This document shows positions 1 through 64,000 of a stretch of 64,000 nt of DNA, piece after piece. Below the pieces are notes generated by a model that was given only the letters and a program-made list of their open reading frames with translations, ran no database searches and had not been told where the DNA came from. This DNA comes from Caldifarciminota bacterium. GTDB taxonomy: Bacteria; Hydrothermota; UBA3072. Position numbers and translations under genes: made by a program. How positions within the stretch are numbered: the first letter of the stretch is position 1; the number at the start of each line of letters is the position of its first letter. The stretch is taken from positions 1-64,000 of the forward strand of contig JAFGHJ010000007.1 in assembly GCA_016930175.1 (NCBI GenBank). The letters are read 5' to 3'.

Positions 1-491
1 AGGTTCATATTGCCCTCCTGATGCTGCCCCAAACCGTATATTGCTTCGTTCCGTGAAAGCATAAATTTCTGCCTGATGCTGTTTGTCTTTTCGCCAATAA
101 CAGTTACCTGATTTATTTCTCTTCCGTTCTCCTTGAGAAGTATGTTTCCTGAAGTGTCTAGGAATTGCACTTTCCCTGAAGACAAATCGACTTTCGCCTG
201 AAGGGAAGCTGTGGTAAGAACAACAGCACCCGGTTCCTCCCTGAGCGACCAGCGTACCTTTTCCTGCGGAGAATTCACGACAACCAGGCTTTGATGTTTT
301 TGGGCTTCTTGAATCAGTCTGCATTCAACTCTGATAATATTTTCTCCCGGAACATGAAGCCGGATATTCACAGAGTCGGTATTCACCAGAATTCCGTCGT
401 CCTTTTTAAGATAATTTCCTTTTGCTTGAAAAACTGTAAGGGAGGTTAAAAACACAAGTGATAGTAAAATGGTCCTGGTAATATTACTCAT
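1..491 (-). CDS. GH31 alpha-xylosidase-like, N-terminal part (cut by window edge)
   Basis: 163 codons are visible from an ATG at 491, which is preceded by an AGGAG site; the rest lies beyond base 1. A signal peptide (residues 1 to about 23, a hydrophobic run ending near QAKG) is followed by the galactose-mutarotase-like N-domain of family GH31. The segment EAIYGLGQHQEGNMN at the edge is the typical GH31 entry motif just before the catalytic barrel, so the catalytic aspartates are off-window. GH31 enzymes of this sequence type are mostly alpha-xylosidases that trim xyloglucan oligosaccharides. The nearby GH74-like and GH27 genes agree with that, but alpha-glucosidase activity cannot be excluded. 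Confidence 0.8.
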   Translation of the reverse strand, partial: MSNITRTILLSLVFLTSLTVFQAKGNYLKKDDGILVNTDSVNIRLHVPGENIIRVECRLIQEAQKHQSLVVVNSPQEKVRWSLREEPGAVVLTTASLQAKVDLSSGKVQFLDTSGNILLKENGREINQVTVIGEKTNSIRQKFMLSRNEAIYGLGQHQEGNMN

Positions 492-771
492 TTTTTCACT
501 CCTTTTATTATACTTTTACAGTTAAATATAGACATCAGACAATCTCGCTTCTAAAGTTTAAATCTCTTTCGCATAGATAGTTTATTTTTTTTATAATATG
601 CATAGTATACCGAAAGCACTCAACAGTCAAGAGTTTCGGGATGCCTTATTGGGCAAGTTATAAGTGTTTAGGGTTTAGTGTTTCGGGTTTAGGATGTAGT
701 TCGTGGTTCTTAGTTGACTATTTCACAATTTTACTCTTTTACCATTTCCCGGCGCAAAGCGCATCTCCCCC
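492..771. other. Intergenic, no gene
   Basis: No open frame with a ribosome site is seen. It holds the SD of the GH31 gene and, at about 663-698, a degenerate period-7 word repeat of the GTTTAGG/GTTTCGG type. No strong promoter for the GH31 gene was found. Confidence 0.6.
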
Positions 772-799
772 TTGACTTTTCTTGGAAATCAAGTATTTT
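772..799 (+). promoter_or_regulatory. Sigma70-type promoter of the RRM gene
   Basis: TTGACT (772-777), 16-nt spacer, TATTTT (794-799). The predicted start near 806 leaves a leader of about 170 nt before the gene. Confidence 0.6.
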
Positions 800-805
800 A
801 GACGT

Positions 806-975
806 AGTAAATGTAGGTTATTAAACCTCCAAGATCTCTAGGTATATATTTGTTTACTTTTTCCATTTATCTCCCTTCTGGTTTTGCCGGTTATACATCT
901 TAATACGTTTTATGTAAAAGCGTATTCGGATTTAATTGCATTTACTGTAAATATTCAAACCTAAAAGGAGGTAAT
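806..975 (+). promoter_or_regulatory. Long structured leader of the RRM gene
   Basis: About 170 nt between the promoter and the ATG, far longer than other leaders here. It contains a hairpin: AATACG (902-907) and TTTT pair with AAAA and CGTATT (921-926) around an ATGT loop with one bulged G. The SD is AAAGGAGGT just before the ATG. Long structured leaders are typical of cold-inducible RNA-binding proteins; regulation here is inferred. Confidence 0.45.
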
Positions 976-1266
976 ATGAATATATACGTAGGTAACATTT
1001 CGTCACAATTAACTGAAGAAGAAATCAATGAAGCTTTTGCAGCTTATGGACAATTGACTTCGGTTAAAATAATTAAGGACAAGTACACGGGCGAAAACAG
1101 AGGATTTGGATTTGTCGAAATGCCCGAAAAGGCTGAGGCAGAAGCCGCAATGGCTGGTTTAAACGGCAAAGAATTTAAAGGGAAAACGCTTAACGTAAAT
1201 GAAGCTCGCCCCCGTCCGGAAGGCTCTAGAAGCGGATCACCTCGCGGCGGCCGTTCTCAGTGGTAA
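976..1266 (+). CDS. RRM-domain RNA-binding protein (cold-inducible Rbp type)
   Basis: A 96-residue single RRM protein. RNP2 is IYVGNI (residues 3-8) and RNP1 is RGFGFVEM (about 42-49), with the conserved aromatic residues that stack on RNA bases. The C-terminal tail is short and Gly/Arg/Ser-rich (SRSGSPRGGRSQW). Proteins of this size and layout in cyanobacteria and many anaerobes bind single-stranded RNA and often rise on cold shock, acting as RNA chaperones. The ATG sits 6 nt after a perfect AAAGGAGGT. The gene is monocistronic: own promoter, long leader, and a rho-independent terminator at 1309-1368. Confidence 0.93.
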   Translation: MNIYVGNISSQLTEEEINEAFAAYGQLTSVKIIKDKYTGENRGFGFVEMPEKAEAEAAMAGLNGKEFKGKTLNVNEARPRPEGSRSGSPRGGRSQW

Positions 1267-1308
1267 AAATAGAAGTTATCTAATAAATATATAACTATCT
1301 AAATATAA

Positions 1309-1368
1309 GGGGGCATCGTTCAACAATACTATATTGTATATTGTATGTAATTTTGCCCCCAATTTTTT
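1309..1368 (+). terminator. Rho-independent terminator after the RRM gene
   Basis: GGGGGCA (1309-1315) pairs with TGCCCCC (1354-1360), with an inner AT-rich stem, followed by AATTTTTT. Confidence 0.8.
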
Positions 1369-1373
1369 CAAGT

Positions 1374-1499
1374 TTTGGATTTCTGGTTTCGAGTTAAAAA
1401 AACAAATAAAGTTAGTTTGTTAGTGGGTAAAAAACAGTCTAACGGACTAACTGACCAACAGACTAACAGTTAAAAACTTTGTGGTCTTTGTGGTTCAAT
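1374..1499. repeat. Mixed degenerate word repeats between convergent genes
   Basis: A GTTTCGAG fragment is followed by a GTTAGT/ACTAAC hairpin. Arms 1410-1423 and 1439-1452 pair over 14 bp including two G-U pairs. Then comes a CTTTGTGGT period-9 element (about 1474-1499). Read from the minus-strand gene ending at 1526, the latter runs away from the stop as CCACAAAG. Confidence 0.7.
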
Positions 1500-1525
1500 T
1501 GTTTGGTGAGAGTCTTACAATCCCC

Positions 1526-2698
1526 TCATCTCAATAGAATCATCTTTCTTGTATCAACATAGCCGTTTTTGCTTTTCAGTTGATATAGGTACACACCGCC
1601 TGCCACCTTTTGCCCGGCTGAGTTTATTCCGTTCCATTCTACCGAATGTTTACCTGCCTCCTCTATACCATCTATCAATGTTATAACTTCACGCCCAAGC
1701 AAATCGTAAACCCGCAAAGAAACGTCGATACTTTTCTCTATAGACGGAACCGTATATGTGATTTCTGTAGATGGATTGAACGGATTAGGATAATTCTGAT
1801 TTAATTCAAATGATTTGTTATTCCGTTCTTCTATACCAGATGGTAAACGATATTGATATAAGCTCGAGCCTCCGGTTATGTATAATGTTTTTCTATCCTC
1901 ATCTCCCCAATTACAATTTGACGGACTTGACGGAACGAGAATCGTATCGATACAAACACCATCCGGCGATATAACCCATACCCCGCCAGGTCCGGTACAA
2001 TAAATATTTCCGTCGGGGTCCACTTTCATTCCATCAGCATAGCTCATAGCCGGGATGTTGCAAAAGACACTTCTATTTGTTATTATTGAATCATCGACAA
2101 CATCCCAAACATAGATTATCCCTCCAGGGCATTCATTTACATATAACTTTGATTCATCAGGTGAGAAACAAATACCGTTTGGTTCGTCGAACGTCGTACT
2201 GTCCAATACCTGAATATTGCCATTTTTGCTTATTCTGAAAACACCTTGAAAATTAAGTTCTTTTGTTTGACCCACTGGGAGGTTATAATCCGGATCGGTA
2301 AAAAAGATAGAGCCATCGGACCTAACGACTAAATCATTCGGGCTGTTGAATTTTTTCCCGTCGTAAGTTTCAGCAAGCGGAGTTATTGTACCATTTGATT
2401 CCCTGCGTGAAACGCGTCTTTTTGCCATTTGAGTCAAAATAAGATTGCTGTCCAAATCGAATGTAAGACCGTTTGAACTGTCTGATGGATTCATAAACTC
2501 GGTAACTGAACTATCATACGGCGACCAGCAATATATAATATTTGCTGCGATATCGCTAAATAAAAGTCCCACCCCATCCATCCAAACAGGACCTTCCGGC
2601 TGCAAAAATCCTGTTGCCAATTCTTCTACTTGAGCATTTAATGGATTAAGAAAGCTAAAGAAAAGCAAAAAAATGTAATACTTTAATTTTTTAATCAT
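1526..2698 (-). CDS. Secreted SMP-30/gluconolactonase-like propeller with C-terminal sorting domain
   Basis: 390 residues: signal peptide (1 to about 22, ending NAQ), a six-bladed SMP-30/gluconolactonase/LRE propeller (about 25-295), then a FlgD-like C-terminal module (about 300-390) starting NQNYPNPFNPSTEI and ending KMILLR. Family hallmarks are visible: EGPVW in the first blade, SPNDLVV with FFTDP, and YADGMKVDPDG; these carry the metal ligands in lactonases. It probably acts outside the cell or on its surface on a sugar lactone or a similar ester. The substrate is unknown, and many such propellers with sorting tails have no proven activity. The SD is AGGGAG 6 nt before the ATG. Confidence 0.82.
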   Translation of the reverse strand: MIKKLKYYIFLLFFSFLNPLNAQVEELATGFLQPEGPVWMDGVGLLFSDIAANIIYCWSPYDSSVTEFMNPSDSSNGLTFDLDSNLILTQMAKRRVSRRESNGTITPLAETYDGKKFNSPNDLVVRSDGSIFFTDPDYNLPVGQTKELNFQGVFRISKNGNIQVLDSTTFDEPNGICFSPDESKLYVNECPGGIIYVWDVVDDSIITNRSVFCNIPAMSYADGMKVDPDGNIYCTGPGGVWVISPDGVCIDTILVPSSPSNCNWGDEDRKTLYITGGSSLYQYRLPSGIEERNNKSFELNQNYPNPFNPSTEITYTVPSIEKSIDVSLRVYDLLGREVITLIDGIEEAGKHSVEWNGINSAGQKVAGGVYLYQLKSKNGYVDTRKMILLR

Positions 2699-2722
2699 CT
2701 AACATCTCCCTTTTTTCATTGG

Positions 2723-2750
2723 ATTTTACTTAATTTTCAAATAAAATCAA
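2723..2750 (-). promoter_or_regulatory. Probable promoter of the SMP-30-like gene
   Basis: On the minus strand TTGATT, 16-nt spacer, TAAAAT. Weaker -35 than most in this window. Confidence 0.4.
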
Positions 2751-2807
2751 TGGCAGATTAGTACTAAGTTTCTGTGGAGAATCTCAACATTTGACAATCT
2801 TAAATAT

Positions 2808-3022
2808 CATTCGTGCTATTTGTGTGTATAGCTTCGTCATTAGTCACTGGTCACCAGTCATTAGTCAAAAAAAACAATAAAACTATTCGTGTAATTTGTG
2901 CAATTTGTTGTTCCTAATTTTGTTAGTGTATTAGTGGAGAATTAGAGTTTCGAGTTTCGGGTTTCAAGTTTCGTGTTTAATGATAAAACAGACTAAAGGA
3001 CTAACAGATTAACCGTCTAACA
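2808..3022. repeat. Five word-repeat families in one divergent spacer
   Basis: In order: ATTCGTGCTATTTGTG; a TAGTCAC/TGGTCAC period-7 run with the palindrome ACTGGTCACCAGT (2846-2858); a second ATTCGTG run (about 2884-2912); GTTAGTGTATTAGT (2922-2935), which is largely complementary to ACTAAAGGACTAAC (2992-3005); and GTTTCGA/GTTTCGG/GTTTCAA (about 2945-2977). No open frame is present. Confidence 0.7.
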
Positions 3023-3036
3023 ATGTTTAATCTTCC

Positions 3037-3065
3037 TTGACGGGATGTTCTTATATAAGTATAAT
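3037..3065 (+). promoter_or_regulatory. Promoter of the YVTN propeller gene
   Basis: TTGACG (3037-3042), exactly 17 nt, TATAAT (3060-3065). This also shows that a TTG at 3037 is promoter, not a start codon. Confidence 0.85.
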
Positions 3066-3093
3066 ATACATATACAAATATAAGGAGGAAAAT

Positions 3094-4365
3094 ATGTTTA
3101 TTCTACGTAAGATTTTTGTTTTAAGTTTGGCACTGTTTCTTACTTTCTCAGTTTTTAGTCAAATTAATATCATCGATACGATCGATCTTAGCTACGCCGC
3201 CCCCACTTTAGTTAAAGTTAATACGGAAACGAATCGTATCTACGTAATTCATGAACCTCCTGCCGGCAGGGTATCCGTAATCGATGGATCAACTAATTCA
3301 GTTATTAATATTATAGAGGTAGGAGATAGTCCCTATGGGCTTGGCGTAAATACAGAAACAAATCGTATTTATGTGGCGAACAGGTACGACGATAATGTAT
3401 CCGTAATCGATGGCACGACTAATTTGGTAATCGCCCTTATTGATGTCGGAGTTCGCCCCATGGGGATTGCCGTAAATTCGGAGGAGAACCTCATCTATGT
3501 AGCAAATAGGTATACTAACAATGTTTCCGTAATCGACGGCGCAGTTGATTCGGTGATTACAACGATTGAGGCTGGAAATGCTCCCTTTGGAGTCGGCGTA
3601 AACCCGGAAGAGAACCGTATCTATGTAACAAATTATGATGACGCTTGTGTATTGGTAATCGATGGTGTCACAAATTCGGTTATTGATACGATTGATGTTG
3701 GAAATAATCCCATTGAGGTCGCTGTAAACCCGCAAGAAAACCGTATATATGTATTAAATCAGACAGGCGAAACTGTCAGTGTAATCGATGGCGAGAGCAA
3801 TTCAGCGGTTGCGACGATTGGGGTTGGAACTGCGCCCTGTGGAATCGACGTAAATCCCGGGACAAACCGTATCTATGTGACCAATAGTGTTCATGCCACC
3901 ATTTCCGTAATCGATGGCGCGGGCGACTCGGTGGTTTATTCGGAATCAACCGGTCTGGGTCCCTATGGAGTCGCTATAAATACAGAGAATGATTTTATCT
4001 ATGTATCCTGCTATATAGATGAAAAAGTCTACGTTCTTGAAGACGCGGGGGCAGGTATTGAGGAAGTTCTTAACAACCCGCAAAAACTTTGTATAAAAGT
4101 TAATCCCAATCCATTCAATAAAAATGCTCAGCTCATTTTGAATATACCGGACGAAAGCAAAGGAAAAGACGCCAGGTTCTTAATTTATAATATTGTAGGA
4201 ATTCTGGTCAAGGAGATTCCTATGGGTAATACTACCGCGCCTCGAATTACACTTTCATGGGACGGCAAAGCCGACTCAGGAGAGCTCTTAAGTTCCGGTT
4301 TATATTTGGGTGTATTACGAATAGGAGAAAAAGAAGTACAAAAGAAAATGATAATGCTAAAATAG
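3094..4365 (+). CDS. Secreted YVTN-repeat beta-propeller with C-terminal sorting domain
   Basis: 423 residues from the ATG at 3094, which follows TAAGGAGG by 7 nt and lies about 22 nt downstream of the predicted transcript start; an upstream extension to 3037 would run through the promoter. Signal peptide 1 to about 20 (ending VFSQ). Seven to eight repeats of about 42 residues follow, each with the signature NRIYV-N-VSVIDG-T-SV--TI-VG--P-GVAVN, typical of YVTN surface-layer propellers. The last 90 residues are a FlgD-like sorting module (NPNPFN near its start, KKMIMLK at the end). Likely a cell-surface binding or scaffold protein; the ligand is unknown. Monocistronic. Confidence 0.85.
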   Translation: MFILRKIFVLSLALFLTFSVFSQINIIDTIDLSYAAPTLVKVNTETNRIYVIHEPPAGRVSVIDGSTNSVINIIEVGDSPYGLGVNTETNRIYVANRYDDNVSVIDGTTNLVIALIDVGVRPMGIAVNSEENLIYVANRYTNNVSVIDGAVDSVITTIEAGNAPFGVGVNPEENRIYVTNYDDACVLVIDGVTNSVIDTIDVGNNPIEVAVNPQENRIYVLNQTGETVSVIDGESNSAVATIGVGTAPCGIDVNPGTNRIYVTNSVHATISVIDGAGDSVVYSESTGLGPYGVAINTENDFIYVSCYIDEKVYVLEDAGAGIEEVLNNPQKLCIKVNPNPFNKNAQLILNIPDESKGKDARFLIYNIVGILVKEIPMGNTTAPRITLSWDGKADSGELLSSGLYLGVLRIGEKEVQKKMIMLK

Positions 4366-4448
4366 TGAGATGGTAATAGAGAGTAGGCAGCTAACTGTTT
4401 CGAATTAAAAAAGCAACAAAAACAAATCCTGTTAATCCGCGTCCTGAT

Positions 4449-6311
4449 TCATTTCTCGCTTCCCCAGGGGCGAAGTCTCTTTCCGAGAATAACGACATCA
4501 CGAAGTCCCTGCTCATTATGTGCTTTCATCCAGCGATTCATAAACTCCGGGTCTCCGGCTACTTGAGCTATTGCAGAAAGAGCATAAAGGTGAAAATTCC
4601 GCTCGTCCCGGGTACCCAGAAGAACGAATATGGCATGTACTTTAGGAGAGGATCCGGAAAATTCTATTCCTTCCTTCGACCTTACAAGTAATATTTCGAA
4701 TTTATGTTCGCCATCTGTGAGAATATGAGGAATCGCGAGATCCGGCGTTATAGCCGTGCTGCTTTCTTCTTCTTTTTCCTTAAGAGCTCTGTATATATAT
4801 CTTGAATCAACTCCTACGGATTCTGCAAGCTCTTTTCCTGCTATTCTAAATAATTTATCAAGCGATATCTTCTCTTTTAAATCCAGCACCGGACACTTTT
4901 CTATGATTTTATCGAAACGATCGAATGTAACCTCATCTCGTTCCAGTGAAAGCTCCCGCAGTTCCTCTTCTAAAGTTCCCGTAACCAATTCCCTGTTCGT
5001 AATTCTTTCCATTAAATGAAGCATCGCGGATTCACTTCTCACTTTTTTTCTTCCGTAAAACCAGTACGCGCTGAAACCCGCCAAAGACAATATTATGGTT
5101 ATGATATAAGCTTCTCCGCCCATTTCAAGTAAAATAAATCCGAAAGCAATAATCCCGATAATCTGCATCCATGGATAAAGAGGAGTACGGAAAGTAGGTC
5201 GGTAATTTTGCACTCCGCTCTCCCTGAGAATAATAACCGCGAAACATGAAAGAACATTCGTAAGTATTAGAACGATAGAGGCAGCCTCAACAAGAACTTC
5301 TAATCGCAGAAAAAATGATACTATAATGAAAATTCCTGTTAAAAATAACGCGTAATGTGGTGTACCGAAACGGGAGTGTATTCTTGCAAAAACTTCGGGG
5401 AATAACTTATCCCTGCTCAGAGGCACAAGCGAACGCGCAGAGGTCATTATTCCGGCGTTTGCTGTAGTAAGAAATGCCGTAAAGGCAGCAATTGTGATAA
5501 GTATTTTTCCGGGTAGTTTCATAAAAGCATTCGCGCCGTCTGATATGGGTGTAAGCGAACCGGATAAGGCTTTCCCGTCCAGCACTCCTACGGTAACAAA
5601 TATCATAAGAAAATAAAAAATGGTTACCACTGAGAGTGTAACAAGCATTCCAAGAGGGATATTTTTTGCAGGATTCCTGATTTCTTCAGCCATACTTGCC
5701 AGTTTTAAAAGTCCCGCGTAAGAGATAAACACATATCCGGCAACAGAGAATACGGGTACTATACCCTTCGCGGCAAAAGGTTCGAAACGCTGCACTTCTA
5801 CAAAAGGTAAACCCCTTATTATGTAAAAGATCATTATCAAAAATAAGATTCCGGCAAGAACTAGTTGCAGAACTCCTGCTTCCTTTACTCCCACCAAATT
5901 AATTATTAAAAATATCAGACATCCGGCTATTGCAATTACGTATATGTTCACATTCACGAAAGTTACCGCTAAAAGAGAAAGACCTATGAGAGCAAAAGCG
6001 CTTTTCATGGCAAGCGAGAACCAGCTCAACAGTCCCGCAACAGTTCCTATTCCAGGTCCCATACTCCGTATCACCCCGTAACAGTCCGCACCCGCCCTGG
6101 GCATAGCGGTTGTCATTTCCACAAGACTCAACATACCCGGCAGGGATAATAATCCGGCAATAAGATAACTTATAATGATGGCAGGACCTGCTTTTTCGTA
6201 TGCAAGGCCGGGCAGGACAAAAAGCCCGGAGCTTATCATTGCTCCGGAAGTAATACAAAAAATATGAATTAAACCTAAATCTTTTTTAAGTTCAGTGTTT
6301 TCATTAGCCAA
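4449..6311 (-). CDS. APC-family amino-acid permease fused to a PTS EIIA (type 2) domain
   Basis: 620 residues. Residues 1 to about 430 are an APC-superfamily permease: twelve hydrophobic segments, with a first-helix motif ITSGAMISSGLFVLPG typical of the substrate and cation site. A linker (about 430-470) leads to a PTS EIIA domain of the fructose/nitrogen type (about 475-610); H529 in LAIPHIL aligns with the phosphorylatable histidine. This suggests that uptake, probably of an amino acid or amine, is coupled to phosphorylation state, or that the domain is a sensor. No EI or HPr lies nearby. Fusions of this kind exist in other bacteria and archaea, usually without known substrate. Own promoter at 6342-6369. 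Confidence 0.85.
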   Translation of the reverse strand: MANENTELKKDLGLIHIFCITSGAMISSGLFVLPGLAYEKAGPAIIISYLIAGLLSLPGMLSLVEMTTAMPRAGADCYGVIRSMGPGIGTVAGLLSWFSLAMKSAFALIGLSLLAVTFVNVNIYVIAIAGCLIFLIINLVGVKEAGVLQLVLAGILFLIMIFYIIRGLPFVEVQRFEPFAAKGIVPVFSVAGYVFISYAGLLKLASMAEEIRNPAKNIPLGMLVTLSVVTIFYFLMIFVTVGVLDGKALSGSLTPISDGANAFMKLPGKILITIAAFTAFLTTANAGIMTSARSLVPLSRDKLFPEVFARIHSRFGTPHYALFLTGIFIIVSFFLRLEVLVEAASIVLILTNVLSCFAVIILRESGVQNYRPTFRTPLYPWMQIIGIIAFGFILLEMGGEAYIITIILSLAGFSAYWFYGRKKVRSESAMLHLMERITNRELVTGTLEEELRELSLERDEVTFDRFDKIIEKCPVLDLKEKISLDKLFRIAGKELAESVGVDSRYIYRALKEKEEESSTAITPDLAIPHILTDGEHKFEILLVRSKEGIEFSGSSPKVHAIFVLLGTRDERNFHLYALSAIAQVAGDPEFMNRWMKAHNEQGLRDVVILGKRLRPWGSEK

Positions 6312-6341
6312 TGAATACCTCCATTAAAATAAACTATAAAT

Positions 6342-6369
6342 ATTCTAAAATATGATTCGATAATGTCAA
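6342..6369 (-). promoter_or_regulatory. Promoter of the APC-EIIA gene
   Basis: Minus strand: TTGACA (6369-6364), 16 nt, TAGAAT (6347-6342). Confidence 0.7.
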
Positions 6370-6401
6370 GAGTGATTTTTTCACCCCACTGTCCCACTTT
6401 C

Positions 6402-6592
6402 TAACCACAGAGAGCACAGAGAAAAATGAACACAAGGAAAATACAGAGATTCTAAGATGTTGGGCTTGGCTTCGTTGGTCTTTATAATGAGTTAAAACAA
6501 TTAATGCTATTTGTCAGATTTGTTGTTAATAAGATTGTTATAAGGTTAGGAGGTTAAAACAAAAAACATTTCGTGTGTTTTGTGGTTTAATC
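6402..6592. repeat. Polar CACAGAG elements in a divergent spacer
   Basis: CCACAGAGAGCACAGAG (about 6405-6421) sits behind the minus-strand promoter, and TTCGTGTGTTTTGTGG (about 6570-6585) sits just upstream of the plus-strand promoter at 6604. Each reads CTCTGTG or TTTGTGG towards its own promoter. An ATTTGTCAGATTTGTTG word (about 6508-6526) lies between. Confidence 0.7.
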
Positions 6593-6603
6593 TTCCTCAA
6601 GCC

Positions 6604-6632
6604 TTGACAAAGATTAATAAGAGGTTTATTGT
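6604..6632 (+). promoter_or_regulatory. Promoter of the GH5/beta-helix operon
   Basis: TTGACA (6604-6609), 17 nt, TATTGT (6627-6632). Confidence 0.75.
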
Positions 6633-6658
6633 CTCCTAAGTACTTTAAGGAGGACATA

Positions 6659-7651
6659 ATGAATCTTAAACGAACTATATTTATTATTTCAATTACGACA
6701 ATAGCCTTTTCCTGCGGATGCGGAGGAACAGAGACTACAGGACCGACTACCAGCACGACAACAACCAGCGGAAGCATAATAAATCCGGCAACACCCGGAC
6801 TCGAAGGATGCGGGGTCAATCTTCAACCCTCTTACTTCTGTAACGGAGACATGGATTTAGGCTGGGACTTAATGGATAACTATAACAATATAAAAACCTT
6901 AAGGATAGAATTAGACTCGAGCACGAGCTCCACGATAGATGATTTCGTAAGATGGTTAAGTGAAGCCAACAACAATGGTTATGATGTTATAGCAACTTAC
7001 CACTACGCCTCGGTACTCGGTTCAAATGACCCAAACCAACTGCTTGCTGCTGCCAATTGGTGGGTAGAAAATTGGGATACTCTTTCTTCTGCCGGTTCAT
7101 TCACCGTGAATCTAATGAACGAATGGGGCGATCACAGCATAACTTCGGAAGCTTACGCCAACGCTTATAATGCAGCTATCGACACACTGCGCCAGGTGTA
7201 CGACGGTCCGCTTATCTGCGACATTCCCGGATGGGGACAGGAAACACACACGGCTGCAGACGCCTCGACTGATATAGAGGACGAAGACATCATCTTTTCG
7301 GTTCACATATATACCAATGGGTGGAACGGAAAAGCCGGACACCCTTTGTGCGCAGCAGACCTGGATTATTTGGAAACCGCGGGAAGACCCTGCATGGTAG
7401 GCGAGTTCGGGAATGGCGGCGGAGGCAGCGTAGATTGGTCCGCGTTGGTCGACCACGCCAGAGGTAAAGGATGGTCGGTTATCGGTTGGAGCTGGAACGG
7501 CGACGGCGGAGGCATGAATATGATAAGTCCTTATTGGGGTGCTGACTGCAATACCACTTCATACATAGAAAGTTCTTATTTCTATACTATATACAATAAA
7601 TTAGGTCCGTACTATACAACAAGCAGCGGCAGTACAACAACCAGTAATTAA
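6659..7651 (+). CDS. GH5 endo-glycanase lipoprotein, beta-mannanase-like
   Basis: 330 residues from the ATG at 6659 (SD AAGGAGG). A lipoprotein signal ends with the lipobox AFSC (C19), followed by a Thr/Ser linker. The GH5 barrel spans about 50-315. E155 in LMNEWGD is the predicted acid/base and E249 in MVGEFGNG the nucleophile. The motifs PGWGQE, FSVHIY and IGWSWNGDG resemble GH5 subfamily 8 beta-mannanases, so an outer-membrane-anchored endo-mannanase is the best guess; another beta-1,4-glycanase activity is possible. The Ser/Thr-rich tail ends soon after the barrel and no CBM is present. It shares a transcript with the beta-helix gene 14 nt downstream. Confidence 0.85.
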   Translation: MNLKRTIFIISITTIAFSCGCGGTETTGPTTSTTTTSGSIINPATPGLEGCGVNLQPSYFCNGDMDLGWDLMDNYNNIKTLRIELDSSTSSTIDDFVRWLSEANNNGYDVIATYHYASVLGSNDPNQLLAAANWWVENWDTLSSAGSFTVNLMNEWGDHSITSEAYANAYNAAIDTLRQVYDGPLICDIPGWGQETHTAADASTDIEDEDIIFSVHIYTNGWNGKAGHPLCAADLDYLETAGRPCMVGEFGNGGGGSVDWSALVDHARGKGWSVIGWSWNGDGGGMNMISPYWGADCNTTSYIESSYFYTIYNKLGPYYTTSSGSTTTSN

Positions 7652-7665
7652 TAAAGAGGTGAATA

Positions 7666-9531
7666 ATGTCAGGAAATAAAAACTCGAAGCAAAAAGTCAA
7701 TTGGTTTGAATGTCGTAGAACCGGCTTCTTCCTTTTCTTTATAATCTTCTGTTCATTATCGGTAATAGCGAAGCCTTCCGGCGGTCCCTATGGGCCAATC
7801 AGACAAAACTACGATTTGCCTGAAGTTACGGGTAAAATTTATTATGTGGCACCGGACGGAAAGGCTGAGAATAAAGGGGAAACGCTGGATAAACCCACAA
7901 CTCTGGAAAAAGCCATAGAGAAAGTGGTAACCGGAGACGCAATCATAATGCGCGGGGGTACATACCGAACCGGAGAACTTGTACTCAACCAGGGAATAAC
8001 CATACAGCCGTATGCCGACGAAAAACCTGTTTTAAAGGGAACATATGTAGCAAAGGAGTGGCAGGATCTCTACGGTTTATGGAAAACCTCCTGGAACCGT
8101 TTATTCCCCGCCAAACCCGATGATTGGTGGTGGCGCGACTGGCATGGTAGAACAACTCCTCTTCATCGTTTTAACAATGATATGGTATTTGTGGACGGTA
8201 AGTTCCTGCAATCAGCCGGGTGGATTGGAGAAGTCGACGAAAATTCTTATTTCATAAACTACGATGAAGGCGAAGTCTATATCGGAGTTAACCCCAATGA
8301 CCATTTGATAGAAATTACCGCTTTTGAAGGAGGTATCTTAAGAACCACCGGAAAAGCTCACGGAAAAATTTCAGACGGAAAAGGACCGGTAATTCGAGGA
8401 ATTACTTTTACCCAGTATGCCAGGAGAGCTATTTTTGTCGAGGGAACATATCCGGAAGGGTTATCTCCCGAATCAGAACACGGAAAGGAAGTGGTAGGAA
8501 CAACTTTAGAACACTGCGAAATTTCCAACTGCTCAAGAGTTGCTGCCAGACTCAGGGGAGACAGTCTTACTCTCAGGCATTGCAAAATTAGCAATACCAG
8601 CACCGAAGGTATTTACATCGAGGCATCAAACGATGTTCTTCTGGAAAAAAATATCTTTACAAAAAACAATATAGAGAGAATCACAGGATACTTCCCCGCG
8701 GCAGTTAAGATTTTCAATCAATCTTACCGTGTTACTTGCCGGGACAATCTTGTTATAGACCTCCCCTATTCAAACGGCATCTGGTACGACGTTGGAAACG
8801 TAGACGGTGTTTTTATCGATAACTGGGTTCAGGATGTAGGTTTAAAAAGAGAATTCTCAAAAGAAAGATTCTGGCCAAGCGATAATGGATTTTTCCTGGA
8901 AATTTCAAAAGGTGTAATTTGCGCGGGGAACGTCTTCGTGAATTGCGACCAGGGTATTTACATACTTAACAGTTCGAATGCCAGGATATACAACAACACA
9001 TTGGTAAACAGTACGGTCACAATTGGTAGAGATACAAGAAGCGCGGAAGCTGACCATTTCGGCTGGCACCCGAGTACCGGTCCAGATGTGGACGAACGGT
9101 ACGGTCATGTATTTGTAAATAATCTACTCGCGGTCGATGAAAACTACGATAGACCACTTTTTGTCGTCTGGCAGGCACCGTCGCTCTGCAAAAAACTTAA
9201 CAAACCCCAATTTAATCAACTCGATTATAACGTGTATGTTCGAAGCGGAGATAAGGTATCTAATCCGTTGATGTGGTGGAGTCCCGCAAAGAATAAAGAA
9301 TGTAGAGTGGAACTCGAATCGCTTGAAGGTTTAAGGAAACTTCATTCTGAATTTTCAGCTAACAGTCAATATTTTATTAGTTATGATGGACCCCTATTTA
9401 AGAGCTGGGAACTGGGAAAATTCGAACTTTCAAGAGATTTTCCGGGAGCTAAACTTCCACCTGAGATAAGAAAACTCCTCGGAATTTCCGAAAACGAGAC
9501 ACCGTTTGTGGGGGCTTACCCGCCGAAGTGA
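7666..9531 (+). CDS. Secreted right-handed beta-helix protein, probably polysaccharide-active
   Basis: 621 residues. After about 22 polar residues a hydrophobic signal segment (about 23-40) is followed by KIYYVAPDGKAENKGETLDKP, a DUF1565-like opening seen in surface parallel beta-helix proteins. Repeated strands with Asn ladders run from about 60 to 480 (for example VIRGITFTQYARRAI, HCEISNCSR, NVFVNCDQGIYILNSSN, RIYNNTLVNS). The fold is that of polysaccharide lyases, GH28-like hydrolases and epimerases, but I cannot place it in one family or name catalytic residues. Its position 14 nt after the GH5 gene suggests action on the same polymer. SD AGAGGTG. Confidence 0.75.
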   Translation: MSGNKNSKQKVNWFECRRTGFFLFFIIFCSLSVIAKPSGGPYGPIRQNYDLPEVTGKIYYVAPDGKAENKGETLDKPTTLEKAIEKVVTGDAIIMRGGTYRTGELVLNQGITIQPYADEKPVLKGTYVAKEWQDLYGLWKTSWNRLFPAKPDDWWWRDWHGRTTPLHRFNNDMVFVDGKFLQSAGWIGEVDENSYFINYDEGEVYIGVNPNDHLIEITAFEGGILRTTGKAHGKISDGKGPVIRGITFTQYARRAIFVEGTYPEGLSPESEHGKEVVGTTLEHCEISNCSRVAARLRGDSLTLRHCKISNTSTEGIYIEASNDVLLEKNIFTKNNIERITGYFPAAVKIFNQSYRVTCRDNLVIDLPYSNGIWYDVGNVDGVFIDNWVQDVGLKREFSKERFWPSDNGFFLEISKGVICAGNVFVNCDQGIYILNSSNARIYNNTLVNSTVTIGRDTRSAEADHFGWHPSTGPDVDERYGHVFVNNLLAVDENYDRPLFVVWQAPSLCKKLNKPQFNQLDYNVYVRSGDKVSNPLMWWSPAKNKECRVELESLEGLRKLHSEFSANSQYFISYDGPLFKSWELGKFELSRDFPGAKLPPEIRKLLGISENETPFVGAYPPK

Positions 9532-9541
9532 GGCTTTAATC

Positions 9542-9697
9542 TCACACAGAGCCACAGAGAGCACAAAGATTTAAATTGTTGGCCTGTTGGTCAGTTAGTC
9601 GGTTAGGCTGTTTTTTTACCCTCCCAACACACCGACCCACTAACTTTACTAATTTTGGGCCAATGACTGAAGACCAGTGACTGGTGACTATTGACTA
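9542..9697. repeat. Word repeats between convergent genes
   Basis: CACACAGAGCCACAGAGAGC begins 10 nt after the plus-strand stop and reads away from it. Then GTTGG/GTTAG words (about 9578-9612) can pair imperfectly with CCCAACACACCGACCCAC (about 9626-9645) across a T-run. A third run contains the palindrome ACCAGTGACTGGT (9673-9685). Confidence 0.65.
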
Positions 9698-9702
9698 ATT
9701 TC

Positions 9703-10167
9703 CTAAATTTGTTCCTTCAGTTTTTTTGCGAAAGTCTGCGCCTTTTGCAAATCTTTCTTATTCGGTCTTCCTTTGTTTACTCCGCCAAAAAAATATTTTA
9801 AAATACTATAATCTGTAAATCCTTTGCAATGAAACTCTCCGATTATGTCAAACCCTTTTTTAAGCAGTTTATCCCTGAGTGCTTTATGCATAACTGACAT
9901 ACGAATCATCGAGGTAGAAAAGATAAAGGCTTTTTTACCATTTTGCGTTTCGAATTTCTCCGCTAAATCGAGCAAATTTTTGTGATGCGCACCTCCGTAA
10001 ATTCCCGAACCAAAGCCAATAAAATCATAATCGGGAATAGTACTTTCATTAAAATCTCGCGGTTTTATGATTTCCGCTTCTAATACTTCACCGATTGCCC
10101 GGGCGATCTTCAAGGTGTTATCATGATGCACAGATTCGCAAATTATAATCATTTTTTTGTTCTCCAT
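9703..10167 (-). CDS. Flavodoxin-domain protein
   Basis: 154 residues from the ATG at 10167, chosen because AGGAGATAAAAAT lies directly upstream; a start six codons earlier would place this SD inside the gene. Flavodoxin fold: the first strand MIIICES plus the following loop VHHDNTLKIARAI matches the phosphate-binding loop, and DFIGFGSGIYGGAHHKNLL matches the isoalloxazine-binding region of the HemG/flavodoxin_5 group. It likely binds FMN in the cytoplasm; the electron partner is unknown. It lies 26 nt after the GrpB-like gene on the same transcript. Confidence 0.8.
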   Translation of the reverse strand: MENKKMIIICESVHHDNTLKIARAIGEVLEAEIIKPRDFNESTIPDYDFIGFGSGIYGGAHHKNLLDLAEKFETQNGKKAFIFSTSMIRMSVMHKALRDKLLKKGFDIIGEFHCKGFTDYSILKYFFGGVNKGRPNKKDLQKAQTFAKKLKEQI

Positions 10168-10193
10168 ATTTTTATCTCCTACCAAGCAAAGAG

Positions 10194-10775
10194 CTATCTT
10201 TTCGTTTCGTAATATTTCTTTGCTTTTTCGGTAATAGAATGGATAAATTCGCCTTTTTCTTCTGTGTATCTGACTCTATTATTTGGATACTTTCTCGACA
10301 GTTCAATTTTTAAATCATTATAGCGTTCAGCTACTTTTGGAAATTCCTTCAGATAATCTCTAAAGTAAATTCTATCCCACAAATCCGAGTCTGCTTCAAC
10401 CATGTGTATATGATGTGTGCGTTTGCCTTCTGAATCTCGCTTTATAAACCACACGTAATAAGGCGGGCCACTATCTCCAAAAGCCGGACGGTAGAAATAT
10501 TCATATCCTTCGGCTTCCAAAACAGGCACAATTCTCCTTTTAGTTTCTTCTAAGCTCGTCACTTCAACTAAAATATCTATAACCGGTTTTGCAGAAAGAC
10601 CCGGTACTGCCGTGCTTCCAAAATGCTCAATCCTTTTTATTAAATTCCGGGAAAATCTCTCGTGAAGAAAACCGGCTTCTTCTTCGAACATTTTTGGCCA
10701 TACCACTTGATAAGGAACGATGGATATTTCCTCTTTTACTAATTCCTCGATTCGCTTTCTTAGTTTATCGTCCAT
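10194..10775 (-). CDS. GrpB-like (UPF0157) nucleotidyltransferase-fold protein
   Basis: 193 residues. The core IEHFGSTAVPGLSAKPVIDILVEV (about 47-70) is the defining GrpB/UPF0157 motif; GS plus the D-x-D-like VIDILVEV segment belong to a nucleotidyltransferase-like fold. The later motif HHIHMVE is also conserved. The biochemical role of this widespread family is not established. A domain fused to CoaE in actinobacteria is related, but here the protein stands alone. First gene of a two-gene unit with the flavodoxin; promoter at 10836-10863. Confidence 0.85.
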   Translation of the reverse strand: MDDKLRKRIEELVKEEISIVPYQVVWPKMFEEEAGFLHERFSRNLIKRIEHFGSTAVPGLSAKPVIDILVEVTSLEETKRRIVPVLEAEGYEYFYRPAFGDSGPPYYVWFIKRDSEGKRTHHIHMVEADSDLWDRIYFRDYLKEFPKVAERYNDLKIELSRKYPNNRVRYTEEKGEFIHSITEKAKKYYETKR

Positions 10776-10835
10776 ATAGAAATGTCCTACAATCTATTAA
10801 AAACAAGTAATCATTAATAAATAGATTATTTTAAT

Positions 10836-10863
10836 ATACTATATTTTACACTGCCTATGTCAA
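10836..10863 (-). promoter_or_regulatory. Promoter of the GrpB-flavodoxin unit
   Basis: Minus strand TTGACA (10863-10858), 16 nt, TAGTAT (10841-10836). Confidence 0.6.
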
Positions 10864-10910
10864 GGAGGGATTCTTGTAAAGAAACTTGAAAATTCGTAGA
10901 TATTTTAATC

Positions 10911-10984
10911 TGTCGGAGTGTTAGCCTGTAAGTGAATCGGGCTACTTTCACCCACCAACCCGCTTACAGACCAACACACTGACA
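10911..10984. repeat. Long imperfect inverted repeat from GTTAG-type words
   Basis: Arms 10911-10932 and 10963-10984: 18 Watson-Crick pairs plus one G-U of 22, around a 30-nt loop that holds further CGGG/CCCG complementarity. It lies between the peroxiredoxin stop and the next gene's promoter and may act as a bidirectional stop, but no T-run follows. Confidence 0.75.
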
Positions 10985-11025
10985 AAATTAGCAACTAAGA
11001 ATTCTGAATTAACGTGGCTTTTACT

Positions 11026-11679
11026 TTATTTTAAGGGCTTGTGACAGAACCACCAATCAAAGCATTTAAGACTTTTATCTTTTAATCTTTCCCTGGCGGT
11101 TTTTTCATCTTTTGCCGGCGAAACGATAATTCTATCTTTTATCAATTCATTGTCGGGCCAACCGGCCGGAACAGCACCCTGTTTATCGGAAATCTGCAGT
11201 GCCTTAACCGCCCTAACCACTTCATCCATGTTTCTGCCGACTTCCTGAGGATAGTACATAATAAGCCTCACTATACCCTTAGGATCTACGATAAAAACAG
11301 CTCTTACAGTGTTTGTTCCTTTTCCGGGATGAAGCATTCCCAACTTTAAAGCGATCGCGTCGTTTGCGGCTATTATAGGGAATTCGATTTCAATACCGAG
11401 TTCTTTTTTAATCCACTCGACCCATTTCATGTGAGAGAATACCTGATCTACGGACATACCGACAAGACCGCAATCCATCTTTTTAAATTCCTTAAATCTT
11501 TTCTGGAAAGCAACAAACTCCGTCGTGCAAACCGGCGTGAAATCTGCCGGATGACTAAACAAAACAAACCATTTCCCCTTAAAATCATCAGGAAGATTCA
11601 TCTGCCCGTGAGTAGTCTGAACTCTCAATTCGGGAAAACCGTCACCGAGTAAAGGCATATTAAATTCACGTTCCGCCAT
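11026..11679 (-). CDS. Peroxiredoxin, Prx6-type with C-terminal cysteines
   Basis: 217 residues. Peroxidatic C51 lies in [12 protein letters not shown], and the family arginine is in the segment [11 protein letters not shown]. Two more cysteines, C206 and C212, sit in the extended C-terminus (KCFDWWFC). This spacing closely matches the archaeal thiol peroxidase of Aeropyrum pernix (known cysteines near 50, 207 and 213). It reduces H2O2 or organic peroxides with an unknown thiol donor in the cytoplasm. No ahpF or thioredoxin gene is adjacent. The SD AGGAGG lies 6-7 nt before the ATG; own promoter upstream. Confidence 0.93.
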
Positions 11680-11697
11680 AACTCCTCCTTTTTTGTA

Positions 11698-11728
11698 ATT
11701 ATAATAACAATAAATATAAATTTGTCAA
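11698..11728 (-). promoter_or_regulatory. Possible promoter of the peroxiredoxin gene
   Basis: Minus strand TTGACA (11728-11723) and TATAAT (11703-11698) with an unusually long 19-nt spacer. Confidence 0.4.
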
Positions 11729-11776
11729 GCGTTCAAAGTTGTAATGATTACAAATTTTTAAAATTAACTACAGGGG

Positions 11777-11882
11777 GACAAAAAGCGCAGGATCATATAG
11801 GTGCAAGCCTATATAAAAGCTCTAATATTTTGTCGCTCAGCAAACTAGAAACGAAAAGAATCCTGTGATAAGTTTGTAGCTG
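11777..11882 (+). ncRNA. Candidate structured RNA with pseudoknot; strand uncertain
   Basis: Three helices and one crossing helix can be drawn. GACAAAA (11777-11783) pairs with TTTTGTC (11828-11834). A hairpin forms from ATATAGG (11795-11801) and CCTATAT (11808-11814) with loop TGCAAG. CAGCAAACT (11838-11846) pairs with AGTTTG (11871-11876) and CTG (11880-11882) around a TAG bulge. CGCAGGAT (11786-11793) pairs with ATCCTGTG (11860-11867), which links the first domain to the loop of the third. Unpaired stretches are A-rich on the plus strand, which favours that orientation. I could not match it to any riboswitch or ribozyme I know. Confidence 0.4.
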
Positions 11883-11898
11883 CTATTGGTTATATAGC

Positions 11899-12432
11899 TT
11901 AGAGAACAAAAGCTATAACAATACTAAAGAATTTCATGTTGCTATTTGTTGTAGTAAGCTCACCTTCGACATTTATGTGATTAGAGGCATTATACCCTGC
12001 CCCAATTCCAAAGGAAGGACCTGTCTCTTTATATAACTTTTCCATATTCTCGATTCTTTCAATTTTCGTCTCACTTGTAAAACCTATTTTGCACTTCATG
12101 TATACTTCGTTGATCGGTATTGTTCTTACTACACCGTATACACCGAGTGTCCTTATGTGCGCTCTGTCCCCGGGAAAGCCACTCACATAATCTCCGCCGA
12201 AGCAACCGATATTGAAATCCTCTTCAAATCCTGCTTCGACATACTTGTTTCCAATGGGTATGATGCAGCCACCGGTTCCTCCGAGAGAAAAAATATTCAA
12301 AGAATTCTTTTCTAAAGCAAAAGTACCGGATTTGAGACCTATATACCCTTTTATTTTTCCTTCCTCTGCATATCCTGCAATTGCAGTGAAACAAAAGATT
12401 CCAAACATCATGATTAAAATATATTTTTTCAT
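11899..12432 (-). CDS. Small outer-membrane beta-barrel protein
   Basis: 177 residues from the ATG at 12432, placed by AAAGGAGC and by a clean signal peptide MKKYILIMMFGIFCFTAIAG (cleaved near YAEE). The remainder alternates hydrophobic and polar residues with Gly/aromatic turns (GYIGLKSGTFAL, KYVEAGFEEDFNIG, IGAGYNASNHINVEGEL) and ends in a hydrophobic strand closing with L, as in eight-stranded OMP barrels. No enzymatic motif. It starts 41 nt after threonine synthase, so it may share that transcript. Function unknown. Confidence 0.65.
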   Translation of the reverse strand: MKKYILIMMFGIFCFTAIAGYAEEGKIKGYIGLKSGTFALEKNSLNIFSLGGTGGCIIPIGNKYVEAGFEEDFNIGCFGGDYVSGFPGDRAHIRTLGVYGVVRTIPINEVYMKCKIGFTSETKIERIENMEKLYKETGPSFGIGAGYNASNHINVEGELTTTNSNMKFFSIVIAFVL

Positions 12433-12473
12433 ACAAGCTCCTTTAATTTTAACTGACAGTGAATCTTTCACAG

Positions 12474-13838
12474 TCAAGATAATAAATATTCCTTAAAAGC
12501 TTCATAATCATTAGGCAAATGCTCAGGTTCGATAACTCTCTTGTCTATATCCACCAGTGACGGGTGAGATTCTGGAGTTATTTTAAGAGTTTCTTCTATT
12601 ATCTCCGGAAATTTAGAAGGATGAGCAGTTTCAAAACACACGGCAGGCTTATCTGTCTTTTTATAATGATTCATTAAAGCTGCAACACCTACTGCACCGT
12701 GCGGTTCAAGCAATACATTGTAATCTTCATAAATTTCCTTTATGGTTTTCACAGTTTCTTCATCGCTAATAGAAACAGAATACAAATTCTTTTTCATTTT
12801 CGCGACATCCGGTTCTCTGTGGACACCTCCCTCTTTATCGACTATACCTCCGTAAAGGTTGAAATATCTGGCAAGGTTACTTGGATTCCCGACATTCATC
12901 GCATTGGAAAGGCATTTACGAGACGGCTCTACTTTTTCATAAACCCCGCTATTAAGGAACTTCGGGAACTCATCGTTTTCATTGGTGGCTATTATGAGTG
13001 GACTAACCGGCAAACCCATTCTGCGCGCAATTTCGCATCCAAGAGAATTTCCAAAGTTGCCGGACGGAACCGAAAAAATAACCGGACGGACTTCACCTAC
13101 CATATTTATATAAGAATAAAAGTAATAAACTATCTGAGGTAGAATTCTTCCTATGTTAATCGAATTCGCGGAGGTTAAATTTAAACTCTTAAGCTCGGAA
13201 TCACCGAATGCCAGTTTTACAAGTCTCTGGCAGTCATCGAATTTGCCGTCAATAGCTATGGTAGTCGTATTATCGCCTATAGCATTTAATTGTTTTCTCT
13301 GTCCCTCACTGACTTCCAATTCAGGATAAAGAATATATACTTTAATACCTTCCAAACCTTTATAAGCCGTGCCTATCGCACTCCCGGTATCTCCGGAAGT
13401 CGCCACCAGAACGGTTATTTCCTGATTCTCTTCCTTCAATTCTTCCATCAATCTCGACATAATCTGAGCGGCAAAATCTTTAAACGAGGCGGTAGGACCC
13501 TGGTCCATTCTGGCAAGATAAATTTCTCCGGTAATCTTTTCAATTGGTATACCAAAAGTGTAGGCGTCGTTGCAAATCTCCCTTAGCTTTTCATCGCTTA
13601 TATCATCTTTTAAATATTTCTTAAGTATTTCAAAAGCAACTTCAGGATAAGGTCTACCCTTAAGCGACAATATCTCTTCTTTGTACAATTCAGGCAAACA
13701 ATTCGGCATAAAAAGTCCGTTATCCGGAGCCTGACCCATAAAAAGAGCTTCTTTAAAGGTAACCTCTCCTTTAAAACCTTCGACCTTTTCCGTATTTAAT
13801 TCTCTATTTGTACTGTAATATAAAATCCTATTACCCAC
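12474..13838 (-). CDS. thrC: Threonine synthase
   Basis: 454 residues. Converts O-phosphohomoserine to threonine (PLP enzyme, last step of threonine biosynthesis). K120 in GPTASFKDFAAQ carries PLP; VATSGDTGSAI and SVPSGNFGN are the phosphate and cofactor loops. The N-terminal domain (YYSTNRE, VTFKEALFMGQAPDNGLFMP) is the standard thrC form. Start is GTG at 13838: AAGGAGAT lies 5 nt upstream, and an ATG in between is followed at once by a stop in its frame. No other threonine genes are in the window. Confidence 0.96.
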   Translation of the reverse strand: MGNRILYYSTNRELNTEKVEGFKGEVTFKEALFMGQAPDNGLFMPNCLPELYKEEILSLKGRPYPEVAFEILKKYLKDDISDEKLREICNDAYTFGIPIEKITGEIYLARMDQGPTASFKDFAAQIMSRLMEELKEENQEITVLVATSGDTGSAIGTAYKGLEGIKVYILYPELEVSEGQRKQLNAIGDNTTTIAIDGKFDDCQRLVKLAFGDSELKSLNLTSANSINIGRILPQIVYYFYSYINMVGEVRPVIFSVPSGNFGNSLGCEIARRMGLPVSPLIIATNENDEFPKFLNSGVYEKVEPSRKCLSNAMNVGNPSNLARYFNLYGGIVDKEGGVHREPDVAKMKKNLYSVSISDEETVKTIKEIYEDYNVLLEPHGAVGVAALMNHYKKTDKPAVCFETAHPSKFPEIIEETLKITPESHPSLVDIDKRVIEPEHLPNDYEAFKEYLLS

Positions 13839-13910
13839 TACATCTCCTTCTTTTGAAAATCAAAATATATTATTTATTTTTTATCAAAAAACAATATAGA
13901 GATATTTTAA

Positions 13911-13970
13911 TTTGTTAGTCAGTTGGTTCGTTGGTCTGTGGGTATGCAAAAAACGGACTAACAGACTAAC
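13911..13970. repeat. GTTAG/CTAAC inverted word repeat
   Basis: GTTGGTCTGT (13930-13939) pairs with ACAGACTAAC (13961-13970) with one G-U. Flanking GTTAGTC words extend the match imperfectly. It lies between two minus-strand genes. Confidence 0.6.
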
Positions 13971-13996
13971 AATGTCCATATTTAATTCAAAAAAAA

Positions 13997-14503
13997 CTAA
14001 ATGTCGATCTCTGCAGGGTCTTCTTTTGCCGGGACAACTCCCCACTCCTGGTCTTCATAATCAAAATCCGCAATTTTATCAATAGGCAACTTCATGTATT
14101 TACCATAAGCCTCCGCAGCTATTTCTCCGCTTTTCAACTTTATCTCACCGTTACCTTCATATATTCGGCTTGTTTCTCTACTTACACGAGCTTTAACTTT
14201 TATCTCCCGACCGAGCGGCACAGGTTTCTTAAAACGGACATTGAATTCGACGGTAACAAACCAGACATCTTCTTCATAGCCAATCATAACGGCTCTTCCT
14301 ATCGTTTCATCCAGGATAGCCGAAATGATTCCTCCGTGAAGACGCCCCGGATAACCCTGATGCTCTTCTATCGGCTTAAAAATTCCAACCAGTTCATTAT
14401 TTTCCAATTCATAAAAACGAGCTTTAAGACCCAGACTGTTTTTCAGTCCGCATACAAGACACATCTTCGAATTCGGCTGCTTCCTTATGACTTTTCTTTT
14501 CAT
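13997..14503 (-). CDS. PaaI-type hotdog thioesterase
   Basis: 168 residues from the ATG at 14503 (a TTG at 14521 has no ribosome site). A single hotdog domain of the PaaI/4HBT group: LHGGIISAILDETIGRAVM (about 60-78) is the signature, with the conserved HGG and D/E of the active site. A short Cys pair near the N-terminus (MCLVCGLKNSLGL) is common in this subgroup. Probably hydrolyses an acyl-CoA in the cytoplasm; the substrate cannot be read from sequence. No clear promoter seen. Confidence 0.82.
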   Translation of the reverse strand: MKRKVIRKQPNSKMCLVCGLKNSLGLKARFYELENNELVGIFKPIEEHQGYPGRLHGGIISAILDETIGRAVMIGYEEDVWFVTVEFNVRFKKPVPLGREIKVKARVSRETSRIYEGNGEIKLKSGEIAAEAYGKYMKLPIDKIADFDYEDQEWGVVPAKEDPAEIDI

Positions 14504-14698
14504 TGTAAATTCCCATTTCAAAATACGAATTATTTATTTTATCGCAAGAGCCCTACAATAAACAAAAAGACTCTTACACTAGAGAAGAAAGAAATTATTT
14601 AGAAAATATAGAACTTATAGTTTTTATTTTTTTGTATTCATTGATTTATGGCTGGCGACTGGTGACGACTAATTTTCCAAATGCCGAATTAAGGAAAA

Positions 14699-15856
14699 TC
14701 ACCATATAATAAGCTTTTCTATGTTTTCCTGGGCTCTCTTGATACCCTCCTGCGCATAATTAATCCATTTAGGATCACTTGTCTTAGTTATTGCTTCTTC
14801 CCAGATTCTTATAGCCTCATCAAAGTTTTCTTTTGCCGGTCTTGCCTGCCTATTATCCATATAATTTGAACCTAAACGATAATAGTATTCTCCGTAAAGA
14901 GCAAATAAAATATAATCGTTAGGATCGATAGAAAAACCCTTATCCATATATCTTTTAACGGCAGGAAGATTCTTCCTGGTAAGCTCAAGATTAATTAACT
15001 GATAATATACGCTTAGATTTTCAGGAGCGATTTCTAAAGCTTCATTATAGTAAATGTAGGCTTTTTGATACTGCTTCATTTTCAGGTAAGCATTGCCAAT
15101 CAGCAATCTGCTGGAAACGTGTTCGGGAATTATCTTTATTATAGATTTATACTCTTCAATACCGTTTTCGTACTCGCCGAGTTCCATGTAACATTCAGCA
15201 ATTAATTTAATAACTTCTATATCGTCAGCAAAAAATTCCTTAGCTTTTTTTAACAACTCAATTGCTTCTCGGTAACGTTCAAGCTTAAACAAAAGATTTC
15301 CATATCTGAAAGCTATTCCACCATTATCAGGATCATATTGGTACGCTGTTTTATAATTTTCCAAAGCCTTATCGTTTTTGCCTTTTGCTTCAAGGAAACT
15401 GGCATACATGTCATAACTGTTAGCATCTGTGGGATTTTTTTCTATGACATCTAAAAAAAGCTGTTCAGCTTCTTCAGATTGACCCGTCATATCCAACAGA
15501 GATGCGTAAGCCAATGCTATTTTACGATTGCTCTCCGGCTCAGAAAAACAACCAAAGGTTTCCTTACAGATTGCCAAAGCTTTACTCGTGTCTCCCACTA
15601 TAAGATAGACCTCTTTTAACGCAAGATAAGCGTCTACATAGGTGGGATCGGCTTTAACGGCTTTTTCAAGAAGAGGAATTGCTTCATCATAATTCTTCTG
15701 TTTAATATGTTCATAAGCAAAACTAAAATATCTTTCCGCCTCGGAGACTTCATGTACTTCAGACTCTTTTATCTCTTCCTCCTTTTCGCTGGTAGATGCA
15801 CAGCTTACCAGAACAAGTAATAAAAGGAGAAGAAAAAACACCTTAAGAATTTTCAT
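14699..15856 (-). CDS. TPR-repeat lipoprotein
   Basis: 385 residues. Lipoprotein signal with lipobox LVSC (C19), an acidic linker (about 22-40), then about nine tetratricopeptide repeats through residue 375, with the usual W/L/G/Y/A/P pattern (for example AIPLLEKAVKADPTYVDAYLALKEVY). Such proteins scaffold envelope complexes; no partner gene is adjacent. A 7-bp inverted repeat (ATTTTCC 14672-14678 with GGAAAAT 14693-14699) sits right at the stop codon but lacks a T-run. Promoter at 15908-15936; SD AAAGGAGG. Confidence 0.88.
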   Translation of the reverse strand: MKILKVFFLLLLLLVLVSCASTSEKEEEIKESEVHEVSEAERYFSFAYEHIKQKNYDEAIPLLEKAVKADPTYVDAYLALKEVYLIVGDTSKALAICKETFGCFSEPESNRKIALAYASLLDMTGQSEEAEQLFLDVIEKNPTDANSYDMYASFLEAKGKNDKALENYKTAYQYDPDNGGIAFRYGNLLFKLERYREAIELLKKAKEFFADDIEVIKLIAECYMELGEYENGIEEYKSIIKIIPEHVSSRLLIGNAYLKMKQYQKAYIYYNEALEIAPENLSVYYQLINLELTRKNLPAVKRYMDKGFSIDPNDYILFALYGEYYYRLGSNYMDNRQARPAKENFDEAIRIWEEAITKTSDPKWINYAQEGIKRAQENIEKLIIW

Positions 15857-15907
15857 TTTTTATCCTCCTTTCCTGAATATAAAGATTCCTTTTTTATCCA
15901 TATTATA

Positions 15908-15936
15908 AAAATAAATAAAATAATCATTAGAGTCAA
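15908..15936 (-). promoter_or_regulatory. Promoter of the TPR lipoprotein gene
   Basis: Minus strand TTGACT (15936-15931), 17 nt, TATTTT (15913-15908). Confidence 0.6.
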
Positions 15937-15971
15937 GAGGGCTTTTATTTAAGATTTAGGAAGTCGAGCGG

Positions 15972-15994
15972 GGAGTTTTGTACGCTTTGTGGTT
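15972..15994. repeat. CTTTGTGG element near the GH16 stop
   Basis: GCTTTGTGGTTAAAA on the plus strand. Relative to the minus-strand GH16 gene (stop at 16044) it reads away as AACCACAAAG. Confidence 0.5.
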
Positions 15995-16043
15995 AAAAAA
16001 ATTAAACATCTTCTATATATAATAACTAACAGACAAAATACAG

Positions 16044-16811
16044 CTAATTTTCATTTACATAAGGATAAAACCTTATCCAATCAATTTGGTATATACACTC
16101 TGTATTCTCTACCGGGGGACCATTGATCCAATTTTCCTGCGACCAGAAGTTGAACTTAAGTTGATATTCAGAATCGATTACTATATCATTTTCACTATAA
16201 GTATAGGTTAAAAGGATAAGATCGTCTACAAACCACTGAACATACAGAGGAGTAATCTCAAAACCCCAAACATGAAAATCATCCGATGGATTAAAATCCA
16301 ATTCGATATCAGGATTAGTATTAAAACTATTGAGACCAACCGCATGCACAGCGAAGTGGACCTCACCTGAATTATCAGCAAAGGTATAGGTTAAAAACTC
16401 GATATCAATTTCCTGTTTAGTCCCATCACCATCATCCCAGTCAATAGTATACATCGAGTTAAGAACACCGGGTACAGACGAAGGCTTTAATCTTGCTTCC
16501 CAACGGCCGTATAAGAATTCCTCACGTGTCTGGATTGCTGAGCTCAAATAACCTTCTGCTGAATCATTTATAAAAACCAGATTCAAGTATCCATTCTCCG
16601 AATAACATCTTCCCCGCCCGGTTTGACCATCATGCTCTACCCAAGTAGCTATCTGCCAAACAGACTCATTGATTGACACATCATTAAAATCATCTTCAAA
16701 TTGAGTTTCTGTACTAATAGAACCATTATCATTTTCGTTATCATCAAACAAATTGCATGACATTGTAAATAAAATAAAAATTATGCAAATAATGGAAAAT
16801 TTCCTAGGCAT
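16044..16811 (-). CDS. GH16 endo-beta-glucanase-type lipoprotein
   Basis: 255 residues from the ATG at 16811 (AGGGAATAT upstream). Lipobox FTMSC (C19), short acidic linker, then one GH16 jelly-roll domain. The catalytic motif is QEIDIEFL: E134 nucleophile, D136, E138 acid/base, in the form without the beta-bulge Met that lichenases and xyloglucan-active members share. YGRWEARLKPSSVPGVLNSMY and HVWGFEITPLYVQWFVDD are the usual flanking strands. The substrate could be mixed-linkage glucan, xyloglucan or a galactan. It is divergent from the GH74-like gene, which fits xyloglucan. Strong consensus promoter upstream. Confidence 0.88.
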   Translation of the reverse strand: MPRKFSIICIIFILFTMSCNLFDDNENDNGSISTETQFEDDFNDVSINESVWQIATWVEHDGQTGRGRCYSENGYLNLVFINDSAEGYLSSAIQTREEFLYGRWEARLKPSSVPGVLNSMYTIDWDDGDGTKQEIDIEFLTYTFADNSGEVHFAVHAVGLNSFNTNPDIELDFNPSDDFHVWGFEITPLYVQWFVDDLILLTYTYSENDIVIDSEYQLKFNFWSQENWINGPPVENTECIYQIDWIRFYPYVNEN

Positions 16812-16844
16812 ATATTCCCTCCAGTAAAAACTCATATATTAAAT

Positions 16845-16873
16845 ATTATAAGCAAAATTCAGAACTCTGTCAA
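16845..16873 (-). promoter_or_regulatory. Consensus promoter of the GH16 gene
   Basis: Minus strand TTGACA (16873-16868), 17 nt, TATAAT (16850-16845): a full sigma70 consensus. Confidence 0.88.
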
Positions 16874-16919
16874 CTAATTCTTAAACATAAGACTTTGTAT
16901 TTTTATAAAAAATATAGAA

Positions 16920-16975
16920 TATTCGTGCTATTTGTGTGATTCGTTGCTAATAAGCTTGCTGGCTCGTTAGAGTAA
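16920..16975. repeat. ATTCGTGCTATTTGTGTG word repeat
   Basis: Period-9 words followed by GCTTGCTGGCTCGTTAG, upstream of and reading towards the plus-strand promoter at 16986. Confidence 0.55.
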
Positions 16976-16985
16976 ATTTTCCGCC

Positions 16986-17014
16986 TTGACTTGGGTAGTG
17001 AAAAATTATATGAT
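16986..17014 (+). promoter_or_regulatory. Promoter of the GH74-like gene
   Basis: TTGACT (16986-16991), 17 nt, TATGAT (17009-17014). Confidence 0.75.
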
Positions 17015-17079
17015 ACTTAGAAAATATAAACATTGAAGGAGTAGAATTTTCTACTTGTATCATAGTAGGAGAAAATACC

Positions 17080-19590
17080 ATGTCTATTAAACAAAAAATC
17101 ACCAGTTGCTCGAAGGTTAAGATGGCTTTTAGCATTTTGTTTGAGGTTGTTTTCTTTTTCCTTGCGGGGGTGGGCTTCTCGCAGGGGGTTGAATACACAT
17201 GGGAACCGCTACGGATCGGCGCCGGAGGATGGGTCACGGGAATGGACATTGCGCCAGACGGGACAAAAGTGGTACGTACGGATACCTATGGAGCGTATCT
17301 GTGGAGCGACTTGGACCCGCAATGGAAACAATTGGTGACCGTCGCGAGCATGCCAGCCGAGGACCACAGGGTGGATTACGGCGTGGGCGTGTATGAGATC
17401 CGGATCGCGCCGAGCAACCCGAACCGCTTCTACATGATGTATATGGGGGAAGTTTACCGGAGCGAGGACAAGGGCAGCCCGTGGACGAAGACGTCTTTTG
17501 TCCGCGTCAGCGCCGACCCGAACGACGGTTACCGGATGCATGGCCGAAAAATGGCCATTGATCCTGTCAACCCGGACGTCGTGTACGCCGGCACGACGAA
17601 CGACGGTTTGTGGATAACCGCAGACGAAGGCGCGAGTTGGGCTCAGGTGGCGGCCGTGCCGAACGGCGCGGTCGACGAGGGGGGCATGACCGGCATCGCT
17701 TTCGACCCCTCCTCCGGCCAAACTGACGGCAAGACCAACACGATTTACGTCTGCAGTTGGGGGAACGGTGTGTACCGCTCCGATGATGCCGGCGATTCCT
17801 GGGCACTGACGACAGGTGGACCGGCGACGGTCCATCACGGAATCGTGTCAAACGAAGTCTATTATGCTGTGGATGGAACAACAGCATGGAAGTACGAGGG
17901 CTCGTCCTGGACCGATATGAACCCTCCGGTGAGGGATTGGCATACCGTGGCAATAGATCCCGAGGACCCCCACCGGGTGGTTTTGGGCGGCAGCGGAGGT
18001 TACCTGTGCCAGTCGTTAGACGGGGGCAATACTTGGGGCGACATCATATGGGGTCCGGAAGGTTCCGCTACCAGGGTTGCCGATGATATCCCCTGGCTGG
18101 CTTGGACAACAGAAACCTACATGTCCAGCGGGGATATGGTCTTTGATCCCATCACGCAAAACAAGCTATGGTTCGTTGAAGGCATCGGCGTGTGGTTTGC
18201 CACGGATTTCACGCGCGACGACATGGAATGGAATGATGTCATAACCTGGAATTCGCAAACCCGGGGCATTGAGAATCTGTGCGCGTGCCAAATCGTCGTC
18301 CCTCCGGACGGGAAACCGGTCGTCATCTCCATGGACAGGCCGATTTTCTACGTCGATAATCCCGACGCGTATCCCACCCAGCATGGGCCGGACAGGGATT
18401 ATCCCACCAATTCGGGTTGGGACGGCGATTACGCCATCGACGATCCAAAGTACATTGCCGCGCTCGTCAATTGGAGCGGCCGGGAGAGAAGCGGCTATTC
18501 CACCGACGGCGGACAGACGTGGCAACCGTTCGCCACGTTGCCCGACGACTACAAATTAGGAGGTTGTATGGCCGTCAGCACCGCGGGCAACATCGTGTGG
18601 ATTCCTGAAAACAACGGCGTTCCCTATTACACCAAAGACAACGGCGCGACCTGGACCCAGTGCGAGTTCCCGGGAGCTCCCACATCGGACGAGACCGGCT
18701 GGGGTTTTCTTTTTTGGCTCGACCGGAATATCGTCGCGGCCGATTGGGTCACGCCGGGAAAGTTCTACGCCTTCAATTACATCGCGGGGCTGTATTCATC
18801 GTCGGACGGCGGGGACACCTGGACGTTGATCAAGCCCGGATCGATGCAAATGGGGGATGGCTGGAACGCTAAACTCCGGACCGTGCCGGGGCGGGAGGGA
18901 CATCTCTTTTTCACGGTGGGCCACCAGGGGGGCGGCCTGGGCGACACCAATCCGGCTAACTATGCCAATCTTATGCGGTCGACGGACGGCGGGTTCAACT
19001 GGACAACTCTGTCCAACGTGAAGGAAGTATACGACATCGGCTTCGGCCGGCAGGCCGTGGCCGGCGGGTACCCCGCGGTCTTCATCTCCGGGTGGGTTGA
19101 CGACGTGTGGGGTGTCTGGCGGTCCATTGACAACTGCGCCACCTGGGAGAAGATCGGGGATTTCCCGCTGGGGAGCCTTGATATGGTCAAGGTGGTGGCG
19201 GGGGATCCGAATATTTACGGCCGCGTGTATCTGGGTTTTTCGGGTTCCGGTTATGCCTACGGAGACCCTGCATCCGGCGGGTCGGGAGAGGGCGAACTAA
19301 ACGTTCCCCAAAGGATTATCTTGTATCAAAATTACCCCAATCCCTTCAGTTCTGCAACAACCATCAGGTATCAATTGTCCGCAGTTAGCACTATCAAGCT
19401 TAGCGTCTACGATATACTGGGGCGTGAAGTAGCGACTTTAGCAGAAGGAATAAGGTGCCCAGGATATTATTCGGAAACTATGGACGGCTCGAAACTCACA
19501 AGCGGGATTTACTTTGTAAGGTTTGTGGCAAATCCGAAAAACGGCGGGAAGCAGTTTATTCAGATAAAGAAGGCGGTATTAACAAAGTAA
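17080..19590 (+). CDS. Secreted GH74-like xyloglucanase with C-terminal sorting domain
   Basis: 836 residues: signal peptide (about 1-35), a double beta-propeller of GH74/sortilin type with many Asp-box/BNR repeats (about 38-740; YRSEDKGSPWTKT, YRSDDAGDSWALT, YSSSDGGDTWTLI), then a FlgD-like sorting module (about 745-836; LYQNYPNPFSSATTI to the end). D68 in VRTDTYGAYLW aligns with the catalytic base region of GH74 endo-xyloglucanases, and VAADWVTPGKFYAFN is another family motif. The core (about 17190-19300) is far more GC-rich than both ends of the same gene and than all neighbours, which points to acquisition of the catalytic part. SD TAGGAGAAAA. Confidence 0.8.
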   Translation: MSIKQKITSCSKVKMAFSILFEVVFFFLAGVGFSQGVEYTWEPLRIGAGGWVTGMDIAPDGTKVVRTDTYGAYLWSDLDPQWKQLVTVASMPAEDHRVDYGVGVYEIRIAPSNPNRFYMMYMGEVYRSEDKGSPWTKTSFVRVSADPNDGYRMHGRKMAIDPVNPDVVYAGTTNDGLWITADEGASWAQVAAVPNGAVDEGGMTGIAFDPSSGQTDGKTNTIYVCSWGNGVYRSDDAGDSWALTTGGPATVHHGIVSNEVYYAVDGTTAWKYEGSSWTDMNPPVRDWHTVAIDPEDPHRVVLGGSGGYLCQSLDGGNTWGDIIWGPEGSATRVADDIPWLAWTTETYMSSGDMVFDPITQNKLWFVEGIGVWFATDFTRDDMEWNDVITWNSQTRGIENLCACQIVVPPDGKPVVISMDRPIFYVDNPDAYPTQHGPDRDYPTNSGWDGDYAIDDPKYIAALVNWSGRERSGYSTDGGQTWQPFATLPDDYKLGGCMAVSTAGNIVWIPENNGVPYYTKDNGATWTQCEFPGAPTSDETGWGFLFWLDRNIVAADWVTPGKFYAFNYIAGLYSSSDGGDTWTLIKPGSMQMGDGWNAKLRTVPGREGHLFFTVGHQGGGLGDTNPANYANLMRSTDGGFNWTTLSNVKEVYDIGFGRQAVAGGYPAVFISGWVDDVWGVWRSIDNCATWEKIGDFPLGSLDMVKVVAGDPNIYGRVYLGFSGSGYAYGDPASGGSGEGELNVPQRIILYQNYPNPFSSATTIRYQLSAVSTIKLSVYDILGREVATLAEGIRCPGYYSETMDGSKLTSGIYFVRFVANPKNGGKQFIQIKKAVLTK

Positions 19591-19671
19591 TTTAAGGAAG
19601 TAAACTAAAGCGATTCTGCCTCGTCAGGTCGGGCTCTATGTACTATGCTCTGGATATCGAATTATGGGTTC

Positions 19672-19797
19672 TGATTTCCGTGCTGAAAAATTTAGAATAT
19701 TCGTGCTATTTGTTGTTTCTATCAGTTGTTGTGGGGGTCATATCTAGTAAAGTGAAAACAGAAATCTTGCATTAATTTTGTGTAATATGTAGTTCTT
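19672..19797. repeat. Word repeats before the nnr promoter
   Basis: ATTCGTGCTATTTGTTG (about 19693-19709) and TTTTGTGTAATATGTAG (about 19777-19793), both reading towards the promoter at 19812. Confidence 0.5.
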
Positions 19798-19811
19798 TTT
19801 AGGATTAAGTC

Positions 19812-19840
19812 TTGACATATCCTTCATAAAATTATAAAAT
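19812..19840 (+). promoter_or_regulatory. Promoter of the nnr gene
   Basis: TTGACA (19812-19817), 17 nt, TAAAAT (19835-19840). Confidence 0.65.
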
Positions 19841-19861
19841 AACTAAAACACAGGAGGAATA

Positions 19862-21442
19862 ATGAAAGTAGCTTCTGTTTCCGAAATGAGAAACCTTGAT
19901 AAAACCGCCGTAAAAAAATACAGCATCGACGAAATACTCTTAATGGAAAATGCAGGCAATGCGGTTTTCTACGCAATTGAAAAAGAAATCGGGATTAAAG
20001 ACAAAAAATTCCTGATTCTCGCAGGAAGCGGGAATAACGGCGGAGACGGAATGGTTGTAGCCCGTAAACTTTACTCAAACAACGCAGAAGTTAAATTTAT
20101 TCTCCTCGCAGAAGAACAAAAATTAAAAGGAATAACAAGAAAGAATTTCGAAACATTAAAAAAAATCGGCGTATCAATAAAGAAAAAACCAAATCAAAAA
20201 GAAATACAAAAGGCTTTAAAAGAAAACGACGTAATAGTTGACGCAATGCTCGGGACCGGTCTTTCGGGAGAAGTCAAAGGAATTTACAAAAAGACAATCG
20301 AACTTGTAAATAAAGCCGGCAAAAAAGTCGTAAGTGTGGATATTCCTTCAGGTATTAACGGAGACACCGGAGAGATTATGGGAGTCGCGGTAAAAAGCGA
20401 TATAACTGTAACTTTCGGATTGCCAAAAGCAGGAGAATTAAACTATCCGGGATACGAATACTGGGAAAAGCTTTTTGTGTCTCATATTTCTTTCCCTCCT
20501 GCGCTCTACGACGATAAGTCTATAAAAACCGAGATAAACTATCCTTTAGAACTAAAAGAAAGAGGAAAGGATACACATAAAGGTTCTTTCGGAAAATGCC
20601 TCTTCATTTCAGGAGCACAGAAATACCTGGGAGCTCCATATTTCTCCGCCATGTCATTTCTTAAAGCCGGCGGCGGACTTTCCTATCTGGCGACACCAAA
20701 ATCTATTTCTTCTTATATGGGGAAAAGAGGGAGAGAACTCGTCCTTCTACCACAAGAAGAAACAAAAACAGGTTCTATCTCTAAAGAGAACCTAAAAGAT
20801 CTAATCGAATTTTCAGAAGAAGCAGACTTTGTTGTAATAGGTCCGGGGCTATCTCTTTATAAAGAAACACAAGAGCTTGTTCGTACTCTCGTCACAAGAA
20901 TAAAAAAACCTCTTTTAATCGACGGAGATGGTCTGACCGCACTAAAAGATAATTTAGATTTAATTAAAAAAAGAAAAAACCTGACGGTTTTGACTCCCCA
21001 TCCGGCAGAGTTTATAAGACTATTCGGAGGAAAAACAAAAGAGACTAAAACAAATAGAGTGCAAATTACGAGAGAAAAATCTGCTTTATATGGTTGTTTT
21101 ATTGTATTTAAAGGAGCAAATTCGCTCATCGGATGTCCGGACGGAGAAGTTTTTATAAACCTTACGGGAAATCCTGGTATGGCTACAGCTGGCTCGGGCG
21201 ATGTTCTTACCGGAATAATTGCCGCAATGTTCAAAATTGTTCCCGGAAATACCGAAAAAGAAATATTCGAAAACGCTGTAAGAACAGGCGTTTTTATACA
21301 CGGGCTCGCGGGAGACCTGGCAGCAGAAAAGAAAGGAAAAGACGGAACAACGGCGACAGATATTTTGAATTCGATACCCCAAGCAATAAAGAAATTCAGA
21401 AAAGAAAGTGATAATATAATTAATAACATAGAAACAATATAG
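19862..21442 (+). CDS. nnr: Bifunctional NAD(P)HX epimerase / ADP-dependent NAD(P)HX dehydratase
   Basis: 526 residues. The N-terminal YjeF_N half (about 1-215) is the epimerase, with AGSGNNGGDGMVVARKL and DAMLGTGLSGEVKG. The C-terminal carbohydrate-kinase-like half (about 225-515) is the dehydratase, with LTPHPAEFIRLFG and the nucleotide-binding NPGMATAGSGDVLTGIIA. Together they repair hydrated NADH/NADPH. The length is typical of the fused bacterial form. The ATG follows AGGAGG by 6 nt. It starts a run with a small ATPase fragment and a Zn-dehydrogenase. Confidence 0.96.
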   Translation: MKVASVSEMRNLDKTAVKKYSIDEILLMENAGNAVFYAIEKEIGIKDKKFLILAGSGNNGGDGMVVARKLYSNNAEVKFILLAEEQKLKGITRKNFETLKKIGVSIKKKPNQKEIQKALKENDVIVDAMLGTGLSGEVKGIYKKTIELVNKAGKKVVSVDIPSGINGDTGEIMGVAVKSDITVTFGLPKAGELNYPGYEYWEKLFVSHISFPPALYDDKSIKTEINYPLELKERGKDTHKGSFGKCLFISGAQKYLGAPYFSAMSFLKAGGGLSYLATPKSISSYMGKRGRELVLLPQEETKTGSISKENLKDLIEFSEEADFVVIGPGLSLYKETQELVRTLVTRIKKPLLIDGDGLTALKDNLDLIKKRKNLTVLTPHPAEFIRLFGGKTKETKTNRVQITREKSALYGCFIVFKGANSLIGCPDGEVFINLTGNPGMATAGSGDVLTGIIAAMFKIVPGNTEKEIFENAVRTGVFIHGLAGDLAAEKKGKDGTTATDILNSIPQAIKKFRKESDNIINNIETI

Positions 21443-21473
21443 ACAAAATTGTACCAAATTTGTCGATTATCAC

Positions 21474-21728
21474 TTGACATTTTTTGAAGATGTCGTTTTT
21501 AAAAATCTCAAAAAATATGGCAAATTAAATTATTACGAAAAATATAAGGGTCCGGAGATTGATTTTATATTAAATGGAAAAATTGCTTTCGAAGCAAAAA
21601 TTAAACCCGACACGCAGGATTTGAAAAAATTGAAAAGGACCGCGGAGAAATTGAATCTAAAAGAACATTTCCTAATTATGAAAGACTACGCGGAAGTTCC
21701 TAATTCGATTTTAGCGCAGGATCTATAG
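21474..21728 (+). pseudogene. C-terminal fragment of an AAA ATPase with DUF4143 domain
   Basis: An 84-codon open frame whose sequence matches only the last part of DUF4143-type ATPases: YEKYKGPEIDFILNGKIAFEAK is the PD-(D/E)xK-like segment (E-I-D-F and E-x-K), followed by DLKKLKRTAEKL and EHFLIM. Everything upstream (Walker A/B AAA domain) is missing, because the nnr gene ends 31 nt earlier. The only possible start is TTG at 21474 with no SD, and no in-frame ATG occurs until near the end. It is probably a remnant, although the frame is intact and abuts the next start codon by 2 nt. A retained small nuclease-like peptide is the alternative. Confidence 0.55.
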
Positions 21729-21730
21729 AA

Positions 21731-22747
21731 ATGAAAGCCTGGGTTCTTGAAAAACAGGGAAAAGTCGAAACAAAACCTCTTATTAAGAAAGAAATTCCGG
21801 TTTCCGAAGTCAGAAAAAACGAAATAAGAATAAAAATTAAAGCCACAGGTATCTGCAGAACGGATTTACACGAAATAGAAGGCGACCTGCCGTTACATAA
21901 AAAACCTGTAATCCCGGGGCATCAAATCGTGGGAATTGTCGACGAAATAGGAAAAGAAGTAACTTCCTTCAAAGAAGGAGAGCTGGCAGGTGCAGCCTGG
22001 CTATACAGCTCATGCGGAAGCTGTAAATTCTGCGTTTCGGGAAGAGAAAATTTATGCCCGGACACGAAATTCACAGGCTGGGATGTAGACGGCGGCTATA
22101 CGGAATTCATTGTAATAGATGCGGATTTCGCATACCATCTGGGAGAAAATCATTCTTTCGCAGAACAGGTGCCTTTTATGTGCGCGGGAATAACAGGATA
22201 CAGGGGGTATCGTCTCGCCGAAATTAAGAAAGGAGAAAAATTAGGTTTATTTGGATTCGGTCCCACTGCCGCTTTTGTCCTTCAAATCGCCAAAGCGAAA
22301 GATATAGAATGTTTCGTGGCAACAAGAAGCGAACACAATCAGAAATCGGCAAAAGAATTAAAAGCCGATTGGGTCGGCGACTACGATGACAAATTTCCGG
22401 TGAAGCTGGACGCAGCGATATTCTATCCTCCAGCGGGAGAACTTATATCTTATGTCTTATCTCTTCTCGAACCCGGGGGAAAACTTATTCTCTCCCCCAT
22501 TTACATGTCGCCTATCGAGATAAAAGATTACACCGGTCTTCTATGGATGGAACGAAACATTAAATCTGTCGCGAATATAACACGCAAAGACGGAATAGAG
22601 TTTTTAAAAATCGCAGATGAATTAAAGTTAAAATCACGAGTAGAAACATATAACTTCGACGATATACCCGAAACTCTTATAAAAGTATCAAAAGGTGAAA
22701 TTGACGGAACGGCAGTTGTTGAACTAGATTCTTCGAATCTAAGTTGA
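21731..22747 (+). CDS. Zinc-dependent medium-chain alcohol dehydrogenase
   Basis: 338 residues. Catalytic zinc ligands are C42 in GICRTDLHE and the GHQIVG histidine/glutamate region. The structural zinc site is CGSCKFCVSGRENLC (C-x2-C-x2-C-x7-C). The Rossmann segment LGLFGFGPTAAFVLQIAK shows a GxGxxA-type loop. It belongs to the AdhA-like group active on short or medium primary alcohols and aldehydes; cofactor NAD or NADP is undecided. The ATG is 2 nt after the fragment ending at 21728, so it is probably transcribed with nnr. Confidence 0.88.
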   Translation: MKAWVLEKQGKVETKPLIKKEIPVSEVRKNEIRIKIKATGICRTDLHEIEGDLPLHKKPVIPGHQIVGIVDEIGKEVTSFKEGELAGAAWLYSSCGSCKFCVSGRENLCPDTKFTGWDVDGGYTEFIVIDADFAYHLGENHSFAEQVPFMCAGITGYRGYRLAEIKKGEKLGLFGFGPTAAFVLQIAKAKDIECFVATRSEHNQKSAKELKADWVGDYDDKFPVKLDAAIFYPPAGELISYVLSLLEPGGKLILSPIYMSPIEIKDYTGLLWMERNIKSVANITRKDGIEFLKIADELKLKSRVETYNFDDIPETLIKVSKGEIDGTAVVELDSSNLS

Positions 22748-22818
22748 ATGGGTAAATTGTTGAATGGTTGAATAGTAAAAATAAAAAAATATTTTTTAAG
22801 CGAAACAAGGAGGTAAAT

Positions 22819-23892
22819 ATGAAATACACACTTTTTTTGATTCTTTTATTAAGTATCTCAGCCTGCACAAGAAATATCCGTATAGTAAAAGACGAAGGTA
22901 TACCTCTGGGTGTACCGTTAGAGAGGTCTAGAGTTAAAATACCGCAAGTTATAGATCCCATAACCGGTGAGCCATTTTATCTTCCCTTCTCTCTTACCAA
23001 ATACGCTGAAGGGCATGAAGGAGAGACTTCATATCCGGATGGTCCCAAATGGATTGAATGGGACTATAATGCCGATTCCACTGAGAGGGTTATGAGAATC
23101 AGTGATTACTACGTGCCGTATTTAAAGTATCTCTTGAAAAAGAGGTTTGAGAAAATTGAGATGAGAAAAAATAGTAAAGTTGACGATAATTTATATCTGG
23201 AAGTAGAGCATGTTAAAAATTTCATCAAACTTCCAAAATACGACCTGCATTTACAACCTGAAATGAAAGAAGAGTTTATGAAAATCGCAAAGAAGAACTT
23301 TCTTAAAAGACACCCTTATAGCATTAAAACGGACGAGAAAGGACGGGAGATGCTGATAACGAGTCAGGGTAGTCCTTATGGTTATATTACAACTCCTGAA
23401 GGAAAGGACTCTCTGGTACAACTCTGTTATGTGGATACCTTTTATATCGATGAGATAGAAAAATATGGAAAGGTTGGAGAACCGATTTTAGTTCATTGTA
23501 AAAGAGGAGAACCGTGGGACGCGGTAGACGTTCCTCTTCTGTTCAAAGATAAGGTGGTAGCAGTAGCACATTTCTTCGCATATGGTGCAGTAGCCTTAGC
23601 CCCAAGAGACGACCTCGATTGGGATAGATATCCCTTCGTCGACCTTAAAGAAGGGAGCGTATTGATAGAAAAGGAAATTACGAGACGATACGAAAAAGAC
23701 TTACCCGATATAAAAGAGATCGCTTACTTTGGGAGCGGAACTTCTCCTTTTCTTTGTGACAAAAGGAAAAAATTAGCAAATTGGGCTTCCCCTGGACGCA
23801 GGGGAGGAACAGTTCCAGTTTGTTTTGTTGCCGCGCTCCTATCCAACGACGAAGTTTTATTCATAAACCCAATGACTAAAGAAGTAAGATAG
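22819..23892 (+). CDS. Lipoprotein of unknown function
   Basis: 357 residues from the ATG at 22819 (SD ACAAGGAGGT). Lipobox SISAC (C16). The mature part is mainly charged, with Tyr/Trp-rich stretches (GPKWIEWDYNADSTERVMRISDYYVPYLKYLLKKRF) and a moderately conserved-looking core around VLVHCKRGEPWDAVDVPLL. I do not recognise a domain. No sorting tail, no repeats, no catalytic triad visible. It follows the alcohol dehydrogenase by 71 nt, with a short GAATGG/TTGAATGG word run between. Confidence 0.7.
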   Translation: MKYTLFLILLLSISACTRNIRIVKDEGIPLGVPLERSRVKIPQVIDPITGEPFYLPFSLTKYAEGHEGETSYPDGPKWIEWDYNADSTERVMRISDYYVPYLKYLLKKRFEKIEMRKNSKVDDNLYLEVEHVKNFIKLPKYDLHLQPEMKEEFMKIAKKNFLKRHPYSIKTDEKGREMLITSQGSPYGYITTPEGKDSLVQLCYVDTFYIDEIEKYGKVGEPILVHCKRGEPWDAVDVPLLFKDKVVAVAHFFAYGAVALAPRDDLDWDRYPFVDLKEGSVLIEKEITRRYEKDLPDIKEIAYFGSGTSPFLCDKRKKLANWASPGRRGGTVPVCFVAALLSNDEVLFINPMTKEVR

Positions 23893-23907
23893 GAGATGAT
23901 GAACGGT

Positions 23908-24122
23908 TAAATATTAAAAAATAAAATTTTGGGGTTGGGCATGAGGGCTTTGTGTTCTTTGTGGCTTTGTGTGAGAATATTTCTTTGGGGGTTGGGCTGG
24001 GGAGTTAAAAACAACATATTTTTCTCTGTGTTCTTTGTGGTGATCATATAGTTAGGAAGTTAGGTAGTTAGGTAGTTAAAACAAATAAAAAACTTTGTGT
24101 CTTAGTGCCTTCGTGGCTATAA
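23908..24122. repeat. Cluster of three word families before the pyruvate-kinase-domain gene
   Basis: CTTTGTGTTCTTTGTGGCTTTGTG (about 23949-23972), CTCTGTGTTCTTTGTGG (about 24024-24040), AGTTAGGT period-8 run (about 24050-24078) and CTTTGTGTCTTAGTGCCTTCG (about 24094-24114), all reading towards the plus-strand gene at 24179. No open frame is present. Confidence 0.65.
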
Positions 24123-24178
24123 AAGTATTTGCGAAATTCCTTTTTCTTATTAATATACATTATTATTAAGGAGGATTA

Positions 24179-24754
24179 ATGGCAGAAATCTCCGTTAATA
24201 CGGTTTATTTTGAAGAACCGGGAAAAATAAATACAGAAAGAACGCTTCACATAGCTTTAGAAAGAGCACGGGAACTCATGATAGAGCAAATAGTAATAGC
24301 TTCAACCGGAGGATACACCGCGCTTGCCGCTGTAGAAGTTTTCAAAGACTATAACCCAATAATTGTAACTCATTCCACCGGATTTAACAATCCAAATGAA
24401 CAGGAAATGCCGGACGAAACAAAAAAGCATCTCGAGGATATGGGTGCTACCGTGCTGACATGTCTGCATTCGTTCGGAGGATTGGGAAGAGCAGTCAGAA
24501 AACAATTTAAAACTTACGAGCTCGACGATATAGTAGCCAACACGCTCCGTATTATGGGAGAGGGAATGAAGGTCGGCTGCGAGATTACACTTATGGCAGC
24601 GGACGCAGGCCTTATAAACACAGAAAAAGATACAATTTCTATTTCCGGAACGGGAAGAGGGGCAGACACCGCTTTAGTTGTAAAACCGGCTAATACCCAG
24701 AACTTCTTCGACCTAAAAATAAAAGAGATTCTCTGCAAACCGAGACTGGACTGA
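24179..24754 (+). CDS. Stand-alone pyruvate kinase C-terminal (alpha/beta) domain protein
   Basis: 191 residues forming a single PK_C domain: IASTGGYTALAAVEVF (about 41-56) is the family phosphate-loop-like segment, then PIIVTHSTGF and the late SGTGRGADTALVV. The catalytic barrel of pyruvate kinase is absent and no barrel gene is near. Such lone domains occur in archaea and anaerobes; their function is not established, and ligand sensing or an unrelated hydrolase-like role has been guessed. Monocistronic, SD AAGGAGG 5 nt before the ATG. Confidence 0.85.
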   Translation: MAEISVNTVYFEEPGKINTERTLHIALERARELMIEQIVIASTGGYTALAAVEVFKDYNPIIVTHSTGFNNPNEQEMPDETKKHLEDMGATVLTCLHSFGGLGRAVRKQFKTYELDDIVANTLRIMGEGMKVGCEITLMAADAGLINTEKDTISISGTGRGADTALVVKPANTQNFFDLKIKEILCKPRLD

Positions 24755-24884
24755 TCTTAGGTCTTAGGTCTTAGATGATAGAGAGTAGGGAGTAGAGAGC
24801 AGTTAGCAGTTAAAAAATCACGATATTGGTAATAAATTTAAGTTTCGTGTTTCGAGTTCCAAGTCAAAAAATAGACTAAAGTAA
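24755..24884. repeat. Three word-repeat families before the LVIVD promoter
   Basis: TTAGGTC period-7 run (about 24757-24775), GAGTAGGGAGTAGAGAGC and AGCAGTT words (about 24781-24812), and GTTTCGTGTTTCGAGTTCC (about 24842-24860). Confidence 0.6.
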
Positions 24885-24913
24885 TTGACAAAGAGTGTAA
24901 TTTCTTTTATAAT
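24885..24913 (+). promoter_or_regulatory. Consensus promoter of the LVIVD propeller gene
   Basis: TTGACA (24885-24890), 17 nt, TATAAT (24908-24913). Confidence 0.88.
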
Positions 24914-24933
24914 ATAATAATAAGGAGATCTAA

Positions 24934-27111
24934 ATGTATAGTTTTCTATTAGTTATTGTGTTCTTATTGTCGGAAAATAGGCAGGGTGAAATAACTGCTT
25001 TCCCTTCTAATTTTGAAGAACTAACAAATGCAGATATTAAAATTTCATCACTCAAAAAACGTACGAGTGAAAGATTTGATTCTTTGAATATGAAATTCGT
25101 TGGTAACTGGCCTTTTGGTTCCTCTTATGCTATAGAAGTTGACTCGGCAAGGAATCTCGCCTTCTGCGGTTATGGAGGCGGAGTTTACATACTAGATGTC
25201 TCTGACCCTTCAAGCCCTGTTAAGTTATCAGAAAAAATCCATACAAGAGGTATTGTAAAGGGCCTATATTACGAAAAAGTAAACCAGAGGCTTTACATCG
25301 CAGCAGCGGAAGCCGGTCTTGAAATATGGAATATTATCAATCCGGAAAATCCACAGAAGTTAGGTTCTTGCGATACTCCCGACTTAGGACTCGGCGTAAC
25401 CGTTGTTGATAATTATGCATTCGTAGCAGACTGTGAAGCCGGGCTCAGGATAATAGATGTCTCCACCCCAGAAACCCCCTCTGAGGTAGGTTATTACGAT
25501 ACCGGAAGCGTTGCATGGAACGTAGCGGTAGTAGGAAATTACGCATATGTTGCAAATCAGGGTGCAGGTCTCCGAATAATAGACATCTCTATACCCTCAA
25601 ACCCCGATGAAATAGGTTTCTACGATACACCAAGCCCTGCATTTGTTGACGTGTCAATATCCGGCAGTATAGCATATGTAACAGATTATTATGATAGTCT
25701 CCTGGTAATCGATATATCCACACCCTCAAACCCCACTGAGATAGGTTCATTAAATGTTAGTGGTGGTATTGGATTATCGGTCTCTGGCGATTATGCCTAC
25801 GTTGCAGATGGGTATCACAGCTTACGAATAATCGATATATCCACACCTTCAAACCCCTATGAGGTGAGTTCTTGCGATACTTTCAGCAATGCATGGGACG
25901 TAGCGGTTGCCGGTAACTATGCATACATTATGGATACAGACCTAGGTTTCCGGGTAATAGATATCTCTAATCGGAAAAACCCCTATGAGGTAGGTTCATA
26001 CGGCAAACTCAATTGGGCAAAGGATGTAGTAATTTCCGAAAATTATGCATATATTGCAGACAGGCGTGGCGGTCTCCGAGTTATAGATATATCCACACCT
26101 TCAAACCCCTATGAGGTGGGTTCATATCTTGCGAATAACCCCTGGTATTATGGTGTAGCAGTATCCGGGAATTATGCATATGTGGCAGATGAGGTTAAAG
26201 GCCTTATAGTAATAGACATATCTGTGCCTACAAACCTCTCTGAAGTAGGTTCTTACAATACTCCCGGATATGCTTATGATATTGCGGTAGTTGATAGTTA
26301 TGCATACGTTGCAGGTTCGCATGGCGGTCTCCGGGTAATCAACATCTCCACTCCCTCAAATCCGAAGGAGGTGGGCTTCGATACAACTGGCCAAGCGAAG
26401 GGCTTAGCGATTTCCGGTAATTATGCATACGTCGCATCTTATGATAGTCTTCGAGTAATAGATATCTCCATACCTTCAAGCCCCAAGAGAATAGGTTCTT
26501 GCGATATACCCGGCTTGGCAAAAAAAGTTGCGGTCTCAGGTAATTATGCGTATGTCGCAGACGAGGTTTATGGGCTCCGGGTAATTGATATATCCACACC
26601 CTCAAATCCCTTTGAAGCAGGTTCTTACCCTATAGGTTATTCCGTATTTGGAGTAGCCGTCTCAGATGGCTACGCATACGTAGCAGCTGGACATCGCGGC
26701 ATCTATCTAATGAACATTTCAGACCCTACAAACCCCTCCAGGGTTGGGTTATACGATACTCCCAGTTCCGCAGAAGATTTAGCAGTATCAGATGCTTACG
26801 TATACGTCGCAGATAAAGTGGCTGGTTTACAAATATACGAACCTTTGCCGGCAGGACTCAATGAGGGAGATACGGATAAAGAAAAAGTCTTGAAAGTTTC
26901 TAAAAACCTTTTCTTTGTAGCAACCGAAGTACAGATTCATGGTACAAAATTGCCGATAACACTCAACGTATACGACATAACCGGAAGAATAATAGAACAA
27001 AAAACAATTTACAATTCTGCTCCAGTAACAATCGGTGATGATTTAAATTCCGGTATTTATTTTGTAGGTGCAAAAGGCTTCAAATCAACAAAGATAGTAA
27101 AATTAAGATAA
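24934..27111 (+). CDS. Large secreted LVIVD-repeat propeller with C-terminal sorting domain
   Basis: 725 residues. Hydrophobic N-terminus (about 1-13), then about fourteen repeats of about 42 residues with the consensus LRVIDISTPSNPYEVGSY and VAVSGNYAYVAD, the LVIVD-type propeller family. The last 70 residues form a short sorting module (LNVYDITGRIIEQ, SGIYFVGAKG, TKIVKLR). Repeats are similar enough to suggest recent internal duplication. Probably a surface adhesin or scaffold; no catalytic motif. The N-terminal signal is short and unusually polar afterwards, so its cleavage site is unclear. SD AAGGAG. Confidence 0.82.
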   Translation: MYSFLLVIVFLLSENRQGEITAFPSNFEELTNADIKISSLKKRTSERFDSLNMKFVGNWPFGSSYAIEVDSARNLAFCGYGGGVYILDVSDPSSPVKLSEKIHTRGIVKGLYYEKVNQRLYIAAAEAGLEIWNIINPENPQKLGSCDTPDLGLGVTVVDNYAFVADCEAGLRIIDVSTPETPSEVGYYDTGSVAWNVAVVGNYAYVANQGAGLRIIDISIPSNPDEIGFYDTPSPAFVDVSISGSIAYVTDYYDSLLVIDISTPSNPTEIGSLNVSGGIGLSVSGDYAYVADGYHSLRIIDISTPSNPYEVSSCDTFSNAWDVAVAGNYAYIMDTDLGFRVIDISNRKNPYEVGSYGKLNWAKDVVISENYAYIADRRGGLRVIDISTPSNPYEVGSYLANNPWYYGVAVSGNYAYVADEVKGLIVIDISVPTNLSEVGSYNTPGYAYDIAVVDSYAYVAGSHGGLRVINISTPSNPKEVGFDTTGQAKGLAISGNYAYVASYDSLRVIDISIPSSPKRIGSCDIPGLAKKVAVSGNYAYVADEVYGLRVIDISTPSNPFEAGSYPIGYSVFGVAVSDGYAYVAAGHRGIYLMNISDPTNPSRVGLYDTPSSAEDLAVSDAYVYVADKVAGLQIYEPLPAGLNEGDTDKEKVLKVSKNLFFVATEVQIHGTKLPITLNVYDITGRIIEQKTIYNSAPVTIGDDLNSGIYFVGAKGFKSTKIVKLR

Positions 27112-27249
27112 GAAAATTAGACCTTCGTTTTTAGGTCTTAGATCGGAAACCGCTTACGGCTAACCACTTTATCCCCTACATTTCCCATTTTTTTAATTTT
27201 TTGCGGAAAGCGGATGGCGGTCAGCGGATAGCGTAGTTTAAATCATGCC
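27112..27249. repeat. Word repeats before the GH115 promoter
   Basis: TTTTAGGTCTTAG (about 27132-27146) and a GCGGAAAGCGGATGGCGGTC-type period-8 run (about 27201-27231). No open frame. Confidence 0.5.
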
Positions 27250-27279
27250 TTGACATATAATAAGGAAGCACTTATTATA
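27250..27279 (+). promoter_or_regulatory. GH115 promoter with embedded 24-bp palindrome
   Basis: TTGACA (27250-27255), 17 nt, TATTAT (27273-27278). The spacer and -10 form a perfect inverted repeat: TATAATAAG (27256-27264) and CTTATTATA (27271-27279) around GAAGCA. A repressor bound here would block the polymerase. The ATG at 27290 lies only about 5 nt after the expected start. Confidence 0.75.
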
Positions 27280-27289
27280 CTGAACGAAA

Positions 27290-30217
27290 ATGAACATTAA
27301 ATACAATATCTCGGAAAACAATTGTCGATTTCGTAAACTTTTCTACTTCATACTGCTCTTCCTTATTATAATTACCTCCTGCTCAGCCGCTAAAAAGTCC
27401 ATAGATTACACATCATACATTTCTGTTAACAAAGGTGAAGGACGTTTTATACTCTCGTCTTCCGGAAAATCCGCACCGTTGTACGTAAGTTCCGAAGATT
27501 ACCCCGGAGTAATAAAGGTGGCAAAACTTTTTCAGGCGGACATCGAAAGAGTAACGGACTCCAAACCGGAAATATTTGTAGATGAAGTTCCAAAATCAAA
27601 AGAAATAGTAATAATCGGAACAATCGGAAAAAGTAAAATAATAGATAAATTAGTTACGAATAAAAAAATAGATGTAGAAGATACTAAAGGAAAATGGGAA
27701 ACATTTACAAGACAGGTTGTAGAAAACCCGCTTCCCGGCATAACACGAGCTCTGGTTATCGTGGGGAGCGATAAGCGCGGCACAATATACGGCATGTTCG
27801 ACCTATCGGAAAAAATCGGAGTCTCACCATGGTACTACTGGGCTGATGTACCTGTTAAAAAAAATAGAAATCTTTATGTTTCACCTGAACCGTACAGCCT
27901 CGGAGAACCGGCTGTAAAATACAGGGGAATATTCATAAATGACGAAGCTCCCGCACTTACAGGGTGGGCTTTTGAAAAATTCGGCGGGTTTAATTCTAAA
28001 TTCTACAAAAAAGTATTCGAACTTATACTTAGATTGAAAGGAAACTATCTCTGGCCTGCCATGTGGGGCAGAGCTTTCTATGTTGATGACACTCTAAACC
28101 CGAAACTGGCGGACGAATATGGAATCGTAATAGGAACTTCTCACCACGAACCTTTAATGCGGGCTCATGACGAATGGAGACGATTTGGTTCGGGAAGATG
28201 GAATTATGAATTAAACGAAGCGAGCTTAAAGGAATTCTGGCGGGAAGGTATCCAAAGAATGGATGGATATGAAAGTATAGTTACAATAGGCATGCGGGGA
28301 GACGGCGATGAACCCATGACCGAAGGAACCGCCATCGCGCTCCTTGAAAGAATAGTAAAAGACCAGAGAGAGATCATCGAAGAAGTAACCGGGAAGCCTG
28401 CTTCCGCCACTCCCCAGGATTGGGCTCTATATAAAGAAGTCCAGGACTATTACGATGGAGGGATGAGAGTTCCGGACGACGTAACATTACTCCTGTGCGA
28501 TGACAACTGGGGCAACGTAAGAAGGCTTCCGAAGTTGAGCGATTCGCCGCGCTCAGGCGGCTACGGTATGTACTATCACTTCGATTTCGTGGGAGGACCC
28601 AGAAGCTACCGATGGTTAAACACCAATCAAATATCAAGAATATGGGAACAGATGCACCTGTCCTACGCTTACGGAGTCGAGGAAATCTGGATCGTCAATG
28701 TGGGCGATATAAAACCCATGGAATTCCCGACTCAATTTTTCCTGGACTATGCATGGAATCTCGAGAAATGGCCCGCGGAAAGACTTCCGGAATACACAAA
28801 ACTATGGACAAAACAGCAATTCGGTGAGAAGTACGCCGATGAAATAGCGGATATTTTAACAAAGTATACAAAATACAACTCACGAAGAAAACCTGAATCT
28901 ATCGATTCTTCAACCTACAACCTTACCGATTACAGAGAAGCAGAAAGGGTTATTGCGGATTACAACCAAATAGCTTTCGAAGCCGAAAACATTTATCAAG
29001 AACTACCTTCAGAATTCAAAGATGCTTATTACCAGTTAGTATTATTCCCTGTAAAAGCATGCGCGAATATAAACGAAATGCATGTTACGGTAGGAAAAAA
29101 TTACTTGTACGCAAAACAGGGGCGCGCGGCAACAAATATGCTGGCAGAGAAAGTAAAGAAACTCTTCACATTAGACGCCGAATTGACAGAATATTATCAC
29201 ACAAAAATGGCTAACGGAAAATGGAATCACATGATGTCTCAATCGCACATTGGTTATACCAGCTGGGATAATCCTCCGCAAAATATAATGCCGCCGGTAA
29301 AAGAAATAAAAATACCAAGCAAGGCAGAAATGGGAGTGGCAATCGAAGGTTCGGATAAATGGTGGCCGGATACCCCCGGACAAGCGGTATTGCCCGAATT
29401 CGATTGCTATAATCAGCAGAAATATTATATAGAAATATTTAACCGAGGAACCCTTCCTTTTGACTTCAAAATATCCTGCGAAGAACCCTGGATAATAATA
29501 TCAGATAAAGAGGGTAAAATAGATAAAGAGAAACGCATCTATTTAGAAATAAATTGGGAAAAGGCACCTAAAGGCATTTATTGCGCACCGATTGAGATAA
29601 AAAGTTCTAATAATAAAACAGTTACGATTAAAGCTCCTATTAGCAACACCGAATATCCGAAGAGAGATGAAATAAAAGGTTTTGTGGAGAGCAACGGTTA
29701 CGTCTCCATGGAAGCAGAACACTATACCCGTGCAGTGGAGAGTAATAATATCAGTTGGCTAACAATACCAGATTTTGGCCGAACTCTATCAGGAATAACT
29801 CCGGTTCCAGTTACAGCAAAGAAACAAACAACGGGAGGAAACAGTCCGCATTTAGAGTATAAAATGTATTTGTTTAACAGCGGTAAAGTAAAAGTCAAAG
29901 CGTACTTCTCTCCAACGCAAAACTTCCACAATAAAGAAGGACTTCATTACGGTATTTCATTCGATGATGAAACGGCGAAAATAATGAATGTTCATAAAAA
30001 TGACACGATTCCAGACTGGAAATATCCCCCAACCTGGAACCAGGCTGTAATGGAGAATATAAAAATTATATCTTCTGAGCACCTGATCGAAAATCCGGGC
30101 GAACACACTTTAAAATTCTGGATGATCGATCCCGGACTGGTTCTTCAAAAAATAGTTGTAGAAACAAAAGAAATACCGGCTTCTTATCTCGGTCCACCGG
30201 AAAGTTTCCACAAATAG
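27290..30217 (+). CDS. GH115 xylan alpha-1,2-glucuronidase lipoprotein
   Basis: 975 residues. Lipobox IITSC (C31), an N-terminal alpha/beta domain (about 45-200), the GH115 barrel (about 205-560; KYRGIFINDEAPALTGWAF, LKGNYLWPAMWGRAF, GTSHHEPLMRAHDEW, TIGMRGDGDEPM, LLLCDDNWGNVR), a helical domain (about 560-700) and a C-terminal beta-sandwich domain (about 790-965). GH115 removes (4-O-methyl)glucuronic acid from xylan, including internal residues. Length and domain order are complete. No SD is present and the promoter abuts the ATG. It is convergent with the xylose operon, with one shared terminator, which fits glucuronoxylan use. Confidence 0.95.
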   Translation: MNIKYNISENNCRFRKLFYFILLFLIIITSCSAAKKSIDYTSYISVNKGEGRFILSSSGKSAPLYVSSEDYPGVIKVAKLFQADIERVTDSKPEIFVDEVPKSKEIVIIGTIGKSKIIDKLVTNKKIDVEDTKGKWETFTRQVVENPLPGITRALVIVGSDKRGTIYGMFDLSEKIGVSPWYYWADVPVKKNRNLYVSPEPYSLGEPAVKYRGIFINDEAPALTGWAFEKFGGFNSKFYKKVFELILRLKGNYLWPAMWGRAFYVDDTLNPKLADEYGIVIGTSHHEPLMRAHDEWRRFGSGRWNYELNEASLKEFWREGIQRMDGYESIVTIGMRGDGDEPMTEGTAIALLERIVKDQREIIEEVTGKPASATPQDWALYKEVQDYYDGGMRVPDDVTLLLCDDNWGNVRRLPKLSDSPRSGGYGMYYHFDFVGGPRSYRWLNTNQISRIWEQMHLSYAYGVEEIWIVNVGDIKPMEFPTQFFLDYAWNLEKWPAERLPEYTKLWTKQQFGEKYADEIADILTKYTKYNSRRKPESIDSSTYNLTDYREAERVIADYNQIAFEAENIYQELPSEFKDAYYQLVLFPVKACANINEMHVTVGKNYLYAKQGRAATNMLAEKVKKLFTLDAELTEYYHTKMANGKWNHMMSQSHIGYTSWDNPPQNIMPPVKEIKIPSKAEMGVAIEGSDKWWPDTPGQAVLPEFDCYNQQKYYIEIFNRGTLPFDFKISCEEPWIIISDKEGKIDKEKRIYLEINWEKAPKGIYCAPIEIKSSNNKTVTIKAPISNTEYPKRDEIKGFVESNGYVSMEAEHYTRAVESNNISWLTIPDFGRTLSGITPVPVTAKKQTTGGNSPHLEYKMYLFNSGKVKVKAYFSPTQNFHNKEGLHYGISFDDETAKIMNVHKNDTIPDWKYPPTWNQAVMENIKIISSEHLIENPGEHTLKFWMIDPGLVLQKIVVETKEIPASYLGPPESFHK

Positions 30218-30220
30218 AAA

Positions 30221-30255
30221 AAAGCTCTACTAAAATTAGTAGAGCTTTCTTATTT
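30221..30255. terminator. Bidirectional rho-independent terminator
   Basis: AAAGCTCTACT (30221-30231) and AGTAGAGCTTT (30238-30248) form a perfect 11-bp stem, with A-run and T-run on either side. It serves GH115 (plus) and xylA (minus). Confidence 0.92.
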
Positions 30256-30278
30256 AAAAAAACTTAAAATCCCTTTAA

Positions 30279-31598
30279 CTACTCAAAAAGATAACTGTTG
30301 AGTATTGTTTCAAGAAGTTCCTGTCTTCCTGACTTCTTTTTCGGCTCTCCTTTCGAAAGAGCGTACTTCTCAAGAGATTCGAAGTTTTCTTTTCCGGAAA
30401 CGATAGATTTTCCTATACCCTTGGAATAGCTTGAATATCTATCTTTCACAAACTTATCGATTTCTCCGCCTTTAATAAGATTGTATGCCACTTTGTAAGC
30501 CTTGGCAAAGGAATCCATACCCGAAATATGAGCATATACAAGATCTTCTATTTCGAAAGAACTCCTTCTTACCTTTGCATCGAAATTCAATCCACCTCTA
30601 CCAAGACCTCCGTTTTTAATGACTTCATACATGGCAAGCGTTGTCCAGTATATGTTGCTTGGAAACTGGTCGGTATCCCATCCCAAAAGAAGATCTCCCT
30701 GATTTGCATCGATACTTCCAAGAACACCATTAATTCTTGCGACTCTTAAATCATGATGGAAAGTGTGTCTTGCTAAAGTTGCATGATTGGCTTCGATATT
30801 GAGTTTGAATTTGTCCATCAGATTATAGCTTCTTAAGAATCCGATTACTGTAGCGGAATCGAAATCATACTGATGTTTTGTCGGCTCATGCGGTTTCGGC
30901 TCTATCAGGAACTGTGCGTTAAATTTGATTTTCTTTGCATAATCACAAGCCATATGAAGGAAACGGGCGAGATTATCAAGTTCCAGTTTCATATCGTTAT
31001 TAAGAAGGGTTTCATACCCCTCTCTTCCACCCCAGAACACATAATTCTCGGCACCAAGCTCTTTTCCTACTTCCAGAGCTTTCTTAACCTGGGCAGCAGC
31101 ATAAGCAAAAACGTCTGCATCCGGAGAAGTAGCTGCGCCATGCATGAATCTTGGATGGGAGAAAAGATTAGCCGTATCCCAGAGCAGCTTTGTTTTACTT
31201 GTCTTCATATGCTCTTTTACGTGTTTAACTATAATGTCGAGATTTTTATTGGTCTCAGCAAGAGTATCTCCTTCAGGTGCAATATCCCTATCGTGAAAAC
31301 AAAAATAAGGCATTCCCAGAATATCGAAGAGTTCGAAAGCCGCATCCATTCTTGCTTTGGCTTTATCGATTTCATCCGAAAATTTTTCCCAGGGCCTATC
31401 GATTGTTGCACTACCGAAAGGATCTCCTCCTTCACCCCTAAATGAATGCCAGTAAGCTAACGCAAACCTGAGATGATCCTTCATCTTCTTCCCGTTAATT
31501 TTCTCATCAGGGTTATAGAACTTAAAGGCAAGCGGATTTTTTGATTTCTTACCTTCGAATTTTATTTTTTTTATGTTGCTTAAGTATTTTTGCGCCAT
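30279..31598 (-). CDS. xylA: Xylose isomerase
   Basis: 439 residues, the size of class II xylose isomerases. Converts D-xylose to D-xylulose with two divalent metals. [14 protein letters not shown] (about 50-63), [16 protein letters not shown] with the catalytic histidine, [16 protein letters not shown], and the metal-site segments [34 protein letters not shown] and SIDANQGD are all present. Last gene of the xylB-permease-binding protein-ATPase-xylA operon, 29 nt after the ATPase. It ends at the shared terminator. Confidence 0.98.
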
Positions 31599-31627
31599 AA
31601 TTCACTCTCCTTTAAAGTTTAAAAATG

Positions 31628-33142
31628 CTAATTTTCCATAACTGCACAGCCGATTATTTTTTCTTCAGTCGCTTCCTCACTTAAAAACTCGCCTGTTATC
31701 TTGCCTTCTGCCATGACAAGAATCCTGTCACTCATTTTAATTATCTCCGGTAGCTCGGACGAAACAATAATAACGCCCAATCCCTGTAAGGCAAGTAAGG
31801 AAATTCGGAAGTGTATTTCAGCCTTTGCCCCTACATCTATACCTCTTGTTGGCTCATCCAATATAAGGATTTTCGGACAGGAAGCGAGCCATTTTGCAAG
31901 AACAACCTTCTGCTGGTTCCCGCCGGACAATCCTTTCACGGCAGAATCCGGCTCTCCGGGACTTATTTTTAGTTCATCTATATATTTACCGACTATTCTT
32001 TTTTCTTCCTCTCCTTTAATAACCTTACTTTTTGAGATTCTATCAAGAACAGGAAGTGTTATATTCTCCTTAATACTCATAAGAGGTACAAGACCCTGAG
32101 ACTGTCTATCCTCAGGCACAAATCCAATTCCTTTATTTATTGCATCAGCCGGGGATTTTATTGATACTTTTTCCCCGTCTATATATATTTCTCCTTTATC
32201 TAATTGATCAAGACCAAAAATGGCGCGCATGGTTTCCGTCCTTCCCGCACCCACAAGACCATACAAACCAAGTATTTCTCCTTTTTTAACCTCAAAACTG
32301 ACGTTTTCTATTAACCCTTCTCTTGTCAAATTTTTAACTTCAAAAATCTTTCCCCCGATATTTGTTTTCCTCTCGGGAAACATTTTCAAATCTCTTCCTA
32401 CCATCATTTGAGTTATTGTTTCTTCGGTCGCCTCTTTGGTTTCTATACTCCCTGCATTTTTCCCATCCCGGAGGACTACGACACGATCGCACATTTTAAA
32501 CACTTCATTTAATTTATGCGTTACAAAAATAAAGGTAATACCTTCTTTTTTCAGTTTGTTGACAATGGCAAACAGTTTATCCACTTCATTATCTGTAAGA
32601 GGAGCCGTAGGTTCATCCATTATCAAAAGTTTGGCGTATACCGATAAAGCCTTTGCAATTTCAACCATTTGTTTTTGAGCAACTCCCAAATCACCTGTGG
32701 GAGTATCAGCAGAAAATTTTACTCCAAGTTTAGAAAGATAATCCGCAGCTGTTTCCTTCATCTTTTTTTTGTCTATTATCCCTAAAATACCGCCCTTTCT
32801 GGGCTCCCTTCCTAAAAGTATATTTTCACAAACCGAAAGATTCGGGGCAAGATTAAAGTGTTGATGTATAAAACTTATTCCTACGTTTTGCGCATCGAGA
32901 GGTCCACGTAGTTTTATTTCCCTACCTTCAAAGTATATTTTCCCGCTCTCTTGCTGGTAAAATCCTGTAGGCGCAGGGTGCGGGTTCAAGATTTCCATTA
33001 ATGTTGTTTTACCCGCTCCGTTCTCTCCAACAAGTGCAAGCACTTCCCCCTTATAAACTTCAAGGTCGACATCATCCAGGGCTTTCACACCGGGGAAAGT
33101 TTTAACTATTTTCTCCATTCGGAGAAGAATTTCTTTATTCAC
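31628..33142 (-). CDS. xylG: Xylose/sugar ABC transporter, duplicated ATPase subunit
   Basis: 504 residues from a GTG at 33142 whose last two bases overlap the upstream TGA (GTGA), so translation is probably coupled. Two ABC domains: Walker A GENGAGKTT in the first (about 32-40), signature GVAQKQMVEIAKAL, Walker B LLIMDEP; in the second, GLVGAGRTE, LSGGNQQKVVLAKWL, LILDEP. This is the RbsA/XylG/MglA layout. Odd point: just after the first Walker A helix the sequence reads ILN-PHPAPT-GFYQQESG, a GC-rich six-residue insert (32966-32983) relative to relatives. The symbol is from operon context; strict substrate unknown. Confidence 0.9.
   Translation of the reverse strand: MNKEILLRMEKIVKTFPGVKALDDVDLEVYKGEVLALVGENGAGKTTLMEILNPHPAPTGFYQQESGKIYFEGREIKLRGPLDAQNVGISFIHQHFNLAPNLSVCENILLGREPRKGGILGIIDKKKMKETAADYLSKLGVKFSADTPTGDLGVAQKQMVEIAKALSVYAKLLIMDEPTAPLTDNEVDKLFAIVNKLKKEGITFIFVTHKLNEVFKMCDRVVVLRDGKNAGSIETKEATEETITQMMVGRDLKMFPERKTNIGGKIFEVKNLTREGLIENVSFEVKKGEILGLYGLVGAGRTETMRAIFGLDQLDKGEIYIDGEKVSIKSPADAINKGIGFVPEDRQSQGLVPLMSIKENITLPVLDRISKSKVIKGEEEKRIVGKYIDELKISPGEPDSAVKGLSGGNQQKVVLAKWLASCPKILILDEPTRGIDVGAKAEIHFRISLLALQGLGVIIVSSELPEIIKMSDRILVMAEGKITGEFLSEEATEEKIIGCAVMEN
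32966..32983 (-). repeat. 18-bp GC-rich in-frame insert in the ABC ATPase gene
   Basis: TGTAGGCGCAGGGTGCGG on the plus strand encodes PHPAPT. It is compositionally foreign to the gene and looks like part of a dispersed GC-rich repeat, but no second copy was found in this window. Confidence 0.4.
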
Positions 33143-34140
33143 AGCTTGAAAGTATGTTCGATACCCCACTTATCCATTTGTTTCAAATATTCTCCAAGAT
33201 TTTCCTTGCTTACTACATCCACACCGGTATCAATAATATAATCTCCATCTTCATTTTTAGGAAGTAAATCAAGTACGGCTTCCAATCCTTTTTCATTTAT
33301 TTGATTAATAATCCTCACTCCCTCATACCCCATAAAATACTGCTTCTGCGCAATAGTGGCATCTATTAAGCCTTCATCTATTAAATAAAGATGCTCGTCT
33401 GTCACATCAAAGCAAACTATATGGACCTTGCCCTTCTTACCTGCCGCCTCTACTGCTTTTGCCGCAGAAGGCCCGTTGAAGACATAAACACCAAAGAAAG
33501 CGTCCAAATCCGGATGGTTAAGCAATGCGGTTTCCGCAAGCTCAACAGCCATTGAAGTTTCCTCATTATCACAAAGAATGGGTTTTATGATTTCAATTTC
33601 AGGATAATTTTTAATCGCGTCTTCGAACCCTCTCATTCTTTCAAGTGAATTCATGGCTGTAAGAGAACCGGTTGCTATTGCAACTTTACCCTTGCTATCA
33701 AGTATCTCTGCCATTTTTTCTCCGGCAGCCTTGCCTGCCGTATAGTTATCGGTACCGATATAGCATATCCTATTAGAATTGGGCGAATCCGTATCTATCG
33801 TAAGAACAGTAATATCCTTTTCCATAGCTGAATTAATGGGAGAAACAAGCGCTTCAGGATCAGAAGGGGCAACAGCCATGCCTTTAAACCCCATAGAGAT
33901 CCATGTTTCAACTGTTTCTATCTGCTGCGGGATGTCTTCTTTCTGAGGCATAAAAACCGTAACCTTTACGCCCAATTCCTTACCGGCATCTTCCGCACCT
34001 TTCCTGACAACTTCCCAGTAAGGTCCGACGCATTTACCCAATACACCATAATGAATTTCTTTTTTTCCGCATCCCGAAGAGAAGTTAAGGATGATAACAA
34101 CAGTCAAAATAAAAAACAAAACTTTTAAAATCCTATTCAT
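33139..34140 (-). CDS. xylF: Sugar ABC transporter substrate-binding lipoprotein
   Basis: 333 residues from the ATG at 34140, one nt after the permease stop, with AAGGAGGT upstream. Lipobox SSGC (C24). A periplasmic-binding-protein-4 fold (RbsB/XylF type): VTVFMPQKEDIPQQIETVETWI, GMAVAPSDPEALVSPI, TIDTDSPNSNRICYIGTDNY, VAIATGSLTAMNSLERMRGF, FDVTDEHLYLIDEGLIDATI. Delivers the sugar to the permease. Xylose is inferred from xylA and xylB in the operon; the binding residues are not specific enough to prove it. Confidence 0.88.
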   Translation of the reverse strand: MNRILKVLFFILTVVIILNFSSGCGKKEIHYGVLGKCVGPYWEVVRKGAEDAGKELGVKVTVFMPQKEDIPQQIETVETWISMGFKGMAVAPSDPEALVSPINSAMEKDITVLTIDTDSPNSNRICYIGTDNYTAGKAAGEKMAEILDSKGKVAIATGSLTAMNSLERMRGFEDAIKNYPEIEIIKPILCDNEETSMAVELAETALLNHPDLDAFFGVYVFNGPSAAKAVEAAGKKGKVHIVCFDVTDEHLYLIDEGLIDATIAQKQYFMGYEGVRIINQINEKGLEAVLDLLPKNEDGDYIIDTGVDVVSKENLGEYLKQMDKWGIEHTFKL

Positions 34141-34141
34141 T

Positions 34142-35095
34142 TTAACCTCCTTTTCCTTTTGTTTTTTCACGTAAAACGTCAACCGTTACAGCTACAACAA
34201 TTATCATACCAAGAATTACCTGATGCCAGTATGAAGATACCTGCAGCAACACAAGAGAATTCCATACTGCCGTTAAAATACCCGCCCCGATTAAAGCACC
34301 GATTATGGTGCCTATTCCTCCGAACAAGCTGGTTCCGCCTATGACCGCAGCTGCTATAGCATACATTTCATAGGTAACACCCACATTGGGATTACCCTGT
34401 CCCAGTCTCGAAGTAATTAAGATACCTACGATTCCGGCCATAACCGCAGACAAAACATAAGTAAGAATTCTAGTACTATCAACATTGATTCCCGAAAGTC
34501 TTGCCGCGGTTATATTTCCACCAACCGCATAAATATGCCTTCCGTATATTGTTCTACTCAGTAGAAATATCGAAAAACCTGAAACAATTATGAGAATCAG
34601 TACAGGAAAAGGCAAGAATTTAAAGAACATTCCGTGCCAGATAAACGAAAATGAATCGGGAAGGTTTAAAACCGGTTGGCCTTTAGTTATTACAGTAGCA
34701 AGTCCCCTTCCCATGGCAAAAGTCCCGAGAGTTATAATAAAGGGAGGAACTTTCAGCTTGGTGATAAGTATCCCATGCCATAAACCAATCACTACAGCTA
34801 CCAATAGGGTTAAAAAGATTGCGCATGGTACTCCCATGCCACTCGATATGAAGGAAGCTACAAGTACCGAAGTTAAAACAATTACGGATCCCGGAGAAAG
34901 ATCTATTCCTTCGGTAAGAATTACAAAAGTCTCTCCAATCGCAATGAGACCGAAAACAGCTATCTGCCTTGAAAGGAGTTGAAGATTATATGAGGAAAGA
35001 AAACGGGGATTGAGTATAGCAGTAACTACCCATATGAATAAAAGAGCAAATAGTATGCCTGCTTCCCGAAACTTAAATATCTTCCTCAAATTCAA
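34142..35095 (-). CDS. xylH: Sugar ABC transporter permease
   Basis: 317 residues, eight to ten membrane segments, of the RbsC/XylH branch (BPD_transp_2): GETFVILTEGIDLSPGSVIVLTS and YGRHIYAVGGNITAARLSGIN are the conserved EAA-like and loop motifs. The start is a TTG at 35095 that overlaps the xylB stop (TTGA), with no separate SD, so it depends on coupling to xylB translation. Works as a homodimer with the ATPase and binding protein that follow. Confidence 0.9.
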   Translation of the reverse strand: MNLRKIFKFREAGILFALLFIWVVTAILNPRFLSSYNLQLLSRQIAVFGLIAIGETFVILTEGIDLSPGSVIVLTSVLVASFISSGMGVPCAIFLTLLVAVVIGLWHGILITKLKVPPFIITLGTFAMGRGLATVITKGQPVLNLPDSFSFIWHGMFFKFLPFPVLILIIVSGFSIFLLSRTIYGRHIYAVGGNITAARLSGINVDSTRILTYVLSAVMAGIVGILITSRLGQGNPNVGVTYEMYAIAAAVIGGTSLFGGIGTIIGALIGAGILTAVWNSLVLLQVSSYWHQVILGMIIVVAVTVDVLREKTKGKGG

Positions 35096-36630
35096 GCATG
35101 CTTCTCGACTATTTTACTTAAATCCAAAAACCTGTCTTTAAGAGCGGGATATAGCGAACGATAAACAGCATAATATTCGTCGTATTTCTCAGCGTTCTCT
35201 TTATTAGGCTCGGTAGAACTCTTCACTTTTATTATCGCATCGCAGGCATCCTCGAGACTCGAATATACACCTGTACCCTCGCCTGCCAGTAATGCAACAC
35301 CCAATGCTCCCCCATCGGTCACATTTATTGTAGTCATTGGCGCGTTGTTTATATCAGCTTGAATTTGCAGCCAGAAAGGCGACTTCGCGCCACCGCCCGA
35401 TCCTCTGATTTCTTCTATCTTTATATTCTGACTTCTGATCACTTCCAATGAATCACGAAGACCGAAAGCGACCCCTTCCAGAACCGAACGAATAAAATCT
35501 CCATCAGTATGCCTGAGACTCAAACCGAAAAACACGCCTCTCGCATTCGGATCCGCGTACGGAGCTCTTTCCCCGGTAAGATATGGCAAAAAGATAAGGC
35601 CTTCGCTCCCTACAGGAATTTTAGCAGCTTTTTCTTCCATTAGAATATAGGGGTCCACGCCCTTTTTAGCTGCTTCAGCTTTTAAATCTTTAAATAGAGT
35701 ATCCCTTAGCCAACGAAGCGAACCGCCGGCAGAAAGCATAACTCCCATCAAATGCCATTTACCTTTAACCGCATGACAGAATGTATGTAATGTATGCCCG
35801 GGGTCGAGATGGTGCTCGTCACTCGCGGCAAAAACAACACCGGAAGTACCGACAGTCGAAGATATTACTCCTTCTCTTATTATTCCCGTGCCTACTGCTT
35901 GAGAAGCCTGATCTCCGCCACCACCAACAACAGGCGTTCCTTCAGCAAGTCCGGTCTCACTGCTTGCCTTTGCATTAACCTTTCCGCTAACATAAGAAGA
36001 CTCAAAACACTCGGGAAGTATGTCCTTATCGATATCCAACTCGTCCAATAATTCATCAGACCATTTTCTATTCTTCACATCCAGGAAAAGCATGCCTGAA
36101 GCGTCAGACACCTCTGTTGCAAACTCACCTGTCAGGCAAAAACGGATATAATCCTTGGGTAATAATATCTTATAAATTTTCTCATAAATTTCGGGCTCGT
36201 TTTCTCTTACCCATATCAATTTACCTGCGGTAAAACCTGTAAGAGCCGGATTCGACACAAGATCAATTAATCTCTCCGCACCAATCGTATCTGTAATATA
36301 CTGACACTGTTTCTCAGTTCTCTGATCGCACCAGAGTATTGCCGGGCGCAGTATTTTATGTTCCTTATCAAGGGTTACCAGACCATGCATCTGTCCGGAA
36401 AGACCTATACCTTTTATTTCTTTAGGATCTACAGATGACTTACTAATAACTTGCTTTATGGCTTCTACCGTTCCGTTCCACCAATCGTTTGGGCGTTGCT
36501 CAGCCCAGTTTACTTTTGGAGTTTGAAGAGGATATTCAACGGTAGCGGTCACTATTTTTTCCGCTTTTTCATCCATGATAAGTGCTTTGATTCCACTTGT
36601 TCCAAGATCAAGACCTAATAAAAAACTCAT
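35092..36630 (-). CDS. xylB: Xylulokinase
   Basis: 512 residues, FGGY kinase family. LGLDLGTSGIKALI is the N-terminal phosphate-binding loop, NWAEQRPNDWWNG the substrate loop, SGQMHGLV and ILWCDQRT the xylulose site, and RGSGGGAKSPFWLQIQADI with TDGGALGVALLAG the C-terminal ATP site. Phosphorylates D-xylulose for the pentose phosphate pathway. First gene of the operon; ATG 5 nt after AAGGAG. No XylR-type regulator gene is in the window. Confidence 0.97.
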   Translation of the reverse strand: MSFLLGLDLGTSGIKALIMDEKAEKIVTATVEYPLQTPKVNWAEQRPNDWWNGTVEAIKQVISKSSVDPKEIKGIGLSGQMHGLVTLDKEHKILRPAILWCDQRTEKQCQYITDTIGAERLIDLVSNPALTGFTAGKLIWVRENEPEIYEKIYKILLPKDYIRFCLTGEFATEVSDASGMLFLDVKNRKWSDELLDELDIDKDILPECFESSYVSGKVNAKASSETGLAEGTPVVGGGGDQASQAVGTGIIREGVISSTVGTSGVVFAASDEHHLDPGHTLHTFCHAVKGKWHLMGVMLSAGGSLRWLRDTLFKDLKAEAAKKGVDPYILMEEKAAKIPVGSEGLIFLPYLTGERAPYADPNARGVFFGLSLRHTDGDFIRSVLEGVAFGLRDSLEVIRSQNIKIEEIRGSGGGAKSPFWLQIQADINNAPMTTINVTDGGALGVALLAGEGTGVYSSLEDACDAIIKVKSSTEPNKENAEKYDEYYAVYRSLYPALKDRFLDLSKIVEKHA

Positions 36631-36653
36631 AATTACTCCTTTGTTTTTAAATT

Positions 36654-36675
36654 ATTGTTTTATTTGAACAACAAT
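36654..36675 (-). promoter_or_regulatory. Candidate operator upstream of xylB
   Basis: ATTGTT (36654-36659) and AACAAT (36670-36675), perfect 6-bp arms with a 10-nt spacer, between the promoter and the SD. ROK-family XylR sites are also TTTGTT/AACAAA-like, but regulator and binding are inferred. Confidence 0.35.
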
Positions 36676-36696
36676 CAAAGACTTTTTACAAGAATA

Positions 36697-36724
36697 TATA
36701 TAACGATAATTACATTTCATGCAA
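36697..36724 (-). promoter_or_regulatory. Promoter of the xyl operon
   Basis: Minus strand TTGCAT (36724-36719), 16 nt, TATATA (36702-36697). Confidence 0.55.
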
Positions 36725-36725
36725 G

Positions 36726-36860
36726 TGGGAAAACTAAAATTAAAAATCAAATATTAAAATGCAAAATTATAAACAAAAATTCAAAAAGTAACCAAAAATA
36801 TAAAAAAGATTATCCAGAGTACACAGAGTAATCAATTGTGGTAAAAAGAACAGTTGATAA
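36726..36860. repeat. Word repeats in the xylB/kinase divergent spacer
   Basis: An A-rich AAAATTAAAAATCAAATATT run (about 36737-36770), then CCAGAGTACACAGAG (about 36816-36830) facing the xyl operon and ATTGTGGTAAAAAG (about 36835-36848) facing the kinase gene, each in the promoter-directed polarity. Confidence 0.55.
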
Positions 36861-36951
36861 TTCATAATTTCGCAAATATATTAGAAACTTTTTTCCCTTA
36901 CGTATTTATACACTTTTTCCTTACATTTTTTCAAAAAAACAAAAAACAGGC

Positions 36952-36979
36952 TTGCAAATTTCTAATACTACATTAAAAT
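36952..36979 (+). promoter_or_regulatory. Promoter of the kinase-regulator pair
   Basis: TTGCAA (36952-36957), 16 nt, TAAAAT (36974-36979). Only 11 nt separate the -10 from the ATG. Confidence 0.55.
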
Positions 36980-36990
36980 TTGTTAAATAA

Positions 36991-39537
36991 ATGATTAAAG
37001 ATAAATCGTTAGTGAAATCAAAACAAAAATCTAAGTCTAAGGATGAGAATTTAAAACATTTGCATTCAAAATACAAAGAATCATTCTCCTTGATTTTTAA
37101 TGACTATCCATATCCGATAATTATTATCAATAAAAAAGGACTGATAGAAGACTTAAATAAAGCCTCAATCAAATTACTGAAATGCAGCAAGACTAAAATC
37201 AAAGGTAAACCTTTAACACAACTTTTTACAAGCGATACAAAAAAATTACGAAAAAAAATTGCCGAGTTACGGAAAGGGGAATCTCAAAATAATTGGGAGA
37301 AGGCGCTATTCAGGAGTTTCATGGATAATATTCCGATCTCCGTTTACTTTAAAGACAGGGAAGGGCGACTTCTTCAAGTAAGTAAATACTATCTGAAACA
37401 GCCGGGAGCTCCCAAAGCAGATTCGGTAGAAGAAATAATAGGAAAAACCGATTTTGATCTTTATTCAGAAGAGTTAGCTCGTGAAACCCGTGCAGACGAA
37501 TTGCGCATAATGGAAACAAGAGAACCTGTCGTCGACAAAGAAGAGAAATCCAGAACTCCGGAAGGGGAAGATGTATATTTGCTTGTGCATAAAGCTCCCT
37601 TCGTCGATGATAATGATAATGTCATAGGAATTCTAGGTATTACTCGAGACATTACCGATCATAAGAAATTAGAACAGAAGTTATTCTACGAAAGGTCTCT
37701 GCTTGAGAGTCTTTTGAATAACATACCTGATCATATTTACTTCAAAGATAGAGAGAGTCGTTTCATCCAGGCAAGTAAATCTGTGGCTAATCAGTTCGGA
37801 CTTAAAAGCGTAGATGAGTTGAAAGGTAAGACGGATTTTGACTATTTTACGAAGGAACACGCTGATTTAGCTTACCGTGATGAGCAAGAAATAATTAAAA
37901 CAGGCAAACCAATCGAAGGTAAATTAGAAAAGGAAACCCATCCCGACGGAAGAATTACCTGGGTTTCCACAACTAAAATCCCGCGATATGACAAAGAAGG
38001 AAATATAATAGGTATTTTAGGTATTTCAAGGGATATTACAAAGAGAAAAGAATTAGAAGAAAAATTAAAGGATAGACTCGAGGAACTCGGGGAAGAAGTA
38101 TTGTTTAAAAGTCGACTGCTTACATCTCTCTTAGATAATATACCCGACCGAATTTACTTTAAAGATGGAAAAAGCCGATTTATCACTGTAAGCGAATCAC
38201 TAGTAAAGTGGCTCGGGGCCTCAAAAGCTGAGGAAATGATAGGAAAAACTGACTTCGATTATTTTACCGAAGAACATGCAAAACCTGCATATCAGGACGA
38301 ACAGGATGTAATGAAAACAGGTAAGCCAATCGAAGGAAAAGCTGAAAAGGAAACTCATCCTGACGGTAGAATAAACTGGGTATCCACAACCAAAATTCCT
38401 CGTTACGACGAGGAAGGAAACGTGATAGGAACACTTGGAATATCCAGAGATATTACAGATAAAGTTCTGGCAGAAAAAAAACTCGAAGAAAGTGCGAATA
38501 AATTAAAAACAATCGTGAACGCAGTCAGTGAAGGGCTCGCGATCGTAGACGAGAATCATAGAATCCTCGAAGCAAACGAATTTCTTTTTGAATTATTCGG
38601 CTTAAAAAGAGAAAAAGTCATAAACAAAAAATGCCATAAGATCTTCGGACCATGGGAAGAAACATGCAAGGAATGCCCTCTTAAAAAATTATTTGAAAAA
38701 AATGTGAGTTCACCTGTAATCGAAAAAACAAAAGTATCAAAGAACGGTATGATACAATATTTTAGTATTCAATGTTACCCAATCCCAAATTATAACAAGA
38801 AGAGACTTCAAAGCGTAATATCTATAAGAGACATAACCGAAAGAAAAAACATGGAGAAGAAAAACATACAAAACTACAAGAGAAAAATGAAGAATCTGTC
38901 CCATAAACTTACTCTGGCAGAAGAACACGAAAGAAAAAGAATCGCAACAGATCTTCACGCCGACATAGGACAAACTCTGGCTTTTTTGAAACTAAAAATT
39001 GGCGAATTAAAAGAGAAAAAATCTTCTCAAAATATGTATAAATCGCTGGAGGAAATCTACGACCTTGTTCAGAATGCCATAACTTCAGCCCGTTCCTTGA
39101 TGTCACAAATAAGCCCGACTATTCTTTATGAACTCGGTTTTATACCGGCAGTCGACTGGCTGGCTGAAAGCATTTTAAAAGAAAATAACATCGAATACGA
39201 GTTTAGCGATGACGGAAAAGAGAAACCGTTAACTGAAGACATCCGTATTTTACTATTTCAAGCCGTGCGAGAATTACTAACTAATATAAGAAAACACGCA
39301 AAGGCTAAAAAAGTAAAAATTTCAATAAAAAGGACAGCAGAAGATATAAAAATAGAGATTGAAGATAATGGTATAGGTTTTGATACTTCAGCATTAGATT
39401 CATATTGCGAAAAAGATGTGGGATTTGGTCTCTTAAATATCAGGAGCCGCATTGACGTCGTAGGCGGATCTTTTGAAATAGAATCACACAAAAAAAGAGG
39501 AACCAAAATAATATTAAAGGCACCTCTAAATATTTAA
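36991..39537 (+). CDS. Multi-PAS soluble sensor histidine kinase (NarX/DesK-type)
   Basis: 848 residues with no membrane segment. PAS domains at about 30-80, 108-228, 236-353, 375-492 and 505-625; the three middle ones are close copies (NNIPDHIYFKDRESRF, DNIPDRIYFKDGKSRF), so they arose by tandem duplication. HisKA_3 follows, with H656 in RKRIATDLHADIGQ, and a HATPase_c domain ends the protein (NIRKHAKAKKVKISI, DNGIGFD, GFGLLNIRSRI). CxxCPLKK after the last PAS may bind metal or sense redox. Cytoplasmic sensor; signal unknown. The gene has no SD and its promoter abuts the ATG. The regulator gene is 11 nt downstream. Confidence 0.92.
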   Translation: MIKDKSLVKSKQKSKSKDENLKHLHSKYKESFSLIFNDYPYPIIIINKKGLIEDLNKASIKLLKCSKTKIKGKPLTQLFTSDTKKLRKKIAELRKGESQNNWEKALFRSFMDNIPISVYFKDREGRLLQVSKYYLKQPGAPKADSVEEIIGKTDFDLYSEELARETRADELRIMETREPVVDKEEKSRTPEGEDVYLLVHKAPFVDDNDNVIGILGITRDITDHKKLEQKLFYERSLLESLLNNIPDHIYFKDRESRFIQASKSVANQFGLKSVDELKGKTDFDYFTKEHADLAYRDEQEIIKTGKPIEGKLEKETHPDGRITWVSTTKIPRYDKEGNIIGILGISRDITKRKELEEKLKDRLEELGEEVLFKSRLLTSLLDNIPDRIYFKDGKSRFITVSESLVKWLGASKAEEMIGKTDFDYFTEEHAKPAYQDEQDVMKTGKPIEGKAEKETHPDGRINWVSTTKIPRYDEEGNVIGTLGISRDITDKVLAEKKLEESANKLKTIVNAVSEGLAIVDENHRILEANEFLFELFGLKREKVINKKCHKIFGPWEETCKECPLKKLFEKNVSSPVIEKTKVSKNGMIQYFSIQCYPIPNYNKKRLQSVISIRDITERKNMEKKNIQNYKRKMKNLSHKLTLAEEHERKRIATDLHADIGQTLAFLKLKIGELKEKKSSQNMYKSLEEIYDLVQNAITSARSLMSQISPTILYELGFIPAVDWLAESILKENNIEYEFSDDGKEKPLTEDIRILLFQAVRELLTNIRKHAKAKKVKISIKRTAEDIKIEIEDNGIGFDTSALDSYCEKDVGFGLLNIRSRIDVVGGSFEIESHKKRGTKIILKAPLNI

Positions 39538-39548
39538 AGGAGTGTTGA

Positions 39549-40196
39549 ATGAGTATAAAGATAATGGTTGTTGATGAACACAAGATTCTAAGAGAAGGTT
39601 TATCTACATTAATTGCAAAACAACAGGACATGGAAATAATAGGAGAAGCAACAGATGGAAGGGAAGCTCTGGAATTATTAGAAGAGCTCTCGCCTGACCT
39701 TATATTAATGGATGTGACCATGCCTAATTTAAATGGAATTGAGGCAACCCGAAAAATTAAGTCGAAAAATCCGGAAATTGAAATAATAGCACTTTCACTA
39801 CATTCCGACAGAAGATACGTCCTCGGCATGATAGACGCGGGAGCTTCAGGATATTTGCTTAAGGAATGCGCTTTTGATGAACTGGTACGCGCCATAAATA
39901 CGGTTATGTCAAAAAAGAAATATTTAAGCCCTGGCATATCAGATATTTTGATTGAAGAGTACGTTAAAAAGACCACACAGGAAAAACCTACAATTTACTC
40001 AAAACTTACACCAAGGGAAAGAGAAATTTTACAGCTCATTGCCGAAGGCAAAAATACAAAAGAAATCGCACGGTATTTGTTTATTTCGGTAAAAACTGTA
40101 GAAACTCACAGAAGACATATAAAAAAGAAGTTAAAGGTGCAAAGTGTAGCCGAATTGACTAAAATAGCCATTAAAGAAGGGCTTACTGTACTATAA
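39549..40196 (+). CDS. NarL/FixJ-family response regulator
   Basis: 215 residues. Receiver domain 1-120 with phosphorylatable D55 (LILMDVTMP), T/S and K positions (ALSLHS, GYLLKE); the usual acidic pair is present as D-E (VVDEHK). LuxR-type HTH at about 148-210 (LTPREREILQLIAEGKNTKEIARYLFISVKTVETHRRHIKKKL). Transcriptional regulator partnered with the kinase upstream. It is the only DNA-binding regulator in the window and lies between the xyl and TRAP/kdu operons, so these are possible targets, though unproven. SD AAAGGAG. Confidence 0.94.
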   Translation: MSIKIMVVDEHKILREGLSTLIAKQQDMEIIGEATDGREALELLEELSPDLILMDVTMPNLNGIEATRKIKSKNPEIEIIALSLHSDRRYVLGMIDAGASGYLLKECAFDELVRAINTVMSKKKYLSPGISDILIEEYVKKTTQEKPTIYSKLTPREREILQLIAEGKNTKEIARYLFISVKTVETHRRHIKKKLKVQSVAELTKIAIKEGLTVL

Positions 40197-40249
40197 ATCA
40201 CAATATAAAAAACTTAGAGTTTTAGTAAACGAGTCGGCAGCGACGCAAT

Positions 40250-40391
40250 CGATTCCACTAAATTAACGATTGAAGAATTAAATTAATTTGTGATATTTGT
40301 GCAATTCGTTGTTTCTGATTCTGAGAGCGTCTGAGTTTTAAAACAACAAACTTTTTTCTTTGTGCTCTTTGTGTGCTTTGTGTGAGAATAA
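40250..40391. repeat. Word repeats between convergent genes
   Basis: TTTGTGATATTTGTGCAATTCG (about 40290-40311) and CTTTGTGCTCTTTGTGTGCTTTGTGTGAG (about 40359-40387). Read from the minus-strand stop at 40412 the latter runs outward as CTCACACAAAGC. Confidence 0.65.
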
Positions 40392-40411
40392 CTTGTAGTC
40401 GGTCTTTTTAA

Positions 40412-41704
40412 TCAAAATCCGAATAAACGTGGCAAAATTAGCGAAACACCAGGTATATAGGTTATAAGTAGTAACGCAATTATCATCACCGCAAAAAGCG
40501 GCAAAAGACTTTTAAATACTTCATGAATCTTACCATGACCAACGCCAACACCAACAAAAAGAACTGTTCCGACAGGAGGAGTACAAAGTCCTATACAAAG
40601 ATTGGCAATTATTATGATACCGAAATGGACAAGATTTATGCCAAGTTTTTCGATTATAGGAAGGAAAATGGGAGTAAAAATCAATATCGCCGGTGTCATA
40701 TCAAGAAAAGTACCTACGAAAAGCAGCATGACATTAATCATCAGAAGAATTGCAATCTTATTGCTTGAAATGGATACTATGCCCGAACTTATGAGTTCAG
40801 GAACATTCTGAGATGCCATAAACCACGACATGCCTGTAGATGCTCCGATAAGAAGCATTACTACAGACGTTGTAATCCCGCATTGAATCAATATACCGGG
40901 TAAATCCTTCCATTTAACTTCTTTATAGATAAACACTGCAAGGATAAACGCATAAACGACGGCAATACTCGCTGCTTCTGTCGGAGTAAATATTCCGCTC
41001 AAGATTCCACCCATAACGACTATGATCAACAACAACCCGGGAAGAGCACCAAAGAATCTTCTTATGGTCTCCTTCATAGGTATTATCTTACCGGTTCCGT
41101 ATCCTCGTTTTTTTGATATTACGGCACTTGCACCCATCAGAAACAATCCGACAATAATCCCGGGAATAATACCCGCCAAAAAAAGTGCGGCAACGGACAC
41201 CGTACCTGTAACAAGAGCATAGACAATCATTACATTGCTTGGAGGTATCAAAAGACCCGTTGTAGCGGCACATGAGGTTAAAGCAATATTAAAATTCTTA
41301 TCGTAACCTTTTCTGTTCATTTCGGGAATCATAACTCCTCCAATCGAAGTTACAGCAGCAACCGAAGAACCAGATACCGCTCCAACCAGCATACAACCTA
41401 AAGTGTTGACGTACGCGAGCCCTCCTGTAAATCTGCCGACCAATGCTTCTGCAAAGTCAATCAATCTCCGCGCTATTCCACCTTTTCCAAGCAGTAAACC
41501 CATAAGTATAAAAAACGGGATTGCAAGGAGAGCAAAACTATCTATCCCTGTCGCAAGACGCGGGGCTACTATATCAACTGCAGAAACGCTACCAACGGCG
41601 GAAACAGCCCACAAAGTCGCAAGACCTATGCATATTCCAATGGGAACATCCATTACAAGTAATGCTATAAAAGTAACCACCATCACAATAACAGGAATAT
41701 TCAT
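40412..41704 (-). CDS. dctM: TRAP transporter large permease (DctM)
   Basis: 430 residues, about twelve membrane segments, DctM/SiaM family. Conserved loops: FFILMGLLLGKGGIARRLIDFAEALVGRF, GCMLVGAVSGSSVAAVTSIGGVMIPEM, GLLIPPSNVMIVYALVTG. Drives secondary, ion-coupled uptake of an organic acid together with DctQ and DctP. Start overlaps the dctQ stop by 4 nt (ATGA). Gene order P-Q-M on the minus strand. The divergent kdu genes suggest a uronate-type substrate. Confidence 0.95.
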   Translation of the reverse strand: MNIPVIVMVVTFIALLVMDVPIGICIGLATLWAVSAVGSVSAVDIVAPRLATGIDSFALLAIPFFILMGLLLGKGGIARRLIDFAEALVGRFTGGLAYVNTLGCMLVGAVSGSSVAAVTSIGGVMIPEMNRKGYDKNFNIALTSCAATTGLLIPPSNVMIVYALVTGTVSVAALFLAGIIPGIIVGLFLMGASAVISKKRGYGTGKIIPMKETIRRFFGALPGLLLIIVVMGGILSGIFTPTEAASIAVVYAFILAVFIYKEVKWKDLPGILIQCGITTSVVMLLIGASTGMSWFMASQNVPELISSGIVSISSNKIAILLMINVMLLFVGTFLDMTPAILIFTPIFLPIIEKLGINLVHFGIIIIANLCIGLCTPPVGTVLFVGVGVGHGKIHEVFKSLLPLFAVMIIALLLITYIPGVSLILPRLFGF

Positions 41705-42210
41705 CTCTCTTCCTTGCGCATCAAGAAGGATATATCTTTAAAAACAAACTCAATAGAGTAAGTAATTATGAAAATCGCACTTATGGGGAGACAGAGATAA
41801 AGATACCCTGTAGGTATACCCATTGTAGGCGAAGTTTGATGATTAACAAACGCGTTACGAACGAAGTTTATGCCGCCAATCAACATAACACGAAAAGCGA
41901 AAAAACCAACAAGAAAGGCTATTACGACTTCCAGCATTCGCCTGTGATTCGTATCCAGTTTATGAGCAAAATATTCCATTCCGATATGTGCTTTCTGTCC
42001 ATATGCATAGGCCGCACCAACCACCCCACACCACATTAACATATAAGTCGAGGATTCCTCAGTCCAAACAGCAGGAAACCTTAAAACCAGTCGCGTAAAA
42101 ACCTGCCATAAAACAGTTACTACCATTATACCTACAAGGAAAACAACAAAATAGCCCAGTATTTTGTTTCTCCAATCGGAGAGAGTTTTAAAGATTTTTT
42201 TCAATGACAT
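41701..42210 (-). CDS. dctQ: TRAP transporter small permease (DctQ)
   Basis: 169 residues, four membrane helices, DctQ family: FTRLVLRFPAVWTEESSTYMLMWCGVVGAAYAYGQKAHI is the hallmark region. Pairs with the large subunit. Only 13 nt follow the binding-protein stop and the SD is weak, so translation is likely coupled. Confidence 0.93.
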   Translation of the reverse strand: MSLKKIFKTLSDWRNKILGYFVVFLVGIMVVTVLWQVFTRLVLRFPAVWTEESSTYMLMWCGVVGAAYAYGQKAHIGMEYFAHKLDTNHRRMLEVVIAFLVGFFAFRVMLIGGINFVRNAFVNHQTSPTMGIPTGYLYLCLPISAIFIITYSIEFVFKDISFLMRKEER

Positions 42211-42223
42211 ACTGTGAAAGATC

Positions 42224-43231
42224 TTACTCTTCCTTAATGGCTTTTACTTTTTCAAGTAAAGGTCCTATAATCTCATCCGTAGCATATTCTTTATACATTG
42301 GCTGTACTGCTTCTACGAAAGGTGTTTGATCCGGAGTTATTACCTTTACGCCTACCGAATCGAGAAGTGCGAAGTTTTCTTTAACTACCTCAGCCCAGAG
42401 TTCCTTCTGGTATTCAACGGATATATCAAAAGTCTTTATCATTATAGCCCTATCTGCTTCAGTCAATTTATCCCACGCTTTTGTACCTGCGAGAACAACA
42501 TCCATCGGCGAGGTATGTTTATCAAGAGAATAATATTTGCAAACTTCATAATGTCTTGCTGAAACAAACGAAGGAGGATTATTTTCTGCTCCGTCCACAG
42601 TTCCCTGCTGCAGCGCAGTATAAAGTTCACCCCAGCTAATAGGAGTGGGGGAAGCCCCAAGCGTTTTTAATAAATCTATAGCCATAGGGCTTTTTATAAC
42701 CCTTATTTTAAGATTCTTGAGATCGGCAGGAGTTGTAATTAGGCGATCCTTTGTATAGAAACTTCTCTCACCCGCTTCATAAAAACCTATTCCCACGAGC
42801 CCTCTATCCGAACCCGCAGCCAACAAATCCTTACCAAAAGCCGAGTTAAGAACTTTCCATTTATGTTCTTTATTTCTGAATAGATAGGGCATCCCCAGTA
42901 CTTTCATCTCCGGAACAAAAGCTTCTAAACCGGCTGAAGACACTTTGGTCAAATCCAATGTTCCCATTTGGAGCTGCTCGATTAGTTCTTTTTCCCCTCC
43001 CAGCTGACCACCTGGATATATTTTTATTATTATGCGCCCGTCAGTCGCTCCCTTTAAAGTATCTGCCCAGAATTTCATAGCCTTATGTACGGGATGATTT
43101 ATATCAAGCGCATGACCTAATTTTAAATTGATTTCCCCTTCCGCGGCTTTGCCTTTACCACCACACCCTGCACTTATTATTAATGTCACAACAATAAAAA
43201 TTATTATAAATGCGTTTCTAAATAACTTCAT
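42224..43231 (-). CDS. dctP: TRAP transporter substrate-binding lipoprotein (DctP)
   Basis: 335 residues. Signal with lipobox SAGC (C23), unusual but known for DctP. Fold motifs: LKLGHALDINHPVHKAMKFWADTL, RIIIKIYPGGQLGGEKELIEQLQMGTLD, the conserved arginine in LKIRVIKSPMAIDLLKTLGASPTPISWGELYTALQQGTVDGAENNP, which binds a substrate carboxylate. The WGELYTALQQGTVDGAENN motif is common in uronate-binding members (glucuronate/galacturonate type), which agrees with the kdu genes next door. First gene of the operon. Confidence 0.93.
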   Translation of the reverse strand: MKLFRNAFIIIFIVVTLIISAGCGGKGKAAEGEINLKLGHALDINHPVHKAMKFWADTLKGATDGRIIIKIYPGGQLGGEKELIEQLQMGTLDLTKVSSAGLEAFVPEMKVLGMPYLFRNKEHKWKVLNSAFGKDLLAAGSDRGLVGIGFYEAGERSFYTKDRLITTPADLKNLKIRVIKSPMAIDLLKTLGASPTPISWGELYTALQQGTVDGAENNPPSFVSARHYEVCKYYSLDKHTSPMDVVLAGTKAWDKLTEADRAIMIKTFDISVEYQKELWAEVVKENFALLDSVGVKVITPDQTPFVEAVQPMYKEYATDEIIGPLLEKVKAIKEE

Positions 43232-43297
43232 AAAATACCTCCTATTGTTTACGGCTTAACACCGAAATAATATATAAGCATCTTAGAATCTATGAGT

Positions 43298-43325
43298 ATA
43301 CTAATGTTTTAACAATCTTTGTCAA
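43298..43325 (-). promoter_or_regulatory. Promoter of the TRAP operon
   Basis: Minus strand TTGACA (43325-43320), 16 nt, TAGTAT (43303-43298). Confidence 0.65.
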
Positions 43326-43333
43326 GGGAAGTT

Positions 43334-43402
43334 TTTACCACAGAGAACACAGAGAAAAAAACATTTTATTTCACCACGAAATACACTAAATACACGAAAA
43401 AA
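43334..43402. repeat. CACAGAG elements behind the TRAP promoter
   Basis: TACCACAGAGAACACAGAG (about 43336-43354) and CACCACGAAATACACTAAATAC (about 43372-43393), both reading CTCTGTG or TTCGTGG towards the TRAP promoter. Confidence 0.65.
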
Positions 43403-43482
43403 CAAATTAGTTACGGATAAACAAAGATTTTTTTAATTTTTTTTGTTTTGGCTCTGGACGTAAAACTCGCGACTCTTGACTC

Positions 43483-43510
43483 TTGACATTTATTTTTTTC
43501 TCACTACGAT
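43483..43510 (+). promoter_or_regulatory. Promoter of the kduI-kduD-DUF4861 operon
   Basis: TTGACA (43483-43488), 16 nt, TACGAT (43505-43510). The -35 is the last copy of a CTCTTGAC word run. Confidence 0.5.
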
Positions 43511-43539
43511 TTAAAATAAACTTAAAGGAGGTAATGAAT

Positions 43540-44370
43540 ATGGAAGTAAGATATGCAGCAGATCCTGTTCGTTTTCCTCGCATGACGACGGAAGAATTGA
43601 GAGAAAATTTTTTAATTCAATCGCTTTTCAAAGTGGGAGAAATTAAAATGGTCTATTCCGATACCGACCGCGTTATAATCGGCTCCGCACTCCCTTTTGA
43701 CAGTTCTATTATACTCTCCGCAGCTGACGAATTGAAAGCAGCCTATTTCACCGAAAGGCGAGAATTGGGAGCACTTAATGTTGGAGGACCGGGAACTATC
43801 GAAGTTAACGGAAAAAGCTACAAAATGAAAGAACTTGATTGTCTATATATAGGCAAAGGAAACGAAAAGATTGAATTTGCCAGTGATAAAGCGGACAATC
43901 CTGCGGCTTTTTATCTTTTGAGCTATCCGGCACATACTGAATATCCCACAAAGTTGTCACGGATTAAAGATGCAGAACCGGGGAATCTGGGTTCGGATGA
44001 GAATGCAAATAAAAGAACGATATACAAGCACATACACCCAGATGGAATTAAAAGTTGCCAGCTGGTAATGGGTGTAACCATATTGGCAGCTGGTAATGTC
44101 TGGAATACTATGCCTCCTCACACTCACGAACGCCGAATGGAAGTATATTTTTACTTTGGAATAGGAGAATCCGACAGGGTTTTTCATATTTGCGGAAAAG
44201 CAGATGAAACAAGACACATTGTGGTATCTGACAGACAGGCTGTTATTTCTCCCAGCTGGTCTATCCACTCGGGAGTGGGAACTTCCGCTTATAGTTTCTG
44301 CTGGGGTATGGGTGGAGAAAACCAGTCATTCGATGATATGGATCACCTTGACATAGGAGATTTAAAATGA
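43540..44370 (+). CDS. kduI: 5-dehydro-4-deoxy-D-glucuronate isomerase
   Basis: 276 residues from the ATG at 43540, chosen over an ATG two codons earlier because the AAAGGAGGT would then be too close. Isomerises 5-keto-4-deoxyuronate (the product of pectate, alginate-like or glucuronan lyase action) to 3-deoxy-D-glycero-2,5-hexodiulosonate. The cupin zinc motif MPPHTHERRMEVYFYF is intact and the rest follows KduI closely (DRVIIGSALPF, RRELGALNVGGPGTI, WSIHSGVGTSAYSFCWGMGGENQ). Overlaps kduD by 4 nt. Confidence 0.97.
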   Translation: MEVRYAADPVRFPRMTTEELRENFLIQSLFKVGEIKMVYSDTDRVIIGSALPFDSSIILSAADELKAAYFTERRELGALNVGGPGTIEVNGKSYKMKELDCLYIGKGNEKIEFASDKADNPAAFYLLSYPAHTEYPTKLSRIKDAEPGNLGSDENANKRTIYKHIHPDGIKSCQLVMGVTILAAGNVWNTMPPHTHERRMEVYFYFGIGESDRVFHICGKADETRHIVVSDRQAVISPSWSIHSGVGTSAYSFCWGMGGENQSFDDMDHLDIGDLK

Positions 44371-45143
44371 TGGATAAAAATATACTGGACAAATTTAGAC
44401 TAAACGGTAAAAGAGCACTTGTAACGGGTTGCACACGGGGTATAGGCCTCGGTATGGCAGAAGCTCTATCCCAGGCGGGCGCGGATATTGTGGGAGCAAG
44501 CCGTTCTCTTAAAGCAGGAAGTGACGTAGAAAAGCTGGTAAAATCATCCGGGCGAGATTTTAAAGGATATGCATGCGATTTTTCAGACAGAAATGCTTTA
44601 TATGAGTTTATCGAAAAAGTCAAAACTGACTTTGAAAAGATCGATATACTTGTAAATAACGCAGGTACAATCAAAAGAAAGAAGGCGGAAGAATTTCCGG
44701 ATGAATACTGGGATGAGGTAATCGAAGTTAACCTCAACGCACAATTCATACTCGCAAGAGAATTCGGTAAGGATATGATAAAAAGAGGTTCCGGCAAAAT
44801 CATATTTACTGCTTCGCTTTTAGCATTTTTCGGCGGGATAACTGTTCCCGCTTACGCAGCAAGTAAAGGCGGAATCGGACAATTAACCAAAGCCCTGTCA
44901 AACGAATGGTCTAAATACGGTGTCAATGTAAATGCCATAGCGCCCGGCTATATAGCAACGGATAATACAAAAGCCTTAAGAGAAGACACCGTAAGAAATC
45001 AGGGTATAATGAACAGAATCCCCTTCGGCAGATGGGGGACTCCTGAAGACTTAAAAGGAGCGGTCGTTTTCCTTGCATCAAGTGCATCAGATTATGTGTG
45101 CGGTACAATTTTAATCGTAGACGGCGGATGGACGGGAAGATAA
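44367..45143 (+). CDS. kduD: 2-dehydro-3-deoxy-D-gluconate 5-dehydrogenase
   Basis: 258 residues, classical short-chain dehydrogenase. TGCTRGIGLGM is the NAD loop, NNAGT follows beta-4, and S-Y-K are present (FTASLLAFFGG, PAYAASKGG). It reduces the KduI product to 2-keto-3-deoxygluconate. Start ATGA overlaps the kduI stop. A KDG kinase is not in the window, but a KDPG-type aldolase gene is 1.3 kb away. Confidence 0.95.
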   Translation: MMDKNILDKFRLNGKRALVTGCTRGIGLGMAEALSQAGADIVGASRSLKAGSDVEKLVKSSGRDFKGYACDFSDRNALYEFIEKVKTDFEKIDILVNNAGTIKRKKAEEFPDEYWDEVIEVNLNAQFILAREFGKDMIKRGSGKIIFTASLLAFFGGITVPAYAASKGGIGQLTKALSNEWSKYGVNVNAIAPGYIATDNTKALREDTVRNQGIMNRIPFGRWGTPEDLKGAVVFLASSASDYVCGTILIVDGGWTGR

Positions 45144-45158
45144 ACAAAGGAGGCATAA

Positions 45159-46427
45159 ATGAGAAATCCATTAATTAAATATTCTCTATACTTATTTCTA
45201 ATAATTGTATCCGGCTGTACTTGCGGGGACCTCGCGCGAGAATACCCCGAGTCTTTTTCGATTGAAGCAACAAATAAAATAGTTGCCGAAAGAAAAGAAT
45301 CCTGCGTTTTTCTTGATATAGTCACTATAAAAGAGCAACATCCTGATTTTAATCCCATGGCGTTTGTTGTATTAGAAGAGAACAAAGAACTGCCAAGCCA
45401 GATGGTTAATTCTGACATTGATGGTAAAAAAATAATTTTCCTGGCTGATTTTGCTCCTAAAGAAACCAAAAACCTGACTGCAAGATACGCAAAAGAAAGC
45501 AAGAAAGAAAGAGAATATCCCAAAAAGACTCAGGCGATATTATCCATAAAGTGCGGCGGCAAATGGGAGGGAAACAAATACGCAGGAGGAACTTTTAAAG
45601 ATACAAATTACCTAAAAGCCCCTCCGGCACACACGGATCACTCGGAATTCATTCGCTTTGAAGGACCCGGCTGGGAATCCGACAAAGTTGGTTACAGGCT
45701 ATACCTGGACTGGCGTAACGGTATCGACATCTTCGGTAAAAAAGTAAGCAGTATTGTACTGAAGGATGTCGGGCAGGACGGCTACCAATCCTATCATGAA
45801 ATGTCTCCATGGGGAATGGATATCTTAAAGGTCGGCGATGCTCTGGGAATTGGAGCAGCCGGAATGTGGAATAACGGCAAGGTTGAAAGAATATCCAAAA
45901 CCGACAGTTTAATATGCGAGATTTTAGAAAACGGCGTTTTATATTCACAATTAGGCATAAAATATATGGGCTGGAAAACAGATTCGAAAGAATTTAACTT
46001 AACCTCAAATCTTTCCATTACAGCAGGAAGCAGGTTAACGAAACATGATATTATCATCGATAAAGATATCGACAATCTATGCACGGGAATAGTAAAGAGC
46101 GAAGGTATTAATATTTTAAAATCAGAAGATAAACAAACCGGCTGGGGGTATTTGGCTTCATATGGAAATCAAAGTATTATAGGCGATAAACTGGGAATGG
46201 CAATTTTATATCAAAACGAAGACAAAATAACGATAACAGAAGACGAACTGAATGAGGCAGTAATTCTGAACGCACAAAACGGTATGCTAACCTATTATTT
46301 TCTTGCAGCCTGGGAACAGGAACCAAACGGAATAAAAAACGAAGAAGAATTTATAAAATACCTCGAAACAACAATAAAAGAACTCGATTCGCCTATTTCA
46401 ATCGAGATAACGCAAAGCAACAACTAA
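45159..46427 (+). CDS. DUF4861 lipoprotein of the uronate operon
   Basis: 422 residues. Lipobox VSGC (C20). The central region (FIRFEGPGWESDKVGYRLYLDWRNGIDIFGKK, VGQDGYQSYHEMSPWGMDILKVGDALGIG) matches DUF4861, a family that I know from pectin and uronate loci of Bacteroidetes and relatives. Its activity is not known to me; conserved Asp, His and Trp residues in YHEMSPWGMDILK look like a carbohydrate site. Third gene of the kdu operon, 15 nt after kduD, SD AAAGGAGG. Likely acts on the surface on uronate-containing oligosaccharides. Confidence 0.8.
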   Translation: MRNPLIKYSLYLFLIIVSGCTCGDLAREYPESFSIEATNKIVAERKESCVFLDIVTIKEQHPDFNPMAFVVLEENKELPSQMVNSDIDGKKIIFLADFAPKETKNLTARYAKESKKEREYPKKTQAILSIKCGGKWEGNKYAGGTFKDTNYLKAPPAHTDHSEFIRFEGPGWESDKVGYRLYLDWRNGIDIFGKKVSSIVLKDVGQDGYQSYHEMSPWGMDILKVGDALGIGAAGMWNNGKVERISKTDSLICEILENGVLYSQLGIKYMGWKTDSKEFNLTSNLSITAGSRLTKHDIIIDKDIDNLCTGIVKSEGINILKSEDKQTGWGYLASYGNQSIIGDKLGMAILYQNEDKITITEDELNEAVILNAQNGMLTYYFLAAWEQEPNGIKNEEEFIKYLETTIKELDSPISIEITQSNN

Positions 46428-46428
46428 T

Positions 46429-47112
46429 CTATCTTTTTGAAGAGATAATAATAGATTTCCACTTTCTGGCGGTTTCTTCCATCTTATGCGGATTACCTAT
46501 ATCTTTAGTGAGCGCTGAGCCGCAAAATACTCCGTCAGGATCATTTTTTAAGATATCCGCGAGATTTACCTCAGAGACACCGCCCGTATAAAATACGGTT
46601 AAACCTTTGTAAGGTCCCTTCCAGGCCTTTACAACTCCATAAAAAGAATTTGTATCCGTAACAGTCGGGAAAAGTTTGTATACCCACTGGTAAGGATATT
46701 TTTCTTTTAATTCGGCGAATTCACAACCATAAAGTTCTGCTTTTTTTACAAGCTGCTTGCCTACATCCCCCAATCCTCCGGGAACGTACATTATATCTTC
46801 AGCAGCACAAACTTCCAATACATCCGGAATAAAGTCGGCTGAAATAATACCTGCAACGCCCTGACTTATGGCGCCTTCAGCCAGCTTTCCTGTCATAACT
46901 GTCCCGGCAAGTATTAAAGCTTCGGGATATTTGTCAAGAACGGCTTTTATACCCTCGGAAGCAACCTCACTTCGAAAAGCAATCTCTAACGTAACACCGA
47001 GGGGATGTAATATTTCATAAGCCTTAACGCATTCGGAAGAAGTTGCAGGCGCCAAAATCGCAACTAACCTATTCTCTTTAATCTGCTTAAAAATGGCCGC
47101 CGATTTATCCAT
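46429..47112 (-). CDS. kdgA: KDPG/KHG-type aldolase
   Basis: 227 residues, class I aldolase barrel of the Eda family. E43 (TLEIAFRS) and Schiff-base K146 (WVYKLFPT) align with the catalytic pair; AGTVMT and FYTGGVS bind the phosphate. Cleaves 2-keto-3-deoxy-6-phosphogluconate, or possibly a related keto-acid, to pyruvate plus an aldehyde. It has an insertion (LKEKYPYQWV) before the lysine relative to E. coli Eda. It ends 1 nt from the DUF4861 stop on the other strand, with no terminator between. Confidence 0.88.
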   Translation of the reverse strand: MDKSAAIFKQIKENRLVAILAPATSSECVKAYEILHPLGVTLEIAFRSEVASEGIKAVLDKYPEALILAGTVMTGKLAEGAISQGVAGIISADFIPDVLEVCAAEDIMYVPGGLGDVGKQLVKKAELYGCEFAELKEKYPYQWVYKLFPTVTDTNSFYGVVKAWKGPYKGLTVFYTGGVSEVNLADILKNDPDGVFCGSALTKDIGNPHKMEETARKWKSIIISSKR

Positions 47113-47147
47113 ACAACACCTCCATCAAAATTTTTCACGGCACCCTC

Positions 47148-47176
47148 ATTTTAGAACACATTATCACATTTGTCAA
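47148..47176 (-). promoter_or_regulatory. Promoter of the aldolase gene
   Basis: Minus strand TTGACA (47176-47171), 17 nt, TAAAAT (47153-47148). Confidence 0.75.
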
Positions 47177-47200
47177 GGATTTACCAAAAAAATTATTATC

Positions 47201-47280
47201 ACACAAAGCTCACAAAGGACACAGAGTTTTTTCTTTATTGTTTCAAAGCTAACAACCAATGGCAAAAAGCCAAAAGCTCA
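47201..47280. repeat. CACAAAG and GGCAAAAAGC word repeats
   Basis: ATCACACAAAGCTCACAAAG (about 47199-47218) behind the aldolase promoter in the usual polarity, then GGCAAAAAGCCAAAAGC (about 47262-47278). Confidence 0.55.
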
Positions 47281-47298
47281 GCTACATCAAAAAACCCC

Positions 47299-47326
47299 TT
47301 GACAAATTCAAAAAAATTATTACAAT
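47299..47326 (+). promoter_or_regulatory. Promoter of the barrel lipoprotein gene
   Basis: TTGACA (47299-47304), 16 nt, TACAAT (47321-47326). Confidence 0.7.
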
Positions 47327-47363
47327 ACTCTATAAAACAAAGTACTTTGTTATAGGAGGAAAA

Positions 47364-48056
47364 ATGACAAAATATTTATCAGTGACAAGCGTTGCCTTAT
47401 TTATCTTTTTTGTATCCTGTGTTCCCCCTGTTTATATTCCAAATAGTCTAAATACCCCTCTCCTCAAGGGAAAAGGAGAAGCCGGCGTTGGATACAATCA
47501 ATCATTTGCCGGCCATGATTTTCAAACCTCTTATGCTATCTCAAATAGCATTGGATTAATGATAAACGGAACATACTTCTCAAATGTATATGAAAATCAT
47601 CATCGCAAACACAAATTTGCCGAACTTGGAATTGGATATCTCTCCGATTCCAATAAATATTTCGTTGGCGAGATATACATCGGAGCAGGATTAGGATCAA
47701 ACTTAATCAATGAAGGAATATTTAACTTGTTCGGCCCAGATGAAGAAGTGAACGTCAACGCAAGCTATATTCGGCTCTTTCTTCAACCGGTTTTCGGAGG
47801 ATATACGGAAATCCTTGAAGGCGGATTTGGTCTGCGGATGTGCTATATTTATTTTTATAAAATCAACCATTCAAATATAGATTTTCCCAGAGAAAAGGTC
47901 CTTTTTGAACCTGTTGTCTTCATGCGACTCGGTCCTCCCGTTTTTAAATTTCAAACACATTTTGGTCTTTCATTTACTCCTTTCCAAGACTCTGATGTTT
48001 TTTACGAAGAGTGGAACTTTGGTGCCGGATTTATAGTCAGGTTAAACATCAAGTAA
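47364..48056 (+). CDS. Lipoprotein with outer-membrane-barrel-like mature part
   Basis: 230 residues from the ATG at 47364 (SD ATAGGAGG; a longer frame from 47259 would cross the promoter). Lipobox FVSC (C19). The rest shows alternating amphipathic strands with aromatic girdles (GKGEAGVGYNQSF, FAELGIGYL, EIYIGAGLGSN, YIRLFLQPVFGGYTE, FGAGFIVRLNIK), like small porin-type barrels. A lipid anchor on a barrel is uncommon but seen in FCB-group bacteria. No known family assigned. Confidence 0.65.
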   Translation: MTKYLSVTSVALFIFFVSCVPPVYIPNSLNTPLLKGKGEAGVGYNQSFAGHDFQTSYAISNSIGLMINGTYFSNVYENHHRKHKFAELGIGYLSDSNKYFVGEIYIGAGLGSNLINEGIFNLFGPDEEVNVNASYIRLFLQPVFGGYTEILEGGFGLRMCYIYFYKINHSNIDFPREKVLFEPVVFMRLGPPVFKFQTHFGLSFTPFQDSDVFYEEWNFGAGFIVRLNIK

Positions 48057-48081
48057 ACCTCAAATAAATCTACCTGTCCGC

Positions 48082-48116
48082 TTGACAGAAAAGTTTAATC
48101 AAATAATTTATTAAAC
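48082..48116 (+). promoter_or_regulatory. Promoter with inverted repeat over the -10
   Basis: TTGACA (48082-48087), 16 nt, TAATTT (48104-48109). GTTTAAT (48093-48099) and ATTAAAC (48110-48116) are perfect 7-bp arms with a 10-nt spacer covering the -10: a likely operator controlling the following region. Confidence 0.5.
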
Positions 48117-48169
48117 AAATATGATATCCAAGTGTTTTAATAATCTAAAGCTTAAAATAAAGAGGAAAA

Positions 48170-48277
48170 ATGTCCGATAGCGTATTCGATGATAAAAAAA
48201 AACCTACCACCAATACACTGAAAGACGCACTCGGCAAAATATACAAATTCTGGGAAGAAATAAAAACAACAAATTAA
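48170..48277 (+). pseudogene. 35-codon N-terminal fragment, DUF3788-like
   Basis: ATG at 48170 after AGAGGAAAA; the product starts MSDSVFDDKKKPTTNTLKDA and continues with LGKIYKFWEEIKTTN, then stops. It resembles the first 35 residues of DUF3788 proteins, which are normally about 140 residues long. Probably a truncated remnant; a retained small protein is possible. The same promoter would also read the GH97 remnant 14 nt downstream. Confidence 0.4.
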
Positions 48278-48291
48278 AAAGGAGAAAAGAA

Positions 48292-48862
48292 TTGAATGAT
48301 TCAATAAAAATATTAACACTTCTATTCTTATCCTTGCAAGTATATTCCGCCTGCCCGTGTTTAGAGCAAAAAAACATAATAACAAGCCCCGATAGAAATG
48401 TATCAGTTCTTGTCGGCATATCGGAAAATAAAAACGCCTTTTATACCGTTAAACATGGAGATAAACTTCTAATAGGACAATCGAGATTAGATATCATAAG
48501 AGAAGACGAAGATTTTTCCGAAAATTTTTCTCTCGATTCCGCATCAAACATCCAGGTCATAAAAGACGATTACGAAATACTGGCAGGAAAAAAGAAACGC
48601 TGCTCTTATTTGGGCAACAGAAAAACCTTCCATTTTTCAAATAAAAATGGCGAAGTGCTTTTCTTCTTCCTCTCCGTTTATACCGGCAAGATACCTGGAA
48701 TTCAAATTACCTTTTATCAAAGAGACAAAATCGGCAACCTTAATAACAGATGGTAAAGATAACCGTTCTTTTAATATGGAAAAAATAATCTATACTCCAG
48801 ATGACTCGTTCGAAATAAAACTTAAAGGAAACGGAGGTTTTGTTTTAAAATTTGACGATTAA
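48292..48862 (+). pseudogene. GH97 alpha-glucosidase/galactosidase remnant with internal deletion
   Basis: A TTG start (48292, SD AAAGGAG) opens a 154-codon frame with signal peptide, then the GH97 N-domain pattern (NIITSPDRNVSVLVGI, FYTVKHGDKLLIGQSRL, DDYEILAGKKKRCSYLGN). It ends at 48756. In another frame (about 48735-48862) comes ATLITDGKDN, FNMEKIIYTPDDSFEIKLKG and NGGFVLKF, which matches the extreme C-terminus of GH97 enzymes. The whole catalytic barrel, roughly 450 residues, is gone and the junction is out of frame. So this is a decayed gene whose ends survive. Assignment rests on remembered family patterns. Confidence 0.55.
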
Positions 48863-48929
48863 AGCCTATAAATTGCTGCTCGACAGAATTGTAAAACTAT
48901 TATAAACCGAAAGTAACCGGGAGGATAAA

Positions 48930-50153
48930 ATGAAAACATCTTTTACAAAAAAATTATCTTTTTACATCCCCATGAGCATCATCATTCTTTTTATGCCATC
49001 AATTAATCTAAGCGCGCTCGACGATGGTCTCGCGCGTACACCTCCAATGGGATGGAACAGCTGGAATACATTCGGAACAAATATCGATGAAAAACTGATA
49101 AAAGAAACAATAGAAGCTATGATTAAGAATGGGATGAGGGATGCAGGATATAAATACATCGTTTTAGACGATGGCTGGGAAGCGAAAGAAAGAGATAAAA
49201 ACGGACAAATAATTCCCGAACCAAAAAGATTTCCAAACGGAATGAAAGCGCTTGGCGATTATATCCATTCAAAAGGATTCAAATTCGGAATTCATAACGA
49301 TGCGGGCACAAGAACATGCGCCGATTTCCCGGGAGGACGCGGGCATGAATATGAAGACGCTAGAACCTATGCCTCATGGGGCGTCGATTATATTAAATAC
49401 GACTGGTGTAATACGGGCAAAGCTAACGCGGAAGAAACTTTCAAAACCATGGGAGCAGCTTTAAAAGCTGCGGGCAGGCCTATCGTCTTCAGTATCTGCG
49501 AATGGGGCACCAACAAACCCTGGGAATGGGGAAAAGATATCGGGCACTTATGGAGAACAACCGGGGATATCATCGACTGCTATAACTGCCAGGCTGTTTA
49601 TTCTCTGGGCTGGAAACATATCTTAGAAGCACAGGTAGGTCTTGAAAAATACGCAGGACCCGGACACTGGAATGATCCGGACATGCTTGAAGTGGGTAAC
49701 AAAGGCTTGACCTTAGCCGAATCCAGGTCTCATTTCACTCTATGGTGCATACTGGCGGCGCCTCTTATGGCAGGAAACGATGTTAGAAATATGTCCGATG
49801 AAATCCGCGATATACTCACAAACAAAGAAGTCATCGCCATCGACCAGGATGTACTTGGCAAACAGGGGTATAGAATGATGGATCACCCGGGTAAAGAAAT
49901 CTGGGTAAAAGAATTATCGAATGGCGCATGGGCTGTATGTTTTCACAACACAGATGATGTAACATTAGAAATGAAAATAACCTGGGATCACCTATGGATT
50001 CTGAAGGGCAAACACAATAAATACAAAGTTCGGGATATATGGAACAAAGAAGATATTGGAATAATCGATATACAGAAGCAGGATTACGAAGACTTCAAAT
50101 GCGAAATTGCACCCCACGATGTACTTCTGCTTAAGTTCACACCAATAAAATAA
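48930..50153 (+). CDS. GH27 alpha-galactosidase, secreted
   Basis: 407 residues. Signal peptide about 1-29 (ending NLSA). GH27 barrel from ARTPPMGWNSWNTFG; YIVLDDGW, GIHNDAGTRTC and GVDYIKYDWC with nucleophile D158; RTTGDI with acid/base D213; then C-terminal beta domain (about 320-407). Releases terminal alpha-1,6-galactose from galactomannan or galactoglucomannan oligosaccharides, which fits the GH5 mannanase-like gene; alpha-N-acetylgalactosaminidase activity is a less likely alternative. SD GGGAGG. It lies 67 nt after the GH97 remnant. Confidence 0.94.
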   Translation: MKTSFTKKLSFYIPMSIIILFMPSINLSALDDGLARTPPMGWNSWNTFGTNIDEKLIKETIEAMIKNGMRDAGYKYIVLDDGWEAKERDKNGQIIPEPKRFPNGMKALGDYIHSKGFKFGIHNDAGTRTCADFPGGRGHEYEDARTYASWGVDYIKYDWCNTGKANAEETFKTMGAALKAAGRPIVFSICEWGTNKPWEWGKDIGHLWRTTGDIIDCYNCQAVYSLGWKHILEAQVGLEKYAGPGHWNDPDMLEVGNKGLTLAESRSHFTLWCILAAPLMAGNDVRNMSDEIRDILTNKEVIAIDQDVLGKQGYRMMDHPGKEIWVKELSNGAWAVCFHNTDDVTLEMKITWDHLWILKGKHNKYKVRDIWNKEDIGIIDIQKQDYEDFKCEIAPHDVLLLKFTPIK

Positions 50154-50185
50154 GCTCTTCGCTTTTGGCTTTTAGCTTTTTTTAA
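50153..50185. repeat. GCTTTTGGCTTTTAGC period-8 words
   Basis: GCTTTTGGCTTTTAGC and a T-run lie just after the GH27 stop. Possibly used as a weak stop signal, but no stem was found. Confidence 0.5.
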
Positions 50186-50214
50186 TAAAAACTCAAGGTG
50201 AATTGCAATGCTAT

Positions 50215-51384
50215 CTACTTAACTGGAGAATTAAAAGAAAAGAATTTCTTCGGTATTTTATTAAGAAAAAATTTAATACCGGATTTAATAATATCCTGAT
50301 GATAATCAAATGAGAATCTACTCTCTAAATCTTCTTTTATAGATGGATTTTTCTTCAAAAAATCGAAAACATTGTCAACCAATTGGGAATTAATCTTCGA
50401 TGCCACATTCCTTACCATAATGCCGTTTCTTATCTCATCTCCCATCCTCTCAGCCCATATTCTTTCATACTCTTTTAAAGTATTATCCGAGAAGTTATCC
50501 GTTTTAGCGGCTTTTAAAAGGATTTCCTTCGCTATAGAAGCGCCGATAAGACCGTAATATATTCCTCCTCCCGTTGTTGTTTTAACCTGTCCGGCAGCCT
50601 CACCTACAGCGATTACTCTTTCCCCTGATATTTTTTTAGAATTACCGCAGGCGATGGGGGCTTTTTCTACCTTATCCATATCCACATTAAATCTTCCGTT
50701 ACTCTTATATATAAGAGTTTCAAGGGACTCCCTGCTGCTCTTAGCGGAAAGAGCTCCTATTCTTGTATGTCCGCTTAAAGGAATAATCCAACCAAAAGAA
50801 CTTAAATCGGGCTTACTCAAAATATACACTTCAACGGATCCATTTCCATCTCCACCTATAGCCTCCACTCTATTACCCCATAATATATTCTCAGGAGAAG
50901 AAAAACCTATCTTTCTGTGAAGAGTGAAATTAGTCCCCGAAGCTATAATAATACATCTCGCACTTTTTTGGAATTCCCCACCATTTTTAGAATACTTTAT
51001 CAAAACTCTGTCTTTTTCTTTCTCTATGTTAAATACATTGCTTTCCAAAAAAATTTCGGCCCCTGCTTTCGAAGCTTCTCCAACTAATTCTCTGTCGAAG
51101 ATTTTCCTGTCGGCGATATAAGCAAAAGGCTCTTCTTTATCATATCTTAACTCTATTAAAGACGGAGAGAAAACTTTAAGTGATGATATTTTTCTGATAA
51201 TTGCTTTCCCAGGCAGGTTGAATTTATCATAGGCATCTTTTCCGATTATACCGCTGCAAATCACTCCCTCTCCTACTTCCCTTTTCCTATCAAAAACACC
51301 TACAGAACAGCCCTCTTCTGCAAGAGACTTTGCAAGAAATGAACCTACGGGACCCGCACCGACTATAATAAAATCAAAATCCAT
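50215..51384 (-). CDS. Geranylgeranyl reductase-family FAD oxidoreductase
   Basis: 389 residues. FAD Rossmann motif FIIVGAGPVGSFLAKSLAEEG at the N-terminus; VICSGIIG, IADRKIFDRELV and VGEAAGQVKTTTGGGIYYGLIGA are diagnostic of the GGR family. Members reduce isoprenoid chains of archaeal lipids, chlorophyll or menaquinone; in bacteria of this type the substrate is often unknown, with menaquinone side chain or polyprenol as candidates. Promoter and ATG nearly touch and there is no SD. Confidence 0.88.
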   Translation of the reverse strand: MDFDFIIVGAGPVGSFLAKSLAEEGCSVGVFDRKREVGEGVICSGIIGKDAYDKFNLPGKAIIRKISSLKVFSPSLIELRYDKEEPFAYIADRKIFDRELVGEASKAGAEIFLESNVFNIEKEKDRVLIKYSKNGGEFQKSARCIIIASGTNFTLHRKIGFSSPENILWGNRVEAIGGDGNGSVEVYILSKPDLSSFGWIIPLSGHTRIGALSAKSSRESLETLIYKSNGRFNVDMDKVEKAPIACGNSKKISGERVIAVGEAAGQVKTTTGGGIYYGLIGASIAKEILLKAAKTDNFSDNTLKEYERIWAERMGDEIRNGIMVRNVASKINSQLVDNVFDFLKKNPSIKEDLESRFSFDYHQDIIKSGIKFFLNKIPKKFFSFNSPVK

Positions 51385-51394
51385 TTTAAGTTCG

Positions 51395-51422
51395 AATATA
51401 TACAGCCACTAAACTTTCGCAA
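51395..51422 (-). promoter_or_regulatory. Promoter of the GGR-like gene (near-leaderless)
   Basis: Minus strand TTGCGA (51422-51417), 16 nt, TATATT (51400-51395); the ATG begins 11 nt later. Confidence 0.5.
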
Positions 51423-51483
51423 GTGTTTTAAATCAGGAAAACATCACAATTTTTTTATATGGAACCGTAATGCTGAGAAGCTA

Positions 51484-52428
51484 CTATTCCGAAATTTCAA
51501 AAATTCTAAAGCCATCGGCACCGCAAGCCGCATAAACCAAATTATCCCGGACAAACACTGCGGATACCACCGCATCTGTATAAATGCTACCCGAAAAATA
51601 GGGGTTAAAAGGAACCAATATATTAAGAACTCCTACCCTTCCATTTTGAACAATATAAAGGTAAAAGCCTGAAAGGAACATATCTTCAATACTACCGTAC
51701 TTGCCAGGCAATTCCTGCAACAGAGGATGAGAAACATTCAATACTTCGCCAGCAAGTAAACCTCTCTCGCTCGAAGCCGCGAAAAGAAACCTCCCATTCG
51801 AAACAATTTTATTAATCGGGCTAAATTCACTAATTCTTTTATATTTATTTAGCGAATCTGGTTCGGCTGAGATCAAAAGAGACATTATGCCTTTCTCGTC
51901 CGAAAAAAAGGCGTAATCGTGAGCCAAAGCGATTGAATTAACATAATCGGATTCCTTCCAACTTGATATCTCATAAGGAAAATAAGGTTTCGATATATCA
52001 AATACTCTAAAACCTCCTTTATCATCCGCCACAAAGCAATAATCTCCGGAAACAATTACATCCAAAGATTTTCGACTACTCGGTATAAAAGAAACCTGCT
52101 CCGGCTTACTTTTATTTCGAATATCAAAGATCCTCACCCCTCCCCTTCCATCCGCAATATATAAATGAAAACCATTTATATCAACCGCGTAACTGCAATC
52201 CATAGATTCTATAACAGAAATCTTTCTTGGAAAATTAAGATTCGACACATCAAATATATGAACACCTTTGTTTCCGGCGACAAGAAACGCGTATCTGCCG
52301 AGAACTTCTACATCCGTATAAACAGAATATTCTTCATATTCTCCGAGTGGTTCAAAAAAAAGATTAAGGGAAAATAAAGGAAAAGGAACAAAAACGACCC
52401 ACAAAACAAAAAAGGCTAATCTTTTCAT
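51484..52428 (-). CDS. Secreted LVIVD-repeat propeller without sorting tail
   Basis: 314 residues: signal peptide about 1-20, then six to seven LVIVD-type repeats (YAFLVAGNKGVHIFDVSNLNFP, YLYIADGRGGVRIFDIRNKSKP, YCFVADDKGGFRVFDISKPYFP) to the very end. It is a shorter relative of the protein at 24934, but it lacks the C-terminal sorting module and so probably stays periplasmic. The transcript appears leaderless: the -10 ends 7 nt before the ATG and no SD exists. Confidence 0.8.
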   Translation of the reverse strand: MKRLAFFVLWVVFVPFPLFSLNLFFEPLGEYEEYSVYTDVEVLGRYAFLVAGNKGVHIFDVSNLNFPRKISVIESMDCSYAVDINGFHLYIADGRGGVRIFDIRNKSKPEQVSFIPSSRKSLDVIVSGDYCFVADDKGGFRVFDISKPYFPYEISSWKESDYVNSIALAHDYAFFSDEKGIMSLLISAEPDSLNKYKRISEFSPINKIVSNGRFLFAASSERGLLAGEVLNVSHPLLQELPGKYGSIEDMFLSGFYLYIVQNGRVGVLNILVPFNPYFSGSIYTDAVVSAVFVRDNLVYAACGADGFRIFEISE

Positions 52429-52435
52429 AGGTTAA

Positions 52436-52463
52436 ATGATACCATTAATACCATAAAAGTCAA
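52436..52463 (-). promoter_or_regulatory. Promoter abutting the LVIVD gene start
   Basis: Minus strand TTGACT (52463-52458), 16 nt, TATCAT (52441-52436); transcription should begin at or next to the ATG (52428). Confidence 0.65.
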
Positions 52464-52469
52464 CATTAA

Positions 52470-52655
52470 ATGTAGCTTTTAGCCCTTAGCTTTTTGCTGT
52501 TAGCAGAACAATTAAAAAATGTATGCTCTTTGCGTAAATTATAGTTTCGTGTTATGTGTTTCGAGTTTCGAGTAAAAATTAAAAATCATTCGTGTTATTC
52601 GTGTGATTTGTTGTTCCTCTTATTTAGGGTGGCGGGGGATTTCTGTCTTCTGGCT
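52470..52655. repeat. Three word-repeat families in a tandem spacer
   Basis: AGCTTTTAGCCCTTAGC (about 52473-52489), GTTTCGTGTTATGTGTTTCG (about 52545-52564), and ATTCGTGTTATTCGTGTG (about 52589-52606). Read from the minus-strand stop at 52669, the last one runs outward as CACACGAATAACACG. Confidence 0.55.
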
Positions 52656-52668
52656 CCTGGATTCTTCG

Positions 52669-53145
52669 TTACAAATTTCTCTTTATAAATATATCAAATA
52701 TTTGTATACCAAAGACAGACACAACACTCACAATTAAACCGGCAATAACCACCCCAAAGAGTACCGCAAAAAAAGACTTTCTTTTTTTCATCTTAAAAAA
52801 CCACGCACCAAGAGTTCCTGTATAAGCGCCGGTAACCGGCAGAGGAACAGCTACAAATAAAGTTAAACCAAGATAGCCGTATTTTTCAATTTTAGGGCCA
52901 ACTTTTCTTCTGGTACTTTCAAGAAAATAGTCGAAAGTTTTCCTGTATAATCTAACTTTCATTAATAATTTGTGAATAAATGTTAGAAAGAAATAAAAAA
53001 TGGGGAAAACTAACACATTTGATAAGACAGCAACCGGAAAAACTAAAGATAAAGGTAATCCGGAGGCAAGACCTATTGGGATACTTCCGCGAAGTTCCGA
53101 TATAGGAAGCAGGGAAAAAATAATTATTTTTAAAATCGGATTCAT
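52669..53145 (-). CDS. Small multidrug-export-like membrane protein (COG2426 type)
   Basis: 158 residues, four to five membrane segments. PISELRGSIPIGLASGLPL near the N-terminus and FVAVPLPVTGAYTGTLGAWFF are the signature of the Sm_multidrug_ex family. Role in transport is suggested by the family name only. The ATG lies 13 nt after the 3' end of tRNA-Ala, with no SD and no promoter between, so it must be read through from the tRNA promoter and its mRNA 5' end is probably made by tRNA processing. Confidence 0.82.
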   Translation of the reverse strand: MNPILKIIIFSLLPISELRGSIPIGLASGLPLSLVFPVAVLSNVLVFPIFYFFLTFIHKLLMKVRLYRKTFDYFLESTRRKVGPKIEKYGYLGLTLFVAVPLPVTGAYTGTLGAWFFKMKKRKSFFAVLFGVVIAGLIVSVVSVFGIQIFDIFIKRNL

Positions 53146-53158
53146 AAGATTTTAATAA

Positions 53159-53231
53159 TGGAGGCGAGCGGAGTCGAACCGCTGACCTCCTGCGTGCAAG
53201 GCAGGTGCTCTACCAATTGAGCTACGCCCCC
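53159..53231 (-). tRNA. tRNA-Ala (anticodon TGC)
   Basis: 73 nt, full cloverleaf: acceptor GGGGGCG with CGCCTCC, discriminator A, anticodon loop CTTGCAC, T-loop TTCGACT. The 3' CCA is not encoded. Confidence 0.97.
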
Positions 53232-53240
53232 ACAAAAAAA

Positions 53241-53314
53241 TGGGCCTAAGTGGAATCGAACCACTCACCTCTCGCTTATCAGGCGAACGCTCTAACCAAC
53301 TGAGCTATAGGCCC
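53241..53314 (-). tRNA. tRNA-Ile (anticodon GAT)
   Basis: 74 nt: acceptor GGGCCTA with TAGGCCC, discriminator A, anticodon GAT in CTGATAA, T-loop TTCGATT. CCA not encoded. Transcribed first, 9 nt before tRNA-Ala. Confidence 0.97.
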
Positions 53315-53326
53315 ACTCTGTTTGTA

Positions 53327-53354
53327 AATATACAGGAAGCCAATAAAATGTCAA
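53327..53354 (-). promoter_or_regulatory. Promoter of the tRNA-Ile/tRNA-Ala/export-protein unit
   Basis: Minus strand TTGACA (53354-53349), 16 nt, TATATT (53332-53327). Confidence 0.75.
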
Positions 53355-53365
53355 GAGCAAAACCC

Positions 53366-53502
53366 ACAGCGGCAAAGCCGCTACTGCAAAACATTAACCA
53401 CAGAGGATACAGAGAAATGATTGTGTTTAAAAAGAAAAAAATCACTGAGAACACAGAGAAAAAAATAAAAACTCTGCGCTCTCGGTAATCTATGTGGTTC
53501 AA
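53366..53502. repeat. GC hairpin and CACAGAG elements in a divergent spacer
   Basis: AGCGGC (53368-53373) and GCCGCT (53377-53382) form a 6-bp stem. CCACAGAGGATACAGAG (about 53399-53415) and CACTGAGAACACAGAG (about 53444-53459) face the tRNA promoter; CTCTGCGCTCTCGG and ATCTATGTGGTT (about 53473-53502) face the kinase promoter at 53572. Confidence 0.65.
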
Positions 53503-53571
53503 TCTTTTTTGGGGTAGTGATGGTATTCTGTATTCGCACCTTCTGACTCCTTACTTCTGATTTAATAATCC

Positions 53572-53600
53572 TTGACAAAAGCTTTTCCCACTCCTATAAT
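53572..53600 (+). promoter_or_regulatory. Consensus promoter of the hybrid kinase gene
   Basis: TTGACA (53572-53577), 17 nt, TATAAT (53595-53600). Confidence 0.88.
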
Positions 53601-53653
53601 TATCTATATAATTATTTAGCGTTTTAAAAAGAGTAAATACGAGGAATCTATCC

Positions 53654-56299
53654 TTGGATAAGAAAGAAAAAAAAGAAAAATCAAGAATCATAGAAGACTT
53701 AAAAAAGACTGATAAACAAATAGAAAAAATACTTAACACCATGTCGGAATTGATAACACTGATGGACCCCGATTATAAGATACTATGGGCAAACAAAGCC
53801 GCGCATGCTTCCTACGAACAAGCTACCACAAAAACAGAGGGAATTGAAGGCAATTATTGCTACGAAATATGGACTGATGACAACAAACCTTGCGAAAAAT
53901 GTCCTTTAATAAAAGCCCTCGAGACAGGTAAAGTAGAAGAAGAGGAAATTGTTAGAACAGACGGAAGAAAATGGTTAATCAAAGGGTATCCTATAAAAGA
54001 TGAACAGGGAAATGTTACCAATTTACTCGAGGTCGTTAGAGACATAACGAAAAAAAATAAGTTAGAACAGGCGTTAAGAGATTCCGAGCAGCTATATAAG
54101 ATACTTGTAGATACTGCGCCCTACGCAGTCACGGTTACCGATTTAAAAGGAGAGGTTACATTTACCTCCGATAGGGCCCTTGAAATATACGGATACGAAA
54201 CACTGGAAGAAGTGCTTGGCAAAAGCGCTTTTATATTTATAGCTCCTTTTGACCGTAAAAGAGCAAAGGCAAATATGAAAAAGACCTTAGAAAAAGGCAT
54301 TGTAAGGAATTTAGAGTATACCCTATTGAGAAAAGACGGCTCTTCTTTTATTGGTGAGATGAATGCCTCTTTAATAAAAGATGATAAAGGGCAACCCCAG
54401 GCTTTCGTAGCAATCACAAGAGATATAACCGAACGGAAAGAAAACGAAAAAAAACTTAAAGAAAAAGAAGCTTATAATTTTGCTTTATTCAATTATAGCC
54501 CCGTGGAGACAATCGTTGTAGACCGCAAGGGAAGAGTTACAAAAAGCAACCTGGCGAAAAGGCGATCGGGCGATAGAATACCCGAAATCGGAAACATTAT
54601 GTACAAGGATTATGGAGCAAGACACGAAAAAAACATGTATGCAGAGCTGATGAAATGTATAAAAACAGGCAAAAACAAAGAGTTCCCGCAAATGAAATAT
54701 GAGGATAAATACCTCTCCATAAGCATAGCACCTTTCTCTGAAGGTGCAATAATAATCTCACAGGACATTACCAAACGCATTAAAGCGGAAAAAGCTTTGA
54801 AGCAAAACGAACAGAGATTTCGGCTGATCGTTGAAACTATGCCAAGCTTACTTGTAATCACAGACAAAGAAGGTAAAAATCTCTACGTGAGTCCAAATTG
54901 CGAAGAAATAACGGGATACAGTAAAAAAGAACTGGAAAATAATTTCATATGGTGGGTACACGAAGATGATTTAGGCAGAGCAAAAAAAGTTTTTGATAAA
55001 TCCTATAAAGAACACACAGACGGTAGAAATTTTGAATATAAAGCGGTCAAAAAAGACGGCAAGATATGGTATGCTTCTAGCGCATGGGAGCCTATAATAG
55101 ACGAAAAAGGTACTTTTCAGGGTATGATATTGCAAACAATCGATATTTCCGATAAAAAAATAATGGAACAGGAAATAGCAAAAGCCCAAAAATTAGAATC
55201 AATAGGTATACTTGCCGGAGGAATTGCTCATGATTTCAATAATTTTTTAACCGGAATCATAGGCAACATTTCACTCGCGAAATTAAAAACAGACCCAAAA
55301 GATGAAATTTTTGAAATATTGACCGAATCGGAAAAAGCTGCTCACAGCGCAAAGAGTCTAACTCAACAACTTTTAACTTTTTCAAAAGGCGGAGTGCCAA
55401 TAAAGGAGAAAACCGATATAAAAGAATTAATCAAAGAATCTGCTAAATTTGCCATAGTCGGATCCAATGTCAATTGTGAATTTGATTTCCCTGAAGATCT
55501 ATGGGAAGTCATAATAGACAGAGCCCAGATGAATCAGGTCGTAAACAACATAATTTTAAACGCAGTTGAAGCTATACAAGAGGAAGGTACAATAACAATA
55601 AAAGCGGAGAATACCGAAATAGAAAAAAGAACAAAAATACCGCTTAAAAAAGGAAAATATGTAAAAATTACTGTTAACGATACGGGAACCGGTATACCGG
55701 ACAATAATATACCATATATATTCGACCCTTTTTTCACGACAAAGCAACGTGGAAGCGGACTCGGCCTTGCCACAGTTTTCTCAATAATAAAAAAACATAA
55801 TGGTTTTATCAATGTTGAATCTGAAGTAGGAAAAGGAACCTCCTTCTATATTTATCTCCCCGCATCATTAGAAGTCAAAAAGGAAAAGAAGCAAGAAGAA
55901 GAAAAAATCTTAAAATGCAGCGGTAAGGTTCTAATTATGGACGATAAATCCTTTATAAGAAAATCTGCAGAGAGAGCTCTTAATTTATATGGTTTCGATG
56001 TTTCAGGAGCCGAAGACGGAGAAGAAGCATTAAATTTATATAAAGAAGCTATGGATGAAGGGAGACCTTACGATGTTGTCATTCTTGACCTCACGATTCC
56101 AGGGGCTATGGGAGGACTTAGAGCACTAAATGAGCTGCGTAAAATTAATCCGAAAGTAAAGGCAATAGTTTCCAGCGGGTATTCGGATGACCCGGTAATG
56201 TCTGACCATGAGAAATTCGGTTTCAACGCAATAATTAAAAAACCTTATGAGTACCACGAACTTTCCGAAACGGTTAAAAAACTGCTTGAAGAAGAATAG
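53654..56299 (+). CDS. PAS-containing hybrid sensor histidine kinase with receiver domain
   Basis: 881 residues, no membrane segment. Start TTG at 53654, preceded by GAGGAATC. PAS domains at about 20-135, 145-260, 275-380 and 390-505; HisKA with H526 in GGIAHDFNNFLTGIIGN; HATPase_c about 625-735 (NIILNAVEAI, DTGTGIPD, GSGLGLATVFSI); receiver about 755-875 with D812 in VVILDLTIPG and a following MGG that is typical of NtrB-like hybrids. EKCP near the first PAS and CYEIWTDDNKPCEKCP may bind metal. Output is unknown because no DNA-binding partner is adjacent. Confidence 0.92.
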   Translation: MDKKEKKEKSRIIEDLKKTDKQIEKILNTMSELITLMDPDYKILWANKAAHASYEQATTKTEGIEGNYCYEIWTDDNKPCEKCPLIKALETGKVEEEEIVRTDGRKWLIKGYPIKDEQGNVTNLLEVVRDITKKNKLEQALRDSEQLYKILVDTAPYAVTVTDLKGEVTFTSDRALEIYGYETLEEVLGKSAFIFIAPFDRKRAKANMKKTLEKGIVRNLEYTLLRKDGSSFIGEMNASLIKDDKGQPQAFVAITRDITERKENEKKLKEKEAYNFALFNYSPVETIVVDRKGRVTKSNLAKRRSGDRIPEIGNIMYKDYGARHEKNMYAELMKCIKTGKNKEFPQMKYEDKYLSISIAPFSEGAIIISQDITKRIKAEKALKQNEQRFRLIVETMPSLLVITDKEGKNLYVSPNCEEITGYSKKELENNFIWWVHEDDLGRAKKVFDKSYKEHTDGRNFEYKAVKKDGKIWYASSAWEPIIDEKGTFQGMILQTIDISDKKIMEQEIAKAQKLESIGILAGGIAHDFNNFLTGIIGNISLAKLKTDPKDEIFEILTESEKAAHSAKSLTQQLLTFSKGGVPIKEKTDIKELIKESAKFAIVGSNVNCEFDFPEDLWEVIIDRAQMNQVVNNIILNAVEAIQEEGTITIKAENTEIEKRTKIPLKKGKYVKITVNDTGTGIPDNNIPYIFDPFFTTKQRGSGLGLATVFSIIKKHNGFINVESEVGKGTSFYIYLPASLEVKKEKKQEEEKILKCSGKVLIMDDKSFIRKSAERALNLYGFDVSGAEDGEEALNLYKEAMDEGRPYDVVILDLTIPGAMGGLRALNELRKINPKVKAIVSSGYSDDPVMSDHEKFGFNAIIKKPYEYHELSETVKKLLEEE

Positions 56300-56304
56300 A
56301 AAAT

Positions 56305-56520
56305 TTTATTATCACACGGAGCCGCAGAGGACACTGAGTAAAAAAGAAATAGTATCTTGTTTTTTCCACCTTAACCTCACCAAATAATTATCCACGGATT
56401 TACACGGATAGATACGGATAAAAAAATGTATTTTGTTGTTCGAAACTCACCAACATACTCATCCACTAACACATTAATTCTATTTTACGGTCTTCGGTCA
56501 TCCGTCGTCTGTCTTCGGCT
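56305..56520. repeat. Word repeats in the kinase-mnmG spacer
   Basis: ATCACACGGAGCCGCAGAGG (about 56312-56331) just after the kinase stop, reading away from it; CCACGGATTTACACGGATAG (about 56393-56412, period about 9-10); CACCAACATACTCATCCACTA; and GGTCTTCGGTCATCCGTCG (about 56489-56507). Confidence 0.6.
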
Positions 56521-56537
56521 TTCCCGAAACAGTTCCC

Positions 56538-56565
56538 TTGACTATTCATATTTCTATCCTAATAT
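56538..56565 (+). promoter_or_regulatory. Promoter of mnmG (near-leaderless)
   Basis: TTGACT (56538-56543), 16 nt, TAATAT (56560-56565). The ATG at 56579 is 13 nt after the -10, giving a leader of about 6 nt with no SD. Confidence 0.65.
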
Positions 56566-56578
56566 TTAACAGAAAGAT

Positions 56579-58453
56579 ATGGACGCGAATACAAACAAAT
56601 TTGATGTAATTGTCGTGGGAGGAGGCCATGCAGGAATCGAGGCAGCCCTCGCTTCTAAAAGAAGAGGGTTTTCTACTCTCTTAATCACAATAAGTCCGGA
56701 GTTTATAGGGCAGATGTCATGTAATCCTTCAATGGGAGGAGGAGCAAAATCTCAGCTGGTGTTTGAGGTTGACGCATTGGGAGGAGAAATAGCCTACAAC
56801 ACCGATAAAACCGGAATACAATTCAAAATGTTAAATGCAAAAAAGGGCCCTGCGATATGGGCACTTCGTGCTCAGTCCGATAGAAAAAAATACAGAGACG
56901 AAATAAAAAAAATATTAAAGAATGAAGTAACTATATTAGAAGGGGAAGTCACTGAATTGATCTTAGAAGGGAAAAAAATAAGAGGAGTAAAGACAGCCAA
57001 AGGTAAGGACTTCTTCTCCGAAGCGGTGATTCTTACAACAGGTACTTTCCTGTCAGGACTAATCCATATAGGTTTGGAATCTTTCCCTTCCGGAAGGCTT
57101 GGGGAACCCCCGTCCCTTGATTTATCCGATTATTTAAGAAAAAGCGGTCTGAAACTTGGACGACTTAAGACCGGTACTTCAGCCCGGGGCGATATGAGAA
57201 CAATAGACCTTTCCAAAACAACCGAACAACCCGGAGATGAAAAACCTCTCAATTTCTCTTACAGAACAAAAAATTTCAACCCTCCAAATGTACCCTGTTA
57301 CCTCACCTGGACAAATGAACATACCCATAATATAATACGCGAGAATCTAAAATTCTCTCCGCTTGTTCAGGGTAAAATAACAGGAATAGAACCGAGATAC
57401 TGTCCGTCTCTTGAAACTAAGGTCCTAAAATTCCCGGAAAAGAACCACCATCATGTATTCATAGAACCTGATGGATTAGATACATACGAGGTATATTTGA
57501 ACGGCGTATCTTCTTCCCTACCGGAAGAAATACAGATAAAATTCTTAAAAACGATTCCGGGACTTGAAAATATCGAAATCTTAAAACCGGGTTATGCTGT
57601 CGAGTATGATTTTGTCCATCCAACACAACTCAAACACTCGCTTGAAACAAAAGCAGTAGAGGGACTATTCCTTGCAGGACAGATAAACGGAACCTCAGGC
57701 TACGAAGAAGCTGCAGCCCAGGGAATGATTGCGGGAATAAACGCAACTCTCAAAATAGAAAAAAGAGAACCTTTGACTCTGAGAAGGGACGAAGCCTATA
57801 TAGGAGTCCTTATCGACGACCTGGTTATAAAAGGAACGGAAGAACCTTACCGAATGTTCACGGGAAGAGCAGAACATCGTATACTTTTAAGACAGGACAA
57901 TGCAGATTTTAGACTCACCTCCTATGGATATAAATTGGGATTCTTAAGTAAAGAAAGATACGAAGAGGTTGAAGAAAAAAGGAAAAAGATAGAAGAGGCG
58001 GAAAAACTGCTTAAAAAAACATTTATTACGCCTAAAGATATACCGTCGATTAAAAAACCCGTTAGCGCATTTAGTCTTGCCAAAAGAGCCGATTTCAACA
58101 TTAATGACGTAGAGAAAGTCACGGGAATAAAAATAGATAAGGATATAAAAGAAACATTAGAAATAAACATCCGCTATGACGGATATACCCAGCGAGCCAA
58201 AAGAAAAATAAAAGAATTGGAAAAGATGGAAAATGTCCGAATTCCTCCCGGTACAAATTTCGACAAAATACAGGGAATATGCACTGAAAGTATTGAGAAA
58301 CTTAATAATATTAAGCCGGAAACCTTTGGTCAGGCCTCCAGAGTCTCAGGTGTAAAACCCACCGATATGCAAGCTTTAATGTCTTACATATGCAGAATTA
58401 AAAAATCTCGAAAATCAAAACAAACTGCGGATAAGCAAAGTATAAAAGAATGA
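56579..58453 (+). CDS. mnmG: tRNA uridine-5-carboxymethylaminomethyl modification enzyme MnmG
   Basis: 624 residues, full length. FAD motif [21 protein letters not shown], then [47 protein letters not shown] with the catalytic cysteine region, and [13 protein letters not shown]. The C-terminal helical domain for tRNA and MnmE binding ends with [16 protein letters not shown]. Acts with MnmE (not in the window) on U34 of tRNAs. No SD; the ATG is very close to the promoter. Overlaps the prepilin peptidase gene by 4 nt. Confidence 0.97.
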
Positions 58454-59211
58454 TGGTAATTGTATTAGGAACAATATTTTTTCTTCTGGGAGCTGTGATG
58501 GGAAGCTTCTTTAACGTAATTATATATCGCTTACCCAAAAATATTTCAATAATAAAGCCTCCTTCTCATTGTCCCGGATGCAAAGAAAAAATACAATGGA
58601 AAGATAATATACCTATCTTGAGTTACCTTATTTTAAACGGAAAGTGCAGAAATTGTGATTTTCAAATCCCAATTAACTATTTCTTTGTGGAAACAATAAA
58701 CGCTTTCCTTTTCCTGTTTGCTTTCCTTCGTTTCGGAATATCACTCGAGCTACTTACTTTTCTTATTTTTATTTCTTTACTCATTCCCATTTCATTCATC
58801 GATCTGCACACAACACTTATTCCGGACTCCATCTCCATTCCGGGAATCATATTAGGTTTGGTGCTTTCAGTATTCCGGGGATTGGCCTTAATATCTGTTA
58901 TCGGAGCAGCAAGTGGAGCCGTTATAATATCACTGATAATTGTGATAGGTAAAAGAATATACGAACAGGATGTCATGGGATACGGAGATATTAAACTCGC
59001 CGCTTTAATAGGAGCTTTCGTGGGATGGGCTGGAGTACTACTAACCATAATGATAGGTTCCTTTCTGGGCGCGTTCTATGGTTTGATTCAAATAAAACGT
59101 AAAAAACTTACAATGAAATCGCAAATACCATTTGGGCCTTATCTGGCAATTGGTGGAATCATCTCATTCCTTTACGGAAAATGGATAATACTCCGTTTAT
59201 TCCTGCCTTAA
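58450..59211 (+). CDS. pilD: Type IV prepilin peptidase / N-methyltransferase
   Basis: 253 residues, about seven membrane segments, A24 family. N-terminal domain has the [12 protein letters not shown] motif and a four-cysteine zinc site (CPGCKEK and CRNCDF); the two catalytic aspartates lie in [12 protein letters not shown] and [17 protein letters not shown]. Processes type IV pilins or type II secretion pseudopilins at the inner membrane. None of those genes are in the window. Start ATGA overlaps mnmG. The symbol follows function, not a proven ortholog. Confidence 0.94.
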
Positions 59212-59702
59212 CAAAGATATTTTTTGGTATCATATATAAGAATTCAAAAGGACTCGAATTCGCACTCGACGAAATTTCCCAAACAGGAAAAATCGATGTT
59301 CAAAGTATAGAAATTCCGTTCGATTTTACCAATTACTACAAAGATGAAATGGGCGAGTCCTTAAAAAGAAAATGGGTAGCGATCGATAAGATAATACCGG
59401 AAAACGAGCTGGCAGATTTAAAACACAAAACAGTAAACTGGGAAAAAGAACTCACTTTCGAAGGCAAAAGAACTTTAAATTGTGACCCGGGAGGAATATG
59501 CGATAATAGAGTCGTCCTTGTAACCACAAAAAACTTTTCTCACAGAATTTACCTTGGTAAAGGAATATTCGCAGAAGTTACCTTGATTTATATTGGAAAC
59601 AAGTTCCAACCGCAGAGATGGACCTATCCCGATTACAAGAGTGATATTTTCCAGGATTTCGCAAAAAAGTGTAAGAAAAAGTTTTTGGAAGCGAAAACAT
59701 AG
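59181..59702 (+). CDS. DUF4416 protein
   Basis: 173 residues. Matches DUF4416 throughout: [79 protein letters not shown] and WTYPDYKSD. Function of the family unknown to me. It overlaps the prepilin peptidase by 31 nt in another frame; there is no nearby alternative ATG that keeps the conserved N-terminus. Third gene of the mnmG-pilD unit. One Cys replaces the Leu commonly seen in the DPG loop. Confidence 0.82.
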   Translation: MDNTPFIPALTKIFFGIIYKNSKGLEFALDEISQTGKIDVQSIEIPFDFTNYYKDEMGESLKRKWVAIDKIIPENELADLKHKTVNWEKELTFEGKRTLNCDPGGICDNRVVLVTTKNFSHRIYLGKGIFAEVTLIYIGNKFQPQRWTYPDYKSDIFQDFAKKCKKKFLEAKT

Positions 59703-59915
59703 CCACGAAGACACAAAGACACTAAGAAAAAACTATATTTTTATTGTTTAAAACCCAACCCACAGCCCCAAATTAATCTCACACAAAGCGCACACCCCCA
59801 CCCTCATTTTTTATTTTGTTCTCTATGTGTTTGTTTCTCTATGTAGTAGATATTTTTCGAAGACTACTAAAAGGGGTGGTGGGGTTTAGTGTTTTTAGTG
59901 TGTTTCGTGGTTAAA
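59702..59915. repeat. Paired, oppositely oriented CACAAAG elements in a tandem spacer
   Basis: CCACGAAGACACAAAGACAC (about 59702-59721) runs away from the upstream stop; GTTTTTAGTGTGTTTCGTGG (about 59891-59910) runs towards the next promoter. The two ends are complementary (CCACGAA with TTCGTGG, then ACAC with GTGT), so the spacer transcript could close on itself. Confidence 0.65.
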
Positions 59916-59925
59916 ATGCCGTCCC

Positions 59926-59953
59926 TTGACAAATTTTATCAAAAAAGTAAATT
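59926..59953 (+). promoter_or_regulatory. Promoter abutting a start codon (leaderless)
   Basis: TTGACA (59926-59931), 16 nt, TAAATT (59948-59953); the ATG (59960) is 7 nt after the -10, at the expected transcription start. Confidence 0.65.
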
Positions 59954-59959
59954 CAGCCC

Positions 59960-61453
59960 ATGAAGAAACTAATATTCGTATCAATATTATTTATATTACT
60001 ATACATATCCAACTGCACTCCTGCGATACAAGTCGTTTCAGAAGAAGATGCAAGTAAAATCTATGAAAGTGCTATGAAAGCTTATACCGAACAGAACTAC
60101 AAAAAAGCTAACGATTTATTTTTAGTCGTAGCGAAGAACAGTGAATCCACTAAACTAAAGGCCAACTCGTTTTTTTATCTTGGTGAAATCAACAAGGCTA
60201 CAGCAAACTACGGGAAAGCACTAATTAGTTATGCTGCTGCCAGTCATTATGGATTAAACACATCTGAGAACACAAAAGAATTGGCAGCTCTTTCCGATGT
60301 TAGTTCTCTGGAGAAAGCTATAACTTACGCTACAGAGGATATTAAACCCTTTTTATTATATACACTCGCAAGAAAATTTCAAAGTGACGCAAATGAGAAA
60401 GAAAGTTTAAAATATTTCTCGGAAATAGAAAAAAAGTATCCAAACAGTGAATATGCAAGGAAAGCAAAATACATATCCCGGAATAAGGGCAAAACCAGGG
60501 TTGGTGTGCTATTGCCCTTTACGGGAATTTACAGTGAGACAGCAGAATCAGTTAAAAGAGGCATAGAAATAGGTTCAAGGGATAAATTTATTCCCCTGTA
60601 CGTCGATACAAGAGGAGATCCGGTTATAAGTTATAAAGAAGCAGTCAACTTTATAAAAAGAGAAAAGATTTCCGGAATTATCGGACCTCTTTTCTCTCGA
60701 AATAGCTTTGCTGTTGCATGTGTTTGTGATTATGCGGGAATCCCTTTTATTTCTCCGACAGCCACAAAGGACTTTATAGCTTCCGCAGGGGAACATTGCT
60801 ATATAATTAACAGAACAATAGAACAACAAGCAAAAGCGATTGCTAAGTACGCGATTATCGAGCTCGGACTCAGAACCTTTTCTATCCTTTATCCATATTC
60901 GGATTACGGAGAGACATTTGAAAATTTTTTCTCTGAAAAAGTAATAGAACTGGGAGGAACAATAATAAATTCAATTTCTTACAAAGAGGGAAAAAGAGAC
61001 TTTCAGGATGAAATAAATCGAATAAAAACCAGTAACCCTGACGCTATATATATTCCTGCTAGCACGCAAGACGTACCCGCTATTGCAAGTCAAATAAAAT
61101 ATCTAGGTATAAAATCGCAAATTCTTGGAGCAGACGAGTGGAAATCCGAAGAAATATTCAGGCAGCAAGTTGAAACTTCCGCCTTGGAGGGAATAATAAT
61201 CACCGAAAGTCCTTTCAACCCAACAGAAGTATTTTCTGAAGAATTTAATTTTATTTTCAGAAAAGATCCGGACAGATATGCATGCCTCGGATACGATGCT
61301 GCTCTCCTTATGGGAAGTTTAATAGAAAATCCGGAAAACAAAGTAAGACTAAAAAACATGCAATTAACAGCGGGTTCTCTCGGCACAGGAGATTCATACG
61401 ATAATGTTCACATCTATATTATAAGCAGAGGTAATTTTAAACTTATAAAATAG
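59960..61453 (+). CDS. LpoA/LivK-like lipoprotein: TPR plus periplasmic-binding fold
   Basis: 497 residues. Lipobox YISNC (C19). TPR-like helical region about 30-165, then a type 1 periplasmic-binding domain (Peripla_BP_6, about 170-490): TRVGVLLPFTGIYSETAESVKRGIEIG, ISGIIGPLFSRNSFAVA, IPFISPTATKDF. This layout resembles LpoA activators of penicillin-binding proteins and amino-acid receptor-like proteins; an ABC-importer role is less likely because no permease genes are nearby. No SD; the promoter abuts the ATG. Followed 16 nt later by a small membrane protein. Confidence 0.82.
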   Translation: MKKLIFVSILFILLYISNCTPAIQVVSEEDASKIYESAMKAYTEQNYKKANDLFLVVAKNSESTKLKANSFFYLGEINKATANYGKALISYAAASHYGLNTSENTKELAALSDVSSLEKAITYATEDIKPFLLYTLARKFQSDANEKESLKYFSEIEKKYPNSEYARKAKYISRNKGKTRVGVLLPFTGIYSETAESVKRGIEIGSRDKFIPLYVDTRGDPVISYKEAVNFIKREKISGIIGPLFSRNSFAVACVCDYAGIPFISPTATKDFIASAGEHCYIINRTIEQQAKAIAKYAIIELGLRTFSILYPYSDYGETFENFFSEKVIELGGTIINSISYKEGKRDFQDEINRIKTSNPDAIYIPASTQDVPAIASQIKYLGIKSQILGADEWKSEEIFRQQVETSALEGIIITESPFNPTEVFSEEFNFIFRKDPDRYACLGYDAALLMGSLIENPENKVRLKNMQLTAGSLGTGDSYDNVHIYIISRGNFKLIK

Positions 61454-61469
61454 AAAACATGGAGGTACT

Positions 61470-61676
61470 TTGAAAGAAAAAAATAATAAAAAACTTTACT
61501 GGGATAAAACAAATTCGATTATTTTTGCAGCCGGAATATTATCAATAATAATGGGCTACATATTCCTTGCAAGAGAATCGCGTACTTTAGCTCCAATACT
61601 TTTAGTCCTGGGATATGCTGTCTTAATACCCATTTCCCTTATTTACAAAGGCTGGGGTAAAAAAGAAGAAAAATAA
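61470..61676 (+). CDS. Small two-helix membrane protein, DUF3098-like
   Basis: 68 residues from a TTG at 61470, preceded by GGAGGTAC. Two membrane helices (SIIFAAGILSIIMGYIFLA and LAPILLVLGYAVLIPISLI) with charged ends, the pattern of DUF3098 proteins. Function unknown. Co-transcribed with the LpoA-like gene. Confidence 0.7.
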   Translation: MKEKNNKKLYWDKTNSIIFAAGILSIIMGYIFLARESRTLAPILLVLGYAVLIPISLIYKGWGKKEEK

Positions 61677-61677
61677 T

Positions 61678-61800
61678 AATTAGTAGTTAGTTGTCAAAAT
61701 TTAGGTCTTAGGTATTGGATTTTAGGTTTTAGTTAAAACAAAAAAATTTTCTCTGTGTACTCTGTGAGTTTGTTTTTTCTCTGTGTTCTCTGTGGTAAAT
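61678..61800. repeat. Word repeats between convergent genes
   Basis: TAGTTAGTTG and TTTAGGTCTTAGG (about 61702-61714) then CTCTGTGTACTCTGTGAG and CTCTGTGTTCTCTGTGG (about 61751-61796). Relative to the minus-strand stop at 61809 the latter read outward as CCACAGAGAACACAGAG. Confidence 0.6.
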
Positions 61801-61808
61801 GTTTTTTA

Positions 61809-63287
61809 TTAATTTTCTGAAAACACAATCGCCTGGAATTTCCAGAGTTCCGAAGATTTCCACGCATCAGCGGACAACCCTGCTTTATAACATAAATGCT
61901 CAAGAAAAGTTGCCTTATCCCATCCCTGTTCAACAGGAACCTGCGGAAGAAGTAAACCGCTCATATATCCCCTTTTTATAAGTAAACCATCTCTTCCTAC
62001 TTTTATCTCGTCCACATTATTAACCCTCTGCATCGGAGTAAGAACCGATATCTCAATCTCTATATCATTTATTTCGGAAGATGCAACAGGAGGGAACCTG
62101 TAATCCTGAGTAGCAGCCGCTATAGCCATATCTCTTATAACAAGGAATAAAGGTTTCTCTGCTACAATATGACCAATACATCCTCGGAGAGTTCCATTTT
62201 TCTTTTTCAACGTTACAAAAGCTCCGCACTTTTCTCGTAGAACTTCACTTTCAACTTCAAAATCCGGAATTTTTTTGTTCTTTACGTATTCACTCACGGT
62301 TTTTCTGGCTATAGTCAATAATTCTTCTTTATCTTCCTTTGTTAAATTAAAATCAAACGCCGATTCGGATCTCTTGCTTTCAGTTTTTTTTAGTTCGTTT
62401 CTTAAAAATATCCATGCGCCATATCCAACTACATAACCGCTTTTATCTCCTGTAACATCGCCCGAAGAGGTACTCTCCAAAAGTTTCACCCCACCAATAC
62501 CAAGATTTTCCATTACCTGCATCAAAACGGCAATGGCAGAGCAACCACATGCAGCGCACACTCCGGATTGCCGTAAATCTCTGTCGTATTCCAGCAGTCC
62601 TTCATAATCGAATCCTGATATATATTTATTTACTTTATCAGTAACCTCTTTAGTTTTACTGTAGCTATACCCATGGTACAGATCCGATGAAGCCACAATA
62701 ACCCAGTTTTCCTTATCTTTCAATTCTTCCGATAAGGCATCGGCAATCAATTTAAGCAATGAAGGTTGATCGCTATTGAAAACAATAGGAACTATCTTAA
62801 AATCCTTTAAAACCTTCTGTAGAAAAGGCAACTGCACCTCGAGAGAATGCTCCTGGGAATGTGCTTCCGGCTCATTTACTATAAGTTCACTGTGCGATTT
62901 TAATTTTGAAACAAAAGCTCCATCTATTTTCACTCTTCCAAGAGGAGTCTCCCATTCTCCTTTATCATAAACCGAGAAACCTTTAACATAGTAACGATGG
63001 GAAGGGCCTAAAAGGATAACAAGTTGTTTGTCTTTTAGAGTCTTATACGCGAAGGCAGCAGTCTGAGCGCTATAACTATAACCGGCATGAGGGGAAACCA
63101 CCCCAAAAATTTCTCCCTCCAATTCCACATCAACACGACTCAAATACTGATCGATTGTTGACGAAAGATCTGAAGAATCTGCAGGATAAAAAGACCCGGC
63201 AACGACTGGTTTTCTGACCATTTCTGACCTCCCTTTACAGTTAAAGGCAAAAAGCAACAAAAATATATATAAAATTAATCTATACAT
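61809..63287 (-). CDS. Exported MEMO-AMMECR1 fusion lipoprotein
   Basis: 492 residues. An N-terminal signal with lipobox-like FAFNC (C17). MEMO domain about 25-290 (RKPVVAGSFYPAD, GVVSPHAGYSYSAQTAAFAYK, VILLGPSHR, VASSDLYHGYSY, with the metal-site histidines), then AMMECR1 about 315-485 (EKCGAFVTLKKKNGTLRGCIGH, ATQDYRFPPV). In many prokaryotes these two domains, plus a radical-SAM protein, form the AmmeMemoRadiSam system of unknown reaction. Here they are fused and apparently exported, and no radical-SAM gene is present. Starts 16 nt after tRNA-Ser, SD-like GGAAG. Confidence 0.88.
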   Translation of the reverse strand: MYRLILYIFLLLFAFNCKGRSEMVRKPVVAGSFYPADSSDLSSTIDQYLSRVDVELEGEIFGVVSPHAGYSYSAQTAAFAYKTLKDKQLVILLGPSHRYYVKGFSVYDKGEWETPLGRVKIDGAFVSKLKSHSELIVNEPEAHSQEHSLEVQLPFLQKVLKDFKIVPIVFNSDQPSLLKLIADALSEELKDKENWVIVASSDLYHGYSYSKTKEVTDKVNKYISGFDYEGLLEYDRDLRQSGVCAACGCSAIAVLMQVMENLGIGGVKLLESTSSGDVTGDKSGYVVGYGAWIFLRNELKKTESKRSESAFDFNLTKEDKEELLTIARKTVSEYVKNKKIPDFEVESEVLREKCGAFVTLKKKNGTLRGCIGHIVAEKPLFLVIRDMAIAAATQDYRFPPVASSEINDIEIEISVLTPMQRVNNVDEIKVGRDGLLIKRGYMSGLLLPQVPVEQGWDKATFLEHLCYKAGLSADAWKSSELWKFQAIVFSEN

Positions 63288-63303
63288 TATACTTCCAATT
63301 TAA

Positions 63304-63393
63304 CGGAGAGGCAGGGATTCGAACCCTGGAAGGAGCTTGTGACCCCTTAACCGATTAGCAATCGGTTGCCTTCGACCACTCGGCCACCTCTCC
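63304..63393 (-). tRNA. tRNA-Ser (anticodon GCT)
   Basis: 90 nt with the long variable arm of class II tRNAs. Acceptor GGAGAGG with CCTCTCC, discriminator G, anticodon loop TTGCTAA. CCA not encoded. Confidence 0.97.
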
Positions 63394-63395
63394 AA

Positions 63396-63477
63396 CGGAG
63401 GGTGAGGGACTCGAACCCCCAAGGGTGTAAACCCGCCGGATTTCAAATCCGGTGCCTTACCATTAGACTAACCCTCC
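63396..63477 (-). tRNA. tRNA-Ser (anticodon TGA)
   Basis: 82 nt. Acceptor GGAGGGT with ACCCTCC, discriminator G, anticodon loop TTTGAAA, extra arm with GGGT/ACCC. CCA not encoded. Transcribed first, 2 nt before tRNA-Ser(GCT). Confidence 0.94.
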
Positions 63478-63487
63478 CTTTTAAGCA

Positions 63488-63515
63488 ATATTACCAACCC
63501 CGGAAAAAAAGTCAA
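63488..63515 (-). promoter_or_regulatory. Promoter of the tRNA-Ser pair and MEMO gene
   Basis: Minus strand TTGACT (63515-63510), 16 nt, TAATAT (63493-63488). Confidence 0.7.
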
Positions 63516-63539
63516 GAGGAGCCTCTCCCCCACACAAAA

Positions 63540-63740
63540 ATTATCATCACACAGAGCCGCAAAGGACACAAAGCCCCCATCACATCCCATTTTAGTTATT
63601 ATTTATAAAAACCTAACCCACAAACGATTTTTTCTTAGTATTCTTTGTTGTTTCTATCTTGGGGAAAGCTTGGGGCTTTTAATCAAAAATATATATTTTG
63701 TTGTTTTTCTTAGTGTTCTTTGTGTCTTTGTGTGAGATTC
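63540..63740. repeat. CACAGAG elements at both ends of a spacer
   Basis: ATCACACAGAGCCGCAAAGG (about 63546-63565) faces the tRNA promoter. CTTAGTGTTCTTTGTGTCTTTG (about 63709-63730) lies beside the stop at 63759 and reads outward from that gene as CAAAGACACAAAG. No open frame between. Confidence 0.65.
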
Positions 63741-63758
63741 CTTTTGGGAAAAGTGGGG

Positions 63759-64000
63759 TTATCGGCTGTGGAATTCTACCACATCCCCTTCCATTAAAAC
63801 TTCCTCCGGACCCACCTGTTTAGGGTTCCTGTCGCCTCTCCATAATTTAGTATACTTCATTTTGTCCGCAAAATCTTTGTGTATATGGTACGCAGCATCC
63901 AGCACGGTCGCACCTTCTCTCAGAACCACAGGCTCTGTAAAGTCAGCTTCTTTTCCCGGTGGTTTAGTGTAAATTCTTATAAAATTGAGGGATTTATAAA
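63759..64000 (-). CDS. TGS-domain GTPase, C-terminal part (cut by window edge)
   Basis: The last 79 complete codons of a gene that starts beyond base 64000. IRIYTKPPGKEADFTEPVVLREGATVLDAAYHIHKDF followed by LWRGDRNPKQVG and LMEGDVVEFHSR is the TGS domain of the DRG/Obg-like GTPase family. The GTP-binding domain is off-window. The family acts in ribosome- or RNA-linked GTP hydrolysis. Confidence 0.85.
   Translation of the reverse strand, partial: YKSLNFIRIYTKPPGKEADFTEPVVLREGATVLDAAYHIHKDFADKMKYTKLWRGDRNPKQVGPEEVLMEGDVVEFHSR

Follow-up and report, generated by a model that had tools for sequence, protein, structure and literature searches.

Within the window analysed here, a stretch of 64,000 nucleotides from a Caldifarciminota bacterium, the gene at 17080–19590 encodes a chimeric protein in which a GC-rich domain, predicted to be a GH74-like glycoside hydrolase, lies between an AT-rich putative signal peptide and a T9SS sorting tail. 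The reading that we favour, with a probability of roughly 0.7, is that a GH74-like domain of the kind associated with exopolysaccharide (EPS) loci and phages was captured from a GC-rich source, is exported by the T9SS of the host and cuts bacterial polysaccharide. The capture itself is well supported; the donor (a phage or a proteobacterium) and the substrate are proposed on the basis of the relatives, and the direction and place of the fusion, the order of events, Sec export and delivery by the T9SS are likewise proposed. The computational evidence comprises the composition step, the fold, the catalytic residues, the clade, the tail family, the separate histories of core and tail, and the translocon. 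The parts of the gene are as follows.

17080–19590, + strand: whole chimeric ORF, 836 aa plus stop
17080–17163, + strand: AT-rich N-terminus (GC 0.32), resembling by eye a Sec-type signal peptide in its n- and h-region (MSIKQKITSCSKVKMAFSILFEVVFFFL)
17164–19293, + strand: GC-rich core (GC3 0.73), predicted GH74-like tandem beta-propeller hydrolase domain (6p2m match and AlphaFold2 model)
17281–17283, + strand: codon of Asp68, the predicted first catalytic Asp of GH74, in an RTD motif (alignment to 2cn2)
18334–18336, + strand: codon of Asp419, the predicted second catalytic Asp, in SMDRP (aligned to the GD of canonical GH74)
19294–19587, + strand: linker and T9SS type A C-terminal sorting domain (PF18962, TIGR04183)

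ORF calling on the window returned the chimera as a real ORF with an ATG start, and direct reading of the sequence places a Shine-Dalgarno-like AGGAG ahead of it. Along the ORF, the GC content goes from about 0.28 to 0.60 and then to 0.37. The borders were located by a maximum-likelihood fit with two change-points, which placed the first at 17164 (support range 17158–17167) and the second at 19294 (support range 19282–19321). The likelihood gain was 25.1 log units; 200 shuffles of the codon order gave 16.2 at most. The core has a GC of 0.595 and a GC3 of 0.727, while residues 1–28 have a GC of 0.32 and the tail (19300–19587) has a GC of 0.434 and a GC3 of 0.49. Both steps coincide with domain edges: the first joint follows the hydrophobic part of the signal peptide (after residue 28), and the second one in a Ser/Gly linker between the last propeller strand and the tail. 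The segment 17164–19293 starts with the last signal-peptide residues and ends in this linker. The first-pass annotation had described a GC-rich core in an AT-rich shell with borders at about 17190 and 19300. The change-point fit, the codon-order shuffles and the comparison with the host confirm the core and its shell, and both steps exist, although the first border lies slightly upstream of 17190, inside the signal peptide.

The host sample covered 1.505 Mb (64% of the genome) and contained 1,073 ORFs of at least 150 aa, with a GC of 0.384 (sd 0.034) and a GC3 of 0.347 (sd 0.046). With a GC3 of 0.694, the chimera is the only one of these 1,073 ORFs above 0.54, the next-highest ORF reaching 0.535. 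In codon use the core scored −0.178 per codon, and 704-codon pieces of host sequence scored 0.065 (sd 0.021). That the two ends match the local style, as had been claimed, holds in part: the GC3 of the tail is inside the range of the 29 other tails of the same genome (maximum 0.50), but both tail and signal peptide sit at the upper edge, at about the 99th percentile of GC3 among host pieces of equal length. Because of this position, the fusion may have taken place in a different T9SS lineage of slightly higher GC. The 29 other tailed ORFs with loci have an upstream GC3 of 0.28–0.50. Neither these ORFs nor any other ORF in the 1.5 Mb contain another GC-rich core, and a looser scan that gave 34 tail-like genes revealed none with a comparable one. 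The chimera is a lone case within the genome portion sampled, and the suggestion that it pictures a general route by which this lineage builds its surface enzymes is not sustained by a single case with no counterpart among the 29.

The N-terminus has, by eye, a charged n-region and a hydrophobic h-region. The tail matches PF18962 with 36.8 bits (cut-off 27) and TIGR04183 with 32.8 bits (cut-off 23), and 65 matches to the tail family are present in the host genome. The evidence for a translocon comes from a search for SprA among the T9SS components, in which SprA_N was found in a 1817-aa ORF on C30 with 32.2 bits together with its neighbours (cut-off 27). Like T9SS type A cargo (PF18962/TIGR04183) in general, the chimera shows a Ser/Gly linker followed by the sorting domain, a putative N-terminal signal peptide and a translocon encoded in the genome; unlike the 29 other tailed ORFs examined, it carries a passenger that is foreign by composition and by phylogeny.

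The nearest tail comes from the same genus (49% identity, SH-aLRT 97 on few columns), and the relatives' tails in the tree were the best matches to the tail of the chimera, a choice that favours a near one. The genomes sampled represent, among the T9SS phyla, that of the host, and what is informative in the tail tree is that the tail pairs with one of the same genus and not with those of other families. No close paralogue of the tail was found in the host genome, where the best match reaches 41%. Since the sister tail sits on an unrelated, 2125-aa peptidase-like protein (family assigned by eye) without GH74, core and tail have different histories. Separate phylogenies, which the first-pass annotation had called for, accordingly lead from the core to a phage and alphaproteobacterial clade and from the tail to the same genus, and none of the 146 other genomes of the phylum carries both the core and the GC contrast.

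The core matches PDB entry 6p2m over its full length (E = 3.1e-71, query residues 7–701 of 710). An AlphaFold2 model with a pLDDT mostly of 85–98 and disorder at residues 1–35 gave TM scores by target length of 0.80–0.82 to bacterial GH74 structures, and the top 25 PDB fold matches of the core model are all GH74. On this model, the core is predicted to adopt a complete GH74 fold of tandem seven-bladed beta-propellers. Asp68 aligns to residue 43 of the 2cn2 chain, a position at which the mutant chain 2cn3 has Ala. Asp419 corresponds to column D389 of the core and is invariant in alignments A1 and A5; its predicted role as the second catalytic residue follows the GH74 literature. Both aspartates are invariant in 23 of 23 rows of the clade described below. 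The core thus shares with the GH74 endo-xyloglucanases ClGH74A (6p2m) and Xgh74A of C. thermocellum (2cn2) the two-propeller fold throughout (TM about 0.81) and both catalytic Asp. In contrast to them, it has a T9SS tail and relatives in EPS or phage loci, shows 25–29% identity to them on a long separate branch, and lacks the Trp pair of the canonical cleft (NAWWPDE in 2cn2 and 6mgj), which finds no counterpart in the core. No family for the core was found in PHROGs, and no full-length match to the core model in the viral fold library.

A search of the 146 other genomes of the phylum yielded no full-length relative of the core, only short BNR-repeat similarities. The plasmid collection contained distant GH74 only, with about 24–30% identity where most of the core was covered, the phage collection a single distant record only, and a scan of genome contigs with the core protein alone as query gave no match. 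The relatives in genome contigs came from a scan with an alignment that included phage sequences; the collection scan demands exact short peptide patterns and may miss relatives outside the phage and alphaproteobacterial groups. The closest relatives found are on phage contigs, with 45–46% identity over the core (46% at best, for L158 and L160), and the alphaproteobacterial relatives show 35–42% by tblastn; the best identities to L173–L175 are 41–44%. In a tree of 34 rows, the core, 11 phage rows and 14 alphaproteobacterial rows form one clade with a support of 100/100, and the same clade was recovered in a second tree built from different rows. In both trees its stem, 0.7–0.95 in length, separates it from characterised GH74, and the core does not group with the characterised xyloglucanases. 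The core is best described as GH74-like, with no assignment to a known GH74 subgroup.

Inside the clade, the core groups with the phages and one Methylobacterium row (90/85). The AU test leaves a position on the alphaproteobacterial side (p = 0.36) and a sister position (p = 0.38) unrejected; while the clade is firm, the donor may belong to either the phage or the alphaproteobacterial side, which this test does not separate. The phage GH74-like proteins (L158/L189, L160, L163, L167, L170) belong to the same 100/100 clade and cover the full core with up to 46% identity but, unlike the chimera, are located in packaging and tail modules and have no T9SS tail. The GH74-like proteins of alphaproteobacterial EPS loci (L176–L182, L185–L187) are members of the same clade with 35–38% identity by tblastn and keep the catalytic Asp; they differ from the chimera in having N-terminal extensions of their own and no T9SS tail. 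The idea of a catalytic domain captured from a high-GC source and set between export modules in the style of the lineage thus stands in a refined form, in which the source would be the phage and exopolysaccharide GH74-like clade and not the plant xyloglucanases.

At the locus itself, the chimera has a divergent neighbour and lies between two copies of a repeat.

16044–16835, − strand: GH16 lipoprotein-like glucanase, divergent neighbour (PF00722, 75.5 bits; host-like GC)
16908–16935, + strand: dispersed genomic repeat, left copy, in direct orientation and identical to the right copy at 27 of 28 positions
19686–19713, + strand: right copy of the same repeat

The GH16 glucanase is a possible functional partner of the chimera. 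Its gene (16044–16835) could also share a promoter region with that of the chimera. Further along the window, a 975-aa ORF at 27290–30217 had no NCBIfam match at E 0.01. The direct repeat that brackets the chimera is exact over 21 bp, and its family has 74 matches in the genome versus 8 for the reversed control. This dispersed intergenic repeat, AAAAATATTCGTGCTATTTGTGTGATTTGTTGTTTC..., is found at 70-odd other places in G000, and in many cases a GT-rich stretch and TTTTGTTGTTTCTCT come after it. The examined pieces of G001 and G003 gave no match to a simple pattern of this repeat. The flanking pair was considered as proof of an insertion and rejected, as the genome has about four further places where same-strand copies lie 1–5 kb from each other.

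The relatives examined differ in the slot directly upstream of yjeF. In G001, of the same genus, a transposase-like remnant was recognised by eye upstream of yjeF (L123 15069–15716, G001:C32); only some 650 bp of this contig lie ahead of yjeF, and a different contig carries thrC and the TPR gene in a rearranged setting. In G003, of the same family, the slot is occupied by a different T9SS-tailed ORF (L124 16336–19917, G003:C2). A search of G001 and G003 for a clean empty site found none. The slot fits a variable insertion site, without proving the route. It would also suit a history in which the whole chimera was assembled in another T9SS-bearing lineage and imported as a single gene, for which the insertion-like setting, with direct copies of the dispersed repeat at both sides and a slot that differs per relative, could be cited together with the slightly higher GC of tail and signal peptide than in typical host pieces and the absence of a near-identical resident tail. 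However, the tail has its closest counterpart in the same genus (SH-aLRT 97), the core was found in no other sampled genome of the phylum, and the tail GC3 of 0.49 is within the range of the 29 resident tails, and we regard such a ready-made import as unlikely.

The preferred reading, capture of a domain that cuts bacterial polysaccharide, draws its proposed substrate from the neighbourhoods of the other clade members. The phage members have genes for terminase, tail terminator, neck, tape measure, portal, tail and tail-fibre proteins in their neighbourhood; in the record IMGVR_UViG_3300037458_000563 the GH74-like gene is found at both ends, as in a circular genome. Of the 14 alphaproteobacterial loci, 11 have genes for Wzy, Wzz or glycosyltransferases at a distance of no more than about 6 kb, a raw count in which some loci are close relatives, and the loci without EPS-synthesis neighbours are L174, L175 and L183. 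EPS gene clusters often include glycosidase genes (PMC9075953). In the open-access literature, we found no paper tying GH74 to phage depolymerases or to these EPS loci. The simplest function common to the clade would be the cutting of bacterial surface polysaccharide, and for the chimera, targeting of EPS is suggested by the neighbourhoods of its relatives, not by its own locus. Alternatively, the core could be an ordinary GH74 endo-xyloglucanase that came from a soil bacterium, and the links to phages and EPS would then have no bearing on its function. Such an enzyme for plant polysaccharide would account for the GH74 fold with both catalytic Asp, for a xyloglucanase as the best solved match and for the adjoining GH16 glucanase gene, but it is at odds with the 100/100 branch of 0.7–0.95 outside characterised GH74, with relatives that lie in EPS loci or phage structural modules and with the missing counterpart of the Trp pair, and it appears doubtful to us.

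Contamination or a chimeric assembly of the genome bin, which an assembly of 48 contigs with one isolated GC-rich stretch might bring to mind, is very improbable in view of a stretch that is in frame at both ends with borders at domain edges, AT-rich host flanks within a 104-kb contig and a contamination estimate of 0.21%. Least probable of all is a structural contrast in which propeller composition demands high GC: repeats rich in Gly, Asp, Trp and Thr do raise GC1 and GC2, but GC3 carries the difference, and since the AT-rich phage homologue L170 has a GC3 of 0.34 and a resident BNR propeller bearing a T9SS tail one of 0.385, protein composition is excluded as the cause, and the structural contrast that the first-pass annotation had named as a refutation does not apply. 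The GC-rich homologues L158, L160 and L174 have a GC3 of 0.80, 0.73 and 0.81, respectively. Because of the propeller composition, the GC of the donor cannot be read reliably from GC1 and GC2.

According to the domain-capture reading, a GH74-like, two-propeller inverting glycoside hydrolase domain would have entered from a GC-rich source, from a clade otherwise sampled in phages and alphaproteobacterial exopolysaccharide loci, and would have been fused in frame with a Sec signal peptide of the host and with a T9SS tail of resident type. Sec would then carry the chimera across the inner membrane, and the T9SS with its SprA translocon would recognise the tail. Outside the cell or at the cell surface, the two aspartates of the inter-propeller cleft would cleave a bacterial surface polysaccharide at an internal bond by hydrolysis, and not plant xyloglucan. 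A bolder and only tentative version is that a phage depolymerase of an unrecognised GH74-like clade has been taken over by a bacterium and re-addressed by signal peptide and T9SS tail, as a surface enzyme directed against the slime of other bacteria.

Domain capture combined with a sorting tail is a known kind of event, and the GH74-like clade is an unusual by-product of its analysis. The chimera would record the way in which an acquired enzyme was redirected to the cell surface and, because the foreign composition of its core and its exact joints have been kept, can be used to test the assembly of a secreted enzyme from a captured domain. A GH74-like clade common to phages and exopolysaccharide loci, moreover, predicts new enzymes that cut bacterial exopolysaccharide, and its members on the viral contigs (L154–L203) and in L173–L187 are likely new EPS hydrolases. 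Long low-complexity proteins, possibly fibre-like, are encoded near phage GH74 homologues at L158 5548–8715 and L154 6735–8096; their features include a 1055-aa Ala/Ser/Thr-rich sequence and Ser-Pro-Ser-Ala repeats.
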